A stretch of 64,000 bases of DNA from Stenocarpella maydis (lineage: Eukaryota; Ascomycota; Sordariomycetes; Diaporthales; Diaporthaceae). The notes under the pieces are model-generated. The model searched no databases, had not been told where the DNA came from, and saw only the letters and a list, made by a program, of their open reading frames with translations. Made by a program: the position numbers and the translations under genes. This document shows, piece after piece, positions 1 to 64,000 of the stretch (the first letter of the stretch is position 1; every line of letters begins with the position of its first letter). The DNA lies in the NCBI GenBank assembly GCA_002270565.1, contig NQMI01000169.1:18728-82727 (forward strand). Reading direction: 5' to 3'.

Positions 1-219
1 ATGATAGCAACGACCGCCCTTTTTTTTTCTTTTGGTGAAGATATGGAATTTTTGGTCTCGAGCCGGCTGTTCCGGTTCAACAGCGCCTTCGTGCGTGTCG
101 GGATCAACAACTGGACGTTCAGCTTCTGCTTCAGCTTCCTCAGGAGATAGAAAAGGATTGACAACGTGTCGCGAGGCGACCCCACTTAAGCTGCTTCGGC
201 CCTGGGAGGACGCCCTTCG

Positions 220-564
220 TTACTCCTTGGCCTTACAGACTCTAGTCATTATAGAACTATTGTCCTCAATAGATCCCCATTCCGAATCAAGCCGCGAAGT
301 TCTGCTCAGCCCAAACGCAACAAACACGATGGTTGATCCTGAAGATAGATACACGCCACGACCAACTTCACGCGACCCTTCGAGGGTTGTGAACCGCCGG
401 CGGTCGATGGGTCTTTCTTCAATAGCAATCATGGTCGATGCAGAAAACAAAATATCCGTATCGGTAAGTCGAGTTCGCCAGTGAGAAAAACCGCAGGTGG
501 TCTTGACCGGCTTGTGGTCAAGGTCAATATCACAAGCAATGGGCTTCACATGCAATTTGCTCAT
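220..564 (-). CDS. unrecognised small reading frame
   Basis: An open frame of 114 codons on the minus strand, starting MSKLHVKPIACDIDLDH. I do not recognise a family. There is no signal peptide, no membrane segment and no repeated motif. The plus strand carries overlapping open frames of similar length, so this may be chance. It could equally be a first exon that splices on. The only argument for it is ordinary amino-acid composition. Confidence 0.18.
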   Translation of the reverse strand: MSKLHVKPIACDIDLDHKPVKTTCGFSHWRTRLTDTDILFSASTMIAIEERPIDRRRFTTLEGSREVGRGVYLSSGSTIVFVAFGLSRTSRLDSEWGSIEDNSSIMTRVCKAKE

Positions 565-1273
565 GACGGAGGATATGGTTGGAATTTCGCAGAGGCCCTC
601 ATGTTTTTTGATCTATTTCTGCAGCTCCCACCCCTCGTTTCTTTTCTGTCTTATCAAAGTATCCCGCACTAGAAACTGAAACTCGGTGCGAGTCGCTCCG
701 CAGCTTAGTCGTGCCGTACGTATACAGAATGGTAAGTTCCGGCCGTGGGAGTTGCTATTTTATGTGTCCTTGTACGCTCGGAGACACGACATGCGGCGGC
801 TCTGATCAGGCTGCTGAATTAGCCACCCTTTGGAGGGTGAAACCGGGTCAGGGGCGTGCTTATTTACAACAGCTTACTAAATTAAACGTTGAGACGAAAT
901 GCCGCTATTGATGAACGCCATTTGGTTTCATCCCAAAGCTCTAAATTGGGCACAGATGAGTCAATAAGCCAGTCTTTACCATCGGCAGGACACAAATCCG
1001 CGTGGCTACACCCATCAATTCATACCAAATCTTTATACCAGATACCGCTATTCGCAAAGCCTATAATTTACAAATCTCTGCAAAAATGTGTGGTATAAAT
1101 AGCGGACCCAGAAAACCACACATCAGCCACCCAGATTTATCTTAGACGTATACCAGAATTATAGGAAGCATTCAATGAAAAGCTCGCTACAAATCACATG
1201 ATTTAAGGCCTATAGGTCTACTCATATTATTCTAATCTCTGATTCTATGCTGACGCGGTACTTGTCCTGAAGC
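565..1273. other. intergenic, nothing recognised
   Basis: Only short open frames occur on both strands. No RNA gene, repeat or transposon end is visible. The region becomes AT-richer after about 1000. Confidence 0.4.
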
Positions 1274-1881
1274 CTACAACTCCTCCTTTTCTTGCGATCT
1301 CTTTCGCCTTTTTAAGATAATTATTCCGAGTGATGTAGCAACTGAAATGCCTGCCAGAGCCCCGAATCCTGCGAAAACTCCGATCGCTGTAAATGAGAGG
1401 ACGAGGCCACTTTGTGGTAACCTGGTGGCGCTTGCAGTCGTGCTGGTGGATATTGACCTGATACTGGACAAGGTCGATAACTCTAAGCCTGCTCTAGCTA
1501 TAACTGTCACTGTTTGTACTGGAGGCTGCGCAGTAACGAAAGCGGTTGCTATTATTACTGTGGGGCTGGAGAATCCAGTGAGAGAACTGGAGGAAGAAAA
1601 TCTTTCTCAATAATTTAAGCAGAAGCCTTGCCGTATAGAATCGCGCACCGATCGGTCGCGACTGTTGTTACCCCGGTGGGACGTTTGGATGCTACGGAGC
1701 TCGTAGAGGTTGGCGTTTCTATTGGTATAATCTGTATGGGCGTTACAGTTTCTCTAACGGACGTAGGTGTACGTAAATTTGGTGTTAATCGACTGAATTG
1801 GTTGCCTTCTTTCTCGGAATTCCTTAGGTCAAGAGGAGCGGGAGGGCTCTCCCGCCGAGTGTTCGGCTTCATCGTCCACAA
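1274..1881 (-). CDS. C-terminal part of a single-pass membrane protein with Ser/Thr-rich stalk (partial model)
   Basis: The best-supported part is 1274-1600: a Ser/Thr-rich stretch (SSSSSLTGFSSP, then VTAQPPVQTVTVIA), a hydrophobic segment of about 30 residues rich in Ala, Gly, Ile and Val, and a short basic tail (KRRKRSQEKEEL). That is the usual end of a fungal type I plasma-membrane protein of the mucin/WSC-sensor kind. A second open frame at 1615-1881 is Pro/Thr-rich and could be the preceding exon, but I could not find a clean intron joining the two because a stop codon sits just before the Ser run. Any ectodomain upstream is not identified. It may be a real gene with an unresolved exon or a decayed one. 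Confidence 0.33.
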
Positions 1882-2103
1882 TAGTGTATAACGACAAAAA
1901 GGGGTTCGTCAGGGCATGGTGCGAGAGACACTCTCGAAGGGGATTAAAAGCAATCCAAGAAATTCGAAAAGAAGCAACGTCAAGGATAGCATCAACCAAG
2001 TATTTTGGCTTCTCGCACTCTCTCTCTTTTCTGCCGCATGGTGTGGTGTTTCATGACTTTAGTACTTACATGACATGCTAAGGCCAGGATCCCATGCCAA
2101 AAT

Positions 2104-2538
2104 TCATCCGATTGCGGTAGCCCAAGACACGTCAAATTGAGACAAGCTTTCCAAGACTGTTTCCAGGCTACCTATGATCTGCACGAACGATTTCTCCCCG
2201 TGGCGAGTCACTTCGCAATCCGGGTTGCACCTCGACCCAAGATCTAACCTATTTTTAGAAACTTCAAAGCATTCAGGCCGTAGATTGCTGTTACATCCAT
2301 CAGGATCGCGGCGGCGAAAGGCAGTTATGAAGAACTGCCAAGTACCAGCCAGTCCGTGCTCACTAGACGATGGTGTGTGAAACCACAAATCTGAGACCAT
2401 CCCTCTCTTTAGTCTGTCTCCGTGCCACACGTCCACACGGCTCTGTGAACAGTACGGTTTGGCTGGCGGGCCTGAAGCCATCCTCTGTCTGATAAAATGT
2501 GGCTGATTTGAGATTGGGGTGAGATGCCCCTCATTCAC
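2104..2538 (-). CDS. unrecognised reading frame with clustered cysteines
   Basis: An open frame of 144 codons. Its C-terminal half contains CNSNLRPEC followed by a CNPDC pair, and no signal peptide is visible. It lies upstream of, and on the same strand as, the membrane-protein fragment at 1274-1881, so it could be part of that gene's ectodomain. No splice join was convincing. I do not recognise a family. Confidence 0.2.
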   Translation of the reverse strand: MNEGHLTPISNQPHFIRQRMASGPPAKPYCSQSRVDVWHGDRLKRGMVSDLWFHTPSSSEHGLAGTWQFFITAFRRRDPDGCNSNLRPECFEVSKNRLDLGSRCNPDCEVTRHGEKSFVQIIGSLETVLESLSQFDVSWATAIG

Positions 2539-2648
2539 TCACAGCACATGCAGTATTAAATAGGCGGACTCGCCCGCTGTAGTAGCCATGATATCTCAGG
2601 GAAGACTCAGAACACTCACTATAGCGTTTGGTTTTCCCAAGAAATAAG

Positions 2649-3825
2649 ATGACTTACCCAACCCTGCATCATGCTTGGCTTTTGTTCTGCCTGATTCTGA
2701 GCATCTCTACTTCGTCTGCGCAGGGTGAAGATGCCCCCCTTGCCAATTTTGGAGCAACCATTCAATTTTTCGGCCAGGTCAGTTCAAGTTGCAATGCGCT
2801 GGACCCCCCCCCNCCCCCCGGCGCGCCAAACGTAATTCTGTGTGAAAAATAATAACGCTGATCCCTCATATTACAGATGGCTCGCACGGATCAAGACTTC
2901 GTAGACGGCCTTGCCCTCGATCTGTTCTCTCCCACCAACCGAACGCTCATAGTGACAAATAACATCTCGACCCTTCCAGGAAACTTCGTAAAGGGGTCAA
3001 CTGGGGAGGGATTTGCCAACCTTTCAAAGTATAGTTGGATCATCAAAATGAATGAGACGGCACAAGATCTCATAGCCAAGATTGAGTTGCCCTACGACCC
3101 TACTGCCCTTCAAATGGAAGGCTTCGGCGTTTCCAATACTTTCGTCGGCAAATTAGCACCCGACGGAAAGTCTTGGATAATATCTGAAGGACAAAGAAAC
3201 GTCCATGTGTGCGTAATGAGCTCACATGCATTTTGGTCACCGGATAATATTTTCTTTTGCTATATGGTCTCCAACCCTTGTGCTATAGGTCGGAGAACAA
3301 GGCGCGTATTATCAAGATGACTGCTTTAGACGGCGAATACATGTTGCTTGGCCGCAAGTCCGTGGATAGTGCTAATATATTTGTTCAATATGGATACGGT
3401 GCCTCGCGAACAGTCAATATCACTGGCGACCCCGGCACTCAAGAGGCGGAGTTTGTCGATGGCTTACGGTTCAGTGTTACTGCGGCAACGCCTTTTCCTA
3501 TGAATTTCGACATTGCAAACGGTGTGGAAAAGGACACCTTACCATGGGATACAATACCTATTAGTGAGAAGTACTCACGATATATCCTCGGCCCCCGACG
3601 GATGTGAATTGACGCTCGACTACAGATTCTTTTCTCTGGACGGTCAACACCACAGGAACATTAGATATTGTCATTTCAGCCACTGCAAACTTTCCATATA
3701 AGATAACAGGAACCTCTTCCCATCAGATTTCCTCTCATTCACGTTTCTGCTTACACGAATATCCTGTCCAGTCAGCACTGACATGCTTGCCGCAAAAGCA
3801 CCGCATCGACAGCCACAAAAGTTGA
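2649..3825 (+). CDS. secreted protein of unknown function, four exons
   Basis: My model has exons 2649-2777, 2877-3208, 3289-3563 and 3626-3825, with GT-AG introns of 99, 80 and 62 nt that keep one frame, giving 311 residues. The start at 2649 gives a clear signal peptide (MTYPTLHHAWLLFCLILS, cleavage near SSAQ). A nearby upstream ATG in frame would give a poorer leader. The mature protein has several N-x-S/T sequons and alternating hydrophobic beta-strand-like segments, but few cysteines and no family I recognise. A possible relic of another small secreted protein lies 0.5 kb downstream. The first intron contains a poly-C run with an unresolved base at 2813, so its exact length is uncertain. 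The 3' end is the least certain part, because the last ~35 residues are low in family-like character. Confidence 0.5.
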
Positions 3826-4285
3826 TTGTTGCTAAGCGTGCGATCAATGCCACCTCAACCGAAAAGTTCTCAGCGCTAGATTAGCAGAGGCTGTGCTTGT
3901 CCACGAACTCCATCATCGCCGAGGGTCTTCACCAGCTCGATGGACAATATATACTGATAGTTACCAGTGAAGGGCTTGGAAATATAGGGAACAAAAAAGA
4001 TTAAGGAGATGGGAACAGAATATAAATATATACTCGCTTTCCTCATGCTGTAATTTGAATTCCAATTTCACTATACATCACAAATCGAGAGCTCGGCAGC
4101 GGCGGCAAGTTTGGTGTTCCGCTGTCCAAGTTTCACCATTTTCAGAGGGGCAAAACTCGAGACTTCAGGAAGACTGCGAAAATACTCGTGGCTGGGAGTT
4201 TAATCTGAGCTACAACAACGAAATGAACAACACGGCAGGCTTCTACAGAGGAACCGAATGCTCGCACATAGCAGAAGGGCTAGAA
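3826..4285. other. intergenic, nothing recognised
   Basis: An open frame from 4055 runs into the stop of the relic at 4286-4533, but its upstream part shows no leader or motif. There are no repeats. Confidence 0.35.
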
Positions 4286-4533
4286 ATGATGCTCTGATTA
4301 CATTTTACAGCCGTTGTTGCTACCCTGATTACTCTTGGTGTCCATTGTACCTCAGATCACGAGCTCATACAGCGAGACGCCGGCTCTAGTTGCGAAGCAT
4401 GGATAACATCGTCGACCACCATTCCGGCCACTTTTTGTAAGGGCTATATTATAATACCCTACATCTAAACTTTACAGATGGCGTGTGGGTATTTGCATCC
4501 ATACTTGAATATTCCCCTCAGGATATACGATGA
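4286..4533 (+). pseudogene. possible relic of a small secreted protein
   Basis: A hydrophobic leader-like stretch (AVVATLITLGVHCTS) is followed by about 25 residues with one further Cys, then a GT-AG intron of 41 nt (4437-4477), then 18 codons to a stop at 4531-4533. The frame upstream begins at two Met codons (4286, 4289) but meets TGA at 4295-4297, two codons before the hydrophobic part. If that TGA was once CGA or CAA, the unit would be a very small secreted protein. The alternative is a chance hydrophobic stretch. The intron is short even for a fungus. Confidence 0.25.
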
Positions 4534-4678
4534 AAGTCAAGCAAAGATATATTATGAGAAACAAACTCTATTAATCTGGTTTATGATCCCTGTACGACTT
4601 CAGACTCGTGCACTGTATTAAATCCCTCCATGTCCACCCATGAAGTGTTCTAATCGGATAGCTAACACTCAAAATGGA

Positions 4679-6312
4679 TCAAGCGAACCTTCGCTCCCAG
4701 CGAATTAAGGCAGGAGCCTCCGGCCTAGAGAACATGGACGCATAATCTGTCGCCGGTACGTGTGACCTTCCGTCGAGAGTATTGAACTTGAAGTTCCGTA
4801 CCAAGGTACCAATGATAATACAGAGGTTCACGTAGGCGAACCTTTCTCCTATACATCGATGACGGCCAACCCCAAATGGCAAATAAGGGCTCCTGACTCC
4901 CTTGCTGACCTCTCCGTACCCGTAGTCCACAGTTCCTTCATCCTCGTGATTCTCCTCCACTCGGGTCTCCCAGCGGTGGGGGTTCCAGTCTCCCGCCTTC
5001 GGGAAGAACTCGTCGCTCATGTGTGTCACAAGTGGGGACGCGACCATGAAGTGATCTGGAGTGACAACGTAGTCTGTGTTGGGGACAGGCAATGGCCTCA
5101 TGACTTTCCGCATGATGGAGTGGATGGAGCTGTGGACCCGCAGCGTCTCCTTGATGACCTTCTGTAGCAATGGGAGCTTTTCGATATCGGAATACTGAAA
5201 CTGCTGGGTCCCATCATAGCCGAGATTGCGAACCTGCTCCTGATATAATTCCTTCGCAATATCGGGCCGCGAGGCCAAACGGAGCATGATCCACGAGCTG
5301 CTAGAAGAGGAAGAATGTTGACCCGCCATTAAGAGCGTGATCATCATGCCGGCCATCTCCTCGTCAGGAATTGGCTGTCCATTCTTGTAGACGCAACTCA
5401 TCAGGTGCCAGATCATGTCAGGTTCCTTGTCTTCGATAGTCATGTCGGACCCTCGGCGTTCTCTGATGATGTCCTTGTAGACAGCCTCCATTTTGACGCG
5501 TGCAGCGTCTCGTCGTTTGTTATGTGGCAATGGCGCCCATGGCAAGAGGAAGTTGATCGGCCTGAACCCGAGGTCAAGCTCGTTGTAGAGCTCTGCAAAC
5601 TCTCCGGAAAGTTTTCTCCGCACGTCTGCTCCTTGCAGGGTTCGGCTCGCAGTAAAGATAGTGATTTCAGCCATCGCGGCTGGGACATCCAATATTCCTG
5701 AGCGACCTTTGAAAGCCGGAGAAGCTTTGATGAATCCCAGAACCTCGTTCTCGATTAACGGAACATATGTCTCCAAGGCGTGCTGTGTGAGCCCAAACTT
5801 GACAAATTTCTTCTGTTCCATGAGCTTTGCGTTTGGGCAGTCGTAGATGATGTCCCGGCCGAAAACGGGGGTGGTGAGCGGAGAGTAGACCTCCTCAGCA
5901 CTAAGATTTTCGAGCTTGCCGTTGAGAATGAATTCGTTGCCTTCGAGGCCGAGGTACACGGTCATCTTCCTCCCGAATAGGATGAAAGTAAAAATATCCC
6001 CATGCTGAGAGTTGTGACACGCTGGTCAGCACCTATATCCAGTCAATGAACCACAAAACGTACCTGTTTCCGACATTGCTGGTAGAATTCGCAAGGATTA
6101 GTTCCATACGAGATGGCATTCCCCAGGAATGGAATCCAGTGAAAGACCACTGGAGGATCTGACTTATTTCGAGGGAGTTGTTGTCGAAGAACATTGATCG
6201 CAATAATTAGCAGCAGCCCGTAAACAACAAGCCACGGCCAGGAGGCTGTGCGCAGCAATACTGTCCCTGGGGAATCGAGGGAGAAAAGTTTCGAGCCCAT
6301 TGTGGATGACAA
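4679..6312 (-). CDS. cyp51A: sterol 14-alpha-demethylase, CYP51A type
   Basis: Cytochrome P450 that removes the 14-alpha methyl group of eburicol/lanosterol in ergosterol synthesis, anchored in the ER. It is the target of azole fungicides. Exons are 6064-6312 and 4679-6004, with a 59-nt GT-AG intron, giving 524 residues (family about 515-530). Visible features are a membrane anchor ([14 protein letters not shown], residues ~30-42), the substrate-recognition segment [18 protein letters not shown] around Tyr137, the I-helix [12 protein letters not shown], the K-helix ExxR (KETLR), and the heme loop [12 protein letters not shown] with Cys467 as the iron ligand. The wording of the B-C region ([21 protein letters not shown]) matches the A paralogue rather than the constitutive B paralogue. 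Residue 236 is Leu where Aspergillus fumigatus has Met220. The A paralogue is usually azole- or sterol-induced. I saw no operator I could name. Confidence 0.95.
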
Positions 6313-7139
6313 ATTGAGTTATACTGATTCGGCAAAATGGACTGTCTTTTGAGCAAGAAAAGAACGATCTTGTGGGAATCAGGCTGGTGTTATAGGAACC
6401 ACGGACTGATGGCAATCGTGACAAGGTAAGGGACTGGTGAGCGTATTCGTGTTCGGATCCCCAGTCTTCGGATTTCAGCACGCTAAACCAGAAGCATGCC
6501 AATCTGTTGGTGCCTTGTATGATGTGTTCGCGTTAAAGGATTCACCACGAAAGGAAAGTCAGACGATACCTAGTGTCCATCATTATTACCCCGTTGATTC
6601 AGTTGGACCACAGTGGTCACTTCCACCGAATCCAAGGTAGCTTATTCGTTGGTGGCCTATTAAATTTTTTGCTGGTCGTCAGACACACGCGCACAGTATC
6701 AGACCACTGTGGGGAACCCCTTTTCATTGACAGAGTTGTGACTTGCGCAGGGACCTAGATCGCGAATTGGACAGATTCCGCGCTTTGAAAGAAATCGCGG
6801 ACCGTACGTTAAAATAATTCTGGACGGTAATTATCACGCGGGTAACCTGCACATACGCTAGTGTTCCAGTTCTCGTGTCCGTGAATGTCGAGGTTCAGCT
6901 TTTGCATGCTTTACTGCATGTATGTAATTCCCAGTAACGTGGAGTTGATAATAATATCTTGAAACTTATCAGTAACAACTATTGCTAAATCACGCCGAGA
7001 GGGTAGCTTCAGTCTGGTAGAGGATATATATTATATTAGTACTTACCTGTGGTACAGAAAACTTACTTAGGGGTTTCCCCTACTCCTTGACTCCTCGCGA
7101 TTATGCGTCTTAGTTTCAAAGATCCTGAATACTGCAAGA
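6313..7139. other. promoter side of cyp51A, no gene seen
   Basis: Contains the 5' region of cyp51A. There are only short open frames, no repeat and no tandem promoter duplication of the kind known from azole-resistant fungi. From about 6900 the sequence turns AT-rich. Confidence 0.4.
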
Positions 7140-8034
7140 TTAATTCGAGAAATATCCAACTAATATTCTGGGGCTGTGGTTCCCTAGCACGAGATATGAA
7201 AACGGTTCTTGAGTACCTATACTATTTGATTTCTTTTCCCTGGCCAGAGGCCTGTGAATTTCTATCCCAAAATTAAGCCAAAATCCTCGAGACAGAGGCT
7301 TCAGCACTTTGATTTCTCGATTGATCACACAGCGTACCCCTTCTTTCCACTCTATCCACAAGTTAGTATACTTACCATGAATGCATTGAGGGAGGTCACG
7401 CCTCTGCTCCTCCTCAATGAAGTTATTACCACGCGTCAGCACGCGATTAACGGCCGCAAGCTCGAACTGAATTCCCAGCTTGGTGTCTTTCGATGTGTCT
7501 GAGATCCACGTCACCTGTTCAGGATCAGGCAGCTGAAGCTCTCCAACCTCATCACCGGTTGCGTCATGTACGCTTATGCACAGACTTGGATAAGTTTCAT
7601 CATATCTGGGATCGACAACTTTCTTGCCCCTGGTCCAGAGACGGGCTCTTCGAGTGGTGCAGAATAAATATGCTGTCTGCTCAGGCATGCCAGGTGTGGT
7701 TGACTCTGTGATGTCGGGGACTGGGAAGGGATAGAAAATCTGCCCGTGGGGCTGTAATCGTCACCAGGGAGGTACTTGTGCTTATAAACGTACCCTCCGC
7801 ACCCTTCTGGCCATAGGAGTGGTTCGTCCCTGAATGTCGACGTGCCTCCGGCCTCGACCTCGAGGCACGTGGCTGTTGCTTTGCGCAGGCTGCAATGCGA
7901 CGAAGTGGCAAAGAACTGATGGCTGGGCGATATTGAAAAGTCAACCGTATTTCTTCCTAGTGGATCTTGGTTTTCCCCCTCTAACCCGAACCCTGGAAAC
8001 GCACCCGCCTCGAATAATGTCTTGTGATTATTAA
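7140..8034 (-). pseudogene. C-terminal remnant of a HET-like (heterokaryon incompatibility type) protein
   Basis: Two frames in tandem look coding. One (about 8030-7740) holds FEAGAFPGFGLEGENQDPLG and a Trp/Gly-rich part. The other (7688-7140) holds MPEQTAYLFCTTRRARLW, a VGELQLPDPEQV segment and LWIEWKEGVRCVINREIKV. From memory of the family, these segments resemble the region behind the HET domain in many fungal HET proteins (the 'P-E-Q-T-x-L-x-F-x-T' and 'L-W-I-E-W-x-x-G-V-x-R' segments). The N-terminal HET domain itself is absent, and the divergent PPR gene begins at 8344, leaving no room for it. The frame change near 7720 may be an intron or a frameshift. I treat it as a truncated copy. 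Confidence 0.4.
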
Positions 8035-8343
8035 TTAGTAACGGCGATGACGGCGTACGGGTGGTCCAAGCGCCCACGCCAGCGCCAAGGCGACGACGCC
8101 GAGGGAAAAGTTTTGGAGCTTTGCGACGTCGCGTCCTGTTCTTGGGCGCAAACCACCACAACCCTACATTTCTGTCGCCAAAGCCAACGTCAACGTCAAC
8201 GTCAATCCCACGAGCGAAACGATACCTCACTTCCAGCCCTCCGCCGTCCTCTTAAACAACCATGCTTCAGGCAAGGGCAGCGATATGAGAGGGACACTGC
8301 CGTTGAGGAGACGGCGTTCAAAGACAGAGACCAGCCGAGGAGT

Positions 8344-11316
8344 ATGCAGTACGTCTGCCGCTCCTGCATCCTGCGTCTCGGGCAATCATGCCGAACTCTC
8401 GCACAACCACGGCCATGGCTCCAGCCCGGGCCCCGCCTTTCCGGGCGAATGAACCACACCTCGAGTCTCCTTGGTGGTCAAGGCAGCCTCAGCAAGCATG
8501 ACGAGCTCCACGAGAACCACACCAACAGAGAGCACGAGGCCGAGCCATTTTGGCCCGTAGGCGCTGGCTGGCCTGCCGCCAGCTTCCCTCCGACAGTCCC
8601 TTCGAAGTCCAACCTCGAGCCGGGAAGACTTGCCCCGGACGAATCAAGGCAGCCTCTAGAAGAAGGAGACTGGGCGGCTGCTGCCGCCGATGAAGCTCTG
8701 GATAACCCCCACCAAGAGCGCACTAGGCATAATGAGATGCAGCCGGCGCAGCAAGCCCCTGTCTATTCAAGTTGTCAAAGCGCTCCAGTACCTCTGAGCC
8801 CAAGGGACAACGAGCAACTCAGGATTGTGCGGCGTACATGCTGGACGGAGATGACGAGCTTTCGCAAGGCCTTGGCTGATTTCACCTCCTGGAAACGACT
8901 GCTTAAAGAAATATCCAACCCCGAGAGCAAAACCCCTTCACTTGTTGAACTCCGGATGCGCAATGAGATCCTCGCGGCCAACAGCGTCGATTCCATGAGG
9001 TCTTTATTGAGTCCCGGGTACTATGTTGGCAAAGTGGGGATGCGCACAAGAACTCTTCTGTGCACCACGCTTCGACACGCGCCTGAAAAGGGCACCATGC
9101 TGTTGCAAGCATTATTATCGGACTCACTACCGCCTTTCTACGTGATCGAAGACAGCATAAGTTTTCTGGCCTACAATCTTCGCCAGATGGAATTAGCCAC
9201 GAAGCAAAATTGTGCCCGGAAATTGGTTGACACGGTTCTCCAAGCGTTTCAAGTGGGACACAAGGGGTTCATCCGTCTACCGCAGAACACAATCTATTCT
9301 ATTATGGATGCACTCCCGCCACCTGAACTGAGAGATTGGTTTCAACAGCTCATTGCCCATGAGGCCCCGCTGCATAAGAACACCTTGCTGCAATTTGCGA
9401 GGCGCTTTGCAAAGGTGCCTCCGACGAAAGACTTGTCACTCGAGATCTGTCAGGATTTGTGCGGGACCAACTCCCTGGATATCAACACCCCCGTCGGCGC
9501 CAGCCTCTGCACCTCCATACTCACCTTCAAGAGTAATGACCTGCACGGGCTGGATGAGACGTTGATGACGCCTGCTGAGCTCTTTCAATGTCTCCTCGAC
9601 CTGGGCCTCGTACCAAACGTTATCACTTATACATGCATTATCCGCAGCCTTTGCCTCAAGAAAGACTTGAGCACGGCCATAGAGGTCTTCGAGGTCATGA
9701 AACAGCACGGTGTACAGCCAGACGAGTACACGTATTCCGTCATGATGAACGGCTGCAAGTCTTCCGGAGACTTTGGAACAATGCTTCGCTTCGCATCCGA
9801 CGCGCGTGCTGCAGAATTTCGAGACCCTGTGGTTTGGAATGATGTTATCCATGCCATATTCCTCGCCTGCCTGAAGGAAGCCCGTGTTCCAGGTGGAGGG
9901 CGCCGGGCCCGATGTTTGTGGGGTCCCATGAACTCAATCTATACCCGTTTCTTCGACCCTGGGCCTCTGAGAACGCTGATACCGGAAAAGTTCACCGAGG
10001 TCCGCGAGTGGTTGGAAATGCAGCGGTCCTTCCCAGTCAGCATGCAGGGCGCGTTCCGCGAGATCCCACCTCTACTCCCGAGGGATGTCATGCAACCGAC
10101 GTCTACAACGATGGGTCTAATGGTCTTGGGTTTTGTCCGGCATCTTCCTAGACCTTACGACGTGATTCATTTTTATGATAATTTCAAGAAGCTGCTCAAA
10201 GAAGGCAATCCGGTGGCACAAAGCATTGTTCAGGAACAAGGGTCGATTGTCCACGACATAGTTCTCCGTGCCTTGCTCAAGTGGAGATATACACTTAGAA
10301 TCATGCAGGATATCGTCAGGGACATGATTACCGACATCAATCCAGCCGCGGCTGCAGCAATCCCCTTACCGCCGCGTAGACTCGAGCGCCAGGCCAGTAA
10401 CACCGTACCTACATCGAATCCGGGTGCGAGCACTGAGGGATGGCCTGTCAATTCCAGTCTCTCAGGGATGGAAGCGGGCATCCCGAACGATGCTGCTGAT
10501 GTTATGGAACCCGCAGGAGAGGCAGAAAATGGAGAATGGTCCGCACTCGAAGCAGTCTTGACAAACGCTGCGGCGTCCCATGGAGAGGCGAGGCCACCCA
10601 TACGCCACCCCCGTCCCAGCGTCTATACCTGGAGCATCCTCCTCAAGGCTTTCATGTCGAACCGCCGGACGCAGGAAGCCGAGCACATCCTGAAGCTCAT
10701 GCAGGCCCACGGGGTCAAGCCCAGCATTGTCACATGGAATACCCTCGTTGCAGAGTACGCCCGACTCGGGAAAACCAAGGTGGCCGTGGAGGCTATGGGC
10801 CGCCTCGAAGCCGCGGGCTTCAAGAGCGATGACTGGACCATACGAGCATTCTCATACATCAGCGACAAGGCCAAGGCGATCAGGCTGATGGAGCAAAGGG
10901 TGGAAGAGAACAAGATGGCCCAGGCTGCGGTTGAAGAAATGGAGCAGCAGCAGCAGGAGGAGGAGGAGGAGGGGGAGGCAGAAAACGATGAGATGGGTCC
11001 GGAAGGCAAAATGCAGGCAAACGGCCTGCCAGACGAATATGCACAGGAACCCGATACGCACGGGGATATAGATCAGGTGCCCTCACCTGGCGGCGACCCG
11101 ATGCAACCAGGCGTGCAGGGCTTGGGCGGGCCCACGGGAGAAGGGCAGTCGGCGCCTGGCAAGGCGACGGAGGCACCGCGCGAGGAGGCCCAGAAGCCCG
11201 TCGCCAAGGCACCCGTCTCGACGAAGGCGGACATTGATGCTTGGGACGCCTTCTTGTGGGACCACGCCGCGGAGGCTGAGGCCGAGGAGGAGAAGCGTGA
11301 GGCTCCGGCGGCTTAG
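8344..11316 (+). CDS. pentatricopeptide-repeat protein, probably mitochondrial
   Basis: A single-exon protein of 990 residues from the Met at 8344. The open frame extends 99 codons further up, but the leader at 8344 (MQYVCRSCILRLGQSC, Arg-rich, no acids) looks like a mitochondrial presequence. PPR motifs are visible around residues 410-475 (segments with VPNVITYTCIIRSLC and VQPDEYTYSVMMNGC) and 755-830 (VYTWSILLKAF, VKPSIVTWNTLVAEY). PPR proteins bind organellar RNA and act in its stability, processing or translation. The two blocks are separated by a helical middle region and a low-complexity stretch. The C-terminus is Glu/Gln-rich (residues ~860-880) followed by a Gly/Pro-rich tail. The exact RNA target cannot be read from the sequence. 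Fungal relatives include the Pet309/CYA-5 group, but I do not claim orthology. Confidence 0.85.
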   Translation: MQYVCRSCILRLGQSCRTLAQPRPWLQPGPRLSGRMNHTSSLLGGQGSLSKHDELHENHTNREHEAEPFWPVGAGWPAASFPPTVPSKSNLEPGRLAPDESRQPLEEGDWAAAAADEALDNPHQERTRHNEMQPAQQAPVYSSCQSAPVPLSPRDNEQLRIVRRTCWTEMTSFRKALADFTSWKRLLKEISNPESKTPSLVELRMRNEILAANSVDSMRSLLSPGYYVGKVGMRTRTLLCTTLRHAPEKGTMLLQALLSDSLPPFYVIEDSISFLAYNLRQMELATKQNCARKLVDTVLQAFQVGHKGFIRLPQNTIYSIMDALPPPELRDWFQQLIAHEAPLHKNTLLQFARRFAKVPPTKDLSLEICQDLCGTNSLDINTPVGASLCTSILTFKSNDLHGLDETLMTPAELFQCLLDLGLVPNVITYTCIIRSLCLKKDLSTAIEVFEVMKQHGVQPDEYTYSVMMNGCKSSGDFGTMLRFASDARAAEFRDPVVWNDVIHAIFLACLKEARVPGGGRRARCLWGPMNSIYTRFFDPGPLRTLIPEKFTEVREWLEMQRSFPVSMQGAFREIPPLLPRDVMQPTSTTMGLMVLGFVRHLPRPYDVIHFYDNFKKLLKEGNPVAQSIVQEQGSIVHDIVLRALLKWRYTLRIMQDIVRDMITDINPAAAAAIPLPPRRLERQASNTVPTSNPGASTEGWPVNSSLSGMEAGIPNDAADVMEPAGEAENGEWSALEAVLTNAAASHGEARPPIRHPRPSVYTWSILLKAFMSNRRTQEAEHILKLMQAHGVKPSIVTWNTLVAEYARLGKTKVAVEAMGRLEAAGFKSDDWTIRAFSYISDKAKAIRLMEQRVEENKMAQAAVEEMEQQQQEEEEEGEAENDEMGPEGKMQANGLPDEYAQEPDTHGDIDQVPSPGGDPMQPGVQGLGGPTGEGQSAPGKATEAPREEAQKPVAKAPVSTKADIDAWDAFLWDHAAEAEAEEEKREAPAA

Positions 11317-12267
11317 AGTCGTATGGTTCACCTAGGTATATGTGTTACCATGGTGAGCTTATCCTGAGATACCCTGCATAGAAATAATACGAGCCAACTT
11401 TTGCTATTTATTTTTGATTTTGTGATTGTTGCTTATGTGATCCTGTAATACTAGGGCTCCTGCCTTGGAATGCTTGTGCTGGATGAAGCCTTGGAAGCCA
11501 CAATGATTGCGATCGCTAATTCACTGTCACCGGAAAGTTGCATTTGGGATGGTTCGCATAGGGGAAACTTTCGAGACTGTTCTTGTTCGCTACAGAACGT
11601 CAAGGGGTTAATCGATTATTATTGCATGTGGTGTGAATATCTCGACCAATTGATTGATGAACTGTGCGTGGTCGAGTGGGGGATTTTTAGTGTTGTTATC
11701 ATCGGTGAGTTCAGAGCACTGCTATGCGCTCGACAGCATCTTGCGCCTGATTCTCATTTCCGAGGCGCCAAAAGAAATATTCGTTCCGCCTCTGCCATTT
11801 CCTGCCTTGCGTGCTGTGCCCTCTTACCCGTGGACAACTCCCAGCATGGAGAATCCCAGTGCTCCGAAATTAATGGTATCGTGAAAACTCGGGTGAAATA
11901 TGCAGGCTGCTACAGAATTGCTAGTCTCCATAGTATGTGTGGACTCCTTGTCGCTGGTTGCGAGTCACATGCCACATGATAGGTGCTCAGCACGGCTGGA
12001 CATCTATTATTAGCGCTGTGCTTCCACGCCGCGATTTCCTACCCTCCCCTAGCCTTTCATTTCCACTCCTCCCTGGCGACGTAAAGCTTTTCAGAGGTGC
12101 CCAGAACATGACAACGGAGAGCAACGCGCGAGAATTGTATGTGTCGAGAGTCACGGTGATTCCGAGGAGGAACTACTCTGCCGGGGCCGGGGTTTTTTGC
12201 GGCTGCCTTTCCCTCGACCATACTGAACGTGGCGCGTCCGTACAAGATTCATGGGATCTTTATGTAG
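11317..12267. other. intergenic, nothing recognised
   Basis: The 3' flank of the PPR gene with short overlapping open frames on both strands. There is no RNA gene or repeat that I can support. Confidence 0.35.
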
Positions 12268-13489
12268 TCAGTATGGCCGAGTGTGGAGATGATGCCTTAG
12301 CCTTCGAAAAGAACCTCCACAGCAAGTTGGAAGGGAATTCGAAAAGGAAACTTGGGAGGTTGCGCACTCCACAGTATCTTGAAAGTACGTAGGTCCGAAT
12401 GACGGGGGCTCGATGGGCGGGGATGATATGTAGGAGTAAGATTCCACTTCCCACGGCAGCATGATGCAATCTCCTTGCACGAATACAGTCTTGCCCGTAA
12501 GGACAGGCCGTTTGTCCCCTCGCACTTGTGAGGCCATATCCTTCGGGAATGTGGCCGCGTCACGCACAAAGTTCTCATCTCGTGCCGATAGGATGCTGGC
12601 TATGATTGCTACAGTTCCTACGAGCTCGTCTTCTTGGAACGGGTGTCTGGCCACTACAACCCAGCAGCATTTCGCTTCTTCTCGGCAGCTCTTCTCCATT
12701 CAAAGAAAGCAGCCCTGCAAAAATTGTGCGGGCTCCATTCCTCTTCTGAGGACTGCTTTGCCAGCGTTCGAGTCAGGTCGATTGTTTCGAACAGTCGTGC
12801 TACCTTGGACTTTGAGATGGATGCAACCGATGTGTTCAAACACGGCGACAGGAAACCGAAGTGTGGGCCAGCTCCTGGGTGCGTCTGCCAAGAAATACAG
12901 TAGCATCTCGCGCAGTGCCTGGGCGAAAATCAAAGCCGCGCCCTTCCCGGACGGGATCAAAGGGTATATGTAAGTGGAATGGATTTTGTCCCATTACCTC
13001 TACAGCGCATACATCGTACACGGGCCTCAAGTGATTCCTGCTTGTGATCGTCGAAGGGAATGTAGATGGCAAGATTCTGCATAGTGCGGCCTCCCGTTTG
13101 GCTTCCACTAACATCTGTGATGTTCTGAGTTTCGCAGATATGGAACGCGCGTCCCTTTAGAAAACCTTGCAAGAAGTCGAGCAACTGACCAAGTTAGGGT
13201 GGATAGTTACATCCAAGCTAGGAAATCCTCGCGATTGCTGGGACTCGGGTGTATGAGAAATGGTGGGCCCAACTGAAAAATACCGAACTTGCACGTGCAG
13301 GGTCTTCAGATTGTCCACAGGGAGTGGTGCAGAGAGCCATGTTGCCAAAATGGTCAGGAACCGCCCGGGCAGGCTCGCTGAACAGACGAGGAGATTCAAT
13401 TTGGCATAGTCAAAGCGTCGGCCCAATCGGAGAGGCATGAGGCCAATGATCTCGCGACGGATTTGCTGATGAACGTGTAGCAAGGCCAT
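12268..13489 (-). CDS. unrecognised multi-exon gene, possibly decayed
   Basis: Coding-looking frames follow one another on the minus strand: 13489-13190 (MALLHVHQQIRREIIGLMPL...), 13184-~13000 (FLQGFLKGRAFHICETQNITD, NLAIYIPFDDHKQESLEAR), then ALREMLLYFLADAPRSW, then 12699-12268 (VARHPFQEDELVGTVAIIAS). A plausible 57-nt intron with donor GTAATG ends just before GAALIFAQALREM. The other joins are unclear, and one frame ends in TGA immediately before the ATG of the next. The opening 'LLHVHQQIRREI' resembles the start of fungal F-box/2EXR-like proteins (leader 'L-P-x-E-I-R'), but that is weak. I do not assign a function. Confidence 0.35.
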
Positions 13490-14304
13490 TGCGTGACGTT
13501 CGAGGGGTTTTGAAAAGATTCTCGAGTCTCGGGTCTCAAAACCTGGGACAGGGGGGCCAGGGCCACCGGTTATCTTGTACCCATAAGCTCTGGCGTTTTA
13601 TGGAAAGGGAGGGCTGCTCGGCTATTGTTGAGTGGTGTCAAGAATGACCTGGAACAGGATCTGCTCTCATAGCTCGCGCGGGAGCTTGAGCAGGCTCACC
13701 ATCTTGGTGAGATGTGGTTGATGCTGCCTGGTAAGTGATAACGGAGGAATATCTGCAGAGGAAAGACAGCTGTTATGATCACAGCCCTGGGCTCGGGGTG
13801 GGAGGAGTGAGTGAGAGGATGTCAAAGGAGTCTTGATGAGAAGTGTGGGAGGAAGTACGTCAGCATTGGTGACGGTAAACCTGAGCTATAGTGAGTTTGC
13901 GGAGGTGGACATTGCTTGACCTCGTCACGGTCGAGGTCAAGGTTGTGAGGGTGGTGGAGGAGGTGCAAGTAGCCGCAAACACTTTTGAATTTGGAAACCA
14001 CAGAGGCTGAGGAAAGCCCGAATCTTGGAAGCGGATGGAGGCCACTGCCAAGGTAGCAGGGGAACCAAACAGACTTGTATAAACAGAAAGCCACATTATC
14101 CCTCCGGCCTAGGTAGCCAGTCTGCTTAGGGACTTAAGTAGGTTCTTGAGGCTATCAAATTCATAGTCTCCATAACTTGGCCCCTTGTCCCGTGCACAAG
14201 TCGTAACCAACACAAAGCTTTGGAAGCAATCCTACTCCTTGTCCTGTATTTGTACTCCGGGCCAAGCCAGTATTGCGCCCCGCCAGAGCCAGCCCAGAAG
14301 ATCA
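13490..14304. other. intergenic, two short hydrophobic open frames
   Basis: Two overlapping minus-strand frames (13822-14094 and 13860-14096) begin with moderately hydrophobic stretches but differ only by frame, and neither has further support. No repeat is seen. Confidence 0.3.
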
Positions 14305-15752
14305 TCAAGCACTATTCCCAAAGAACTTCGTGATCTTCTGTGTCCCGGTTGATTTTCCTTTGGCAGGGCTTTTGGTACCATTTCTCGTTGCACTGATTGC
14401 CCTGGTGCTCTTTGTGGCTGCCTTGCTTGGTGATGGAGAGGGGGACGTTTTGATCTTTGTTGGGGAGGCAGCGGCAGCTTTTCTTTTCGTACGAGGCACC
14501 TCATCGTCCTCCAATCCCGAACCTAGCTTTCTTTTGGCTCCAGAAGCTGGTGTAATTCCCATACCACCATCCTCGGCGGGTTTAGCAGGATCATTAAGTG
14601 CCTTTTGTTCATATGTCTCCTCCTTTCCATCTTTCTCCTTGACCTCCACATCGACCTTTGGGGCCTCCTTCTTCGTCTTGGCATTGGCGAAGAAGTTTGC
14701 AATATTGTTCTTGTTCTCCTTGCTCGCAACCGGGATGATGAAGGTGGGGGAGTTGTTGCCGACCCTGCCGACATCTTTGCTCACAGGATAGCACTCCAGT
14801 TCACCGTCAAACGGCCTGAGGCAATCCTGGAGACCTTTCGACCACTCGAAGCGCTGAGGATCCAGCCACGTCTCCATCTTGTCCGAACCAGGGTCTAGGA
14901 TGACTGGCATGCGGTCATGAAGAAACCTGAGCTGTTTGTTGGAGTCGGTCGTGATGATGGTATAAGTGTAGTGTTTTTGATCGTCATCTGGGCCGGTCAG
15001 TCAGCCTTCGACAACAGTTGGAGGAGAAACGCCGTGTGATAGAAAGACCCAAGGGGTGATCATAAAGCTACAAGGCGACTTGCCTTCATACTGGACGCAG
15101 TCCCACAGCCCAGCAAAACACATCAGACGTCCGTCTTTGCGCTTCACAAAGTGCGGCATCTTGTCCTTGCCCGTCTTCAGCCACTCGTAGAAGCCCTGCG
15201 CCACCACGATGCACCGCTTCCGGCCCTTCATCGAAGCCCACATCCCGCCCGCCTGCGCGAGAGAGTCATCCCGGCAGTTGATGGTCTTCATCATCGCGCC
15301 GGAGTCCGGGTTCCGCTTCGTCCAGAAGGGAATGAGGCCCCACTTCATCGACTGGAGCTTGTAGCGTGTCTCACCGCCCTGGCCCTTGCCATGGGCCTCT
15401 TCGCCCGCAGGCTCATCGTGGGCCGCGGCCTCAACCTCCGCAGGCGCGTCCTCGGCCGCTGCCCTGGCGCCCCTGCCGGGCTTGGCCTCGCGGCGCGGCC
15501 CCGCCCCCCAGTCCGGCACGTCGGCACGGTACACGATGCCGTGGTACCCAGGCGCGAAATTGTAGCTCGGGCGGGGGGCGCCATCGCCCTCATCGGCTGG
15601 CGCGTCCCAGACTGGCATGTCATCGTCCTCTAGCATTTGGCGCACCTGCGACGGGCGCTGCGTCCACTCGGTCAGTTTGCACAGGGGCTTGCGAGTGGCG
15701 GGTGTTGCATGTGATGAGGTCATACCAGGGCGAGAGCGTATCTTCCGCACAT
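14305..15752 (-). CDS. SRAP-domain protein (HMCES/YedK family), abasic-site DNA crosslinking
   Basis: Protects abasic sites in single-stranded DNA by forming a covalent thiazolidine link through Cys2. Exons are 15726-15752 (only nine codons, MCGRYALAL), 15084-15657 and 14305-14987, giving 427 residues. The first intron is 68 nt with a CTGAC branch site. The second (14988-15083, 96 nt) has a GC donor (AG|GCAAGT) and an AG acceptor, and no GT donor keeps the frame open. Catalytic residues are all present: Cys2, Asn42 in SYNFAPG, Glu167 in QGFYEW and His224 in FLHDRMPVIL. The C-terminal ~150 residues are Lys/Ser/Pro-rich and disordered-looking and end in TQKITKFFGNSA, which resembles a PCNA-interacting (PIP) box. 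Placing the start in front of Cys2 is decisive, because the family requires Cys at position 2 after Met removal. Confidence 0.93.
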
Positions 15753-16185
15753 CTTCAGAGACGCCTCATTAGCTTGATGCTCATTCCACGAATCCGTGGG
15801 TGCTCCATTGGCTCCGTCTCTGTGAACAGAACCGTGGGTGGAGGGGCCGTCGTCGGACTTCGGCCCTTGGCAGACAGGGATTCCTCTTCGCGGTGTCAAC
15901 GCCATGTCACGGGACTTTTGGTGACAGCATCATTTGTGTGTAGCAACACCAAGTACGCACAGGCACATTCATTGTACTCAGGGTCTCGGATGTCTTTAGT
16001 TTGTAATTGTTTGGCTTATCATACCCTGGGCACGCGCAATCAATCTACCGTGACGCCTATTGCGCCGGCCACACCGCCCATCGTACTTCCACTCGCATGC
16101 GAGTTTGTATGATTCGCTTTTATCTGGATAGCTGGCCGGCTGCAGCATTTTCGGGTACCTAGGTAGTTGAACCCCCCTCGCCCGC
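15753..16185. other. upstream of the SRAP gene, nothing else recognised
   Basis: Short interval between two minus-strand units. It presumably holds the SRAP gene promoter. No motif that I can support. Confidence 0.35.
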
Positions 16186-18846
16186 TTAGCTCCCTGAACT
16201 GGTCCTTAAAGCTTTGAGCCGGGCTTTGATCAATTCATAGCGCCCAGAGTTGGGGGTATGTGTAGAGCTTGGCATCACTACTAAAGGGGGGGTGTCAATC
16301 GAGACCCCTGCACTGCTCCTGGCCGAAGGTGAGGCCAGAGAGTCCGCAGAAAGACCTGACGGTGTATGCGTGACCTCCATCATACAGCCAGTATCAGGGT
16401 CGCCACCATCTCCCCAACTCAAGGGGTACTTGATGCTGTGGCCAAAAATAACGGCGCCAAGAGGCGGAAGCTCTGTGGGACTGCGACAGCATTCCCATGG
16501 CCTCTTCCAGAGGAAGCTGTCAGGCAGAGGAACTTGGACTCTCTCGCACCCACTTCCGGCACAGCGGCATGCCCCAAAGACTTCGGCTGGGCTATGTAGG
16601 AGTATGCGATTGACAATGCGCCAAGGGCTCCGATCAATATCGCCATGGTCGTCCACGATCCTCTGGGGCGTGGAATTACTGATAGCTAGGTAGTCCATAC
16701 CACTGGGAAGCTTTAGCCACCTTAGGCAGCTCTGGATGTCGATGTCCATATCGTCTCCGTTCAGGGTTGGCATGTCGGTTGGCTTAAGGAGATCACCAAA
16801 CCCTCGACCGAAGAGCGTGATGGCTCGCAGTTCGCGAGCATAATCCACCCATCCGCAGCCCGAGGGCTCAAGTCTTATGGCTCTCGGGGAAATCTGGCCG
16901 GCGCCGTTGGCAATGTCCAGGAAGTCGAAGCCTTCCAAGTGTTTTCGGGCTAACTTTCGGATCCGAAGTCCAACATCTTTGAGTCGGCAGTCTTCCTGAT
17001 GGTTGAACAGCTCCTCAAGCACGGAGAAGATGATGTTTACCCTATCTTTGATCCTGTACCAAGTCTGCTTTGTCGTCTCGGTGGTTTCGGTATCCTTGCT
17101 TGGCCGCCCAGCTCTGCGGTACTCAGGGCGTCTAGTCTCGATCTTCACGACATCTTCGTCCGGGTTTTTCCAGAGCTTCATATCCATGTTTTCCTGGTGT
17201 AGAAGCATTTTGACCGCTCTGGTCTCCCTAAATCCCGCGTCAGGATAGTAAAGGCTGTCATGGCTGTGTAGTAGTTGTATTCCGTTCTTCATGTCAAGCT
17301 CTATTGAAGCCTGGAGCAGGTGAGCTAGGGCTGTGGCCCCATCCACAAGCCATGCTCTTCGGTCGTTCGCGTCAAATAATATGACAAATTTGGTCGCAGC
17401 CAGCCGTATTTGGTCGAAATACGGCACTCTGCCTCGGACTTGGAGCGGCCTGTCACGTCCTCCCAGAGCAACGGACACGTTGGCTGATATATACTTCGAA
17501 AAGCCCAAATTCACTCTATCGAAGGCGAGTTCCAGGCCCTGAGGCTGCATTAGACCTGAGCCTCGTATCCTATAATGTGCATTGGGCGACCCTTCGAGAC
17601 AGTCAGCTATACGTTCAGAGTCATGATAGCGTGAGTGCAGGTCTGGACTTGCCAGAATTGTCTTGGACGCTGGAACACCAGCCCATAATATGTCTCAAGG
17701 TCGCAAATTCGTGTACACGCAACAGTTGCTCCTTATAATCTAGTATCTTCAACGTCATTGTGATCGTAATAAATGAATGTAGTTTCCGTCCTCGTTGGTG
17801 TATGCATGCCACATGACCACATCGCCGACCAGCTGTACGGCTACGAGCATTGAGCAGAAACCCTTCAAGAATATTCGGTCGTTGAAAATATTCAATCGCT
17901 TGCACTGAATAAGATGCGTCATTGTCGCAAGTCACAGTTCCAGGCCAGTGCCAAATGCATGGCGTCGCTGAATCGGATAGCCGCCTGCTACCATGGGATT
18001 TCGGAAGAGACGCTTCCAGCAGCAGCCGTTGTTATGAGTACCGCGTGCAGTCATCTGAGATTCCCGACTGATCCTGATGGCCATTGAGGGCGGCACCAGT
18101 TCAGATTTCAGCACGGTGACGGCAGGGATACATCGAACAGGCTCAGCGGAAGTGAGAGGGTATAGAGCACAGCTAACCCAAGCTAACTGTTCTCCTATGT
18201 CCGGCACCGTGTCCGCAACCCCAGATGCTTCTATTTTGAAATTGGTACCCTGTACAGAGGCGATCAAGTGTGTCGTATCCGATAAAGTCACTTCGAGATT
18301 TGAATACCACGCGTTAGCACCGTAGATCGTCAAGTTGTTGAGCTGTTAGAAAGAGAAACCCACCATCGCGTCCCGTGTCCAAATTGGAACTAAGTATCGA
18401 ATCCAAGAACTTGGCCCCTGAACGAGGCTATGTGCGGCATATATAGTCACCACAGGCAAGTGACTCGACTTCATTCATCGTCCCAGTCAAAGTCAAAGCA
18501 TCCCACAGTGCCTCAGAAACATGCCTATAATATCCCTGACCGTTAAGAAAGTCTCCGGGGTTCCACTCAACAGTGTAAACGACGTTGAAAACGGGCTGAC
18601 ACGTTTTACGCGACACGCGGCGGAGCGCAGGATGACTGTATATCAGATTCGATACCTGCGCCTTTTGCATCTGTCTCCCCAGGCAAAATGGGAAATGAGG
18701 TCGCAGCGAAGCTTTGAGATGAACCAGTTGTATGATTGCGAGCCTATGATGACGCTTCTGTAAACATTCAGTTCTTCGGGTGGTATCGTTGGACCATCGT
18801 CCTCCTCTGCTTCTACGCCGTCGAATGCGTCTTCAGGATCACCCAT
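16186..18846 (-). pseudogene. decayed member of an uncharacterised large fungal protein family
   Basis: Consecutive frames match, from memory, one fungal family of unknown function in the right order: IGSQSYNWFISKLRCDL, then a segment with RRVSRKTCQPVFNVVYTVEW, then IGEQLAWVSCALYPL and RNPMVAGGYPIQRRHAFGTG, then FNDRIFLKGFCSMLV, then a 454-codon intact frame (17550-16186) with RRAWLVDGATALAHLLQAS. Breaks are a one-base frame change near 18680 (after FAWG), TAG at 18428-18430 (following YICRT, where the family has Trp), TGA just after GTGLEL near 17936, and a further stop about 60 codons later. The TAG corresponds to CCA-to-CTA on the plus strand, a CpA-to-TpA change typical of RIP. Ordinary introns may explain one or two of the frame changes but not all. 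The 3' intact frame could still be expressed. Confidence 0.5.
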
Positions 18847-19202
18847 ATCCTCTCCCCCGCAACCTGTAGCACGAACCAGCCACGACAGTACGTCTGGGCT
18901 TTGGATAATATCTTGACTCCGGGTTGGATCATCTTCGATTGCGGCTTGTCGAAGATGTGAGGCAATCCCCCTGCATGTTTAAAAGATCGTCGGCCAATGG
19001 AAACCAGAAGAGACTTGTGGGAAGAGCTAATAATAAAAGGGAAGTACAGTTGAGAGCCCAGCAACTACATAAATATAGAAGCCTGGCCTATTTTCTTTTG
19101 GCCCTCTCAGGCAAAATAAAGAATTGTGTATTGCGACACATCAATTGGCTTGAGCTCATAATGGAAACTGCACTTGCCTTCGATGCTTGTGTACAAACAC
19201 CA

Positions 19203-20901
19203 TTATATCACGGTAGATCTGTGGGCGGCCCTCTGCGGCGAATCTTCGCGCGAATTCGGCAAGACGGAGAGGAACACATCTTCGGAAAAGGAATCGTCCG
19301 CTTCGGGAGAGGATGGAAGTCGATCGCGAATATCACGTCCCAACTCAAATTCGAGTTCCTTCGCTCCAGCGCTGGCCGAGCCCATGGACATTTTGGAATA
19401 CTGTGTTGCTATTTCTAGTTCTTCCGACGAGATTGATGGCACTGTAGGGAATTGATCTCCACTATTTTTAACCTTGCCCTTGGGTTGAGGCCGGGAGAAG
19501 GGGAAAGAGGATGCTGAGCTTGCTGGTTGTATTGTGGGAGATCCTATTGCAGATTGAGGAGGGGATGACTGAGGGTCGTTGGAGGATGGAAGCGCATCCT
19601 CAAATACGTCATCAATATTGTCTGAAAACAGCTCCAGCGGATTCCCTAGAACGTTGTCTCCAGGGGAGAGACCCTTTAGAGGTTGGTCAGGCGCGGATGG
19701 AAGGATGGATGTGTAACCACTGCCAGGGCCGGGAGCTTCAGAATGAGCTGTTTCTTCCGGCTCCGGCAACATAGGGGTAGACCGTAAGCTTTGCCCATCT
19801 AGCGTCCGAGAGGCGTCTAAAGCTCATGTTAGCGCGTACTGGAATATCTGAAGGTTCCTGCATTTTCGCTTACAAAAAGTCTCAGTGGTGGGTTTCCCAC
19901 ATGCTTTATATAAGGCTTCCAATTTGGCCCCAATATCCCGAATACTGCTTATCTTAGCAAAGACTTCCTGCTGCTTCCAGTCTAGAAGCTCAGTGTCACC
20001 ATAATCCGGCATGTCAACGAAGTAGAGAATGCGAGCATGTTTTCCATCGCAAGACTCCTAGTGCCTCTCCTTTTCCTCTTCTACTTTCTTGCGGGACATA
20101 GATACGGACCAACGTCTAGGGCAGAATCCGCAGCGGTAGAAGCGCGTGTGTTTCCTCCATATATGCTCGCTGCAAACACATTAGCTTAGTGGAAAAGACC
20201 TGCAGAATGCTTCGCAACATTATCGTACAACAAAAGCCTTGATCCCTTGAAGCCCTCCAAAGGTTTGCACACGTGGATATTCATGTATTTCTCTGGTGAA
20301 GACTTTGCAAAGGGACATGCCAAGCCATGTAGGGCACCGGCAATATCTGCTCCGCTATAGCGTTCAGGCATGCCATACTCGGGCAAGGGTGGTGTTTCCT
20401 GCTTAATTATAGTGATCTCTCTGACATGGGCGACACTATCTTCTTGTGTAATCACCTCGGGGTGTTTACTGTTGGTAGGCAAGAGGGAGTCGGTTATCTC
20501 GCTGTGATTATTCGGCAGGCCATCATCGATGACATCGTCGGTATGGGGTTGATCTGACCGAACGCCTGCAAAATCCTGTCAACTATCGATGGACGCGGTG
20601 AAAGGGCAAGTTCCAGGGCGCCACTGGAGCAACTGGGCGATTCTAGCACGGAGACCTTGTTACTGTCGAGCAACCCGGTTGGTTCGAAAAGAAGTGATGA
20701 TTGATAATGATTACAATCTGTCAGAGTAGCCGTGTAATCGAAACGGAACCACGTCGACTCTCTTGGGCGTTTCCCCGGTTTACTCAGCTCGCGGTGCGGG
20801 CAATGAACTGGGTAAGAGTTGTGTGTGACGACGCTGTCTATTGGTGAGATAAGCGGATGGCCTGCATACACTGGTGAGGCTGGCAGTAAAGTGCAGAACA
20901 C
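19203..20901 (-). pseudogene. C2H2-like zinc finger protein of fungal accessory type, probably disrupted
   Basis: The reading proceeds through an acidic N-terminal part (EVITQEDSVAHVREITIIKQ), a Cys/His region (LACPFAKSSPEKY..., then EHIWRKHTRFYRCGFCPRRW, then a Cys) resembling the CPF/HI-x-R-x-H/C-x-x-C pattern of a common fungal C2H2 family, a coiled segment (KISSIRDIGAKLEALYKACG), and a Ser/Pro-rich tail ending at 19203. A clean 56-nt GT-AG intron (about 19819-19874) joins ACGKPTTETF to YASRTLDGQ. An in-frame TAG at 20058-20060 sits between the finger and the coiled segment and fits CAG-to-TAG after RIP. The join just before EHIWRKH was not in frame. The N-terminal exon (20494-20901) is uncertain. 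Confidence 0.42.
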
Positions 20902-21988
20902 AAGCCTCTTTTTATTTTTTTATGGATGTGTGGGTTTGTAAGTGCGTATCTAAGTACGCGTATGTGCGGTTATGTGCTTAATGGAAGTGGTAGATTAGCC
21001 ATCATGGGTGCTGTGAGTTGACCGTGGGTTCTGTAGGTACCTTGACTACATCTGCCCGACAAGACGGGAACCGGCAGTGCGCGCCCACGCGCAAGGACCG
21101 GGAGCCGCGGTGGTTTTCCGTCGCCAAGAGGCCTCGATGCACGAGGTGATTCGCCCTGTGGAGTTGTGAGTGGGAAGGGTGTGGAAATCAGCGGAAATCA
21201 TTGGCATTAAACCCCCTCGCAAAGGGTGTGCAGACTCCAATATACGAAATTGATCAAGACGGCCCCCGACCGACGGGTCAGCGGGTGCAATGTCCTCTTG
21301 GGCCAAAAGGCCTGCCTAGCCAACTAGCGTAGGTGCTCGGCTGCTGCCGGCCGATCTGCCCCTGAAGCGGCATAAGTGGCGGGCAGCGGCTCGGGGACGT
21401 CATAGCTCCCTCGGGAGCCGCAGCGCCAGACTGCCAGCTGCATTGCATCCCACCCTGCTGACAGCTGATGGAGCCGCGTGGTTGCATCCACAGGCCCTCA
21501 ATTGGGGGGCCACGGCGCGGCCTGCGAGTGAGAGACACCCAACTTCTAATTATGTTATGAACCCGGACGGACGGTCGACAACATCTGGCCAGGCAGACCG
21601 TGACCCTTTAATCCACCGCTCGACGCATAACCACCACGTTCCTGTCCCCGTCACATGCGTGCCTCGGCATCTGTAACGCCACGTCGAGGCTGGTTCATGC
21701 TGCCTTCCCAGCTCCCCTGGTCTCTTGTCGTCCTTGGGCCAGACAGCTACAGGTGAAAGGGAGGATCCCCCTCCATGCACGACTCGGACGTCCCGCTTGG
21801 ACACTGCGATTCGTGACCCCAACCCAGCCCATCCATCACGACCGTGCTACGTGCCCTGCCCTCCCAAGTTGGCGCTGCAGAATTCTGCACTATCCGTCGC
21901 CTGGAGGTGGGCGACAGCCAGGCACGCCAGGCGCCTCTCTGCCAGGGGCTGGTTTTCCTCGCAGCCCCCTCCCGCATGGCATAGCATC
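20902..21988. other. upstream region of the DDHD lipase gene
   Basis: GC-rich 5' flank. The lipase frame is open from 21725, but the residues before 21989 lack conserved features. Nothing else recognised. Confidence 0.35.
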
Positions 21989-24900
21989 ATGGCCTCTGGA
22001 TCCGGTGCCGATAAAAAGGCAGAGAAGTCAACCTGGGCTTCTGCCGTGGACTCCATCAACCCGTGGTCCGTCAGCCGGAGCTCGACACCCACCCCCAAGG
22101 AGCAACCGCCAGCGCCTCACACACCCAAGCAGGCCCCCCAGGGCGGCGACCATAGCATCAACCCCATATACGGCATCAGCGTCAGGAAATACCCTCCAGA
22201 CTGTCCCCCGCTCAAGGTCCAGTGGTTCCATGCTGTTGATGTAGGTTCGCACTTCTACCGCTGCAGGCAAACCACTGACGTCCAACCGCCCCAGGTCCCC
22301 AAGCGAAAACCCCAGCTCATCAAGGGAAAACGGAAACCCGACGATAAGCCCCCCCAGCCGCCCAAGAAATGGGTGCCGTTCTCCAACAACGACACGCGAT
22401 CTATCGAGGCTGCATACCAGGTCATTCTAGAGAGCACAGAAACCGAGCGGGAGCGGAGCAACTCGGGACCAACCAGAAACTTCTCGGGCCCGCGGAGGGC
22501 ATTTACGCCCGAGACCGAAGAAGGCGAAACACAAAGCGGGACCAAGGTCCCAGTCAATGAAGACTTCTTGTTCGACGTCGACATAGAACAACGGGAGCTC
22601 GCCCCAGTCTACTGGCTAGGCCCCGTCTACGATGTGCGCCGCGGAAGCTGGTTCTACCAGGAGGGCTCGACCCTTCGCCCCTGCGAGGAGAATCTCGCTG
22701 CGCAACTGGAGGAGGGGTATCTCAAGTGCAAACCATGGCTCTATCCTGGTGAGTTGGAAGAGCGGCCCAGCAAACGACGGAGAATTAACTCTTGGTTAGC
22801 CCCAAGAATTCGAACCGACACGAAACCAAAGAAGGGGGATGTGACGCCGAAGGCATCCGTTGACAACCTCCGGGCACAAGCTGCTGCACAAGCCGACCAG
22901 TCTCTGAAATCGCCTGGCCCGTCCCCTCAGCCACAAACACACCGGCTCTTTGGTGCTTGGATGAACTCGGTAGCGACATATCAGGACGCGTCGACGGCAT
23001 GGCTCAATTCTGATGGTGTCTTGTCGTGGGTCACCTCGACTATGTATGAGCGTTTCGCCGGAGGGGGTTACATGAGCGGCGTCAAGCTTGTGCGTGGCTA
23101 TACAGAGCCTGGGAAGACCAAGCCAAAAACAGACCCTTCCAAGGATGACAAGGCCCCCGCCACTCCCACCGACACCAAGAACACGGAGGAACAGCTCGAC
23201 AAGGCACGGAAGCGTAGGTCAGCACCACCGACGACGAGGTCCGACAGCGTCGACTTGGCACCTGCCAGTGGGGAAGGCCAGGGCACAGGCAAATCGGCGA
23301 TTGAAGCGCGTGGTGATAGCCTCAAGCAACAGATATCATCGTTGCTTGAAAGCGAAAACGGCGATATCGATCAGGAGGAAGAGGCCGTCAGAAAGAGAGA
23401 GGAAAAGGAGATCCAGGACGATTATAACGCACCAGCAGGCGAGACGCAGGGGCGCGAGATCGAGCATCTTGTCCTGATTACTCACGGTATCGGCCAGTTG
23501 CTTGGGTTGCGAATGGAGAGTATCAATTTCGTCCACGATGTCAACACATTCAGGAAAACGATCAAGTCTGTCTACAGCACCTCTGAGGATCTCAGGGCTC
23601 TCAACTCAGAGATTGGAGGGGGGCCTGGCAACTCTCGTGTGCAAGTATTGCCCGTGTGCTGGCGTCACCTGCTGGACTTCCCCAGGAAGCGCGAAGAAAA
23701 GAAGAGCGAGCAGGATATCGGCCTGGCAACGAAGGAAGAAGACGAGTGTAAGTCGCCGCCCCATTACGCGAGTCTTGCTGCTGACAAATGACCAAGATCC
23801 TTCCCTCGACGATATAACGATTGAAGGCGTGGCCTTTGCGCGATCACTCATCTCCGACCTGGCATTGGATGTCCTCCTGTACCAGAGCGCCTACAGGGAG
23901 CAGATTTCCGAGATTGTCTTCAAAGAGGCTAACAGGATATACAATCTCTTCGTAGAGAGGAACCCTGGCTTCAAGGGCAAGGTTCACATCATGGGCCATT
24001 CCCTCGGGTCTGCCATCATGTTCGATATTCTCTGCCGCCAGCAGGAAACGAAGAAGCAGGCTGAGCAGCCTAATAATCCGCTCCGAATATGGCCATCTGA
24101 AGCTCGGAAGCCCGCGAAGAAAGACCCGCGAGATCTGACTTTCGACTTCGAGGTGGATGACTTCTACTGCCTCGGCTCTCCAATCGGCTTGTTCCAAATG
24201 CTGAAAGGACGGTAGGTGTCCCAACCCGGCGACAACCTCGTGAGGATTTGCCTAATGGAAGCAGAACAATCGCTGCGCGCCATCTTACGGACGGCCTACC
24301 GGCGAACAGCCATTTCGACCCAGACTCAACCGACGATCCGTTCCGCGCGACACCTCTCGCGGTTGACCAGCACCGCATATCTCCTGTCACGGGCCTGCCG
24401 TATTCTGTGTCCTCGCCCAAGCTGTCTCAGATGTTCAACATCTTCTACCCGTCCGACCCGATATCCTACCGCATTGAGCCCCTCATCTCACCCGCCATGT
24501 CGTCTCTGAAGCCTCAGGCTCTGCCCTACACGAAGAAAGGCATTTTTGGTGCTGTGGCGCCGCAAGGCATCTCGGGAATTGGTGCCAAGGTCGGGCAAAG
24601 TGTAAGCGGGCTGTGGGCGAACATTAGTGCAGGGCTGGCCAATAACCTACTTAACCGCAGCCTGGGGTTGACCCAGGAGGATGTTGCACAGATTACCGCC
24701 TCGCAGCAGCAGCAACATCAGCAACAGCAACAGCAGTACACGCCAAGCCCAGCGGCTGGAACAAACATCTCCACATCGACTGGCGTCATCTCGCGGCAGG
24801 ACTCGACCACGAGCCTTAGCCAAAAGGCGGCGGAGCGTAAGAGACAGCTCGCTGAGGAGCAGAGCGGGCGCAAGAGCATGAGCGGCAACGACATGACGCT

Positions 24901-25237
24901 CATCGACGACGACCTGGAGACACTGTACAGCAAGTTCCAGAAGGGCCGGGCGGACAGGCTCAGGGAGGAGGGCGGCGACACGCAGGAGGCAGAGAGGGAG
25001 GACTGGCTGGCGCAGGAGAACAAGGCGGCGCGGGTGCGCAACGAGGAGATGAAGGTCCGGGCGCTCAACAGGAACGGGCGGGTCGACTACAGCATCCAGG
25101 AGGGCGCGCTCGACTTCAACCCCATCAACACCATCGCCAGTCACATGGCGTACTGGGCCGACGAGGACGTAGCCCACTTCATCATGAGCCAGCTGCTTTC
25201 GAGGAAGGGCCAGGGCCGGGACGCGGGGAGGCGGTGA
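21989..25237 (+). CDS. DDHD-domain phospholipase A1-like protein
   Basis: Intracellular phospholipase of the phosphatidic-acid-preferring PLA1 (DDHD1/iPLA1-gamma) family. The yeast counterpart acts on mitochondrial cardiolipin and phosphatidylethanolamine. Exons are 21989-23747, 23797-24211 and 24265-25237, with introns of 49 and 53 nt, giving 1048 residues. The start at 21989 (MASGSGADKK) was chosen because upstream in-frame codons are not family-like. Visible are the conserved VQWFHAVDV near residue 80, EHLVLITHGIGQ near 490-500, the nucleophile Ser655 in GHSLG, and the DDHD-domain signatures VDDFYCLGSPIGLF, FNIFYPSDPISYRIEPL and IASHMAYWADEDVAHFI at the C-terminus. A Gln/His-rich run (24703-24736) interrupts the DDHD domain, as is common in fungi. 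No neighbour suggests a shared pathway. Confidence 0.93.
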
Positions 25238-25855
25238 GGGGCACACTTTTGCTCTGTTCTCGGACTTGCGAATTTATACACACACTAATGGATACGTACA
25301 ACATTTCCTTAGACTGCGGACTGCGCTAGTAGATGGATGACATCAGGATATAGGGCGTGGCGCGCGGCGACTTGGTATTGCGTGTTTCCTTTGGTGGACG
25401 ACTTAGCTAGCTAAGACGGCGTTTTTATTTTTATTTTACTTTTATTGGTCTTGGACCGCCGGAGAAATGGGAGCTTTAGATGGGTCACAACGAGGCGTTG
25501 ACTCTTTTGTGCGCAAGCTGATACTATGTCCTGTTGATTTGATGTGAAAGTGAGCCCAGTCCGTCCTCTACAATGCGGCAGCCCGATATGGCCTGCCTCT
25601 TGTGTGTGGTGGCTGATACAATCCCTGCAATGCGGGTTCCGTACCTCGTACTCTACCTTCGCCATACGATGAATTCGAGAGCATGGCGTATTGCTCGACT
25701 TTCTGCGTGTAAGAGATGATTGAGATGATCTATGTATTCCCATTGTCGTACGTAATCCATTAGCACTACAAAATGCAACAACCGCCTAGTGATCACAGGC
25801 CTTGGTTCAATGTTCCATCCAGGACCTAAGGGAAATCCAGCGAGCCGTAGACTCC
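25238..25855. other. convergent intergenic region
   Basis: 3' flanks of the DDHD lipase and the RING-like/ankyrin gene. A short T/A-rich run lies near 25420-25450. No gene or repeat recognised. Confidence 0.4.
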
Positions 25856-26620
25856 TCAGGGCCTCAACACACCCGTGTCAACCAGCCGGCCCCACAGGTC
25901 CGGCAGAGCCCTGGCATAGTCGTCTGGCGAGCGGCCGTCGTCGTCGCGCGCGGCGCGCACGTCCTGGCCTCCCCTCTCGGGCATGCGGTCAAGGCCCATG
26001 CCCCTCGCAGCGTCGAGTGCCTCGTGCGGGAAGCTGCCGAGCGGCAGGCGCGGGCTGCCGAGGAACAGCAGCAGCCAGACGGCGTCCTCCTGGCCCTTCT
26101 CGAGGGCGAGGTGCAGCGCGGTGCGGCCGCGGGCGAGGGGGTCGCGGTAGAGCAGGATGGCGGCGACGTCATCCCCCCCGGCGGCGGCGTCGCCGAGGAG
26201 CTCGACGGCGCCGAGGACGTCGCCCTCGCCGCACATTGTGTGGAAGGCGCGGGGGCGGCGCTCGTCCGGGTGCGACTCGAGGTAGGCCTCCTCGGTGAGG
26301 GTAGGGAGTATGTCGAACCCCTCCTCGACGCCGTCCTCGGAGGCGTAGCGGGTGCGAATGGTGGTCTGGTGCTGGGGCGTGTGGAAGACGGGGTTGGTGA
26401 CGGAGGGGCCGGGCTCGTTGGAGGGGAGGTACTTGTCGCACGAGGGGCAGGTGAGGGCCAGGGCGATGTGCGAGGCCTGGTCGAGGAGGCACTGCCAGTG
26501 GTAGTGGCAGCCGCAGGGCAGGGCGAGGTCGTCCTGGACGGGGGGCTCGCCGTCGTCGAGCTGCGTGACGAGGGGGTCCTCGCAGACCTTGCAGAGTGGG
26601 GTTGTGCTGCTGCTTGCCAT
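25856..26620 (-). CDS. RING-like zinc finger plus ankyrin repeat protein
   Basis: Single-exon protein of 254 residues from the Met at 26620. The frame stays open further up but through a pyrimidine-rich leader. The N-terminus has a zinc-binding pattern: C10-x2-C13, then C36-G-C38-H39-x-H41-x2-C44, then C58-x2-C61, close to a RING/RING-variant finger. Residues ~125-200 form about two ankyrin-like units (RPRAFHTMCGEGDVLGAVELL, then GRTALHLALEKGQEDAVWLLL). Such proteins are often ubiquitin ligases or adaptors, but nothing here names a substrate. On the minus strand a purine-rich tract (26621-26670) directly precedes the start codon, typical of a fungal 5' leader. Confidence 0.75.
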   Translation of the reverse strand: MASSSTTPLCKVCEDPLVTQLDDGEPPVQDDLALPCGCHYHWQCLLDQASHIALALTCPSCDKYLPSNEPGPSVTNPVFHTPQHQTTIRTRYASEDGVEEGFDILPTLTEEAYLESHPDERRPRAFHTMCGEGDVLGAVELLGDAAAGGDDVAAILLYRDPLARGRTALHLALEKGQEDAVWLLLFLGSPRLPLGSFPHEALDAARGMGLDRMPERGGQDVRAARDDDGRSPDDYARALPDLWGRLVDTGVLRP

Positions 26621-28118
26621 TTTTCTTTTTCTTTTTCTTTCTTTTCCTTTGTCTTTCCTCCTGACTTGAGGGGGAGAAAGGGAGAGAGAGATTGCAGCTG
26701 GTGGGGAGGTCTGGGTTACGTTAGAATGGAGGGATGAGGATTGTAGAAGAGTAGAGGCCCGAAAGGCGAGTACGGGTAAGAAGGAGACAAAGATGTATGT
26801 AGTCCAGGTTGATGGGCTCCAGCCAGCCGAGTAGGGACGATCGGGGCCAGAAAGACATATACAAGGACAGTTCGCTCTGCGCCGTCCAGGGGGATCCAAT
26901 CAACACGGAAAGGCTGAATATGCCGGACACAATTAGGACGGCAGGTGATGATGTATTGTATTGCGCGACACAGAGGATCGCTGCAAGGCAGGTCTGAGGC
27001 TATTCACAGGTTAAGAGAAACACACTCGACTCGTGACTGTGTGCCCACTGAGCCTGAAGAGCAGGAATGCAGACGTCAGAGCTCGCTCATGAAGGCATTC
27101 ATCGGCTTCGATGTTTCATGAAGACGACAGCGACACTTTGATTTACCTCTGGTGTGCAGTAGGAGCTGAGGACGGTTTTCCAGCTGTCTTTGGAGAGGAA
27201 GCAGTGATAGCTGCTCTCCATTGCTCTCTACTCAAGTAGCTTGAGAGATGAAAATCTCTGAAGCATGTGGCGATAAGGATAAACAGCCGGGCTGAGATTT
27301 GCATGTGCGAAAAGTACCCCGCTATCCAGATTCCGTCATGGCATGGGCTGCTGGAGATGGCAACCCAAAATTGGTCGGGCCAGGAAAAGCAAAAAAAAAA
27401 TGACTGCCTAACAATGCGTCGTCAGACCCTCTTGGCATCTTGCTTGACCGTGCGCGGGATAGAAGGAGATACATAATGTACGCGTAAACCCCATCGTGGC
27501 TCATGTGTGTGGCATGTTTGTGCATCGCTTGCTGGTCAGAGAATGCCTGATCAAGTTCAAGCCCAACTATAAAAAAATAAATAAATAAATATATAAATAA
27601 ATAAATACATAAATAAATAAATACATAAATAATTAAAAACATAAATAATTAATTACATAAATAAATAAATACATAAATAAATAAATATATATATAAAAAA
27701 AAAAAAGGAGCGAGCCCTGCGAGAGCTTGATTGCGGGCCCCTGGCTTCATCTCGACCCTGCGGGCTTGCCCAGGTAGAGACGTCATAATCCAAGGCTCCC
27801 TCAGGACGCCCGCACGTGGTTGCGTTGCTTGTGCCCCGCCAGTCACAACCCAACCCAACAGCAGTACAAAGCAGCTCCAGGCCCGCCGACTAGTCTAGTT
27901 GATTGAGTGATTGATTGATCCCTCCTCCAGCTTACTTACCCCTTCCCCACCACCATCCATCCACATGCGACTCGACCCGTCGACCCGGACTTGACGACCC
28001 TCTCCGTCCTTAGGCTGCGTATTTCCTCTCGCCTGACTGCCCTTCTCCTTCCAATACCATATCCCACCCAGCATCTCCAACCAGCAACAGCATAGAGTCA
28101 GCCCATAACTACGCAATC
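26621..28118. other. divergent promoter region of the RING/ankyrin and fimbrin genes
   Basis: Holds both 5' flanks and the AAAT-type microsatellite at 27569-27706. The stretch 27850-28118 is CT-rich (many CCACC and CTTCC runs), as in strong filamentous-ascomycete promoters. No gene recognised in between. Confidence 0.45.
27569..27706. repeat. AAAT/AATAC microsatellite
   Basis: Nearly pure A/T tract of about 138 bp built from ATAA units with interspersed ATAC units, ending in a poly-A run. It lies between two divergent housekeeping genes and has no transposon ends. Confidence 0.9.
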
Positions 28119-30370
28119 ATGAACGTCCTCAAGCTGCAGAGGTTTGTACCAGAGGCCCACCCACCACCATCCGGCAACCCCCGGCCCAACCCTGCGCGCT
28201 CATCGAGGGTCGAAGTTGGGCTGGGCTGGGCTGAGGGACCGTGAGATCCAAGGGGCTGACAATCTCACCACCAACGCAGGAAGTTCCCCCAGTTCCAGCA
28301 GAACGACATATTCGGCCTGGCAGACGCCTTCCGAAAGCTCGATGTCGACGACAAGGGCTACCTAGACGAGGCCACCGCCATCAAGGCAACCCAGGCAAGC
28401 GAGCGACAACCCTACGATGTCGTGCGACAAGCACTCAAGGAGGTCGAGCTCGACTCTTCCAGGCGCGTGGAGCTGGAGGACTATGTCGGCGTACGTACAT
28501 CATGAGAGGCGCCCCCGTTAGTGGCCAGCCGCCCACACCAGTCACCCGTGCTGACACGAAATTAACAGCTCATCGCAAAACTCCGCGAGTCGTCCCCTGC
28601 CCAGGTCGCCATGCGCACAGGAGGCGCCGCCCCCGCCTCTCCCAGCAGCGTCGTCGCACAGCGCACCGGCGGCGCTGCCGTCGGCGGCCACGCCCAGAAG
28701 TCCAGCATCAGCGGCAAGATCCACGTACAAGGTTCGAATGCCAACATCACTCACACCATCAACGAGGACGAGCGCACCGAGTTCACCCGCCACATCAACG
28801 CCGTCCTTGCCGGAGATGCAGACATTGGCGACCGCCTGCCCTTCCCCACGGACACCTTCGAGATGTTCGACGAGTGCCGCGACGGGCTGGTCCTGGCCAA
28901 GCTCATCAACGACAGCGTACCGGATACCATCGATGAGCGTGTCCTCAACGTCCCCGGCAGGAAGATCAAGAAACTGAACGCATTCCACATGACCGAGAAC
29001 AACAACATTGTAATTGAGTCTGCAAAGGGTATCGGCTGCTCCGTCGTCAATATTGGCAGTGGGGATATCATTGAGGTTCGCGAACATCTCATCCTGGGTC
29101 TGATCTGGCAGATCATCCGAAGGGGTCTCTTGGGCAAGATTGACATTAAGCTGCACCCGGAGCTGTACCGGTTGTTGGAGGAGGACGAGACCCTCGAGCA
29201 GTTCCTGAGACTGCCTCCAGAGCAGATCCTCCTGCGCTGGGTCAACTACCACCTGAAGGCCGCCAACTGGCCCCGGCGCGTTGCCAATTTCTCCACCGAC
29301 GTCAAGGACGGCGAGAACTACGCTGTTCTCCTGGCGCAGATTGGCTCCGAGTACGGTTGCACAAGAGCCCCTCTGCAGACACGGGACCTGCTGCAGCGTG
29401 CCGAGGAGGTCCTCCAGGATGCCGACAAGCTGGGCTGCCGCAAGTTCCTGACCCCCAAGTCTCTCGTCGCCGGAAACCCAAAGCTCAACCTCGCTTTTGT
29501 CGCAAACCTGTTCAACACTCACCCTTGCCTCGACCCTATCACGGAAGAGGAGAAGCAGGAAGTGGAGGACTTCGACGCCGAGGGCGAGCGCGAGGCCAGG
29601 GTCTTTACCCTGTGGCTCAACAGTCTGGACGTCCAACCTGCTGTCCAATCCTTCTTTGACGACCTGCGGGATGGCTCAATACTGTTGCAAGCGTACGACA
29701 AGGTCATCAAGGGCTCCGTCAACTGGCGGCATGTCAACAAGCCTCCGGCGAATGGTGGCGAGCTAATGCGGTTCAAGGCTGTCGAGAACACAAACTACGC
29801 GATCGAGCTTGGGAAGCAGAACGGCTTCTCCCTGGTCGGTATTCAAGGTGCGGATATCACCGACGGACAAAAGACCCTCACCCTCGGCCTGGTGTGGCAG
29901 CTGATGCGCAAGAACATCACCGTCACGCTGGGTGCCCTCGCACAACGGCTCGGCAAGCGCGAGATTACCGACGCCGAAATGGTCAAGTGGGCGAACGACA
30001 TGTCCCGCAAGGGCGGCAAGAACTCGACCATCCGCTCCTTCAAGGACGGCAACATCGGCACCGGTGTCTTCCTGATCGACGTGCTGAACGGCATGAAGAG
30101 CAACTACGTCGACTACGACCTCGTCACGCCGGGGCGCACCGACGACGACGCCTACCTCAACGCCAAGCTGAGTATCTCGATTGCGAGAAAGATGGGCGCC
30201 ACCATCTGGCTGGTGCCCGAGGATATCTGCCAGGTCCGGTCCCGTCTGGTCACAACCTTTATTGGTAAGCTCCTGAACCCATGTAACGATTTTGCTCTTG
30301 GCGTGCGCACACAGTGGCTAACGGCACGATTCAAGGCTCCCTCATGGCCACTCACGAGAAGATGCAGTAG
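28119..30370 (+). CDS. fim: fimbrin (actin-bundling protein)
   Basis: Cross-links actin filaments in cortical patches and the endocytic collar. Exons are 28119-28141 (23 nt only), 28280-28490, 28569-30264 and 30336-30370, with introns of 138, 78 and 71 nt, giving 654 residues (Saccharomyces Sac6 is 642). The N-terminal ~80 residues form a degenerate EF-hand pair (KFPQFQQNDIFGLADAFRKL). Four calponin-homology domains then follow as two actin-binding modules, with typical segments such as DGLVLAKLINDSVPDTIDER, LLRWVNYHLKAANW, WRHVNKPP and KSNYVDYDLVTPG. The last exon supplies the conserved end SLMATHEKMQ. The opposite strand of exon 3 is open for several hundred codons, which is a codon-bias shadow. 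The very short first exon makes the start easy to miss. An alternative start inside exon 3 would remove the EF-hand region. Confidence 0.96.
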
Positions 30371-31527
30371 TTTATTATGTTGCAGTTGAAGAGATGGACA
30401 AGGTGCACTTCGTTTTCGACGGTGGAGCGGGACCAAAATTAAGGGGGAAGAGAGTTTCTTGTTGGTAGCGTTCTCCCGGCTCTTTCGCGTGCCCTTTGCC
30501 CCTCTGCTTCGCGATGCGACAGATGTTTTTGTTTCTGTAGTATTCATGGCAATAGCTCTTGAAGAAAGACGACCAATCCTTAGCGGATTGTGCTTAATTC
30601 ATTCATGCAATGTGTTCTTCGTTGGCAGCTCAATTTCATTCAGCGGCCTTCGTGAAAGGTCAGGAATCTGCCTTACCCAAGTCTTCTCGATAACGCAACG
30701 GCCGCCACAGGTGTAATTAAGTGCCTGAATTCATGTGCCCGCGGCGGCGGCTGTGCAAGTTAGCGTAGGTACATCATTCCATTTCCAGCATTCACTGCAT
30801 CTGCACCGCCAATCCGAGAATCACATGACTGCTGATGGGTCTCTCAGCAGGCTGCGCCCAAGAGGGCTGAGTGGCCAAGTGGATTCAGCATGGCGCATAA
30901 ACTGCATATACATCTTTGCACCCCTCAACCTCTACGGCATGCCTTGAAGGAGCCTGCTAACGTCGGTGGAAATTTGTTTGCACGGCTTTTCGCTGTACCA
31001 TACCGCCAAAATCCGCTTGAAGTCGCCATTTCATCCTCACGCATGCATGCACGAGTCGTGATACCCGTGTTGCCTATAGCATCACAGCTCGACCAACCCG
31101 TGGGCCGTAGGTGGACCGCAGACCGAGTGTCGAAGCAGCTCGTCCTAAGCGGCAAGCTGAATCCGGGGGCGCGCCTGGGGTTGGAGATCTCGAGGTTAAC
31201 GCAGGCCCTTGATGATGAGCGCAGAAAAGAGTTCCGCCTCGTGCGGACTGCGGAAGGCGGCCAGATGCCGGGTTGGGACGTCAACAGAGGTCACCGAGGA
31301 GATCAATCAGGAGGAGGCGTGCCAGCACCGGTCCTGGCTTCCTAATGATCTCGAATCCAGAAGTTTGCCAGTGTTGGCGACGTCCTCGTTGGAGGCTCCC
31401 AAAATCTCATTGCAAGGGGGTATGGAGTGCCGGGAGGCTGTCATTGAGTGTGAGTTTATTCCGCAGGCATCTCCATCTTGTAACGGGGTTTGAGGACGGG
31501 TCCAGGGAATCCGATAGAATTAATACA
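30371..31527. other. intergenic, nothing recognised
   Basis: 3' flank of fimbrin followed by normal-composition sequence with overlapping short frames on both strands. There is an isolated A-box-like motif (TGGCCAAGTGG, near 30872) but no partner B box or tRNA fold. The interval ends at the transposon at 31530. Confidence 0.35.
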
Positions 31528-31529
31528 TA

Positions 31530-32757
31530 ACATTGTCGCCCCGGCTTCCGGCAGGGCCCCCCTTCCGGCCGCCCTACCCACCCACCATGCCACTATTCCC
31601 AACGTTAATTTCCCGCCACAACTATTACCGAGCCCTCTTCTGTTGGTATTGAGGAATCGTCAGAATCGTCGCTATCAGGCGATACAGCCCCAGCCTCAAT
31701 TTGAGCCCTCCGAATAGCCTCAATATCAGCAAAAGTCTCGTTTGGGTTAATTTGGACCTTCTTCCTTTGGACCTTCATACAGGCCTCAATTTTACTTTAT
31801 AGCTCCTCATTTTTTTAAGGATATTACCAAGTCAAACTCTTTCTTATTATATCCCTTAAGAATTTTTCTAAAGAGTACTTATTATATGGGGCTTAAGTAT
31901 TTCTAGCGGGCATAATTAGCCATTATAAACCTTAACTCTTATGATTACTTAGGCATCTTAAAAATAATATTTAAGAGCTAAGATTTAAACCTATATACTC
32001 TATTTTCATTAATAAAGCTATTCCTAATAGTAGATTCTTTAAAATTAGTCTCTACCTGGTGGTTTTTAAGGATATAGTTACTTAATAGTGCTCTTACTTA
32101 ATTAACTAGCTATAACCCTATTTTTCTCCACCCAGAACGAATATTTACTATTATAAATATCTCTCCTTAAGCCTTATAATAGTAATAGAGGAATCTCCGT
32201 TTAGCTATAATCATTAATATATTNGCTTTAATATACTAATTCTTCCTTAATTAGAGCTCCGGGTAATAAGAAAGGAAGCCCCTAAACTAAGTCCTTTCAA
32301 GGGGAGGGTAGTCTTTATTCAGGAAGGCTAGGCAGGCTGCTAGACCCTGTAGATTATATTAGGTAAGGGCAAGCCCTAGATAACTCTGATTTATTATAAA
32401 TAGAGCCAATGAATCCTCTTAAAGTTAGAAAGAAGCCTCTAAAGTAGGGCAGCCTCTTGCTGGCTTAATTTGCTGTTAAGCTAATCAAATAGTATAGCGC
32501 GAGGGATATACTAGGTCTTAGAGGCCCGCCTAATAGATATACCATCTTTAATTACAATAATAGTATCATAAACTTCTGCTTCTACGTATTGCTTTATAAT
32601 TATCTAATTGATATATATATAAAGTTTGGTAAGAAGAAAAAATCCCTTATTAAGATATTTAAGTTTTCCTAGAGGGTGGGTACAGATGCGTTCATACGCG
32701 TACGCGGTTGTGGGGCGACCGGAAGAGGGGCCCGGCCGGAAGCCGGGGCGACGATGT
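31530..32757. mobile_element. decayed TA-flanked DNA transposon (Tc1/mariner-pogo, Fot-like)
   Basis: Terminal inverted repeats of about 48 bp: the left begins ACATTGTCGCCCCGGCTTCC at 31530 and the right, read inward from 32757, begins ACATCGTCGCCCCGGCTTCC. By hand, 43 of 48 positions agree, and four of the five differences are C/T. Both ends are flanked by TA (31528-31529 and 32758-32759), the target duplication of the mariner/pogo group. The interior is strongly AT-rich and TpA-rich, as after RIP, and contains the end of a transposase reading on the minus strand. At 1228 bp it is shorter than a full Fot-type element (about 1.9 kb), so internal sequence is probably missing. An unresolved base lies at 32224. 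Confidence 0.75.
31605..31840 (-). pseudogene. C-terminal remnant of a pogo-type transposase
   Basis: Readable end of a reading frame with a basic segment (KVQRKKVQINPNETFADIEA) followed by an acidic/Ser tail (DSDDSDDSS) and a stop at 31605-31607, just inside the left inverted repeat. Upstream the frame is broken by TAA codons at positions where CAA would be expected, in line with RIP. The 'F-x-x-I-E-A-I-x-R-A-Q' wording resembles the tail of fungal CENP-B/pogo DDE transposases. That match is from memory. Confidence 0.5.
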
Positions 32758-32759
32758 TA

Positions 32760-33219
32760 GTATGAAATATAAGAAGAGGGAGACAGAGGGCGCCCCTTAG
32801 GGGCCCTTAGGAAAGATCTATACAAAGTCGAAATTATATAAGCCGGACAACCAGTTCATAGGCACTACTTATTATATTACCCCTTAACTGCAACAGGAAG
32901 CGCAACTACTAGCTATATTTATAGTATGATATATAATATAGCTAATAATGTTGTTATTACATATATTTAAATATGTAAAAGACTTTCTCTTAAATATAAT
33001 ATAAAAAGTCTACTTAACTTTAAGACAAACAAATTCAATATTGATGTTTAAAATAGGCGCTTACTTAGGTATGTTTACATTAAATCACCATACGCTGGAT
33101 TAAGGGGAGTTGTGGCGAATTTGTGCCGGGGATGCTAGGCAAAATTCAAAGATTATTAAAGCTAACTCTTGAATTATGAACTAAAACTTCCCTTTTGCAG
33201 AATACCTACTGATATCACC
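32760..33219. other. AT-rich, RIP-like flank
   Basis: AT-rich sequence with a short GC island (about 32775-32815), probably further transposon debris. No ends or coding remnant recognised. Normal composition returns near 33100, shortly before the agd3 stop. Confidence 0.4.
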
Positions 33220-35979
33220 TCACCTTATAGGCACAGGTGTAATCAGCTCGAAGGACACTCTCGCACCGTCGGGCCTCACCCAGAGGGTCAAGGGATCACT
33301 CCCAATCTGCTCCGATCGTGCGCCCTTGGTATCCCTCACCGGGCCAGGGAATGTAACCGGAATCTCGACTTGGCAATTCCCATCCGCGGCGGAAACAGTC
33401 GCTCCCACGAGGGTGTTCCCATCGGCCGAATAGTCCATCCTCAGCGCGGGCTGGCACTGGTCCCTCTGGCGCCTAGCGACAAACGCCCTACCGAGATCGT
33501 CTTGCTTGAGCGTGCGGATCGGCCAACTGACCAGTCTCGTCATCTCGTCCACCAGCTCCTCAACCCAGATTTGCAGAAGCGACAGGTTCGTGTACGAGTG
33601 GGCGGCGGTCTGAACGACGCCCGTGTCGACGGCGTGCATGTTTGCCTGGTGGAACATGTACGGATCGTGGCGCAGCGCGAGCAGGTTCCGCGCGGCAGCC
33701 ACGCGCTCGATCTGCATGATGCCGTCGAAGCCCGTCGTCTGGCCCAGAGCGTTCTGCCAGAGCGCCGTGTTGGAGGCGGCGTCGTCACAATTAAAGTAGA
33801 TGTTGGTCGCGAAACGGGGGATGATCTCGAGCCCTGCCGCTCCATTGCGCTCCTCGGTCGTCGTCAGCGTCCTGCAGCGTTGAGGATCAGCTTTCAAAGA
33901 AACCATGGAAGGAGTTTCTTTCAAACACAGCGTGGATCGGGCGATAGTGTGGCCATGGCACTTGAGATATACGCTCGGGGGGGGGGGGTTCATTCTTCCA
34001 AAGCGGGTTCAACATGGCCCCAGAAGCTGCTTACCAGAATGGGCGCTCAGTGTTCAGGAGGCGCGGGCGGGTGTTGTCGCCCACCACGTATATGATGCCG
34101 TTGCCTGTAAAGGCGCGGATTGCGTCGCCGTTGTGCAGGCCTGTGATCTGCGGCGGAACGAGGGACTGTGGGGAGAAGTTGGGGTGGCCCGAGAAGCCTG
34201 TGTTATTAAACCAAATCTGGTTGAAGCGGATCTCCTTGTCCACGTCGGAGAAGGTGGCATTGGACAATGCCAGATGCGTGAACGTATGACTGACATGGTA
34301 GAACCCGTCAAGGTGGGTGGCGAAGTAAGTTGCGAGGGGGTCGAGGCTCTCGCACTGCTCGGACCAGGTGTAAGTTCGCTGCTCCGGGGGCCAGGCATCC
34401 TCGCCGGTCCCAAGAGGCTTCTTGAATTCCTGATCGACAAGAATAGGCTTGGGTGCCGTGATGACATTCGACTCTGGGGTGCAGGTATTGGTACCATATG
34501 ATTCCTCCACAGCCTCTTCGATATTTCCGTTACCATTGTAGGCCATCTCAATCAAATAGTCAGACCCAGCGGGCATACGCGAATTGATGCTTCTTGTCCA
34601 CGCGGCATGAGCCTCGACGTCAGCCACGCGCAAGCGGAAGTCTCTCGTGGTCCCGTCTGTGATGTGTTAGTATCTTACTTTGGAGCTCCAAGTTGCATCT
34701 TTTGAATGTTTCCTGCGGGTTTATTAGGAAGCACTGAGGTAAAGAAGGCCCTGTGCTTACAGATTGTAGTTTTCAAGAGGACGTCGTCAATATGTGTTCC
34801 CAGGTACACCCGTCGTTGGCCGAGGTGTAGCCCACGTGTCATCCAGCTGATCCACGAATGCTGGATGAAGTTGGATGCTTGGGACCAGCCCGCAGCAAAG
34901 CTGGTGAAGAAGACCATCTGCTGGCGTGTACCGTTGGAATGTGGGATTTCGTTGATGACAGCAGCGGTGGCATCGCTTGAGAATGCTGGTCCAGCGTGCA
35001 ACTTGGCAATAGGATGGGTCGTTGCGGCGTCGGTCACGTCGGCGCCATAGTAGAATAGGCCATCCATGGCGACAGTGCCACCTTGCTTGATCCCAGAGCT
35101 TTCGAAGCCCGTCAAGTTGGTGAAAGACCAGAGCTGGCCTGCGGCCGAAGAGCCTCCCGGCGCCCTGACGTTGACACCAAACTGCGGCGTGGGGAAGACG
35201 TCCAGCCGCGCCATTCGTACGCCATACTTCACTTGGTAGTCATATAGCGCAGTCCACTGGGCGTCTGTCAAGGCACTGAGCCAGCCTATCCGCCCGGGCT
35301 CATTGTACTCGTACGCAAGCTCCTTGAGCGTCACTATACCCGCATAGTTGCCGTAGCCGTCTTGTTCAAGTGTTGGGAGAGCGGTACCAGCTTGGGGGAA
35401 CGTGAGGACTTCATAAGGAATGCCGAGTCCCTCGAGTCCCAACGTACAGATGCCTGCGAAACTTGCAACCCATTGGTCTCCGGTAGGGACGATGCAGAGG
35501 ATGGTTTGTCTAACACCAAGAGCCCTGGAGTTGCTTAAGGATGGTGTGTCTGTTGTGTTGGTGCTGTTCGGGCTCGGTGTGACGGAGACTGTCGGAGCTG
35601 ATGTGGTTATAGAGGCACTCAAACTTGCGCTCGCCGTGCTCTGGCTACCCGTGTTTTCTGTTGCGATGTTGATACCAGAAGAGATACTTGATATATCCGT
35701 TGCCGTGTTTGTGCCAGAAGACCCGGTTCTTGTGTTCGCGCCAAAAGAATTGCCGGCAGTGTCTACCGCTGAGTTCACACTCGAGGAGAAGACCGAGTTC
35801 GACGAAGAATCGTAGTCTGGGATTGTCACGGTGATGGAGGCCGTGCTATACTCCGTAACAGTTACAGAAGGGCATGTATCGCCTGTTCCCTGGGCTATAG
35901 TAAGGGCGGCATCAAGAGAGAATATGAGAAATGCTATGCGCAAGGGCAAAGTCCACTTTGAAGTCATATCGCAGGTCAT
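33220..35979 (-). CDS. agd3: secreted polysaccharide deacetylase of the Agd3 type (CE18)
   Basis: Homologue of the Aspergillus fumigatus enzyme that removes acetyl groups from N-acetylgalactosamine in galactosaminogalactan, making the polymer cationic and adhesive. Exons are 34761-35979, 34035-34656 and 33220-33871, with introns of 104 and 163 nt, giving 830 residues (A. fumigatus about 806). A signal peptide (LPLRIAFLIFSLDAALTIAQ) is better placed if translation starts at the second Met (35967). A Ser/Thr-rich stretch (residues ~35-150) follows. The NodB-like catalytic domain shows the metal-site Asp pair in YLGTHIDDVLL (Asp398/Asp399) and the H-x3-H motif in HVSHTFTHL (His530/His534). The second intron is the introner-like copy described separately. 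Other cluster members (uge3, sph3, gtb3, ega3) are not in the window. Substrate identity is inferred from homology only. Confidence 0.85.
33872..34034 (-). mobile_element. introner-like element in agd3 intron 2
   Basis: A 163-nt GT-AG intron whose sequence recurs in the cellobiose dehydrogenase gene at 46964-47123. Read on the coding strand it opens GTAAGCAGCTTCTGG and ends GCTGCAG, both identical in the other copy. The last ~95 bases align at about 80% by eye with one single-base gap. It contains a run of 12 C that the other copy lacks. Its splice junction completes Trp (TG|G) in ERPFW-TLTTTEERNG, so the intron is spliced precisely in an otherwise intact gene. Flanking exons share nothing with the other host gene. 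Confidence 0.85.
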
Positions 35980-38850
35980 AACGAATGATTGACTTGGAGC
36001 ACGTATGCCAGTGTAAAGAAGTACCGGTGGAGACTTAACTTCATCGAATGCAACGCTGGCAATGGGAGCCCAATTCTTTATAAGCTAAGCTACCTCCTGA
36101 GGTACTGATATGGTTCAGAGTGGTGGGCTGGAAGACCAAGAGCAACTACCGGCGCCCGGGCATCAGTGCGGCCAGCATTTTCAGTGTTGATCATAAAATC
36201 TATTTATTCCAAGAGCCCCTATCTCGTCCTTGATGAATGGTTGAATGGCGTGCGGCTGGCCTGCTTATGCCAAGTTCCTCCATCGCATACCTCTTCAGCC
36301 GCAAATACGAACAAGTCCAGGTTTGACGTAAAAAGTTGTAAGCAGCATCGCGGCAGGGTATGTTTAAAATCAGTTGCCAAGTAATAGGCGACGCGCATCA
36401 CGAGTTTGACAAGACTGCTTAAGGGTCCTTATCCCCGCAAGTTGGTCTTGGTAGGGGGTTCATCGCCAGTCTCTGGGAACGGCCAAGATGAATAGCACGT
36501 TAGCCAGGCTGGGCTTTCCCGTAAATCTGACGGCCCCACCTTGAAATAAGCGCAGCCAAGTATGCCTAGTATGGTCCTCTGTGCCTTTAATCCCCGAATT
36601 AGGGGCTGACAAAGAAAGGTATTTCCTTAGAACCGCGTCTCCTCCTATCAAGGTAGACACCAGCACGTTGACATCGTGCATTGTACTCGGCTGAGATGCT
36701 GAAGTAATACTTACTACAGATGGTTCATTAAAGCTGCTCCCACGGGATGTGTGTGGCAGCCTCTCCGCAAGACAAAGGCTAGCCAGGGCCCCTTTCTGCT
36801 CTCGGACCGCCCTTGCCCAGCGGCTCGACACTCCTTTTCGGGTACGACGTGATCGCCAAGACCGCCGTCGATATCTTTGGCGTGCCGAGCTAGGAGTGAT
36901 GTGAATAACTGGGCAGCTGGGCCACTGCCTACTGCTGTTCAAATCAGAGGCCTTTCGTTTCCTCGTTGCTAAGGCGGTAGAGACGACCTCCGGTTCTGTT
37001 GTGCTGCTAGACTTTCTGTCACAGTGTTGTTTATTCCTTCCGCTAGTTAGTTTCGTTTTTATCAGGTCGCAATTCCTCTGTTAAAAGAATTTTGAAACAT
37101 AAAAAATAAAAAATAAAAAAAAACAAAAGGGGAGCTGCGGCAGTCCCTTCATGCAGTCGTAAACTCTTTAAGACCCAGAGTTAGCCAAGAAATACAATAC
37201 CGGCAACAAATAAATTTCAAATACGGTATCTTTCAGCTAGCTATCATGTTACTGAACAATGTGCAGCGTTTCGGGTTTCCTAACTTGCAGAAATGGCGCG
37301 TGGACTCTCTCTGGCACTTAGGATCCAGCCGCATGTGTACTTTGACTGCCATTGATTGAAGACGTATTATTTCCTTCCACAGAGTTGGCTGCTGACTGAA
37401 GGTAACAGCTGCCCCATAACTTGAACGGACAGGTGATACTTGCCGAGGTTACTACCTAGGTACTAATTGCTTACAACAGATTTGCTTTTCGTCCAGAATA
37501 GTCTAGGAACAGGATCTTAACACACAATGCCAGACAGTTCAAAAAATTGGACCAATTAGAGGCCAGATCATGTTTGCATGCTACTTGGCCCGAAGGAGAA
37601 CCCTAACCCCAGATGGCCCTAGGGCCCCAGGAGGGTCTTTCTACCTGGTATAGAATTTCAATGGATATGTTTACTACAGCGAGGACTACTGAAACTAATA
37701 GGATTTCTGATTTTCTGCATTTCAGTTTACTTCTTCATATGAACAGCCTATCATCTAGTTGTCAAGCGCAAAAGGCTCACCTTATTAAGCTTCAGTACCC
37801 AGTCGGCTTGCCTACCGAGGCACTGATCGGATCAAGAGCGAAACTAGCAGCTACCGAGTCACAAAGTTTAAGCGTATGTGTAAATGGAAATGACTCCATT
37901 AGATGCCTAAGCTATAGTGCCCCATCATGGAAATCGTCAAATGATCTCGCAAACGCGTTGGCTAACTAAGTTCTTCGAAATCCCAGCCCATGCTGCTACT
38001 AATAACTATATATAAGAACCCCCTATCAACTGTAATAATATTGTTCAAGCGAGATACCTCGGGGTGCTCCTCTGGTCTCAGAGGCTCTTGAGCTACATGC
38101 CCCGAACAAATCACAGAGAGTCGAGACAGTTTGACACTGATGATGGAGCATTTGAAAAGAGTGGCTGTGGATGATATTTTCCCCAACACATGGTCTTCCA
38201 CTTGTCCTGCTTCAAGGGTTAGGAGTATTGGCTGACCCCTGCTACCCTGGCCGGCTGCTTGACCCACTGCGGCTGCAGCTGCAAGCTGCAGCATGCAAGA
38301 GGCGTGAGAGGTTTACGGAGGAGTACTTGGTCGAAAGCCATACACACACGACTGTGTTCTCTGCTAATGCAACGTGCCGATATCAGATCCAGTCCAGCAA
38401 GTAGACTAGATCAGATGGGGATAAATCTTTGACATTCAGGGACATTGATTGTGAACATGCTGCTGCTCTGTTGGTAGCGGTGAAACGTCAGTGTGCTGCT
38501 TGGTGATCCACTCATGGTCACCTTTCCCAGCCACCTCGTAACAGACCGAGGGGGTCACCCGGGTTTGCCCACTACATACACCAGCAATAAGAACGCACCT
38601 CAAAAGACTGCAGCGGGTGCCACACCGCCTCACTGCCACACTGCCACCTCATCATCGCATTCAGCCTGCAAACTTTATCTCACTTCTCACTGTCACTCTA
38701 CACTACACTATCGAGGCGCGCCTGCATCTCCCAGCATCTGTCATGGTCGATCTGGCGAATCAAGTTCAGGCTTTCCTCGGTTCCTAGTGGGCGTGACCGA
38801 CCCCCATCGCCTATCTCAGGCCTGCGTCCCACGCTCTCCTGTCCTTCAGC
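35980..38850. other. 2.9-kb intergenic region without a supported gene
   Basis: Includes the agd3 promoter and the 5' flank of the GPI-type protein gene. A short plus-strand frame ending at about 36893 (LLFGYDVIAKTAVDIFGVPS then stop) looks protein-like but is only ~40 codons long, and I cannot assign it. An A-rich run lies at 37100-37130. No transposon ends seen. Confidence 0.4.
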
Positions 38851-40205
38851 ATGCGACCACTGTCGGACCTCGTGCGGCTGCCGGCCTCGCTGCTGCTGCT
38901 TGTGGCAGCTCAGATTGGCCATGGCCAGGCCGACGCCCAGCGCCTCCCGACGGCCATTCGAAAGATGAGCCCTGACGCAGGCGAGAAGCTTCTCCACGAG
39001 TACTACGCGTTCGGGGACGAGGCAGTGCCGCAGGTTGGAACCCATGCCCGGCCAGCCATGGCAGCCGAGGAAGTCTTGGATGCTGAAGAAGAGGAGCTCT
39101 TGGCCGCCAACTCCTCGGCTGCCATCTCATTCCGTGCTCCTTTTGCGCCGCACTTTGACTCGCACTTGGCGGCAAGGGGCAATGGTGGCGAGGCGGGCGG
39201 GTGGCACCTGTTCCAGAGAGCCAAGGATGTCGTCGCGAGGCTCGAGAAGAGGCAGTTCGCGTGCCCGACGGGGACGTCAGACTGCTCGGCCATCGGCTAC
39301 CCTAACAGCTGTTGTCAGGCGGGGACGGAGTGTGTGCACATCACAGACACCGGCTTGGGCCCAGTGGGATGTTGTCCAGATGGCATAACTTGCACTGGCT
39401 CAATTTCCTGCTCAGGATCCCAGCAAGGTTGTCCTTCGGATATCGGCGGGGGGTGTTGTATTCCTGGCTTCGTCTGTGCCAGCATTGGATGTGAGTGTGG
39501 AGCTGGTGCATCCCATCTCAAGAGTGACTCGCTAATGAACCTCCAGGCGTGCAGAGTGCGACTGCTACGGCCACTGTCATCACTCAGACAAGCACGCTGA
39601 CCTCGACGGCCGAAGGGTCCGCGACGACGACGACCAGCACAAGGACCAGGACAAGCTCGAGTTCAACCAGCACGAGAGAGTCCTCCACAGCAGCCACGTC
39701 GACGTCGACGAGCCCAGCCGAGACCTCCTCTGGCCCAGGAGCACCCGTTCGCCCAACCTCGATGAGCACCCTGACCACGCCTCCTGGCTACTGCCCCACG
39801 GGCTTCTACGCCTGTTCAGCCGTCTACGGGGGAGGCTGCTGCCAGACCGGCCGAGATTGCCAGGTGACCTCTTGCCCGTCGACAGTATCCACCACCATCA
39901 TCTCGGATGGTGGCAAAACGATCGCCGTTCCCCTGACGGCTGTTCCCACCACCACATCGGAGGGGACATGCGCCGGCGGTTGGACCCTGTGCCCCACGGA
40001 AGCGGGACCGACTGCGGGATGCTGCCCGTCCGGGTACAACTGCGGCACTGCGAGCTGCTTCTTGGCCACGGGCAGCGCAACGGCCAGCCTCGCAAAGGAG
40101 CTGCCCAACACCAGCGGGTCACGGGTCGCAAGCCATGGCACGATGATGGCCTTGATGATGGTACCCGCCGCTTTAGGCTTTAGTTTTGGCATGGCGATGA
40201 TTTGA
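38851..40205 (+). CDS. cysteine-rich secreted protein, probably GPI-anchored
   Basis: Exons 38851-39490 and 39547-40205 with a 56-nt GT-AG intron, giving 432 residues. A signal peptide (residues 1-~28, VRLPASLLLLVAAQIGHG) is followed by an acidic region and a dibasic Kex2-like site (LEKRQFACP). Then comes a block of about 14 Cys including SCCQAGTEC, GCCPDGITC and GGCCIPGFVC, a long Ser/Thr-rich stalk, a second Cys block (GGGCCQTGRDC, AGCCPSGYNC), and a C-terminal hydrophobic tail suited to GPI attachment (Asn/Ser/Gly near 'ELPNTSGS', then MMALMMVPAALGFSFGMAMI). The repeated CC-x-G-x-x-C pattern recalls small Cys-knot/chitin-binding-like folds of fungal wall proteins. No enzymatic function is assigned. 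It is a surface protein by architecture. Confidence 0.8.
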
Positions 40206-40533
40206 TAGCTATTGCACAACAGACAGGTCTTGGTTTGGACTGTTTGCTGAGGGATAACGTCCGCGCAGGGGTGGCGGTTTGCGACCGATTCGGAATACGG
40301 GCATGGCAATCACAGAGACGGGCAAGCAATTGCTGGAAGCACAAAAGAGCCCCCCGGAGTGCAATCTATTGTTGAAAGCATACGATACCGACGAGAAACG
40401 AGTGCAGAAGTAAAACCGCATGGGCCCATCCACGCCTGTATTTGGGAGAACCACAGCCTCTAGCTTAGCAAGCTACTAACCACACCGCAAAATCTCCACC
40501 TGGCCATGTCAGCAAATGCCTGTTTCTAACCGA
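40206..40533. other. convergent intergenic region
   Basis: 3' flanks of the GPI-type protein and the endoglucanase genes. No feature recognised. Confidence 0.4.
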
Positions 40534-41752
40534 TCACGTATTGACGAGGCACGCCTTGACAAGCGCGGTATCGGTCCAGCCGTTGCCGTTGCGCGTGGGC
40601 GTCTCGACCAGCTCGTACGACTGGTCAAACCCGCCAGCAGACCAGCCCACGATACCGATGAACACGTCCGAGTTCTGCTTGAGGTAGGCGACCTGCTCGC
40701 ACAGGTACTTCTGGCAGCTGGCCGTGTTGCCGCCCCCGGTCTCGGTGTTGATGGCGAGGCGCTTGTTCTGCCTCAGCCAGGCCGCGAGGGGCTCGAAGGC
40801 GTTCTGGATGTTGTTCGTCACGCACTCGGTGTGCGTTCCCGAGTTGTCGCTGTCGAGGTACTTGTGCACGTCAAAAACAATGTTATCCGTACTTCCGTCC
40901 GGATTGGTCACCCTGAGCAGCGCCGGCCCGGCCTCGGTCGGCAGCGCCTGCGCAGAGGACCAGCTGCTGCCCGGGATCAGGATAAGGGTGGATGGCGCGA
41001 CGGCCCGGATGGCGGTGACGACCTTTTGCACCGTGGCCACCCACGCGTCGACGGACTGCAGGTCGTGCGGTTCGTTCATGACGCCAAACACTATGCGCGA
41101 GTTGTTCCCGTACTTGGAGGCCAGCTGCCGCCACAGGCTGACGAACTGCTCGTCGGTCGGCCCGCCCTGGGACCCGATGATCTGGCCGTTCCAGCGAGCG
41201 TAGTTGTGGATGTCGATGATGCACGTCGCGCCCGTCGCGAGGCAGCCCTGGACGAGCTGGTCGTATCTCCCCGCATTGCCCTGGTCCAGGTTCCCCCCCA
41301 GGTTGTTGTTGACGAGGTACTGCCAGCCTACCGGAAGGCGGAAGATGTTGAACTTGTCGTCTTGGACGAAGTGTTGCATCTGTCCGATGCTGTGGCGCAA
41401 GGCTGTGGTCAGCGCACGTTGGGGCACTGGTTCGGACTGAACCTCGCGAGGACGAGAGATGCTTACCCATCTGCTCCTCCCAGTGACGAGAGGGGGGGAT
41501 ATGCTTTGGAGGTCGTGCAAGTACCGTCCGTCAGGCATCCAAAGTCAAAGCCCGCAATGTTGGTTCCCACTATTGCGCGTGGTCAGGTCAGTCAACTAAC
41601 TGCCCTGCTCCTCACGTCGACCAAAGTGCGCGTCACGTACCATACTTCAGGGTACCTGAACCTTGCCTTGGAAGCACAACATTCGGTAGGCTTGCTGCCA
41701 GGCTGAGTGCCGAAAGCGACAGCTGAAGCACGGAGAGCAGCGTGGGATACAT
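40534..41752 (-). CDS. GH5 subfamily 5 endo-beta-1,4-glucanase, no CBM1
   Basis: Secreted cellulase cutting internal beta-1,4 bonds of cellulose. Exons are 41641-41752, 41467-41569 and 40534-41389, with introns of 71 and 77 nt, giving 356 residues. The signal peptide is YPTLLSVLQLSLSALSLA. The mature enzyme starts almost directly with the catalytic module (VGTNIAGFDFGCLTDGTC), so the N-terminal cellulose-binding module and linker found in Trichoderma EG2 are absent. Catalytic residues are Glu178 in GVMNEPHD (acid/base) and Glu288 in AINTETGGGN (nucleophile). RLPVGWQYLV, HNYARWNG and FDVHKYLDSDNSGTH are further family signatures. It lies 3.8 kb from the cellobiose dehydrogenase gene, transcribed divergently from it. 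Confidence 0.95.
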
Positions 41753-43144
41753 TGTGGCGACTTGTTGAATCTGCAAAAGAGCAGCCTGAAATGCTGTACC
41801 TAGCCGGTGTCCGGGTGACCTCCCAAATCGTAGGTCCAACGTGCCTTGGAACTGAGGGCACCGAAAGATTAAATACCTCTCGCGCGCTGGGCCTTTTATT
41901 ATTAATTGTACTTGTTGGATTCCCTGGTGACCAGTTCCTATCCAGACAGGCCGTATTCTCTACTGGACGCAGGCCCGGTGTCCCGTTCAACGTTCCATAA
42001 TTATGGATGGTCAGCGTGTTAGAACCTGGTCAGACGCGCAGTCCACCTTCTCCGCAATGTGACGCTCATTTATGACCGGCGGCATTCATCGACAGGTGCA
42101 GTCGTGATGACGCTCGGGCATAATGCGAAGTACGGACGGTAATATGGTGGTCGGCACTCGGGTTCGCGCTGGGATGGCCATGACCTCTGCCCACTGCCTA
42201 CTGCCAGCAGATGAAGCTTGTATCGACATACACGTGTGGGTATTGCCGTGGGGTTGCAGGGATGCCGGCCAGACGAGCGTGTAAGCGTGACGAGCTAAGC
42301 AAGGGTGCACTGCCGCAGGTTGACAGATGCAACCACTCTTCGGGCCCTACAGGCGGCGCACCCACGAGGTAAACAAGCGTGCCTCTTCCCAAACCGGAAA
42401 ACGGAGGGTGACGGCTCTGCGGGAGGGCCAACCGTGGGAGCCGCTGAGCTTGTCTCTCGGGGGCCGGCCTCCGTTGATCGACGCCTGCTAATGCTTGCTG
42501 CCAGAAACCCCAAGACGTATGCGTCATCGCACAGGGAGCGGGGGGATCTACATAGTATCCACCTTGTATTGACCATGGCTACCAAAGTTATCTGAGTGTG
42601 TTATGAAGAGCTTTGCCGGGCCCGGCGGCTGCAATACACTTGAGCGACATCTGCGGCCTCCCAGCTCTGGGCTCAGGGCACTTGTCACGAGAGGGAACAG
42701 AGACACAGCAACTGTAGTCAAATACGTCAATTCAAGTTGAGAGGAGCGCTACTCTAGAAGAGAGTAAACCGGTTACATTGCGGACAAGCCTTTTTTGGGG
42801 GGTATTGTGAATACATCCAGTTCCCAGGAGGCTTGCTCAAAGCTCTTATCAACTGTGCAACATCATATCAGAATCCCGTTTGTAAGCCTGCGACGCATCT
42901 TGAAAGGCTCTGCTCACAATTTGTAAGTGCCCCAGGGTGTACCTGTTAGTTTGTAATACCCACTCCGATACAGGTAGCGTCTCAAGAGAGCTCGTTGCTA
43001 GTCTTGCATCAATACCATCCGGCCATGTCCATTTCACAATTTAACTAAGAGGAACAGGAAGTCACACCGATCGCGTTTACTGACTACCTCTCTCCCGTTG
43101 AGTGGTTGATCTGAAGGCCAAAAGAACCTTTAAGGCGGAAAACC

Positions 43145-43375
43145 CTACCTTTGTGTTTTATTTGTTATGGTTCTTATTCTTATGATGCCGTCCATGGGCT
43201 TTACTCTTTCTTCCAGTGCCAATGTACTGCCAGAGGGAGCCACATTGAGCGTACTGTCCTCTTTGGGTCCATGGAAACTTCTGGGAATCTTTTGTGCCGG
43301 GCTCGGGTTGAACTGGGACCCTCCGGTCGGAAACACTTCAACTTCCCACTGAGCCACTTGGCTGGAGTTTAGGAG
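43145..43375 (-). mobile_element. candidate tRNA-derived SINE
   Basis: Read on the minus strand, an A-box-like motif (TGGCTCAGTGGG, about 43346-43357) is followed about 30 bases later by a B-box-like motif (AGTTCAACCC, about 43306-43315), as in RNA polymerase III internal promoters. The flanking bases do not fold as a tRNA acceptor or T-stem, so it is not a tRNA gene. About 160 bases of body follow, ending in an A-rich tail (ACAAATAAAACACAAAGG). No target duplication was found and no second copy lies in the window, so this remains a candidate. Confidence 0.35.
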
Positions 43376-45418
43376 GTGCTTCCGGGTGGCGATAGGCGGA
43401 ACTGGCTGACCTATAAGTCTTTCATTACATGCGATAAGAGGAGGGGCAGAAGCACGCATGCACAGACTCTGCGCAACTGAAGTCCCCTAACACCCCGTGC
43501 CCCACCACTACAACGTGTCTCTTGGCCTCCTGTCTTTACCTAGGTAATCAATAACAATTCCGCTTGTGACCAATGCTTGCGGACTGTGGTTACCTGATAA
43601 ATATTGAGAGCGCAGAATCCTTATCATTCTGACAACGGGTGTGATGCTCAGGTGAGCGTTGAGTAATCAGTCAGCTGTGAGAGATGGATAATGTTCCCAG
43701 ACCCTCAGTCGCTACAAGCGCCATGCAAGCCAACAAAACGCCTTGAAACAGCCCACAGGGCGAGGAATACACATTGGAATAGACCGCGAAGGGAAGAAAA
43801 GATCGAGTCATGTAAGGTGATTCTTAACGAGAGCAACTTGTCCAAAAGAGCTGGCCCAGCAGAATGAGACCTATGGTCTATCCTCGGCAGTCAAAGTCCG
43901 CCCACCCAGTATGAGAAATTAAGCATATATCTTATAACAAGCCCCCCCCCCCCCAATCCTTTCTCTTCTAAAAATATCCTGCCCTGGAGTCCCTTAATGC
44001 GCCATAGATATGTACCTAGGGGAAGGGCGTCTATATACCCAGAGGAACTCCCTCTACACACCCAGAGGAAGCGCTCCGCGAAGCCCCTCTGGACGCATGG
44101 AGACGCTTCCTCTAGGCCCTTCCTCGGTCTGAAAATCAATAGCCGTTATGGGTTGGACGGCTCGACGGCACAGACGGGAGCAAATCCATAGATGGGTGCT
44201 TGCAGCGGTCTTGATGTCAGGAGAGGATTGAGGAGCGGGCCGCAGTTGATTATGAATTCAATCAACCACGATCGATATGAGCAATTCTTCTGCCGTCAAG
44301 GGCAAGGGGGAGAAAAGAAATAAGGTCCAAACCCCGCTGAAGACATAAATTGAAGCGCCAGTCAGAGCTGACCAAATACACATGAAATGTGGAGATTGTA
44401 AGCCACGAGCCTCGATCCGCGCCGCGCTACTTTGGATGAACGGGATTCTTGCTTTTGGGTGAGCATGAATATAACCAACCAAGGAGTCTCCATAGGCCCA
44501 AGGCGGGTCTATGACGAAGAGAGGATCTGAGTAATAAATGCGAAAGTATTGCTGCCTGTCATGGATAAATGAATGACTAGGTAGGTAAAGAGGAGAGGTA
44601 ATTACCGGACAGGAGCCAAGAGATCATCATTTATTTACCCAAAGAGGGGCCGACGGAAACAGAACGGTATACCCGCCGCAGCAGGGATGATAGTTTACCG
44701 ATCACTGCACCTTATTCGAACGCCCAACCGAACAAGACCCTGGCCTTGACTTCTCAATCTCAAACATAATACCTTTGCCCGCTGCGCCGGCCACGGCGGG
44801 AAAACCTTCACTAGAACAGGGGCAAACAGAGTTCAACTATCAGGAGACGACAGCCTTGGCCCCATGCACGTTGCAGCTCACACCGCAGATTATTGACAAG
44901 AGGGGCCAGCAGAACAAATCCAGTGCGGCCCTCTTCAGACGCAAAGGAACAAAGTACCATCATGAAAATACCATGCACGATGACATGAGAGGAGAAGGTG
45001 GGGGGGGGTAACCTAGAGCTTGTCCCGGCGGCTGAGGGGCGACAGTCAAGCCCTCCGAGCCACAGGCATATTAATATTGCAGGTTGAGGCGCCACAACCT
45101 TCGTCTGAACCTTATGCGCCCCTTACAGGCCTTGTCCCAGCAATCAGGGCCGCGTTTGTCTCTCGAGAGCAAAGGAACCCAATTATGACTCCCGCGATGT
45201 GGCTTGCTCCTCTGGCGCAATATAACTAATATTTTCGAGGGCTGCTATGACCCACCCCGCTGTGTAGCACAGCTGTCCTATCGGCAATTAACCATCACAA
45301 ATGACCATTCCAAGGTTGCAGCCCTTTAAACAACGTAGGATCCCAGTCCCCCCGGGGGGAGGGCTGACAGCCGCTCTTGGCTTCGCACAGGTCTGCATGG
45401 CGGCTGATATGGCGGGCT

Positions 45419-45428
45419 CATATATAGT
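45419..45428 (+). promoter_or_regulatory. possible TATA element of the CDH gene
   Basis: CATATATAGT-like sequence about 90 bases before the CDH start codon at 45515, in an otherwise mixed-composition region. Position and sequence suit a TATA box, but no transcript start can be read from the sequence. Confidence 0.35.
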
Positions 45429-45514
45429 CTCCCACGTCTGCCTCTTGTATGCCGCGGCAGGAATTGCACACACCACCTCGCCGGAACGACAAAGGAAGCG
45501 GGGTCTACGGATTC

Positions 45515-48340
45515 ATGATGAAATTCTCACAGCGTATCGGCGTTGCGCTGGCCGCGGTCACTTTTTGTAAGCAAAACTATGTTCATAATTCCGTCGTATA
45601 GTCAGTCCACTAACAACAAGCAGATGGACAGCGATGCTGGGCGCAAGGTCCTGTCATGTACACAGAGCCGTCGACAAACATCACGTTCCCGACATGGGCT
45701 GATGAGGGCGGCTACACATTCGGTTTTGTGGTGCCAGATACGGCATTGACCACTGACAGCTATGAGTACATCGGATACCTGGTGAGACTCCATGCCCATT
45801 GGCGTGAACCATAGCCTCTGACAAGAAGCCAGAGTTGCACAACCCCGTCCGGAGCAGGCGCAGCATACTGCGGCGTGTCTCATGGCCAGTCCGGCCAGAT
45901 GACGCAAGCCCTCCTCCTGGTAGCATGGCCTTTCGAAGGTCAAGTCCTCCACTCCTTCCGCTACGCCACGGGATACACGGAACCAGCCCTCTATACCGGC
46001 AAGGCAACATTCACAACCCTCGCGTCGACGGTCAACAACACCGCCTTCCAGGTTGTGTACCGGTGTGAGAACTGCTTCGCCTGGAGCCAGGACGGCGCGG
46101 AGGGCGGCATCTCGACGAGCACAGGGTTCACGGTCCTAGGTCGTGCCGCTTCGAACGAGGCACCTGGAAACCCGGGCTGCCCAGACCAGATCACGATCCC
46201 GTACCACCGCCGCCTGTTCGGGCAGTACGGAGCCTCGTTTGCCAACGCCACCGTGGCTGCTTACTCGGACTACGCGGCGCTGCCGCCCAAGCCCACGGCC
46301 ACAGCAACGACATGTGCCGGCGGCGGTGCCACCCCGACTGGCAACGCCACCACCACCTCGGGCTTGCCTACTGCGACACCCACAGCGGCATGCAAGTCGA
46401 TCCCTGCGAACAGGACGTATGATTACGTCGTGGTCGGCGGTGGCGCCGGAGGTATTCCCATGGCGGACAGGCTGAGCGAGGCGGGCCACTCCGTGCTGCT
46501 CATCGAGAAGGGGCCAGCGTCTACGGGGCAATGGGGCGGTGCCCTCCGTCCTGAGTGGCTGGACGGCACCAACCTGACCCGGTTCGATGTGCCTGGTCTC
46601 TGCAACCAGATCTGGGTGGACTCGGCCGGTATCGCGTGCACTGACACGGACCAGATGGCCGGCTGCGTGCTAGGCGGTGGCACGGCTGTAAACGCAGGAC
46701 TGTGGTGGAAGGTGAGTCGGCGGTCACCCCTCTAGGACATCTTGCCGCAGATTCCCCTTTACTGACATGTCAACAACCAGCCCAACCCTGCCGACTGGGA
46801 TGAGAACTTCCCGGCAGGCTGGAAGGCCTCCGACGTCGCGGCCGCAACGGAGCGCGCCTTCAAGCGCATCCCCGGCACGTGGCAGCCCTCGGCGGACGGC
46901 CAGCTCTACCTGTACCAGGGATACGACGTTCTCGCGTCCGGGCTCAACGCGAGCGGGTGGGAGGTAAGCAGCTTCTGGAGTCATTTTTAACGCGCTTTGG
47001 AATAAGAAATTCCCTCCCGGAGCCTTTGTCTCAAATGCTATGGCCATGCTATGGCCCGACCCACGTTGTGTTTGAATGAAACTCCCTCCATTGTTCTTTG
47101 AAAGTTGACTCTGAATGCTGCAGTACGTCGTGAGCAACGACGCTCCCGAGCGCAAGAACCGGACCTTCGGCCACGGCCAGTTCATGTTCGCGAGCGGCGA
47201 GCGGGGAGGGCCCCTGGCCACGTACCTCGCCAGCGCTGCCGCGCGCGATGCCTTCTCGCTGTGGACCGATACCTCGGTGGACCGCATCGTGCGCGACGGG
47301 GCGCACGCCACGGGTGTCGAGGTGTCGTGCTCGGCCGGCTCTGGCTACTCGGGCACCGTGAACCTCACGCCCGGCACCGGGAGGGTCATCGTGTCCGCCG
47401 GCACGTTCGGAACACCCAAGTTGCTGTTCCGGAGCGGTATCGGGCCGGCTGACCAGCTTTCCATCGTCAAGGCCTCGGGCGACGGCGCCAGGATGACCAG
47501 CAACGACTCGTGGATCAACTTGCCGGCTGGGTCCAACCTCGTGGAGCAGATGAACGTGAGTAGCCACTGCAGCCACCATCCAGAGCAAAACTGTGAGGGC
47601 CTAACAACTGATTCCACCGCAAATAGACCGATGTGATAATTACACATCCAGGCGTGGTGTTCTACGACTTCTACGCGGCCTGGAACAAACCCATCGAGTC
47701 AGACAGGCAAGCTTACCTCACCAACCGCTCGGGGATCCTCGCACAGGCCGCGCCCAACATCGGGCCCATGCTGTGGGAGGAGATCCGGGGGGCCGACGGC
47801 ATCACTCGCCAGCTGCAGTGGACCTCCCGCGTCGAGGGCGACTCGGCCTTCACCAACTCGACGCACGCCATGACCATCTCGCAGTACCTGGGCCGCGGCC
47901 AGAAGTCGCGAGGCCGCGTGACCATCACGGGCGGCCTGACCATGACGGTTTCGACGCAGCCCTTCCTGCACGACGACAACGACAGGCTCGCCGTGGTGGC
48001 CGGCCTCAAGAGTCTCCAGGACTCGCTGCGCGGCATCCCCGGGCTCCAGTGGGTGCGCCCCAGGGCGGACCAGACCGCCGAGGCTTATGTCGACTCGCTG
48101 CTTGTGACGGCCAACGGGCGGCGGTCGAACCACTGGATGGGCACGGCCAAGATGGGGACGGATGACGGATCTGCAGGGGGCACGGCGGTTGTTGACACGA
48201 ATGCCAAGGTATACGGCACGGACAACGTCTTCGTGCTGGATGCTAGTATCTTCCCCGGCCAGCTGACGGGGAACCCGTCGGCGGCGATTGTGATTGCTGC
48301 CGAGCATGCCTCAGAGAAGATCCTGGCGCTGTCTTCCTGA
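45515..48340 (+). CDS. cdh: cellobiose dehydrogenase, class II without CBM1
   Basis: Secreted flavocytochrome that oxidises cellobiose to the lactone and passes electrons to copper-dependent polysaccharide monooxygenases. Six exons: 45515-45566, 45624-45781, 45833-46711, 46781-46963, 47124-47555 and 47627-48340, all joins in frame, giving 805 residues. A signal peptide is followed by a b-type cytochrome domain (~20-215) with a Cys pair in YRCENCFAW. The probable heme ligands are Met93 (SGQMTQALLL) and His195 (ITIPYH). A Pro/Thr/Gly linker precedes the GMC flavin domain: dinucleotide fold DYVVVGGGAGG near 267-277 and catalytic His737 (NHWMGTAKMG) with Asn784 (LTGNPSAA). The protein stops right after the flavin domain (KILALSS), so there is no cellulose-binding module. 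The fourth intron (46964-47123) is the introner-like copy. The 3' end converges on the RNA polymerase III gene 284 bases away. Confidence 0.95.
46964..47123 (+). mobile_element. introner-like element in CDH intron 4
   Basis: A 160-nt phase-0 GT-AG intron (WE|YVVSND) homologous along its whole length to agd3 intron 2 (33872-34034, opposite strand). The first 15 bases and last 7 bases are identical. The middle contains CGCTTTGGAA and TGTGTTTGAA blocks shared with the other copy. The other introns of this gene (57, 51, 69 and 71 nt) show no such relation and are less than half as long. Confidence 0.85.
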
Positions 48341-48624
48341 CGCAAGCTGAGATGCCCGCGCGTGCCAAGTATAGACAGGGGTCGGGGGGCTTCTTTGTAA
48401 ATACCCAAGTCTCCAGTATATCAGCAGACAAGTACTACACCCACTGACGAACCATTTCCACCCTGAAGAATTGATCGTGGACACCTGAGACTCCATTGTG
48501 CTGACCGTAACAAACTGCTGATTCCCGTACCAGGGTCGATTTAACACTTGTGCCGTCTCCCCACTTTACTGCAACATCGCCTGGCAGTCTACCGCTTGCG
48601 GGCCCTGAGGACCGCGGATGCTTC

Positions 48625-51600
48625 CTACGCAGAAGCAGCCACCGCCCGCAGAGCTTGCCCATTGCGCCCTGCCGCCACCCTCGCCGCGCGAGCTTCTTTC
48701 TTAGCCTTGATGTTCTGGCCCCAGGCATCCTCGAACAGCGTCGGTTTCTTCTCCAGGAACCAGTCCGGCAGGCCCATCCTGCGGACGACGTTGAACGACC
48801 CTGTACCAATCGACATGGACTGGCCCATGATGATAGACTCGGACACACCCTCGATCCTGTCGGTCTTCATCGCTGCCGCGGCCTCAAACAGGTGATCTGC
48901 CGTCTTCTCGAACGACGCGAGCTGCAGCACAGAGTCACGCATCTTCTGCAGGCCGAACCGCGTGATGCCGAGGACATCCCCCTTGTACGTCATCACATCA
49001 GCAAGCAGCTGCATGTGCCGAGGATCGATGCCCATGTCACCCATGACCTCTGCAATTTCGTTGGCAATCGTAGTTCGCGCCGCTTCGATTCCCAGAATAT
49101 CGCGGCATTCCATGACGTTATTTGATCTTGTCTTGGTGCCAATAACACCCTCCGTCGTCATGCACTCCCGTAGCCCGTACCCTTCAACAAGAACAGTGTG
49201 CTCGAGGCTTTCCGACGTCTGGATGATGGCTCGGGTGGCTTCAGGGTAACCTGAGATTGCCACGGTCGGTAGCATACGGCGGAGGTAGTTGACCCGCAGC
49301 AAGAGGTCGGAGGCGCTCTCGATAACAGTACTGGACTTCCCATTCCTGGCCAACCGCTTCTGCTCGGCATGATCTGTCCAGGTATTCCGCACGCTAATCT
49401 CGATGTAGGACGGACCAACGTTGATATCCTCTCGTGATACCTTGATCTTCTTATGCCTGACTATAGCTTCGGCGATGTCTCTTGGGCCGATGCCCAAGTG
49501 CATATCCTGCAGGGCCTCCATGTCGACCTCGAGAACGATCAAGCCTCGGTCAGAAAGCCACTCGTCCTCAATGTGCTTGATCACATCTGAGACAAAGGTC
49601 TTCTCGATCCGGGCCTTGACGACCTTGGCAACCTCAATCTGTTTCTTGTTCTCCAAGGGACATGTGATGACAGGCGTGCTGATGTTCTTGGATGCGTTGA
49701 TAATCTCCTTGATACGAGGCACACCTTGGGTGATACTCATACCTGCGACACCAGCAAAGTGGAACGTCTTAAGCGTCATCTGCGTTCCGGGCTCTCCGAT
49801 GGAGTGGGCTCCGACAGCCCCGACTGCATGTCCAGGTTCGACATGTGCCTGCTTGTACTTGTCCAGGCAGAGGCGGATGAACTTCTGCAAAGTAGTCCGG
49901 GAGACCTTGGCAACACGCTCGACGCGTGCTAAGCTGGTTTGGTCCTCAACAGCCGTGTCGATCTCCATTCCCTCACCATTGTCTGGGTCCAACCCAACTT
50001 CTTCTCTGGCTCTTGACAGTTTCTTTGCGCGAGCTACCACGTACCCTTCTACGTCTCTGAGGAAGATACGGGCGCTTTCATGCTCGTCGATCGACATATT
50101 GCTGTCATCGTCGTAGTCAAGTATCTGGCCGTCCGTCATTCGCCGCCTAACGTATTTTGCACGCTCAATATCCAACATCGATTTGCAGACCTCAAGAATT
50201 TCGTGAGGTAGCAATGTTGGCTCGGAGTTATCCCACGTCAGCGTTTCGGCATGTGTCCATGTGCGGTCGAAATGTACGGGCTTTCCAGAGGCTTCCATGT
50301 CGACGGGATCCAGGTTATCCGCTCCGAATTGGAATTGCACAATTCCACCATTGGATGTACGGACAGTTTCGTCGTAGCCCGTAGACAAGTCTTCCAGTGA
50401 CTTCATCAGTCGTCTCGACATGTAACCAGTCTCGGCTGTCTTGACAGCAGTATCGACCAGGCCTTCTCTTCCAGAGATGGCGTGGAAAAGGAATTCGGAA
50501 GGGACCAGGCCAGTATAGAAGCTGTTGCGGACGAAACCCTTCGAGTTGGGCTGGCGAGCGTTCTTGTGGAAATGAGGAAGACTTCGGTCTTGGAAACCGT
50601 CCGGCACACGCTGGCCTCCGATGATTTGTTGTCCGACACAGGCGACCATCTGAGCGACGTTGATGGCTGAGCCCTTGGAGCCGGAGTTGGCCATGGTAAG
50701 CGGTGCGTTGTTGTGGCTCAGAGTGTCCACACACTGCTGACCAGCCTCTTGACGAACTTTACTGAGAATACCAGAAATCGCGTTTTCCAGGGTCTGTTCC
50801 ATGTCGCATCCCGGAGCCTTTTCCAGTTTTCCGGCCTTGTACGTTGCAATCAACTCGTCACACTTCTTGTAAGCAGCCTCCACGAGTCTGTCTTTCGATT
50901 CGGTCAAGCCGTTGATGGGGAACACATCACCGACTCCGATCGAGAAACCTTGGTTTGTCAAGGATCTCGCGCAGAGTCTCGCAAGCCGGTTCATGGCGCC
51001 AGCCGCGGCGTCCGCGCCATAGTCTCGTAATATCACGTAGAAGATCGAGTCCTTCTTTCCAGATCCAACAGTCGACTTGTCCATGACTCCACACATGATT
51101 TCGGAGTTCCGGATGACCAGCCAGCCGTCATTTGGACACATATCGGGAGCCATTCCGGGCCGCGGCTTGTACTCTCTGCACTTTGCGTCCAGGTTGACCT
51201 TGACTGGAGACTGCAGGTTTGGCCGGATAAGGATGTTGAAGATCTGCTTGCCAGTCCACAGAGCTGTGGGCTTCAGGATGGCAGGAGGTGGGAGATCGAG
51301 GTGGCCACTGCCCTCCAGCATCATCTCACAGATATAAGTGAAGGACTTTCTGTCGAAGAACCTGTCCTTGCTGCTGAGAAGATATGCCGCTGTAATGAAA
51401 TCTTGTGTGGCTGCGATGATGGGCTCTCCGTTCTTGGGCGTGGCCAAGTTGTGCTTGACTCCCATAAGTGTCATTGCTTCAGCCCGGGCCTCTTCCGTCT
51501 GGGGAATATGCAAGTTCATCTCATCTCCGTCGAAATCAGCGTTGTAGGGCGTACACACACACTCATTCAGCCGGAAAGTCCTCCAGGGACGAACCTTGAC

Positions 51601-53143
51601 CAAGTGGCTCATGATACTCAGCTTGTGCAGCGATGGCTGTCGGTTGAAGAGGGCGACATCTCCGTCGACCAAGTGGCGCTCCACAACATCACCCACGGTA
51701 AGGTCATTCGCGATCAGCTCTCTGTTGCCAAACTTCAGGTTCACCTTGTATCCGCCATCCTTTTTGATGATGCCGTTGGCTCCTGGCCATTGCTGAGTGC
51801 CATTTCGGACGGCCATCCTCATTTTTTCAATATTGGTCGAGTTGACCCGTTCTGGATACGTCATGTTCTTAGCCACGAGCTGAGGGACTGCGACTTGGTC
51901 AATTCCAAGGTTGGGATCCGGCGAAATGACGGTTCGGCCAGAGAAGTCGACACGTTTTCCTGATAAGTTTCCACGGAAGCGACCTTGCTTTCCCTTCAAA
52001 CGCTGACAGAAGCCCCGAACTGCCTTGCCGAAACCCGGCTGTACCAGACCTGGCACATCACTGTTCACGTACATGGCGATCTGCAGTTGCAGATATTCCC
52101 ACTGCTCCATAATGGTTGTTATTGGCTGTCCCTTGTCAAGGGCTGCGCGTATAAGGCCACTGATGTAGACAATCTCGGCGAGTTTGGCTGTAAGGTCGTC
52201 CTCGGTGCTGGAACTATCCTGTTGCACCGATGGTCGGATACAAATCGGAGGCGCGGGGATGAACTGCCACAAGAACATCTCTGGCCTTCCCTCGGCAGGA
52301 TCTATCCCGAGTAACTCGCAGTCGGTCGGACCGATCAGCTTGAATAGGTTCAGCACCCTGAGGGGGTTCAGATCCTCCATGGCCTTCTTAACGTGCTTTT
52401 CGAGATCTGGGTTTGACTTCTTGGCCTCCTTGAAAGACGCGTCATACTGAAGCTTGCTCTCGGGTGCTACTTTCTTCTGAGCCGTGGACTTGTTGTAGGT
52501 GGCGAACTTGTCATGTGCCAGCTTGATGACTCCCAACTTCCGGATCTGCCCATTGATGGCACCACAGAATGGACACTCCTTGCATTTCCTGCACTGCTCA
52601 TTGATTTTCTTGCAGATCATTGTCCTCCTAAGATTATCAATGCCCGGTCGCCTCAACTCCCTGAGGAATTCCCGTCGCTCCTCCTCGGTGAGGAGGACTT
52701 TGCCACAGTCCTTGCAGATGTTCTGGAGTATGGTCTGGGTGAATCGGAGGTAGCCTATGTGGAAAGCAGGAAGGGCCAGTCTGACGTGACCCCAATGCCC
52801 GGGGCAGTTCTGCAGGGGCATATTGCATGTCGAACATTTGCCGATCTTGCTAGATATTCCGAGTCGGGGGTCGAGGGCGCCGTTGGCGACAGGTGCTCGG
52901 TTGTTTTCCATATCGTAGAGGGTGCGCTGGGAGACCTCGAGGACGCCTTGGCTGACAACATCCTGGATCGACCTGTGTGGACATGGAATGTCAGCGTATG
53001 TTTGGTGGGACTCGAGCCCGGGGAAGGAGGGGCTGGGGTAGGCCGTACTGTACGCCGAACTTCATCTCCTTGAAACGCTTGGGGAGGTTGTCCACGACCT
53101 GCTCCTTCATCGGAGCCGTCGCAGTTGGGATGTGGGCTGCCAT
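48625..53143 (-). CDS. RPC1: RNA polymerase III largest subunit
   Basis: Catalytic subunit of the enzyme that makes tRNA, 5S rRNA and other small RNAs. Exons are 53049-53143 and 48625-52972 with one 76-nt intron (donor CA|GTACGG), giving 1480 residues (yeast Rpo31 is 1460). The first exon supplies KEQVVDNLPKRFKEMKFG and the join reads FGVQ-SIQDVVSQGVLEV, as in the family. Visible are the N-terminal zinc site CSTCNMPLQNCPGHWGH, GKQGRFRGNLSGKRVDFSGR (switch 2 and rudder region), the metal-A motif NADFDGDEMNLH (Asp511/513/515), and the bridge-helix and trigger-loop region (PHFHKNARQPNSKGFV, GAHSIGEPGTQMTLKTFH). It is the last single-copy gene before the repeat block. Its 5' flank reaches about 720 bases before the LTR. 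Confidence 0.97.
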
Positions 53144-53866
53144 CGTGAGGTAAGGGTGTCAAACACCAAGTCCAAAGGCATATAGGGTACGGTGTAGTCT
53201 CCGTCTGCGCCTCAGTAGTTGAGGTCAGCAGCAGCAGCTCGCAATTCGCGACTGGGGAAATCTTGGTCACGGTCCGTACGTAGGCTTCTTTAGGGATGCT
53301 CGCATTGCTACCGAGGATGCATCGGATACGCGGGGAGATGCAGCGACCTTGGGAGGTGACTGGGTGAGAAACGAGTGTGACTCTTCGCGGCGTGTGTAAT
53401 TTGTCTGTCGCGGAAATTTGGAGGCGGGAAAGCTCGCAGGCTCTCGGCTCAGAAAATTGTCGTCCCCCACCATGGATCAGCAATCCAATGTGGGGAAAAC
53501 TGGATCGCTGAGGCTGTCCAGGAGTCACTAGCGGCCGTCTCCACCTTTGCACTTCACATGAAAGCGAGCCCGTCTCTAAAACACCTCCAAGCTCAAAAAT
53601 ATATCTAAGCAAATGGCCATCATTTTGACTCTCCACTGTCTATCACTATTAACTTCTTCTGCGACCTCATGAGCGACCGGAGGGTCCTCGCACAGCTTTG
53701 TCCTTGCGAGCAGTCAAGCCAACATCAAGAAGTACATGAATCCCAGTACCGTAGCAATAGCAGTGTGATGACTAAGCACCAAATTAGTCAGCCCCGACCA
53801 GTACATAGACCCAACTGGTGTGCGGGCTACGCCTACAACACTCCATAGCGAATCAGCCAACATCAC
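53144..53866. other. promoter of the RNA polymerase III gene and boundary to the repeat block
   Basis: Normal-composition sequence. No gene recognised. The retroelement 5' LTR starts at 53867, so the border between single-copy and repeat DNA is sharp. Confidence 0.45.
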
Positions 53867-54310
53867 TGTTATGAACCACCCAAGGTTGGCGGCTGACTAC
53901 CGCAGAAAACAACCCCGCAGGTCGGGAACCAGCTCCCGAAAAGGTCGTCCCACCTGATCCAATCAGTAACGCTACCTTATTAGGGTTAGGGTTAGGGACC
54001 CACCAGAATCAATGGGATCTATATCAACTCCATTAAGTAACACTCAGTCAATAGCATCACTATCAATCCTATTAAGCTACTAAAGAGTCAGGATATATAT
54101 ATAGATATAATTATTACCACAATAGATAGCTCTTATAATATAAACTCTTCAGTCATTAATCTAAGTATTCAATCCTAGTATTAGATAGCCTTATAGCTAG
54201 TAATTATTATTAGTTAACAATATTACTTAACAACTGCCTAATAATATATTCTAAATATAAACCCTTAATCTTTTAGGTCTAATATATTTAGAAACTCTCT
54301 AATTATTATA
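53867..54310 (+). repeat. 5' LTR of the chromovirus
   Basis: 444 bp from TGTTATGAAC to ATTATTATA. The outer ~150 bp keep normal composition while the inner part is TpA-rich. It contains TTAGGG three times in a row (53980-53997) and a TATATATATAGATATAATT stretch, both also present in altered form in the 3' LTR and in the LTR at 63041. Confidence 0.85.
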
Positions 54311-54399
54311 TTTTAATAACTCTTATTTATATATCATTATATGGACTTTAAGTAATATTATATATAAAACACTTTATAATATCAGACTCCGAAATAATT

Positions 54400-57300
54400 A
54401 CTCCTACTTATGATCTCTTAAACGAGCTCAGTAATATTGCTAGTTAGCTAACTGCTGATCCTTAAGTATAGGAGTTGGCTAATGAAGTAGCCCAACTCTA
54501 TATTTTTATAAATAAATGAGCCCGCTAGAGTTAGGAAATAGAATAACTCTAAGAGGAAATTACTACCCTCTAAGCAGGAGCCAACATTATTAACACCCCA
54601 ATCTAGATAAAGGAATATATTAAACTTAATACTCTAGCCCTATATAATGGAACTGCTAGATAACTTTAGGTATACCTAATATAGGTTAGGGCCTATTAGT
54701 ATTTCTATAGATTGGATATGCAGCCTAATGGGAAAAGGGTTATATATATCCTCTTTCCTTAAAGGATAAGCCTTAGCTTAGTTCAAACCTTACTTAATCA
54801 ATTTTATTAATGCAGAATCATTTAAAGCCTGTAAACCTGAAATATAATAAATTTTTAGTAGCTATAAAGGCTATGAGAATGCCCTTAGGTCCCTATTCTA
54901 GGACCTGAATGAGGAATGATAGGCGGAAAGAGACCTAGTGAATTGTAAATAGTATGGCTTAATAATCAACTATACTATAGAATTCCAGTAAATCTATGCT
55001 AAAATCAACTATACTAATAATGTAAAGAAATTCATATTCTACTATAAATTAAAGGATAAAGTAAAGGATGAATTTAGTAAGATTATAAACTAACCTAATG
55101 ATTTTCTATATTATATAAAAATAGCTATCTAGATTAATAATAAACTCTATAAATAATGCTTGGAAAAGAAGGAATGAACTTCCAAATGACCCCTATTTTA
55201 TAAATATAAATTAAATATAGGAAGGAAGTATTAGAAACCAAGCACCTAGTAGGGATAATATGCAGGCCTTATAAAGCTGGATATTGCTTAATATAAGGAT
55301 AAGAAAAGCGTTAAGTGTTATAACTATAATAAGATGGGATACTTTGCTTTAAAATGTAGGGCTCTAAAGAAGAATAGGGACTGGAAGTTAGTACCTGAAG
55401 GAACCCGATAGGCTAATGAAGCTACCTATTAGGTTAATATAGCCGCTTGCAGCATATAAGGACCACCTAGGTTTAAACCACAATAGGAACTTGCAAATAA
55501 GTACTATATCTATAGAATGAATGTATATAACTAATGTTAGGTATATTTAAATTAGGACCCGGATAAAGGATGCGACTTTTATAATTCTAATAAAGAAGAC
55601 CTTTATAATAGTTAATATTTCTTATAATGTACTAAGTCCCCATATAAAAAACACTAGAAGAATAAGGCTTAGTAGCAGCCTATCCTACTAATGAAGAATC
55701 CCTAGAAGCCTAGAATGATACATGTATTACTTAGTTGGATAGCTTACTTTAATAATGGCTATGCTACTTATTATAGTAATAAGGAAGCTACCAGATGGTT
55801 TCCTAAAAATGCTTTAGGAAAGTAGGGAAAAACTCTAGCGGTAGGAAATAGGGAGGAACTCTTACGAATTAACCTTAGGATAGAAGGAAAATCTATCCTA
55901 TAGGCCATACTTGCGCTATAAATATAGTAGAAGGAACTATAAGACTACCTAGGATAAGTACTTCTTCTAGCCCTAAGAACTAATATTATAGCGGTTATAA
56001 TTGTAGGAAGACCCTTTAAAGAAACCATAAGATAGCCTACCTATGAAAACAGAAGGCTAGGAGATGCAGGATGTATGTATCCTGTGCATAATAAATATAA
56101 AGATATCTCCTGGGTATTATATATTTATAAGAGATACAAGGAATATATAAGGGAGAAAACTAAGTATGATTGGTTTCCCTAATAATACCTAGATAAAGAT
56201 ATTAAGTATATATATAAGTATAATGACTTTAAGAACTAGCACCTATATTAGAAATATAAGGAGATAGGGCGCGCTTTAATAAGGCTGGACTCCTGGATAC
56301 CCTTAGGATGCCTATAAAACCCTAATGGATGGGTGGATTATAATAAGCTAGTTTGCAAGGTGCACATGCTCAATAAGGCTCAAGATTAGCATCTATTAAA
56401 ACAATAGAAGCTGCTGCTTAAATCCCTAATGACAGAGAAGCAGGGTTATAGCATACAATAGCTGATTAATAACCTACAAGAATTATAAAACATTATAAAG
56501 TAGAACCTTAAGAGCATTAAGAAGTACTTAGCAGCAGACAAATAGTTAAAAAAACTAGAGGGGCTGTCTATGAAACCTCAGATAGCAACTAACTATACTA
56601 TAAGGTATTTGTATGCAACAGTAAGCAACTATAGCCACCTGATGATTTAGGTTAAGCTAGGAATCCACATGTGCTTAGCACTTATTAATAGTAGAGCATA
56701 AGGGAATTTTATATCCCTAAGGGTAGTAAATGAATACTACCTACTATAGTATAAGAAAAGGGAACCTTATAGACTTAATATAGTAGATAGGACTGAAGTA
56801 TCTTATAGTAATAAAATTATTAGTATGGAGACTAATCCCCTTCTAGTTTGGATTTACAACTATATGAAATTATTATTATTTAATATTACTAAGATAGTAA
56901 ATGATTAGTTAATCTTGAGAATACCTTGATTAAGAAAGAATAATCCCTAAATTGATTAAACCACTAGCTAGATCTTTTAGGATAATGCTATTCCTTAAGA
57001 GAAGGTTATAATTAACGGTATAGGAAGGAGTTATATTACTAAGGATAGCGAATAGGCGATGTACTTAAATGGACCTATGGATACCTTTGGAAGTAGGTAG
57101 AAGGCCCGGCTTTAGGAAAATAGAGAAGGATTAAGCTACTTGAGCGCCTTATGGAAGGACTGAAGCCAATCAGGAGATTGCCACTCTAGTATAACTAGTT
57201 AGCATATAACATAGGAAATACAATAATACCTCCTTTATTTGGAAGAAGGAAAAGAAGAAGATAAACCTAATAGACTAGTATAAATACTAAGAGATTATTA

Positions 57301-60050
57301 TGAATTTAAGAAAATGTTCTAGGAACAACTTAATACTATATTTTATAATATATGTAATAGGATTATGAGATACTATTGAAACCTGGAATAAAACCTTAAT
57401 TTAAGCTTATTTATAGACTTAATAAGGAATAACTTAAAAAAGTATTTAGAGAATACCTTAATGAAAACCTTAAGAAAGGATTCATCAGACTATTATAATT
57501 ACTAGTAGGATACCTAATCCTCTTTATATTAAAGAAAAATAGCAAGCTATAACTTTATATTAACTACTAATAATTAAATAATATTATGATTAAGAACTAA
57601 TACCTTCTTCTACTTATTAAGAAACTATAAGATTAACTTGGAGGAGTAAAATAGTTTATAGTACTTAACTTAAAATATAGATAAAATCTTATTTAAATGA
57701 AAGGAGAAGAATAAAAGATAGTATTCAGGATATACTATAGATATTATGAGATAATGGTTATACCTTTTGGATTAACTAATATACCTGCATTATTCTAGGA
57801 AATATTTAACTAAGTCCTAAGCAAATACCTTAATATCTTTATTATTACTTATTTAAATAATATTCTTATCTTCTTAAAAAACCTTAATGATTATAAGGGA
57901 TATATCAAAAAGGTTCTTTAAAAACTCTAGGATGCTAACCTCCTAGTAGAATTAAAAGGTGCAACTAGTATATATAAAAAGTTAACTACCTTAGATATAT
58001 AATCAAACTAGAAAAAATCAAGATGCAAGAAGGAAAAGTTAAAGCAATTAAGGAATAGCTAACCCCCATAAACGTTAAGATATTAGAGCATTCCTTAGAT
58101 ATGCTAACTTTTATTAATAATTTATTGTATGATATAGTAATATTATAAAGCTACTAAGAGACCTTATTAAGAAGGATTGCGCCTTTAGATGGATAGATAT
58201 TAAATAATAAGCTTTTTAGATACTTAAGGATAAAGTAATAGAAGACCTTATACTTAAGGAGGTAGACCTAGGAAAAGAATTTGAAGTTTATATAGATGTC
58301 TTAGATAATACTGCAGGTAGAGAACTTACTTAGAAAGACAACTAAGGAAGGATACATATTATTATAAACTTTAGCAAGAAGTTTAATAGACTAGAAACCT
58401 GCTATATTATACTAGATAAAGAATTTATAGCAATAGTATATGCATTCCAGGAATAGCAATACTACCTTATAGGAACCAAAAAATAAATTAAGCTCTATAT
58501 GGATTATAAGAATCTTATAATCTTTATAATAATTAAGACTCTTAATAAATGATAAGTTAGATACATAGAGTTCTTATTATAATTTAATATTAAGGTTATC
58601 TATATGGATAGAGTTAGAAATGTAAGAGCAGACGCGCTTAGTTATAGACCTAATTATTAGGATAAGGATTTACCTATGGAATGAATAGTATTTAAAACTT
58701 AAGAAGACGGAAGCCTCATTCTTAACTAAGAACTTAATGCTATAATTAGAGTTAACCTCTAAACCAGAAAAACCCCTTTTAATCTGAAAGAACAAGACAA
58801 ATTAATTACAGAAATACATAAAGTACCGGCATATAGCCACTAAGGTATTGCAGCAATAATTAAAAGAATTCAGCAGAATTATTAGATCCCTAACCTTAAG
58901 AAAAAGGTTTAAGATATTATTAGTAAATGTAACTCATATAACAAAAACAAGGCCTCTAAATACAAACCATATGGATTATTAAAACCCCTACTAGTACCTA
59001 TAGCTATATGGTTATCCATTAGCCTAGACTTCATTATTAAGCTACCTCTCTTATAAGAACCCTTAACTAGAGTACTATATAATAGCATTCTAGTAATAGT
59101 TTGTAGACTAAGCAAGTATGCATACTTTATATTATATAAGGAAGCTAGCACTATAGAAGAGCTTATATATATATTCTTATAAATCATTATAAGCAACTAT
59201 AGAATGCTATATAAAATCATCTTAGATAGAGATAAGCTTTTTATATTAAACTTTTAGAAGTTACTAATAAAGCAACTCAGAATAAAACACAAGCTCTTAA
59301 TAATAGCATATCCATAAATAGATGGATAAATGAAATGAATTAACGAGATTGTGGAGCAATATCTCCAATATTATATTAACTAATTATAGGATAATTGGGT
59401 TAAACTGCTACCGCTAGCATAATTTACCTATAATAGCGTAACTAGTAGTATGACTAAACAGTCACCTTTCTTTATACTTTATAGATATAAACCTTAGGCA
59501 TACTATAAATTACTGCTAGATAACACTCTAGCGGAATTAGTAGAATAAAAAGCAATATAACTTAGATAAATCTAGAAGGATATCCAAGCAGAACTTTCTT
59601 TTATATAAGAATAAATAATAAAATATATAAATTAGAAAAAGATTAAGGGACTAATTTTTAAGGAGGGAAATAAGGTTTATCTTCTTTACTAAAATATTAA
59701 AACTAAATAGCCTAGTAATAAACTTAACTATAAGAAAATTAGCCTCTTTAAAATTTTAAGAAAACTTTTAAATACTAACTATAAGCTCTTATTACGTAAA
59801 GGAATAAATAATATCCAGTTTTTTATATCTTATTTTTAGAGCCAGCACCTAAGGATGCAAAACTCAAAATATAAATTAAAACCCTTAATAAATATAATAA
59901 GGAATATAAAGTAGAAAATATTATAGATTTAAGATAGCACTAAGGAATAATAGAGTACTTTATTAAATGGAAAGGCTATAATTCTAGTGAAAACACATGG
60001 GAACCAGCTTAAAATTTGACCAACTATTATAATAAACTCAAAAAGTACCA
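54400..60050 (+). pseudogene. gag-pol remnant of the chromovirus
   Basis: Non-functional: stop codons occur every few codons in all frames. Recognisable parts are a CCHC-type zinc knuckle at about 55314-55362 (CYN-x2-KMGYFALKC, with second Cys and His altered), a reverse-transcriptase catalytic region at about 57845-57880 (TYLNNILIF, with the expected Asp-Asp now Asn-Asn), RNase H near 58270-58330 (EVYIDVLDNTAG), an integrase zinc region near 58840-58950 ending in a C-x2-C-like pair, an integrase core near 59010-59060 (SISLDFIIKLP) and 59320-59380, and a chromodomain at about 59890-60030 (EYFIKWKGYNSSENTWEPA). The changes Asp to Asn and His to Tyr are G-to-A and C-to-T transitions, as RIP makes. 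The chromodomain places it among chromoviruses. Confidence 0.85.
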
Positions 60051-60479
60051 TATGCGGACCACTATGAAACAGTCCTAGGAGCTAGGAATGTAGCCTAAGA
60101 GCCCTATATATAATGAACCATAATGAACTAACGTTATAATGAAACTATATAATGAACCCCAGTCTTTATAGCTAAAATAAGGGAAACAACTAATAAGAGA
60201 CTAATTATAATAAGAATAACCAAGGCTAGTAACCAGTTAACTCCTCGGGAAAGCATGCTAATACCAGTCACTCTATCCAACCAACACCCCAAATATTGGT
60301 CACGCCCAAAAACCATCTAAACAGATACCAGTATCTGCACCCTATGCGCTAATAGGTACTAGTTATAAGAAAACAAGATCAGGGTGATAAGGCATAACTA
60401 GTAAACTAAAGAAGCAGCTACAAACCAGGACTAGTTAGATAATATTAATATAAAATTTTATTCCTAGTAATAAGAATTA

Positions 60480-61100
60480 GGCACTAGACAAGCTACCCAC
60501 AGGCGCACCTCCTTTATTACCAGTACCTACAAATTTAGACCAACTAGTATTGTTGCCTATTAAGGAATTTTAATTAAAAATACTAACCTTACCTTCGGAA
60601 TGCAGCTAAGCCTCTTGCGCTACCATCCTACTAGCCTCCTCTGTGGAACTCCTCTGTGTAGCCTTGGTAGATTGTATAGCAATCTGTGCCTGCTCTACTT
60701 CAGCCTCCTCCTTCTTTATACGTTCCAACTCCTTTATATTATTAATGCCTTAATGGACCGCATGCATTATCTTCTTATACCACATCTGCCTTTATTTGTG
60801 AAGGTATAGGATTCTTGCGTTTAGCCGCTGGGCCTCCTCTTCTATGGCCTCCAGCTCCTCCTCCAGCTAATGATGTGTTAGGGTGACCTTATTTAATTGA
60901 TTGGGAGTGAGACCTTAGATGTTGCAATTGGATAAGTTAAGGCAAATATAAGTCTAGCAGCGGGTAGACTCTGAATCTGCAACCTTATAGTCCTTAGCCA
61001 GGTCATGTTCTTTATAGTAACAACAAGGTATAGGGATAATGCTGCCCTTCAAGGTAATGGCGAAAAGAAGAGCGGCCTTATGTTTAGCAATAGAGAAAGA
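60480..61100 (-). pseudogene. decayed antisense gene in the 3' part of the retrotransposon
   Basis: On the strand opposite to gag-pol, between chromodomain and 3' LTR, a frame interrupted by a few stops reads AALLFAITLKG, then a Cys-containing segment with degraded C-x2-C spacing (PIPCCYYKEH, later ICLNLSNC), then an acidic coiled-coil-like stretch (LEEELEAIEEEAQRLNARI), then NNIKELERIKKEEAEVEQAQ. From memory, this order of a Cys-rich 'S-x-R-C' box followed by a Glu-rich coiled coil occurs in a family of fungal hypothetical proteins often found near gypsy elements. It is less damaged than gag-pol. Its role is unknown. Confidence 0.5.
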
Positions 61101-61204
61101 CTTTATAGGATAAGACTTAGTAACCCTACCCAATATAATGAATTAGAAAGGCATAAATAAAACTATAGATAAAACTAGAATTACTCATGAAATACTTTTA
61201 AGGA

Positions 61205-61228
61205 TAAAAGAAGCAAGAAGGGAGATAG
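61205..61228 (+). other. polypurine tract of the chromovirus
   Basis: Purine-rich stretch (AAGAAGCAAGAAGGGAGAT) immediately before the 3' LTR, the expected primer site for plus-strand DNA synthesis. Confidence 0.55.
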
Positions 61229-61483
61229 TATTATAAACTAATAAGCATCAGCGGCTAACTACTGTAGAAAACAATCCTATAGCTTAGGAACTGGCTCTCG
61301 AAAAGGTTGTCCTACCTAATCCAATTAATAATGCCACCTTATCAGGGTTAGGGTCAGGGACCTACCAGAATTAATGTGATCTGTATTGACTCTATTGAGT
61401 AATACTCAGTTGATAGCATTACCATTGATCCTATCAAGCCACTGAAGAGTCGGGATATATATATAGATACAGTTATTACCACA

Positions 61484-62075
61484 TGTTAAACGGAACCGCT
61501 CAGCAGGGCGTTGGCACTTCCTGCAAGGAGTTACCCTAGACTTCTTGTAAGGAGTTACCCTAGACTTCTTGTAAGGAGTTACCCTAGACTTGCGAGTCAG
61601 GCGATTTTCGCTAAGTACGCCCAGTGCGTGCGCGACGCAAGATGAGTTTGGTGGCCGTGAGTCGATTATTTTGGCCTGCATTTGCACCTTAATTCAGACC
61701 TCTGCATTACCCTTATTTCTTACCCAAAAAGTATATAACTTGATGCATTAGATAGCTTGATTTCTGAAGTTTGTATGTACTTAATTTGGGCATTGCCAGG
61801 GCTATGGTTGGCTGGTGGCTTGGAACCAAAGATGGTGTGTTGGAAGGGCGAATTCTCCGGCATTTGCAAATTTGCACCAGAGCCTACCGCAGCGTGCCCA
61901 GGGGTGAGACGAGGTCGGAGGGTATATAAGGAGGGCTTACAGAAGCCCAACTTAATTCAATACAAAGTTGTCCAGACCACTGTCAATTGTCCGAATTCGC
62001 CTCAGGGCACCACACTGCGACCCTGCCGAAACACACGCTGAACTGAATGCTATTTTATAGCACATATTCATCAGA
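61484..62075 (+). mobile_element. non-RIPped solo-LTR-like insertion nested in the 3' LTR
   Basis: 592 bp of normal base composition beginning TGTTAAACGG, flanked by CCACA direct repeats (61479-61483 and 62076-62080). Removing it and one repeat restores exact collinearity with the 5' LTR. It contains a TATA-like GGGTATATAAGGAGGGC (about 61919-61935) followed by about 130 bases that could be the R-U5 part of an LTR, and a 24-bp tandem repeat near its start. It has no coding region. The right end (ATTCATCAGA) lacks the usual CA, so the exact border or class is open. Confidence 0.6.
61526..61603. repeat. 24-bp tandem repeat, nearly three copies
   Basis: Unit AAGGAGTTACCCTAGACTTC plus TTGT, repeated with almost no change, inside the solo-LTR-like insertion. 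The lack of C-to-T changes in this small direct repeat agrees with the insertion having escaped RIP. Confidence 0.8.
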
Positions 62076-62373
62076 CCACAGTAGATAGCTCTTATAGTAC
62101 AGACTCTTTAGTTGTCAATCTAAGTGTTCAATCCCAGTGTTGGATAGCCTTACAGCTAGTGATCATTATTAGTCAATAATATTGCTTATTAACCGCCTAA
62201 TAACATATTCCGAACATAAACCCTTGATCTTTTAGGTCTAACATACTCGGAAACCCTCTGATCATTACACTAAGCTAGGTTCGATAAGGAAAGAAAAAGT
62301 AGAAGGAAAATCCTGCGGAATCCCCAGTGAGTCCGGAGGAAGCCGGACCGCGCCAACACCTAGGGTTCCACTC

Positions 62374-63036
62374 TGTAACGAATAAGATCTACTTATATTT
62401 AAAAAGCATTATAATGAAATACTAAATATTAAATATTTATTAGCTAATATATTAAGCTTGTATTATTAATAATGCATTTAATAACTATAGTTATATTATT
62501 AATACTTTTATTAAACGTTTTAAATAAAGAAAGTTAATTATAAGACCCTGCCTTATATAATAGTTATTAATAAAAGAACTAATAATATATAATCTTAAAA
62601 CATTTCCTTTTAGAAAAAGTCTTATATAGAGCTATATTCCAGATTATCTTCTAACTCATAGTTAAGAATAAGAAGAAGATAAGGTGTTATATAAGGGTTA
62701 TAAATATAACCAAAATAAACAAATATATATAGCCGCTAAGTAGCGAAATAATAGTATATAAGTACTATATTCCTTAGAAGATAAATACAGCTAAATTTAT
62801 CCCTTCCTCCCTCTCCTCCTATTTACTCTTCCTTCCTCCTCTTTTATATAAGAATTTCTCCTTACTACTTAATTATTTAAAGTTACTTATAACTTATAGC
62901 TTTATAATAATGTTACGATCCTTGGCCCAGACGTAAGCTATATATATGGTTGGAAGGAATGTTCGAACAGAGAGTTCGAATATTAGCTGATCTTTTGATC
63001 TATGGCGTAGTAGTACCTTCCACCACGATCGTTACA
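62374..63036. mobile_element. unclassified AT-rich segment with inverted termini
   Basis: Begins TGTAACGA (62374) and ends TCGTTACA (63036), perfect 8-base inverted termini of TG...CA form, with a RIP-like interior. A second possible left border, TGTTACGATC at 62911, would give a 126-bp unit with 9 of 10 terminal positions inverted and normal composition. No target duplication was found for either version. It could be a solo LTR or debris. Confidence 0.3.
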
Positions 63037-63040
63037 TTAG

Positions 63041-64000
63041 TGTTATGAGCCAATACGATGGCACCCCAGAGACCCCTCCGCAGGACTAAAGAAAGCAGAC
63101 TCAAGGACCACAACGCTGTCCCACCAGCACTAGCACGAGGAATCAGCGGACACATAGGGTTAGGGTTAAGGACCCACCACCTCAGGATGGATATATTGGA
63201 TACAAGTTATCTAAATATATCCACTAAGGAATAGATATATTAGATATAAGTTATCTAATATAGCTACTAAAGAGTTGGAATATATATATATAGATATAAT
63301 TATTATTATAATAGATAGCTTTTATAAAATAAATTCTTTAATCATTAATCCAAGTATTTAGCCCTATTAACTAGATAGCTTTATAGCTTTTAATTATACT
63401 CTCTTCATAAATAGTATCTTTATATACTATAATTTAGTTAAGTATTACCTCTTGTGCTGCTCTGCTAATATAAACCCTATAGGTTACCTACTAAACCCTA
63501 TTAAGATTTGATATAATTATAACATTTTAATGACTCTTATTAAGAATGACTATATATATAATTAACTAAGTAATACAAAGATATAATATTAACTACCTCC
63601 TTTAATAATGTATAGGCCTAAAGCATAAGTGCTTAAAAGATAGCCCTATAAATTAAAGGCCTTTAATAAGAAATTAATTATCTCTATATAATTTAATAAG
63701 CTAAGGCTTATAAGATAAATAAGCTTAGCCCTTAAAAGGGAGATAAAGGAACCCTTTAAGTAATATAAACTTTAGTTTAAAATTAATATAATAAGATTAT
63801 TTTTATAAGATATTAACTTAAGAAAAACTCTCACACTTAATTTAAACCTACTCTTAGGGACTGTTTAGAGAATAATGAGAAGGATTAAGATAATAATATT
63901 AAAGCTATTTTTAAGAAAGATAATAACTTTAAATAAGCCTTAAAGGATACTTTTAGCAACCTAAAGAAAGAATAAACCACTAAATACTTGAACTTCCTGG
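63041..64000 (+). mobile_element. start of a second, related LTR retrotransposon, cut by the window end
   Basis: An LTR-like sequence of 484 bp (63041-63524, TGTTATGAGC...TTATAACA) resembles the first element's LTR in its start, its (T)TAGGG-like run, its TATATATATAGATATAATT block and the sequence directly after it (TTTTAATGACTCTTATT against TTTTAATAACTCTTATT). The rest of the window is AT-rich internal sequence, probably a gag region, without an open frame. The other end is outside the window. Confidence 0.6.

Follow-up and report, generated by a model that had tools for sequence, protein, structure and literature searches.

Why do two unrelated genes, agd3 and cdh, appear to carry one and the same intron? 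Both genes lie in a 64,000-nt stretch of Stenocarpella maydis DNA, called the window here. An earlier note on this DNA had attributed their similar introns to introner-like elements, that is, to spliceosomal introns that spread. The agd3 intron occupies positions 33872 to 34034 on the minus strand (163 nt) and the cdh intron positions 46964 to 47123 on the plus strand (160 nt), in agreement with the strands, lengths and coordinates given there; both begin with GT and end with CAG, and they score 151 and 175, respectively, against the family profile. They match end to end, with 79.8% of 163 aligned positions identical (E = 6e-36 by blastn within the window), and they agree in every one of the first 15 and the last 7 bases, which bears out the proposed homology along the full length. 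Their local alignment score is 192, whereas none of 500 mononucleotide shuffles scored above 38.

The exons on either side of these introns encode two different proteins, and are unrelated, as had been claimed. When joined, the agd3 exons align with Agd3 (6nwz, E = 5.5e-109) and the cdh exons with cellobiose dehydrogenase (4qi7, E = 1.1e-78), in each case without a gap at the junction, so exact excision would restore two unrelated proteins in the intact frames that the note had described. The note had also called both introns more than twice as long as most of their neighbours, and this holds against a predicted set of 30 introns from the fetched loci and the window (median, 73.5 nt). Each intron has a putative branch-point motif at the position of a conserved CTGAC in the family consensus: CTGAT in agd3 (33886 to 33890, minus strand) and TTGAC in cdh (47105 to 47109, plus strand), a role that we assume from the fungal branch-point consensus. 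An Rfam search of the window gave no match. The agd3 copy also contains a run of 12 C at a place where the consensus is mixed, and C runs occur in a few other copies too.

These introns belong to a large set of similar sequences. A profile search of fetched loci, followed by the merging of split matches, confirmed 107 elements on 65 contigs of the 53.5-Mb genome, which supports introner-like elements as the explanation for the agd3 and cdh introns and bears out the expectation of many copies in the genome. Scans with words from the element, for each of which a reversed-pattern control returned 0 matches, yielded 43 genome matches to the 5' 15-mer (exact), 49 to the 5' 30-mer, 39 to the middle 29-mer, 89 to the 3' 28-mer and 110 to the 3' 23-mer (the last four with up to 3 mismatches), and 64 to both ends when exact and separated by a gap of 132 to 162. 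Outside the 107 elements lie 11 of the listed places from the 3' 23-mer scan and 11 places from the both-ends scan; three are common to the two, and at least 3 of the both-ends extras have unrelated interiors and look like chance matches. The word scans put the size of the family at about 120 as a lower bound. A single-query search of the genome gave at least 41 match rows (40 of 90 candidates scored), and a query with a diverged copy produced 8 matches, all already among the known copies. Chance resemblance between old introns, or gene conversion between the two loci, has negligible probability given 107 copies, empty reversed-pattern controls and homologues that run through the sites; gene conversion between these two loci only, which the note had named as a refuting outcome, is excluded by copy number. 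The agd3 and cdh introns are almost certainly members of a fungal introner-like element family of around 100 or more copies.

Both ends of the element (model position 1 or 2, and position 160) are reached by 94 of the 107 copies, three of them only as two joined pieces, and the 13 that fall short of one or both ends were left out of this end-to-end set. The consensus is 160 nt long, and the 94 copies range from 84 to 195 nt. They start with GT in 92 cases and end with CAG in 88 and TAG in 6, hence with YAG in all 94. Identity to the consensus has a median of 87%, and pairwise identity a median of 76% and a maximum of 96%; among the copies compared, there was no near-identical pair in unrelated genes of the kind that would be a sign of present activity. 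Terminal branches are long (median, 0.119) in a tree of the 89 GT copies of more than 125 nt, and these branches, together with the spread of identities, indicate that the main burst was not very recent.

Weaker, apparently decayed relatives adjoin some copies. Weak second matches to the family stand next to known copies at L019:1922-2109 and L110:480-567, consistent with older introners that are fading into ordinary introns. At locus L078, the introner at C30:15400 is followed after 31 bases by what may be a second intron (119 nt, starting with GTAAGTAACTTCCGGAG and ending with GTTGCAG), perhaps a decayed family member, with a partial match to the profile (E = 0.011).

Insertions are mostly in sense within coding exons. 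The codon score is best in the sense orientation for 78 of the 94 end-to-end copies. The 16 that score best in antisense divide into 8 whose sense Pfam match passes the curated cut-off, 3 with a weak sense match and 5 with none (the GT donor is lost in two of these five); the antisense readings of 10 of the 16 returned no Pfam match. Sense coding support above threshold is present in 86 of the 94 copies, 78 by codon score and 8 by Pfam, and in 77 of 94 exact excision leaves the best upstream frame in register with the best downstream one. A seeded random sample of 30 of the 94 copies was examined for host genes (28 scanned; the other two were agd3 and cdh), and 20 of the 28 had sense matches, 19 of them above the cut-off, to Pfam families of many kinds. 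The junction is crossed by 18 of these matches, in one case by two residues; six unmatched copies of the sample, searched against Pfam at E values of up to 1, gave no match (6 of 6). Joined exons are gapless at the junction in a 4-coumarate-CoA-ligase-like gene and in an aldo-keto reductase, where a gap of six residues stops four residues short of the junction on its upstream side, and the junction of a RecQ copy lies outside the span of the PDB match. Stop codons provide a weak test of splicing, since at 90 nt the antisense is open in 65 of 92 copies, compared with 76 of 92 for the spliced reading. From the sequences, we infer that the copies are spliced in the cell.

The agd3 and cdh sites occupied in S. 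maydis appear to be empty in relatives, an outcome that the earlier note had proposed to look for in orthologues. Among the best 120 of 642 homologues, 109 are contiguous at the agd3 junction (11 are gapped nearby), and the cdh junction is contiguous in 106 of the best 120 of 244 (13 are gapped nearby and one does not cover the junction). The junction in a GH43 gene is contiguous in 112 of the best 120 of 8000 homologues (8 are gapped nearby). Relatives with a single open reading frame and 52 to 90% identity read across the agd3 junction (P0001, at 90% and on a 45.8-kb contig, P0003, P0004 and P0005), and 10 of 11 aligned single-ORF relatives read through the cdh junction, the eleventh starting at the junction itself. 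Single-ORF proteins on long contigs, together with internal starts, point to unspliced genomic frames, so these relatives seem to be without the agd3 and cdh introns at these sites. The closest named Agd3 among the matches listed is that of Discula destructiva (Gnomoniaceae, Diaporthales), with 81% identity, a match that by itself would probably place the host in or near that order.

The insertions left no detectable scar. Short target duplications at the exon borders, which the note had suggested as a feature to look for, are absent: none exceeded the permutation expectation at k = 1 to 6 in the 94 copies, and at k = 4, 5 and 6 there were 0 of 94, with permutation means of 0.47, 0.10 and 0.02. 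Six-mers common to both sides within 12 nt occur in 5 of 94 copies (permutation mean, 1.26; maximum, 5), a weak excess for which we have no explanation. A duplication hidden in the CAGT common to both junctions (CA|GTAA ... CAG|T, where the bar marks the junction) would require the empty site to hold one G more and the frame to shift, and it was rejected because the GH43 site (aca|tg) is contiguous in the homologues counted above.

The lack of a target-site duplication weighs against a non-autonomous DNA transposon with terminal inverted repeats, which would be spliceable by accident and placed by a transposase at the DNA level. The ends do show an imperfect inverted similarity, as such an element might (score of 21, reached by 30 of 1000 shuffles), and CATG, the core of many insertion sites, is palindromic, as a DNA-acting enzyme might prefer. 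But the copies are mostly in sense within coding exons, both splice sites lie inside the element, and no longer copy with the same ends is found among the 107 elements, making a DNA transposon an unlikely source. Since scars are lacking and most copies lie in sense in coding exons, spread by RNA through transcripts is favoured over DNA transposition.

Insertion sites were tabulated for 92 copies, the two of the 94 without GT being omitted. The preference among them is strong and has (A)CA^T(G/C) at its centre; C^AT forms a second register. The sequence CA|T(G/C), or CA|TS, is present at 27 of the 92 sites, compared with a background of 1.2% (p = 2e-29), and C|AT at 10 of 92, compared with 1.6%; C follows the junction (+1) at 1 of 92 sites, compared with 30%. 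At the 65 sites other than CA|TS, |TG occurs 18 times (background, 5.9%) and |C once (background, 30%). An additional A precedes the word in 13 of the 27 cases (ACA|TS), as opposed to 67 of 296 background CATS words (p = 0.009), and 10 of the 27 are CA|TC. The more diverged copies show a stronger bias (16 of 35) than the closest ones do (8 of 39; p = 0.027), and the bias clusters on the tree (18 changes, with as few in 2 of 1000 shuffles). No preference of the AG/GY type was found among the 92 sites, where AG| occurs 5 times (background, 5.8%) and AG|G twice.

Ordinary introns have less CA|TS, as judged from control sets that are predicted, small and sensitive to the cut applied. The word is present in 0 of 6 predicted introns in one set, 2 of 22 in another (p = 0.059) and 2 of 30 in a third (p = 0.012), and in 1 of 17 under a stricter cut (p = 0.066). 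T at +1 occurs in 4 of the 22 (p = 0.0019), 3 of the 30 (p = 1.2e-5) and 1 of the 17 (p = 0.00012). An excess of phase-1 insertions (23 of 27 sense-scored CA|TS copies) is explained by the motif, since 144 of 172 CATS words in the flanking exons are also in phase 1.

Helitrons leave no duplication and target A^T, and their ends read TC...CTRR. A Helitron-like insertion would fit the 30 of 92 sites that are A|T, but the other 62 are not, and the element ends are GTAAGC...GCAG and not TC...CTRR, so that this origin is highly improbable. A [D1,2] stwintron was also considered and rejected; it would need a G before the GT, and G stands there in only 23 of 92 copies.

The earlier note had further suggested folding the copies in search of a conserved stem. 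Most copies are predicted to form a near-terminal stem, but covariation lends it no support, with compensatory changes above the shuffle maximum in 0 of 13 helices. Single-copy folds pair GCAGC (nt 5 to 9) with GCTGC two bases before the intron end. In the agd3 copy (minus strand), whose fold is weak as a whole, the predicted 5' arm is at 34026 to 34030 and the 3' arm at 33874 to 33878; in the cdh copy (plus strand), the corresponding arms are at 46968 to 46972 and 47117 to 47121. The mean pairing probability of this end stem is 0.83, and 75 of 87 copies have a value above 0.5. Fold stability varies: z is -1.29 for the agd3 copy (25 of 200 shuffles as stable), -3.88 for the cdh copy (0 of 200) and -2.87 for a third single-copy fold. 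Over 60 folded copies the mean z is -1.90 in sense and -1.43 in antisense, such that the antisense, too, is somewhat more stable than shuffles. Among the 13 helices, the number of pairs kept is marginally above the shuffle maximum in one (nt 35 to 39) and equal to it in another, and alignment-wide folding predicted no pairs (alignment A1 comprised 84 of the 94 copies and the pair counts 87). Shuffling the interior while leaving the ends in place lowers the pairing of the end stem only from 0.83 to 0.74, and conservation of the ends for splicing may be all that retains it.

Taken from the sequences, RNA-mediated spread through transcripts is the likeliest route and a reasonably probable one. 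A 160-nt spliceosomal intron carrying both splice sites and a branch-point motif has almost certainly copied into about 100 or more coding exons. The excised intron RNA, perhaps held by the near-terminal stem, would be returned by reverse splicing either to a transcript or to the coding strand of a gene under transcription, and the reverse-spliced copy would then become DNA. The lack of enrichment for AG|G counts against reverse splicing, for which a preference for that site could be expected; the site preference calls for a recognition step additional to reverse splicing. An A in place of G at -1 brings no gain for pairing with U1. Given a CATG-like word that is unlike AG/GY and a -1 A that is no help to U1, something else seems to choose the site. 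We tentatively propose a mobile spliceosomal intron with sequence-directed insertion, a possible but not a probable mechanism in which an RNA or DNA recognition step would direct the element to (A)CA^T(G/C) or, one base off, C^AT, without duplication. The target word, if true, would offer a direct handle on how introners insert.

Alternatively, intron RNA or a copy of it could be captured to fill double-strand breaks in genes that are transcribed, as in the Fekete model for Hypoxylon, with the breaks concentrated at CATG-like sites. Gapless insertion without a target-site duplication is what such capture would produce, a blunt break at the CATG dyad would yield CA^TG, and in the predicted stem the two end Gs lie close to each other, as in the elements described in PMC8469720 and PMC12403724. 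Break capture alone, however, predicts both orientations and intergenic copies, whereas 86 of 94 copies are sense-supported and 0 of 10 scanned antisense readings are supported; the CA|TC sites, moreover, are not palindromic. We consider break capture doubtful, and retain RNA-mediated spread through transcripts as the preferred reading.

For the insertion of introners in fungi, reverse splicing, break repair and DNA transposition predict different orientation, scars and site choice (the models of introner spread are taken from PMC8469720). A scarless, mostly sense family with a strong site word unlike AG/GY makes these rival models testable. The family may also extend introner-like elements to the Diaporthales; a literature search, which left aside supplements, preprints and most closed journals, found no paper joining introners and this order.

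The Dothideomycetes introner-like elements (Collemare 2015, PMC4457414), compared by description, resemble the present family in forming many similar introns in unrelated genes, in seamless insertion, in the presence of two in one gene, in decay towards ordinary introns and in predicted structure, which is of uneven stability here, but they belong to another host group, the present host being a member of the Diaporthales (Sordariomycetes). The sister stwintrons, cropped sister introns and NTIRE-10 of the Hypoxylaceae and Xylariaceae (Fekete 2021, PMC8469720; Fekete 2025, PMC12403724) share with it inverted repeats a few nucleotides from the end Gs, a 3' arm that stops 2 nt short of the end of the intron, and seamless insertion without target-site duplication, functional on the coding strand. 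They differ in their outermost stem, which has 10 bp as opposed to 5 bp here, and in exon bias, which is strong here, while none is reported for them. The introners of Gozashti 2022 (PMC9860276) are likewise similar introns that reach both splice boundaries and lie mostly in genes. The absence of target-site duplications in our family is as that paper states for ascomycetes; it also states that ascomycete families lack terminal inverted repeats, whereas imperfect near-terminal inverted repeats of modest significance and a site motif are present here. The site preference itself, CA|TS, differs from the AG/GY that PMC8469720 cites from van der Burgt, and is surprising given that the fungal introner papers compared here (PMC8469720, PMC12403724, PMC9860276 and PMC4457414) describe either AG/GY or no bias.

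A few individual copies have features of their own. Two copies at G000:C110:34297-34447 (minus strand, L091) and 62508-62658 (plus strand, L090) have the same profile span and score, are oppositely oriented and lie 28 kb apart, which suggests an inverted segmental duplication that carries an introner. Pairs of copies on the same strand occur at C89:20202 and 20752, C167:377715 and 378699, and C218:267529 and 268620, with 391, 825 and 933 bases, respectively, between their members, and both copies of the C89 pair are, according to Pfam, in one MPAB-type gene. Around C218:804334 (L027), an introner lies inside a 690-residue open frame without a Pfam match. In the GH43 gene of L020, which has its introner at C99:65803, the closest relative among the matches listed is from Colletotrichum (87%), while agd3 points to the Gnomoniaceae, which speaks against a simple placement; horizontal transfer, or losses elsewhere, is a possible source of this affinity.
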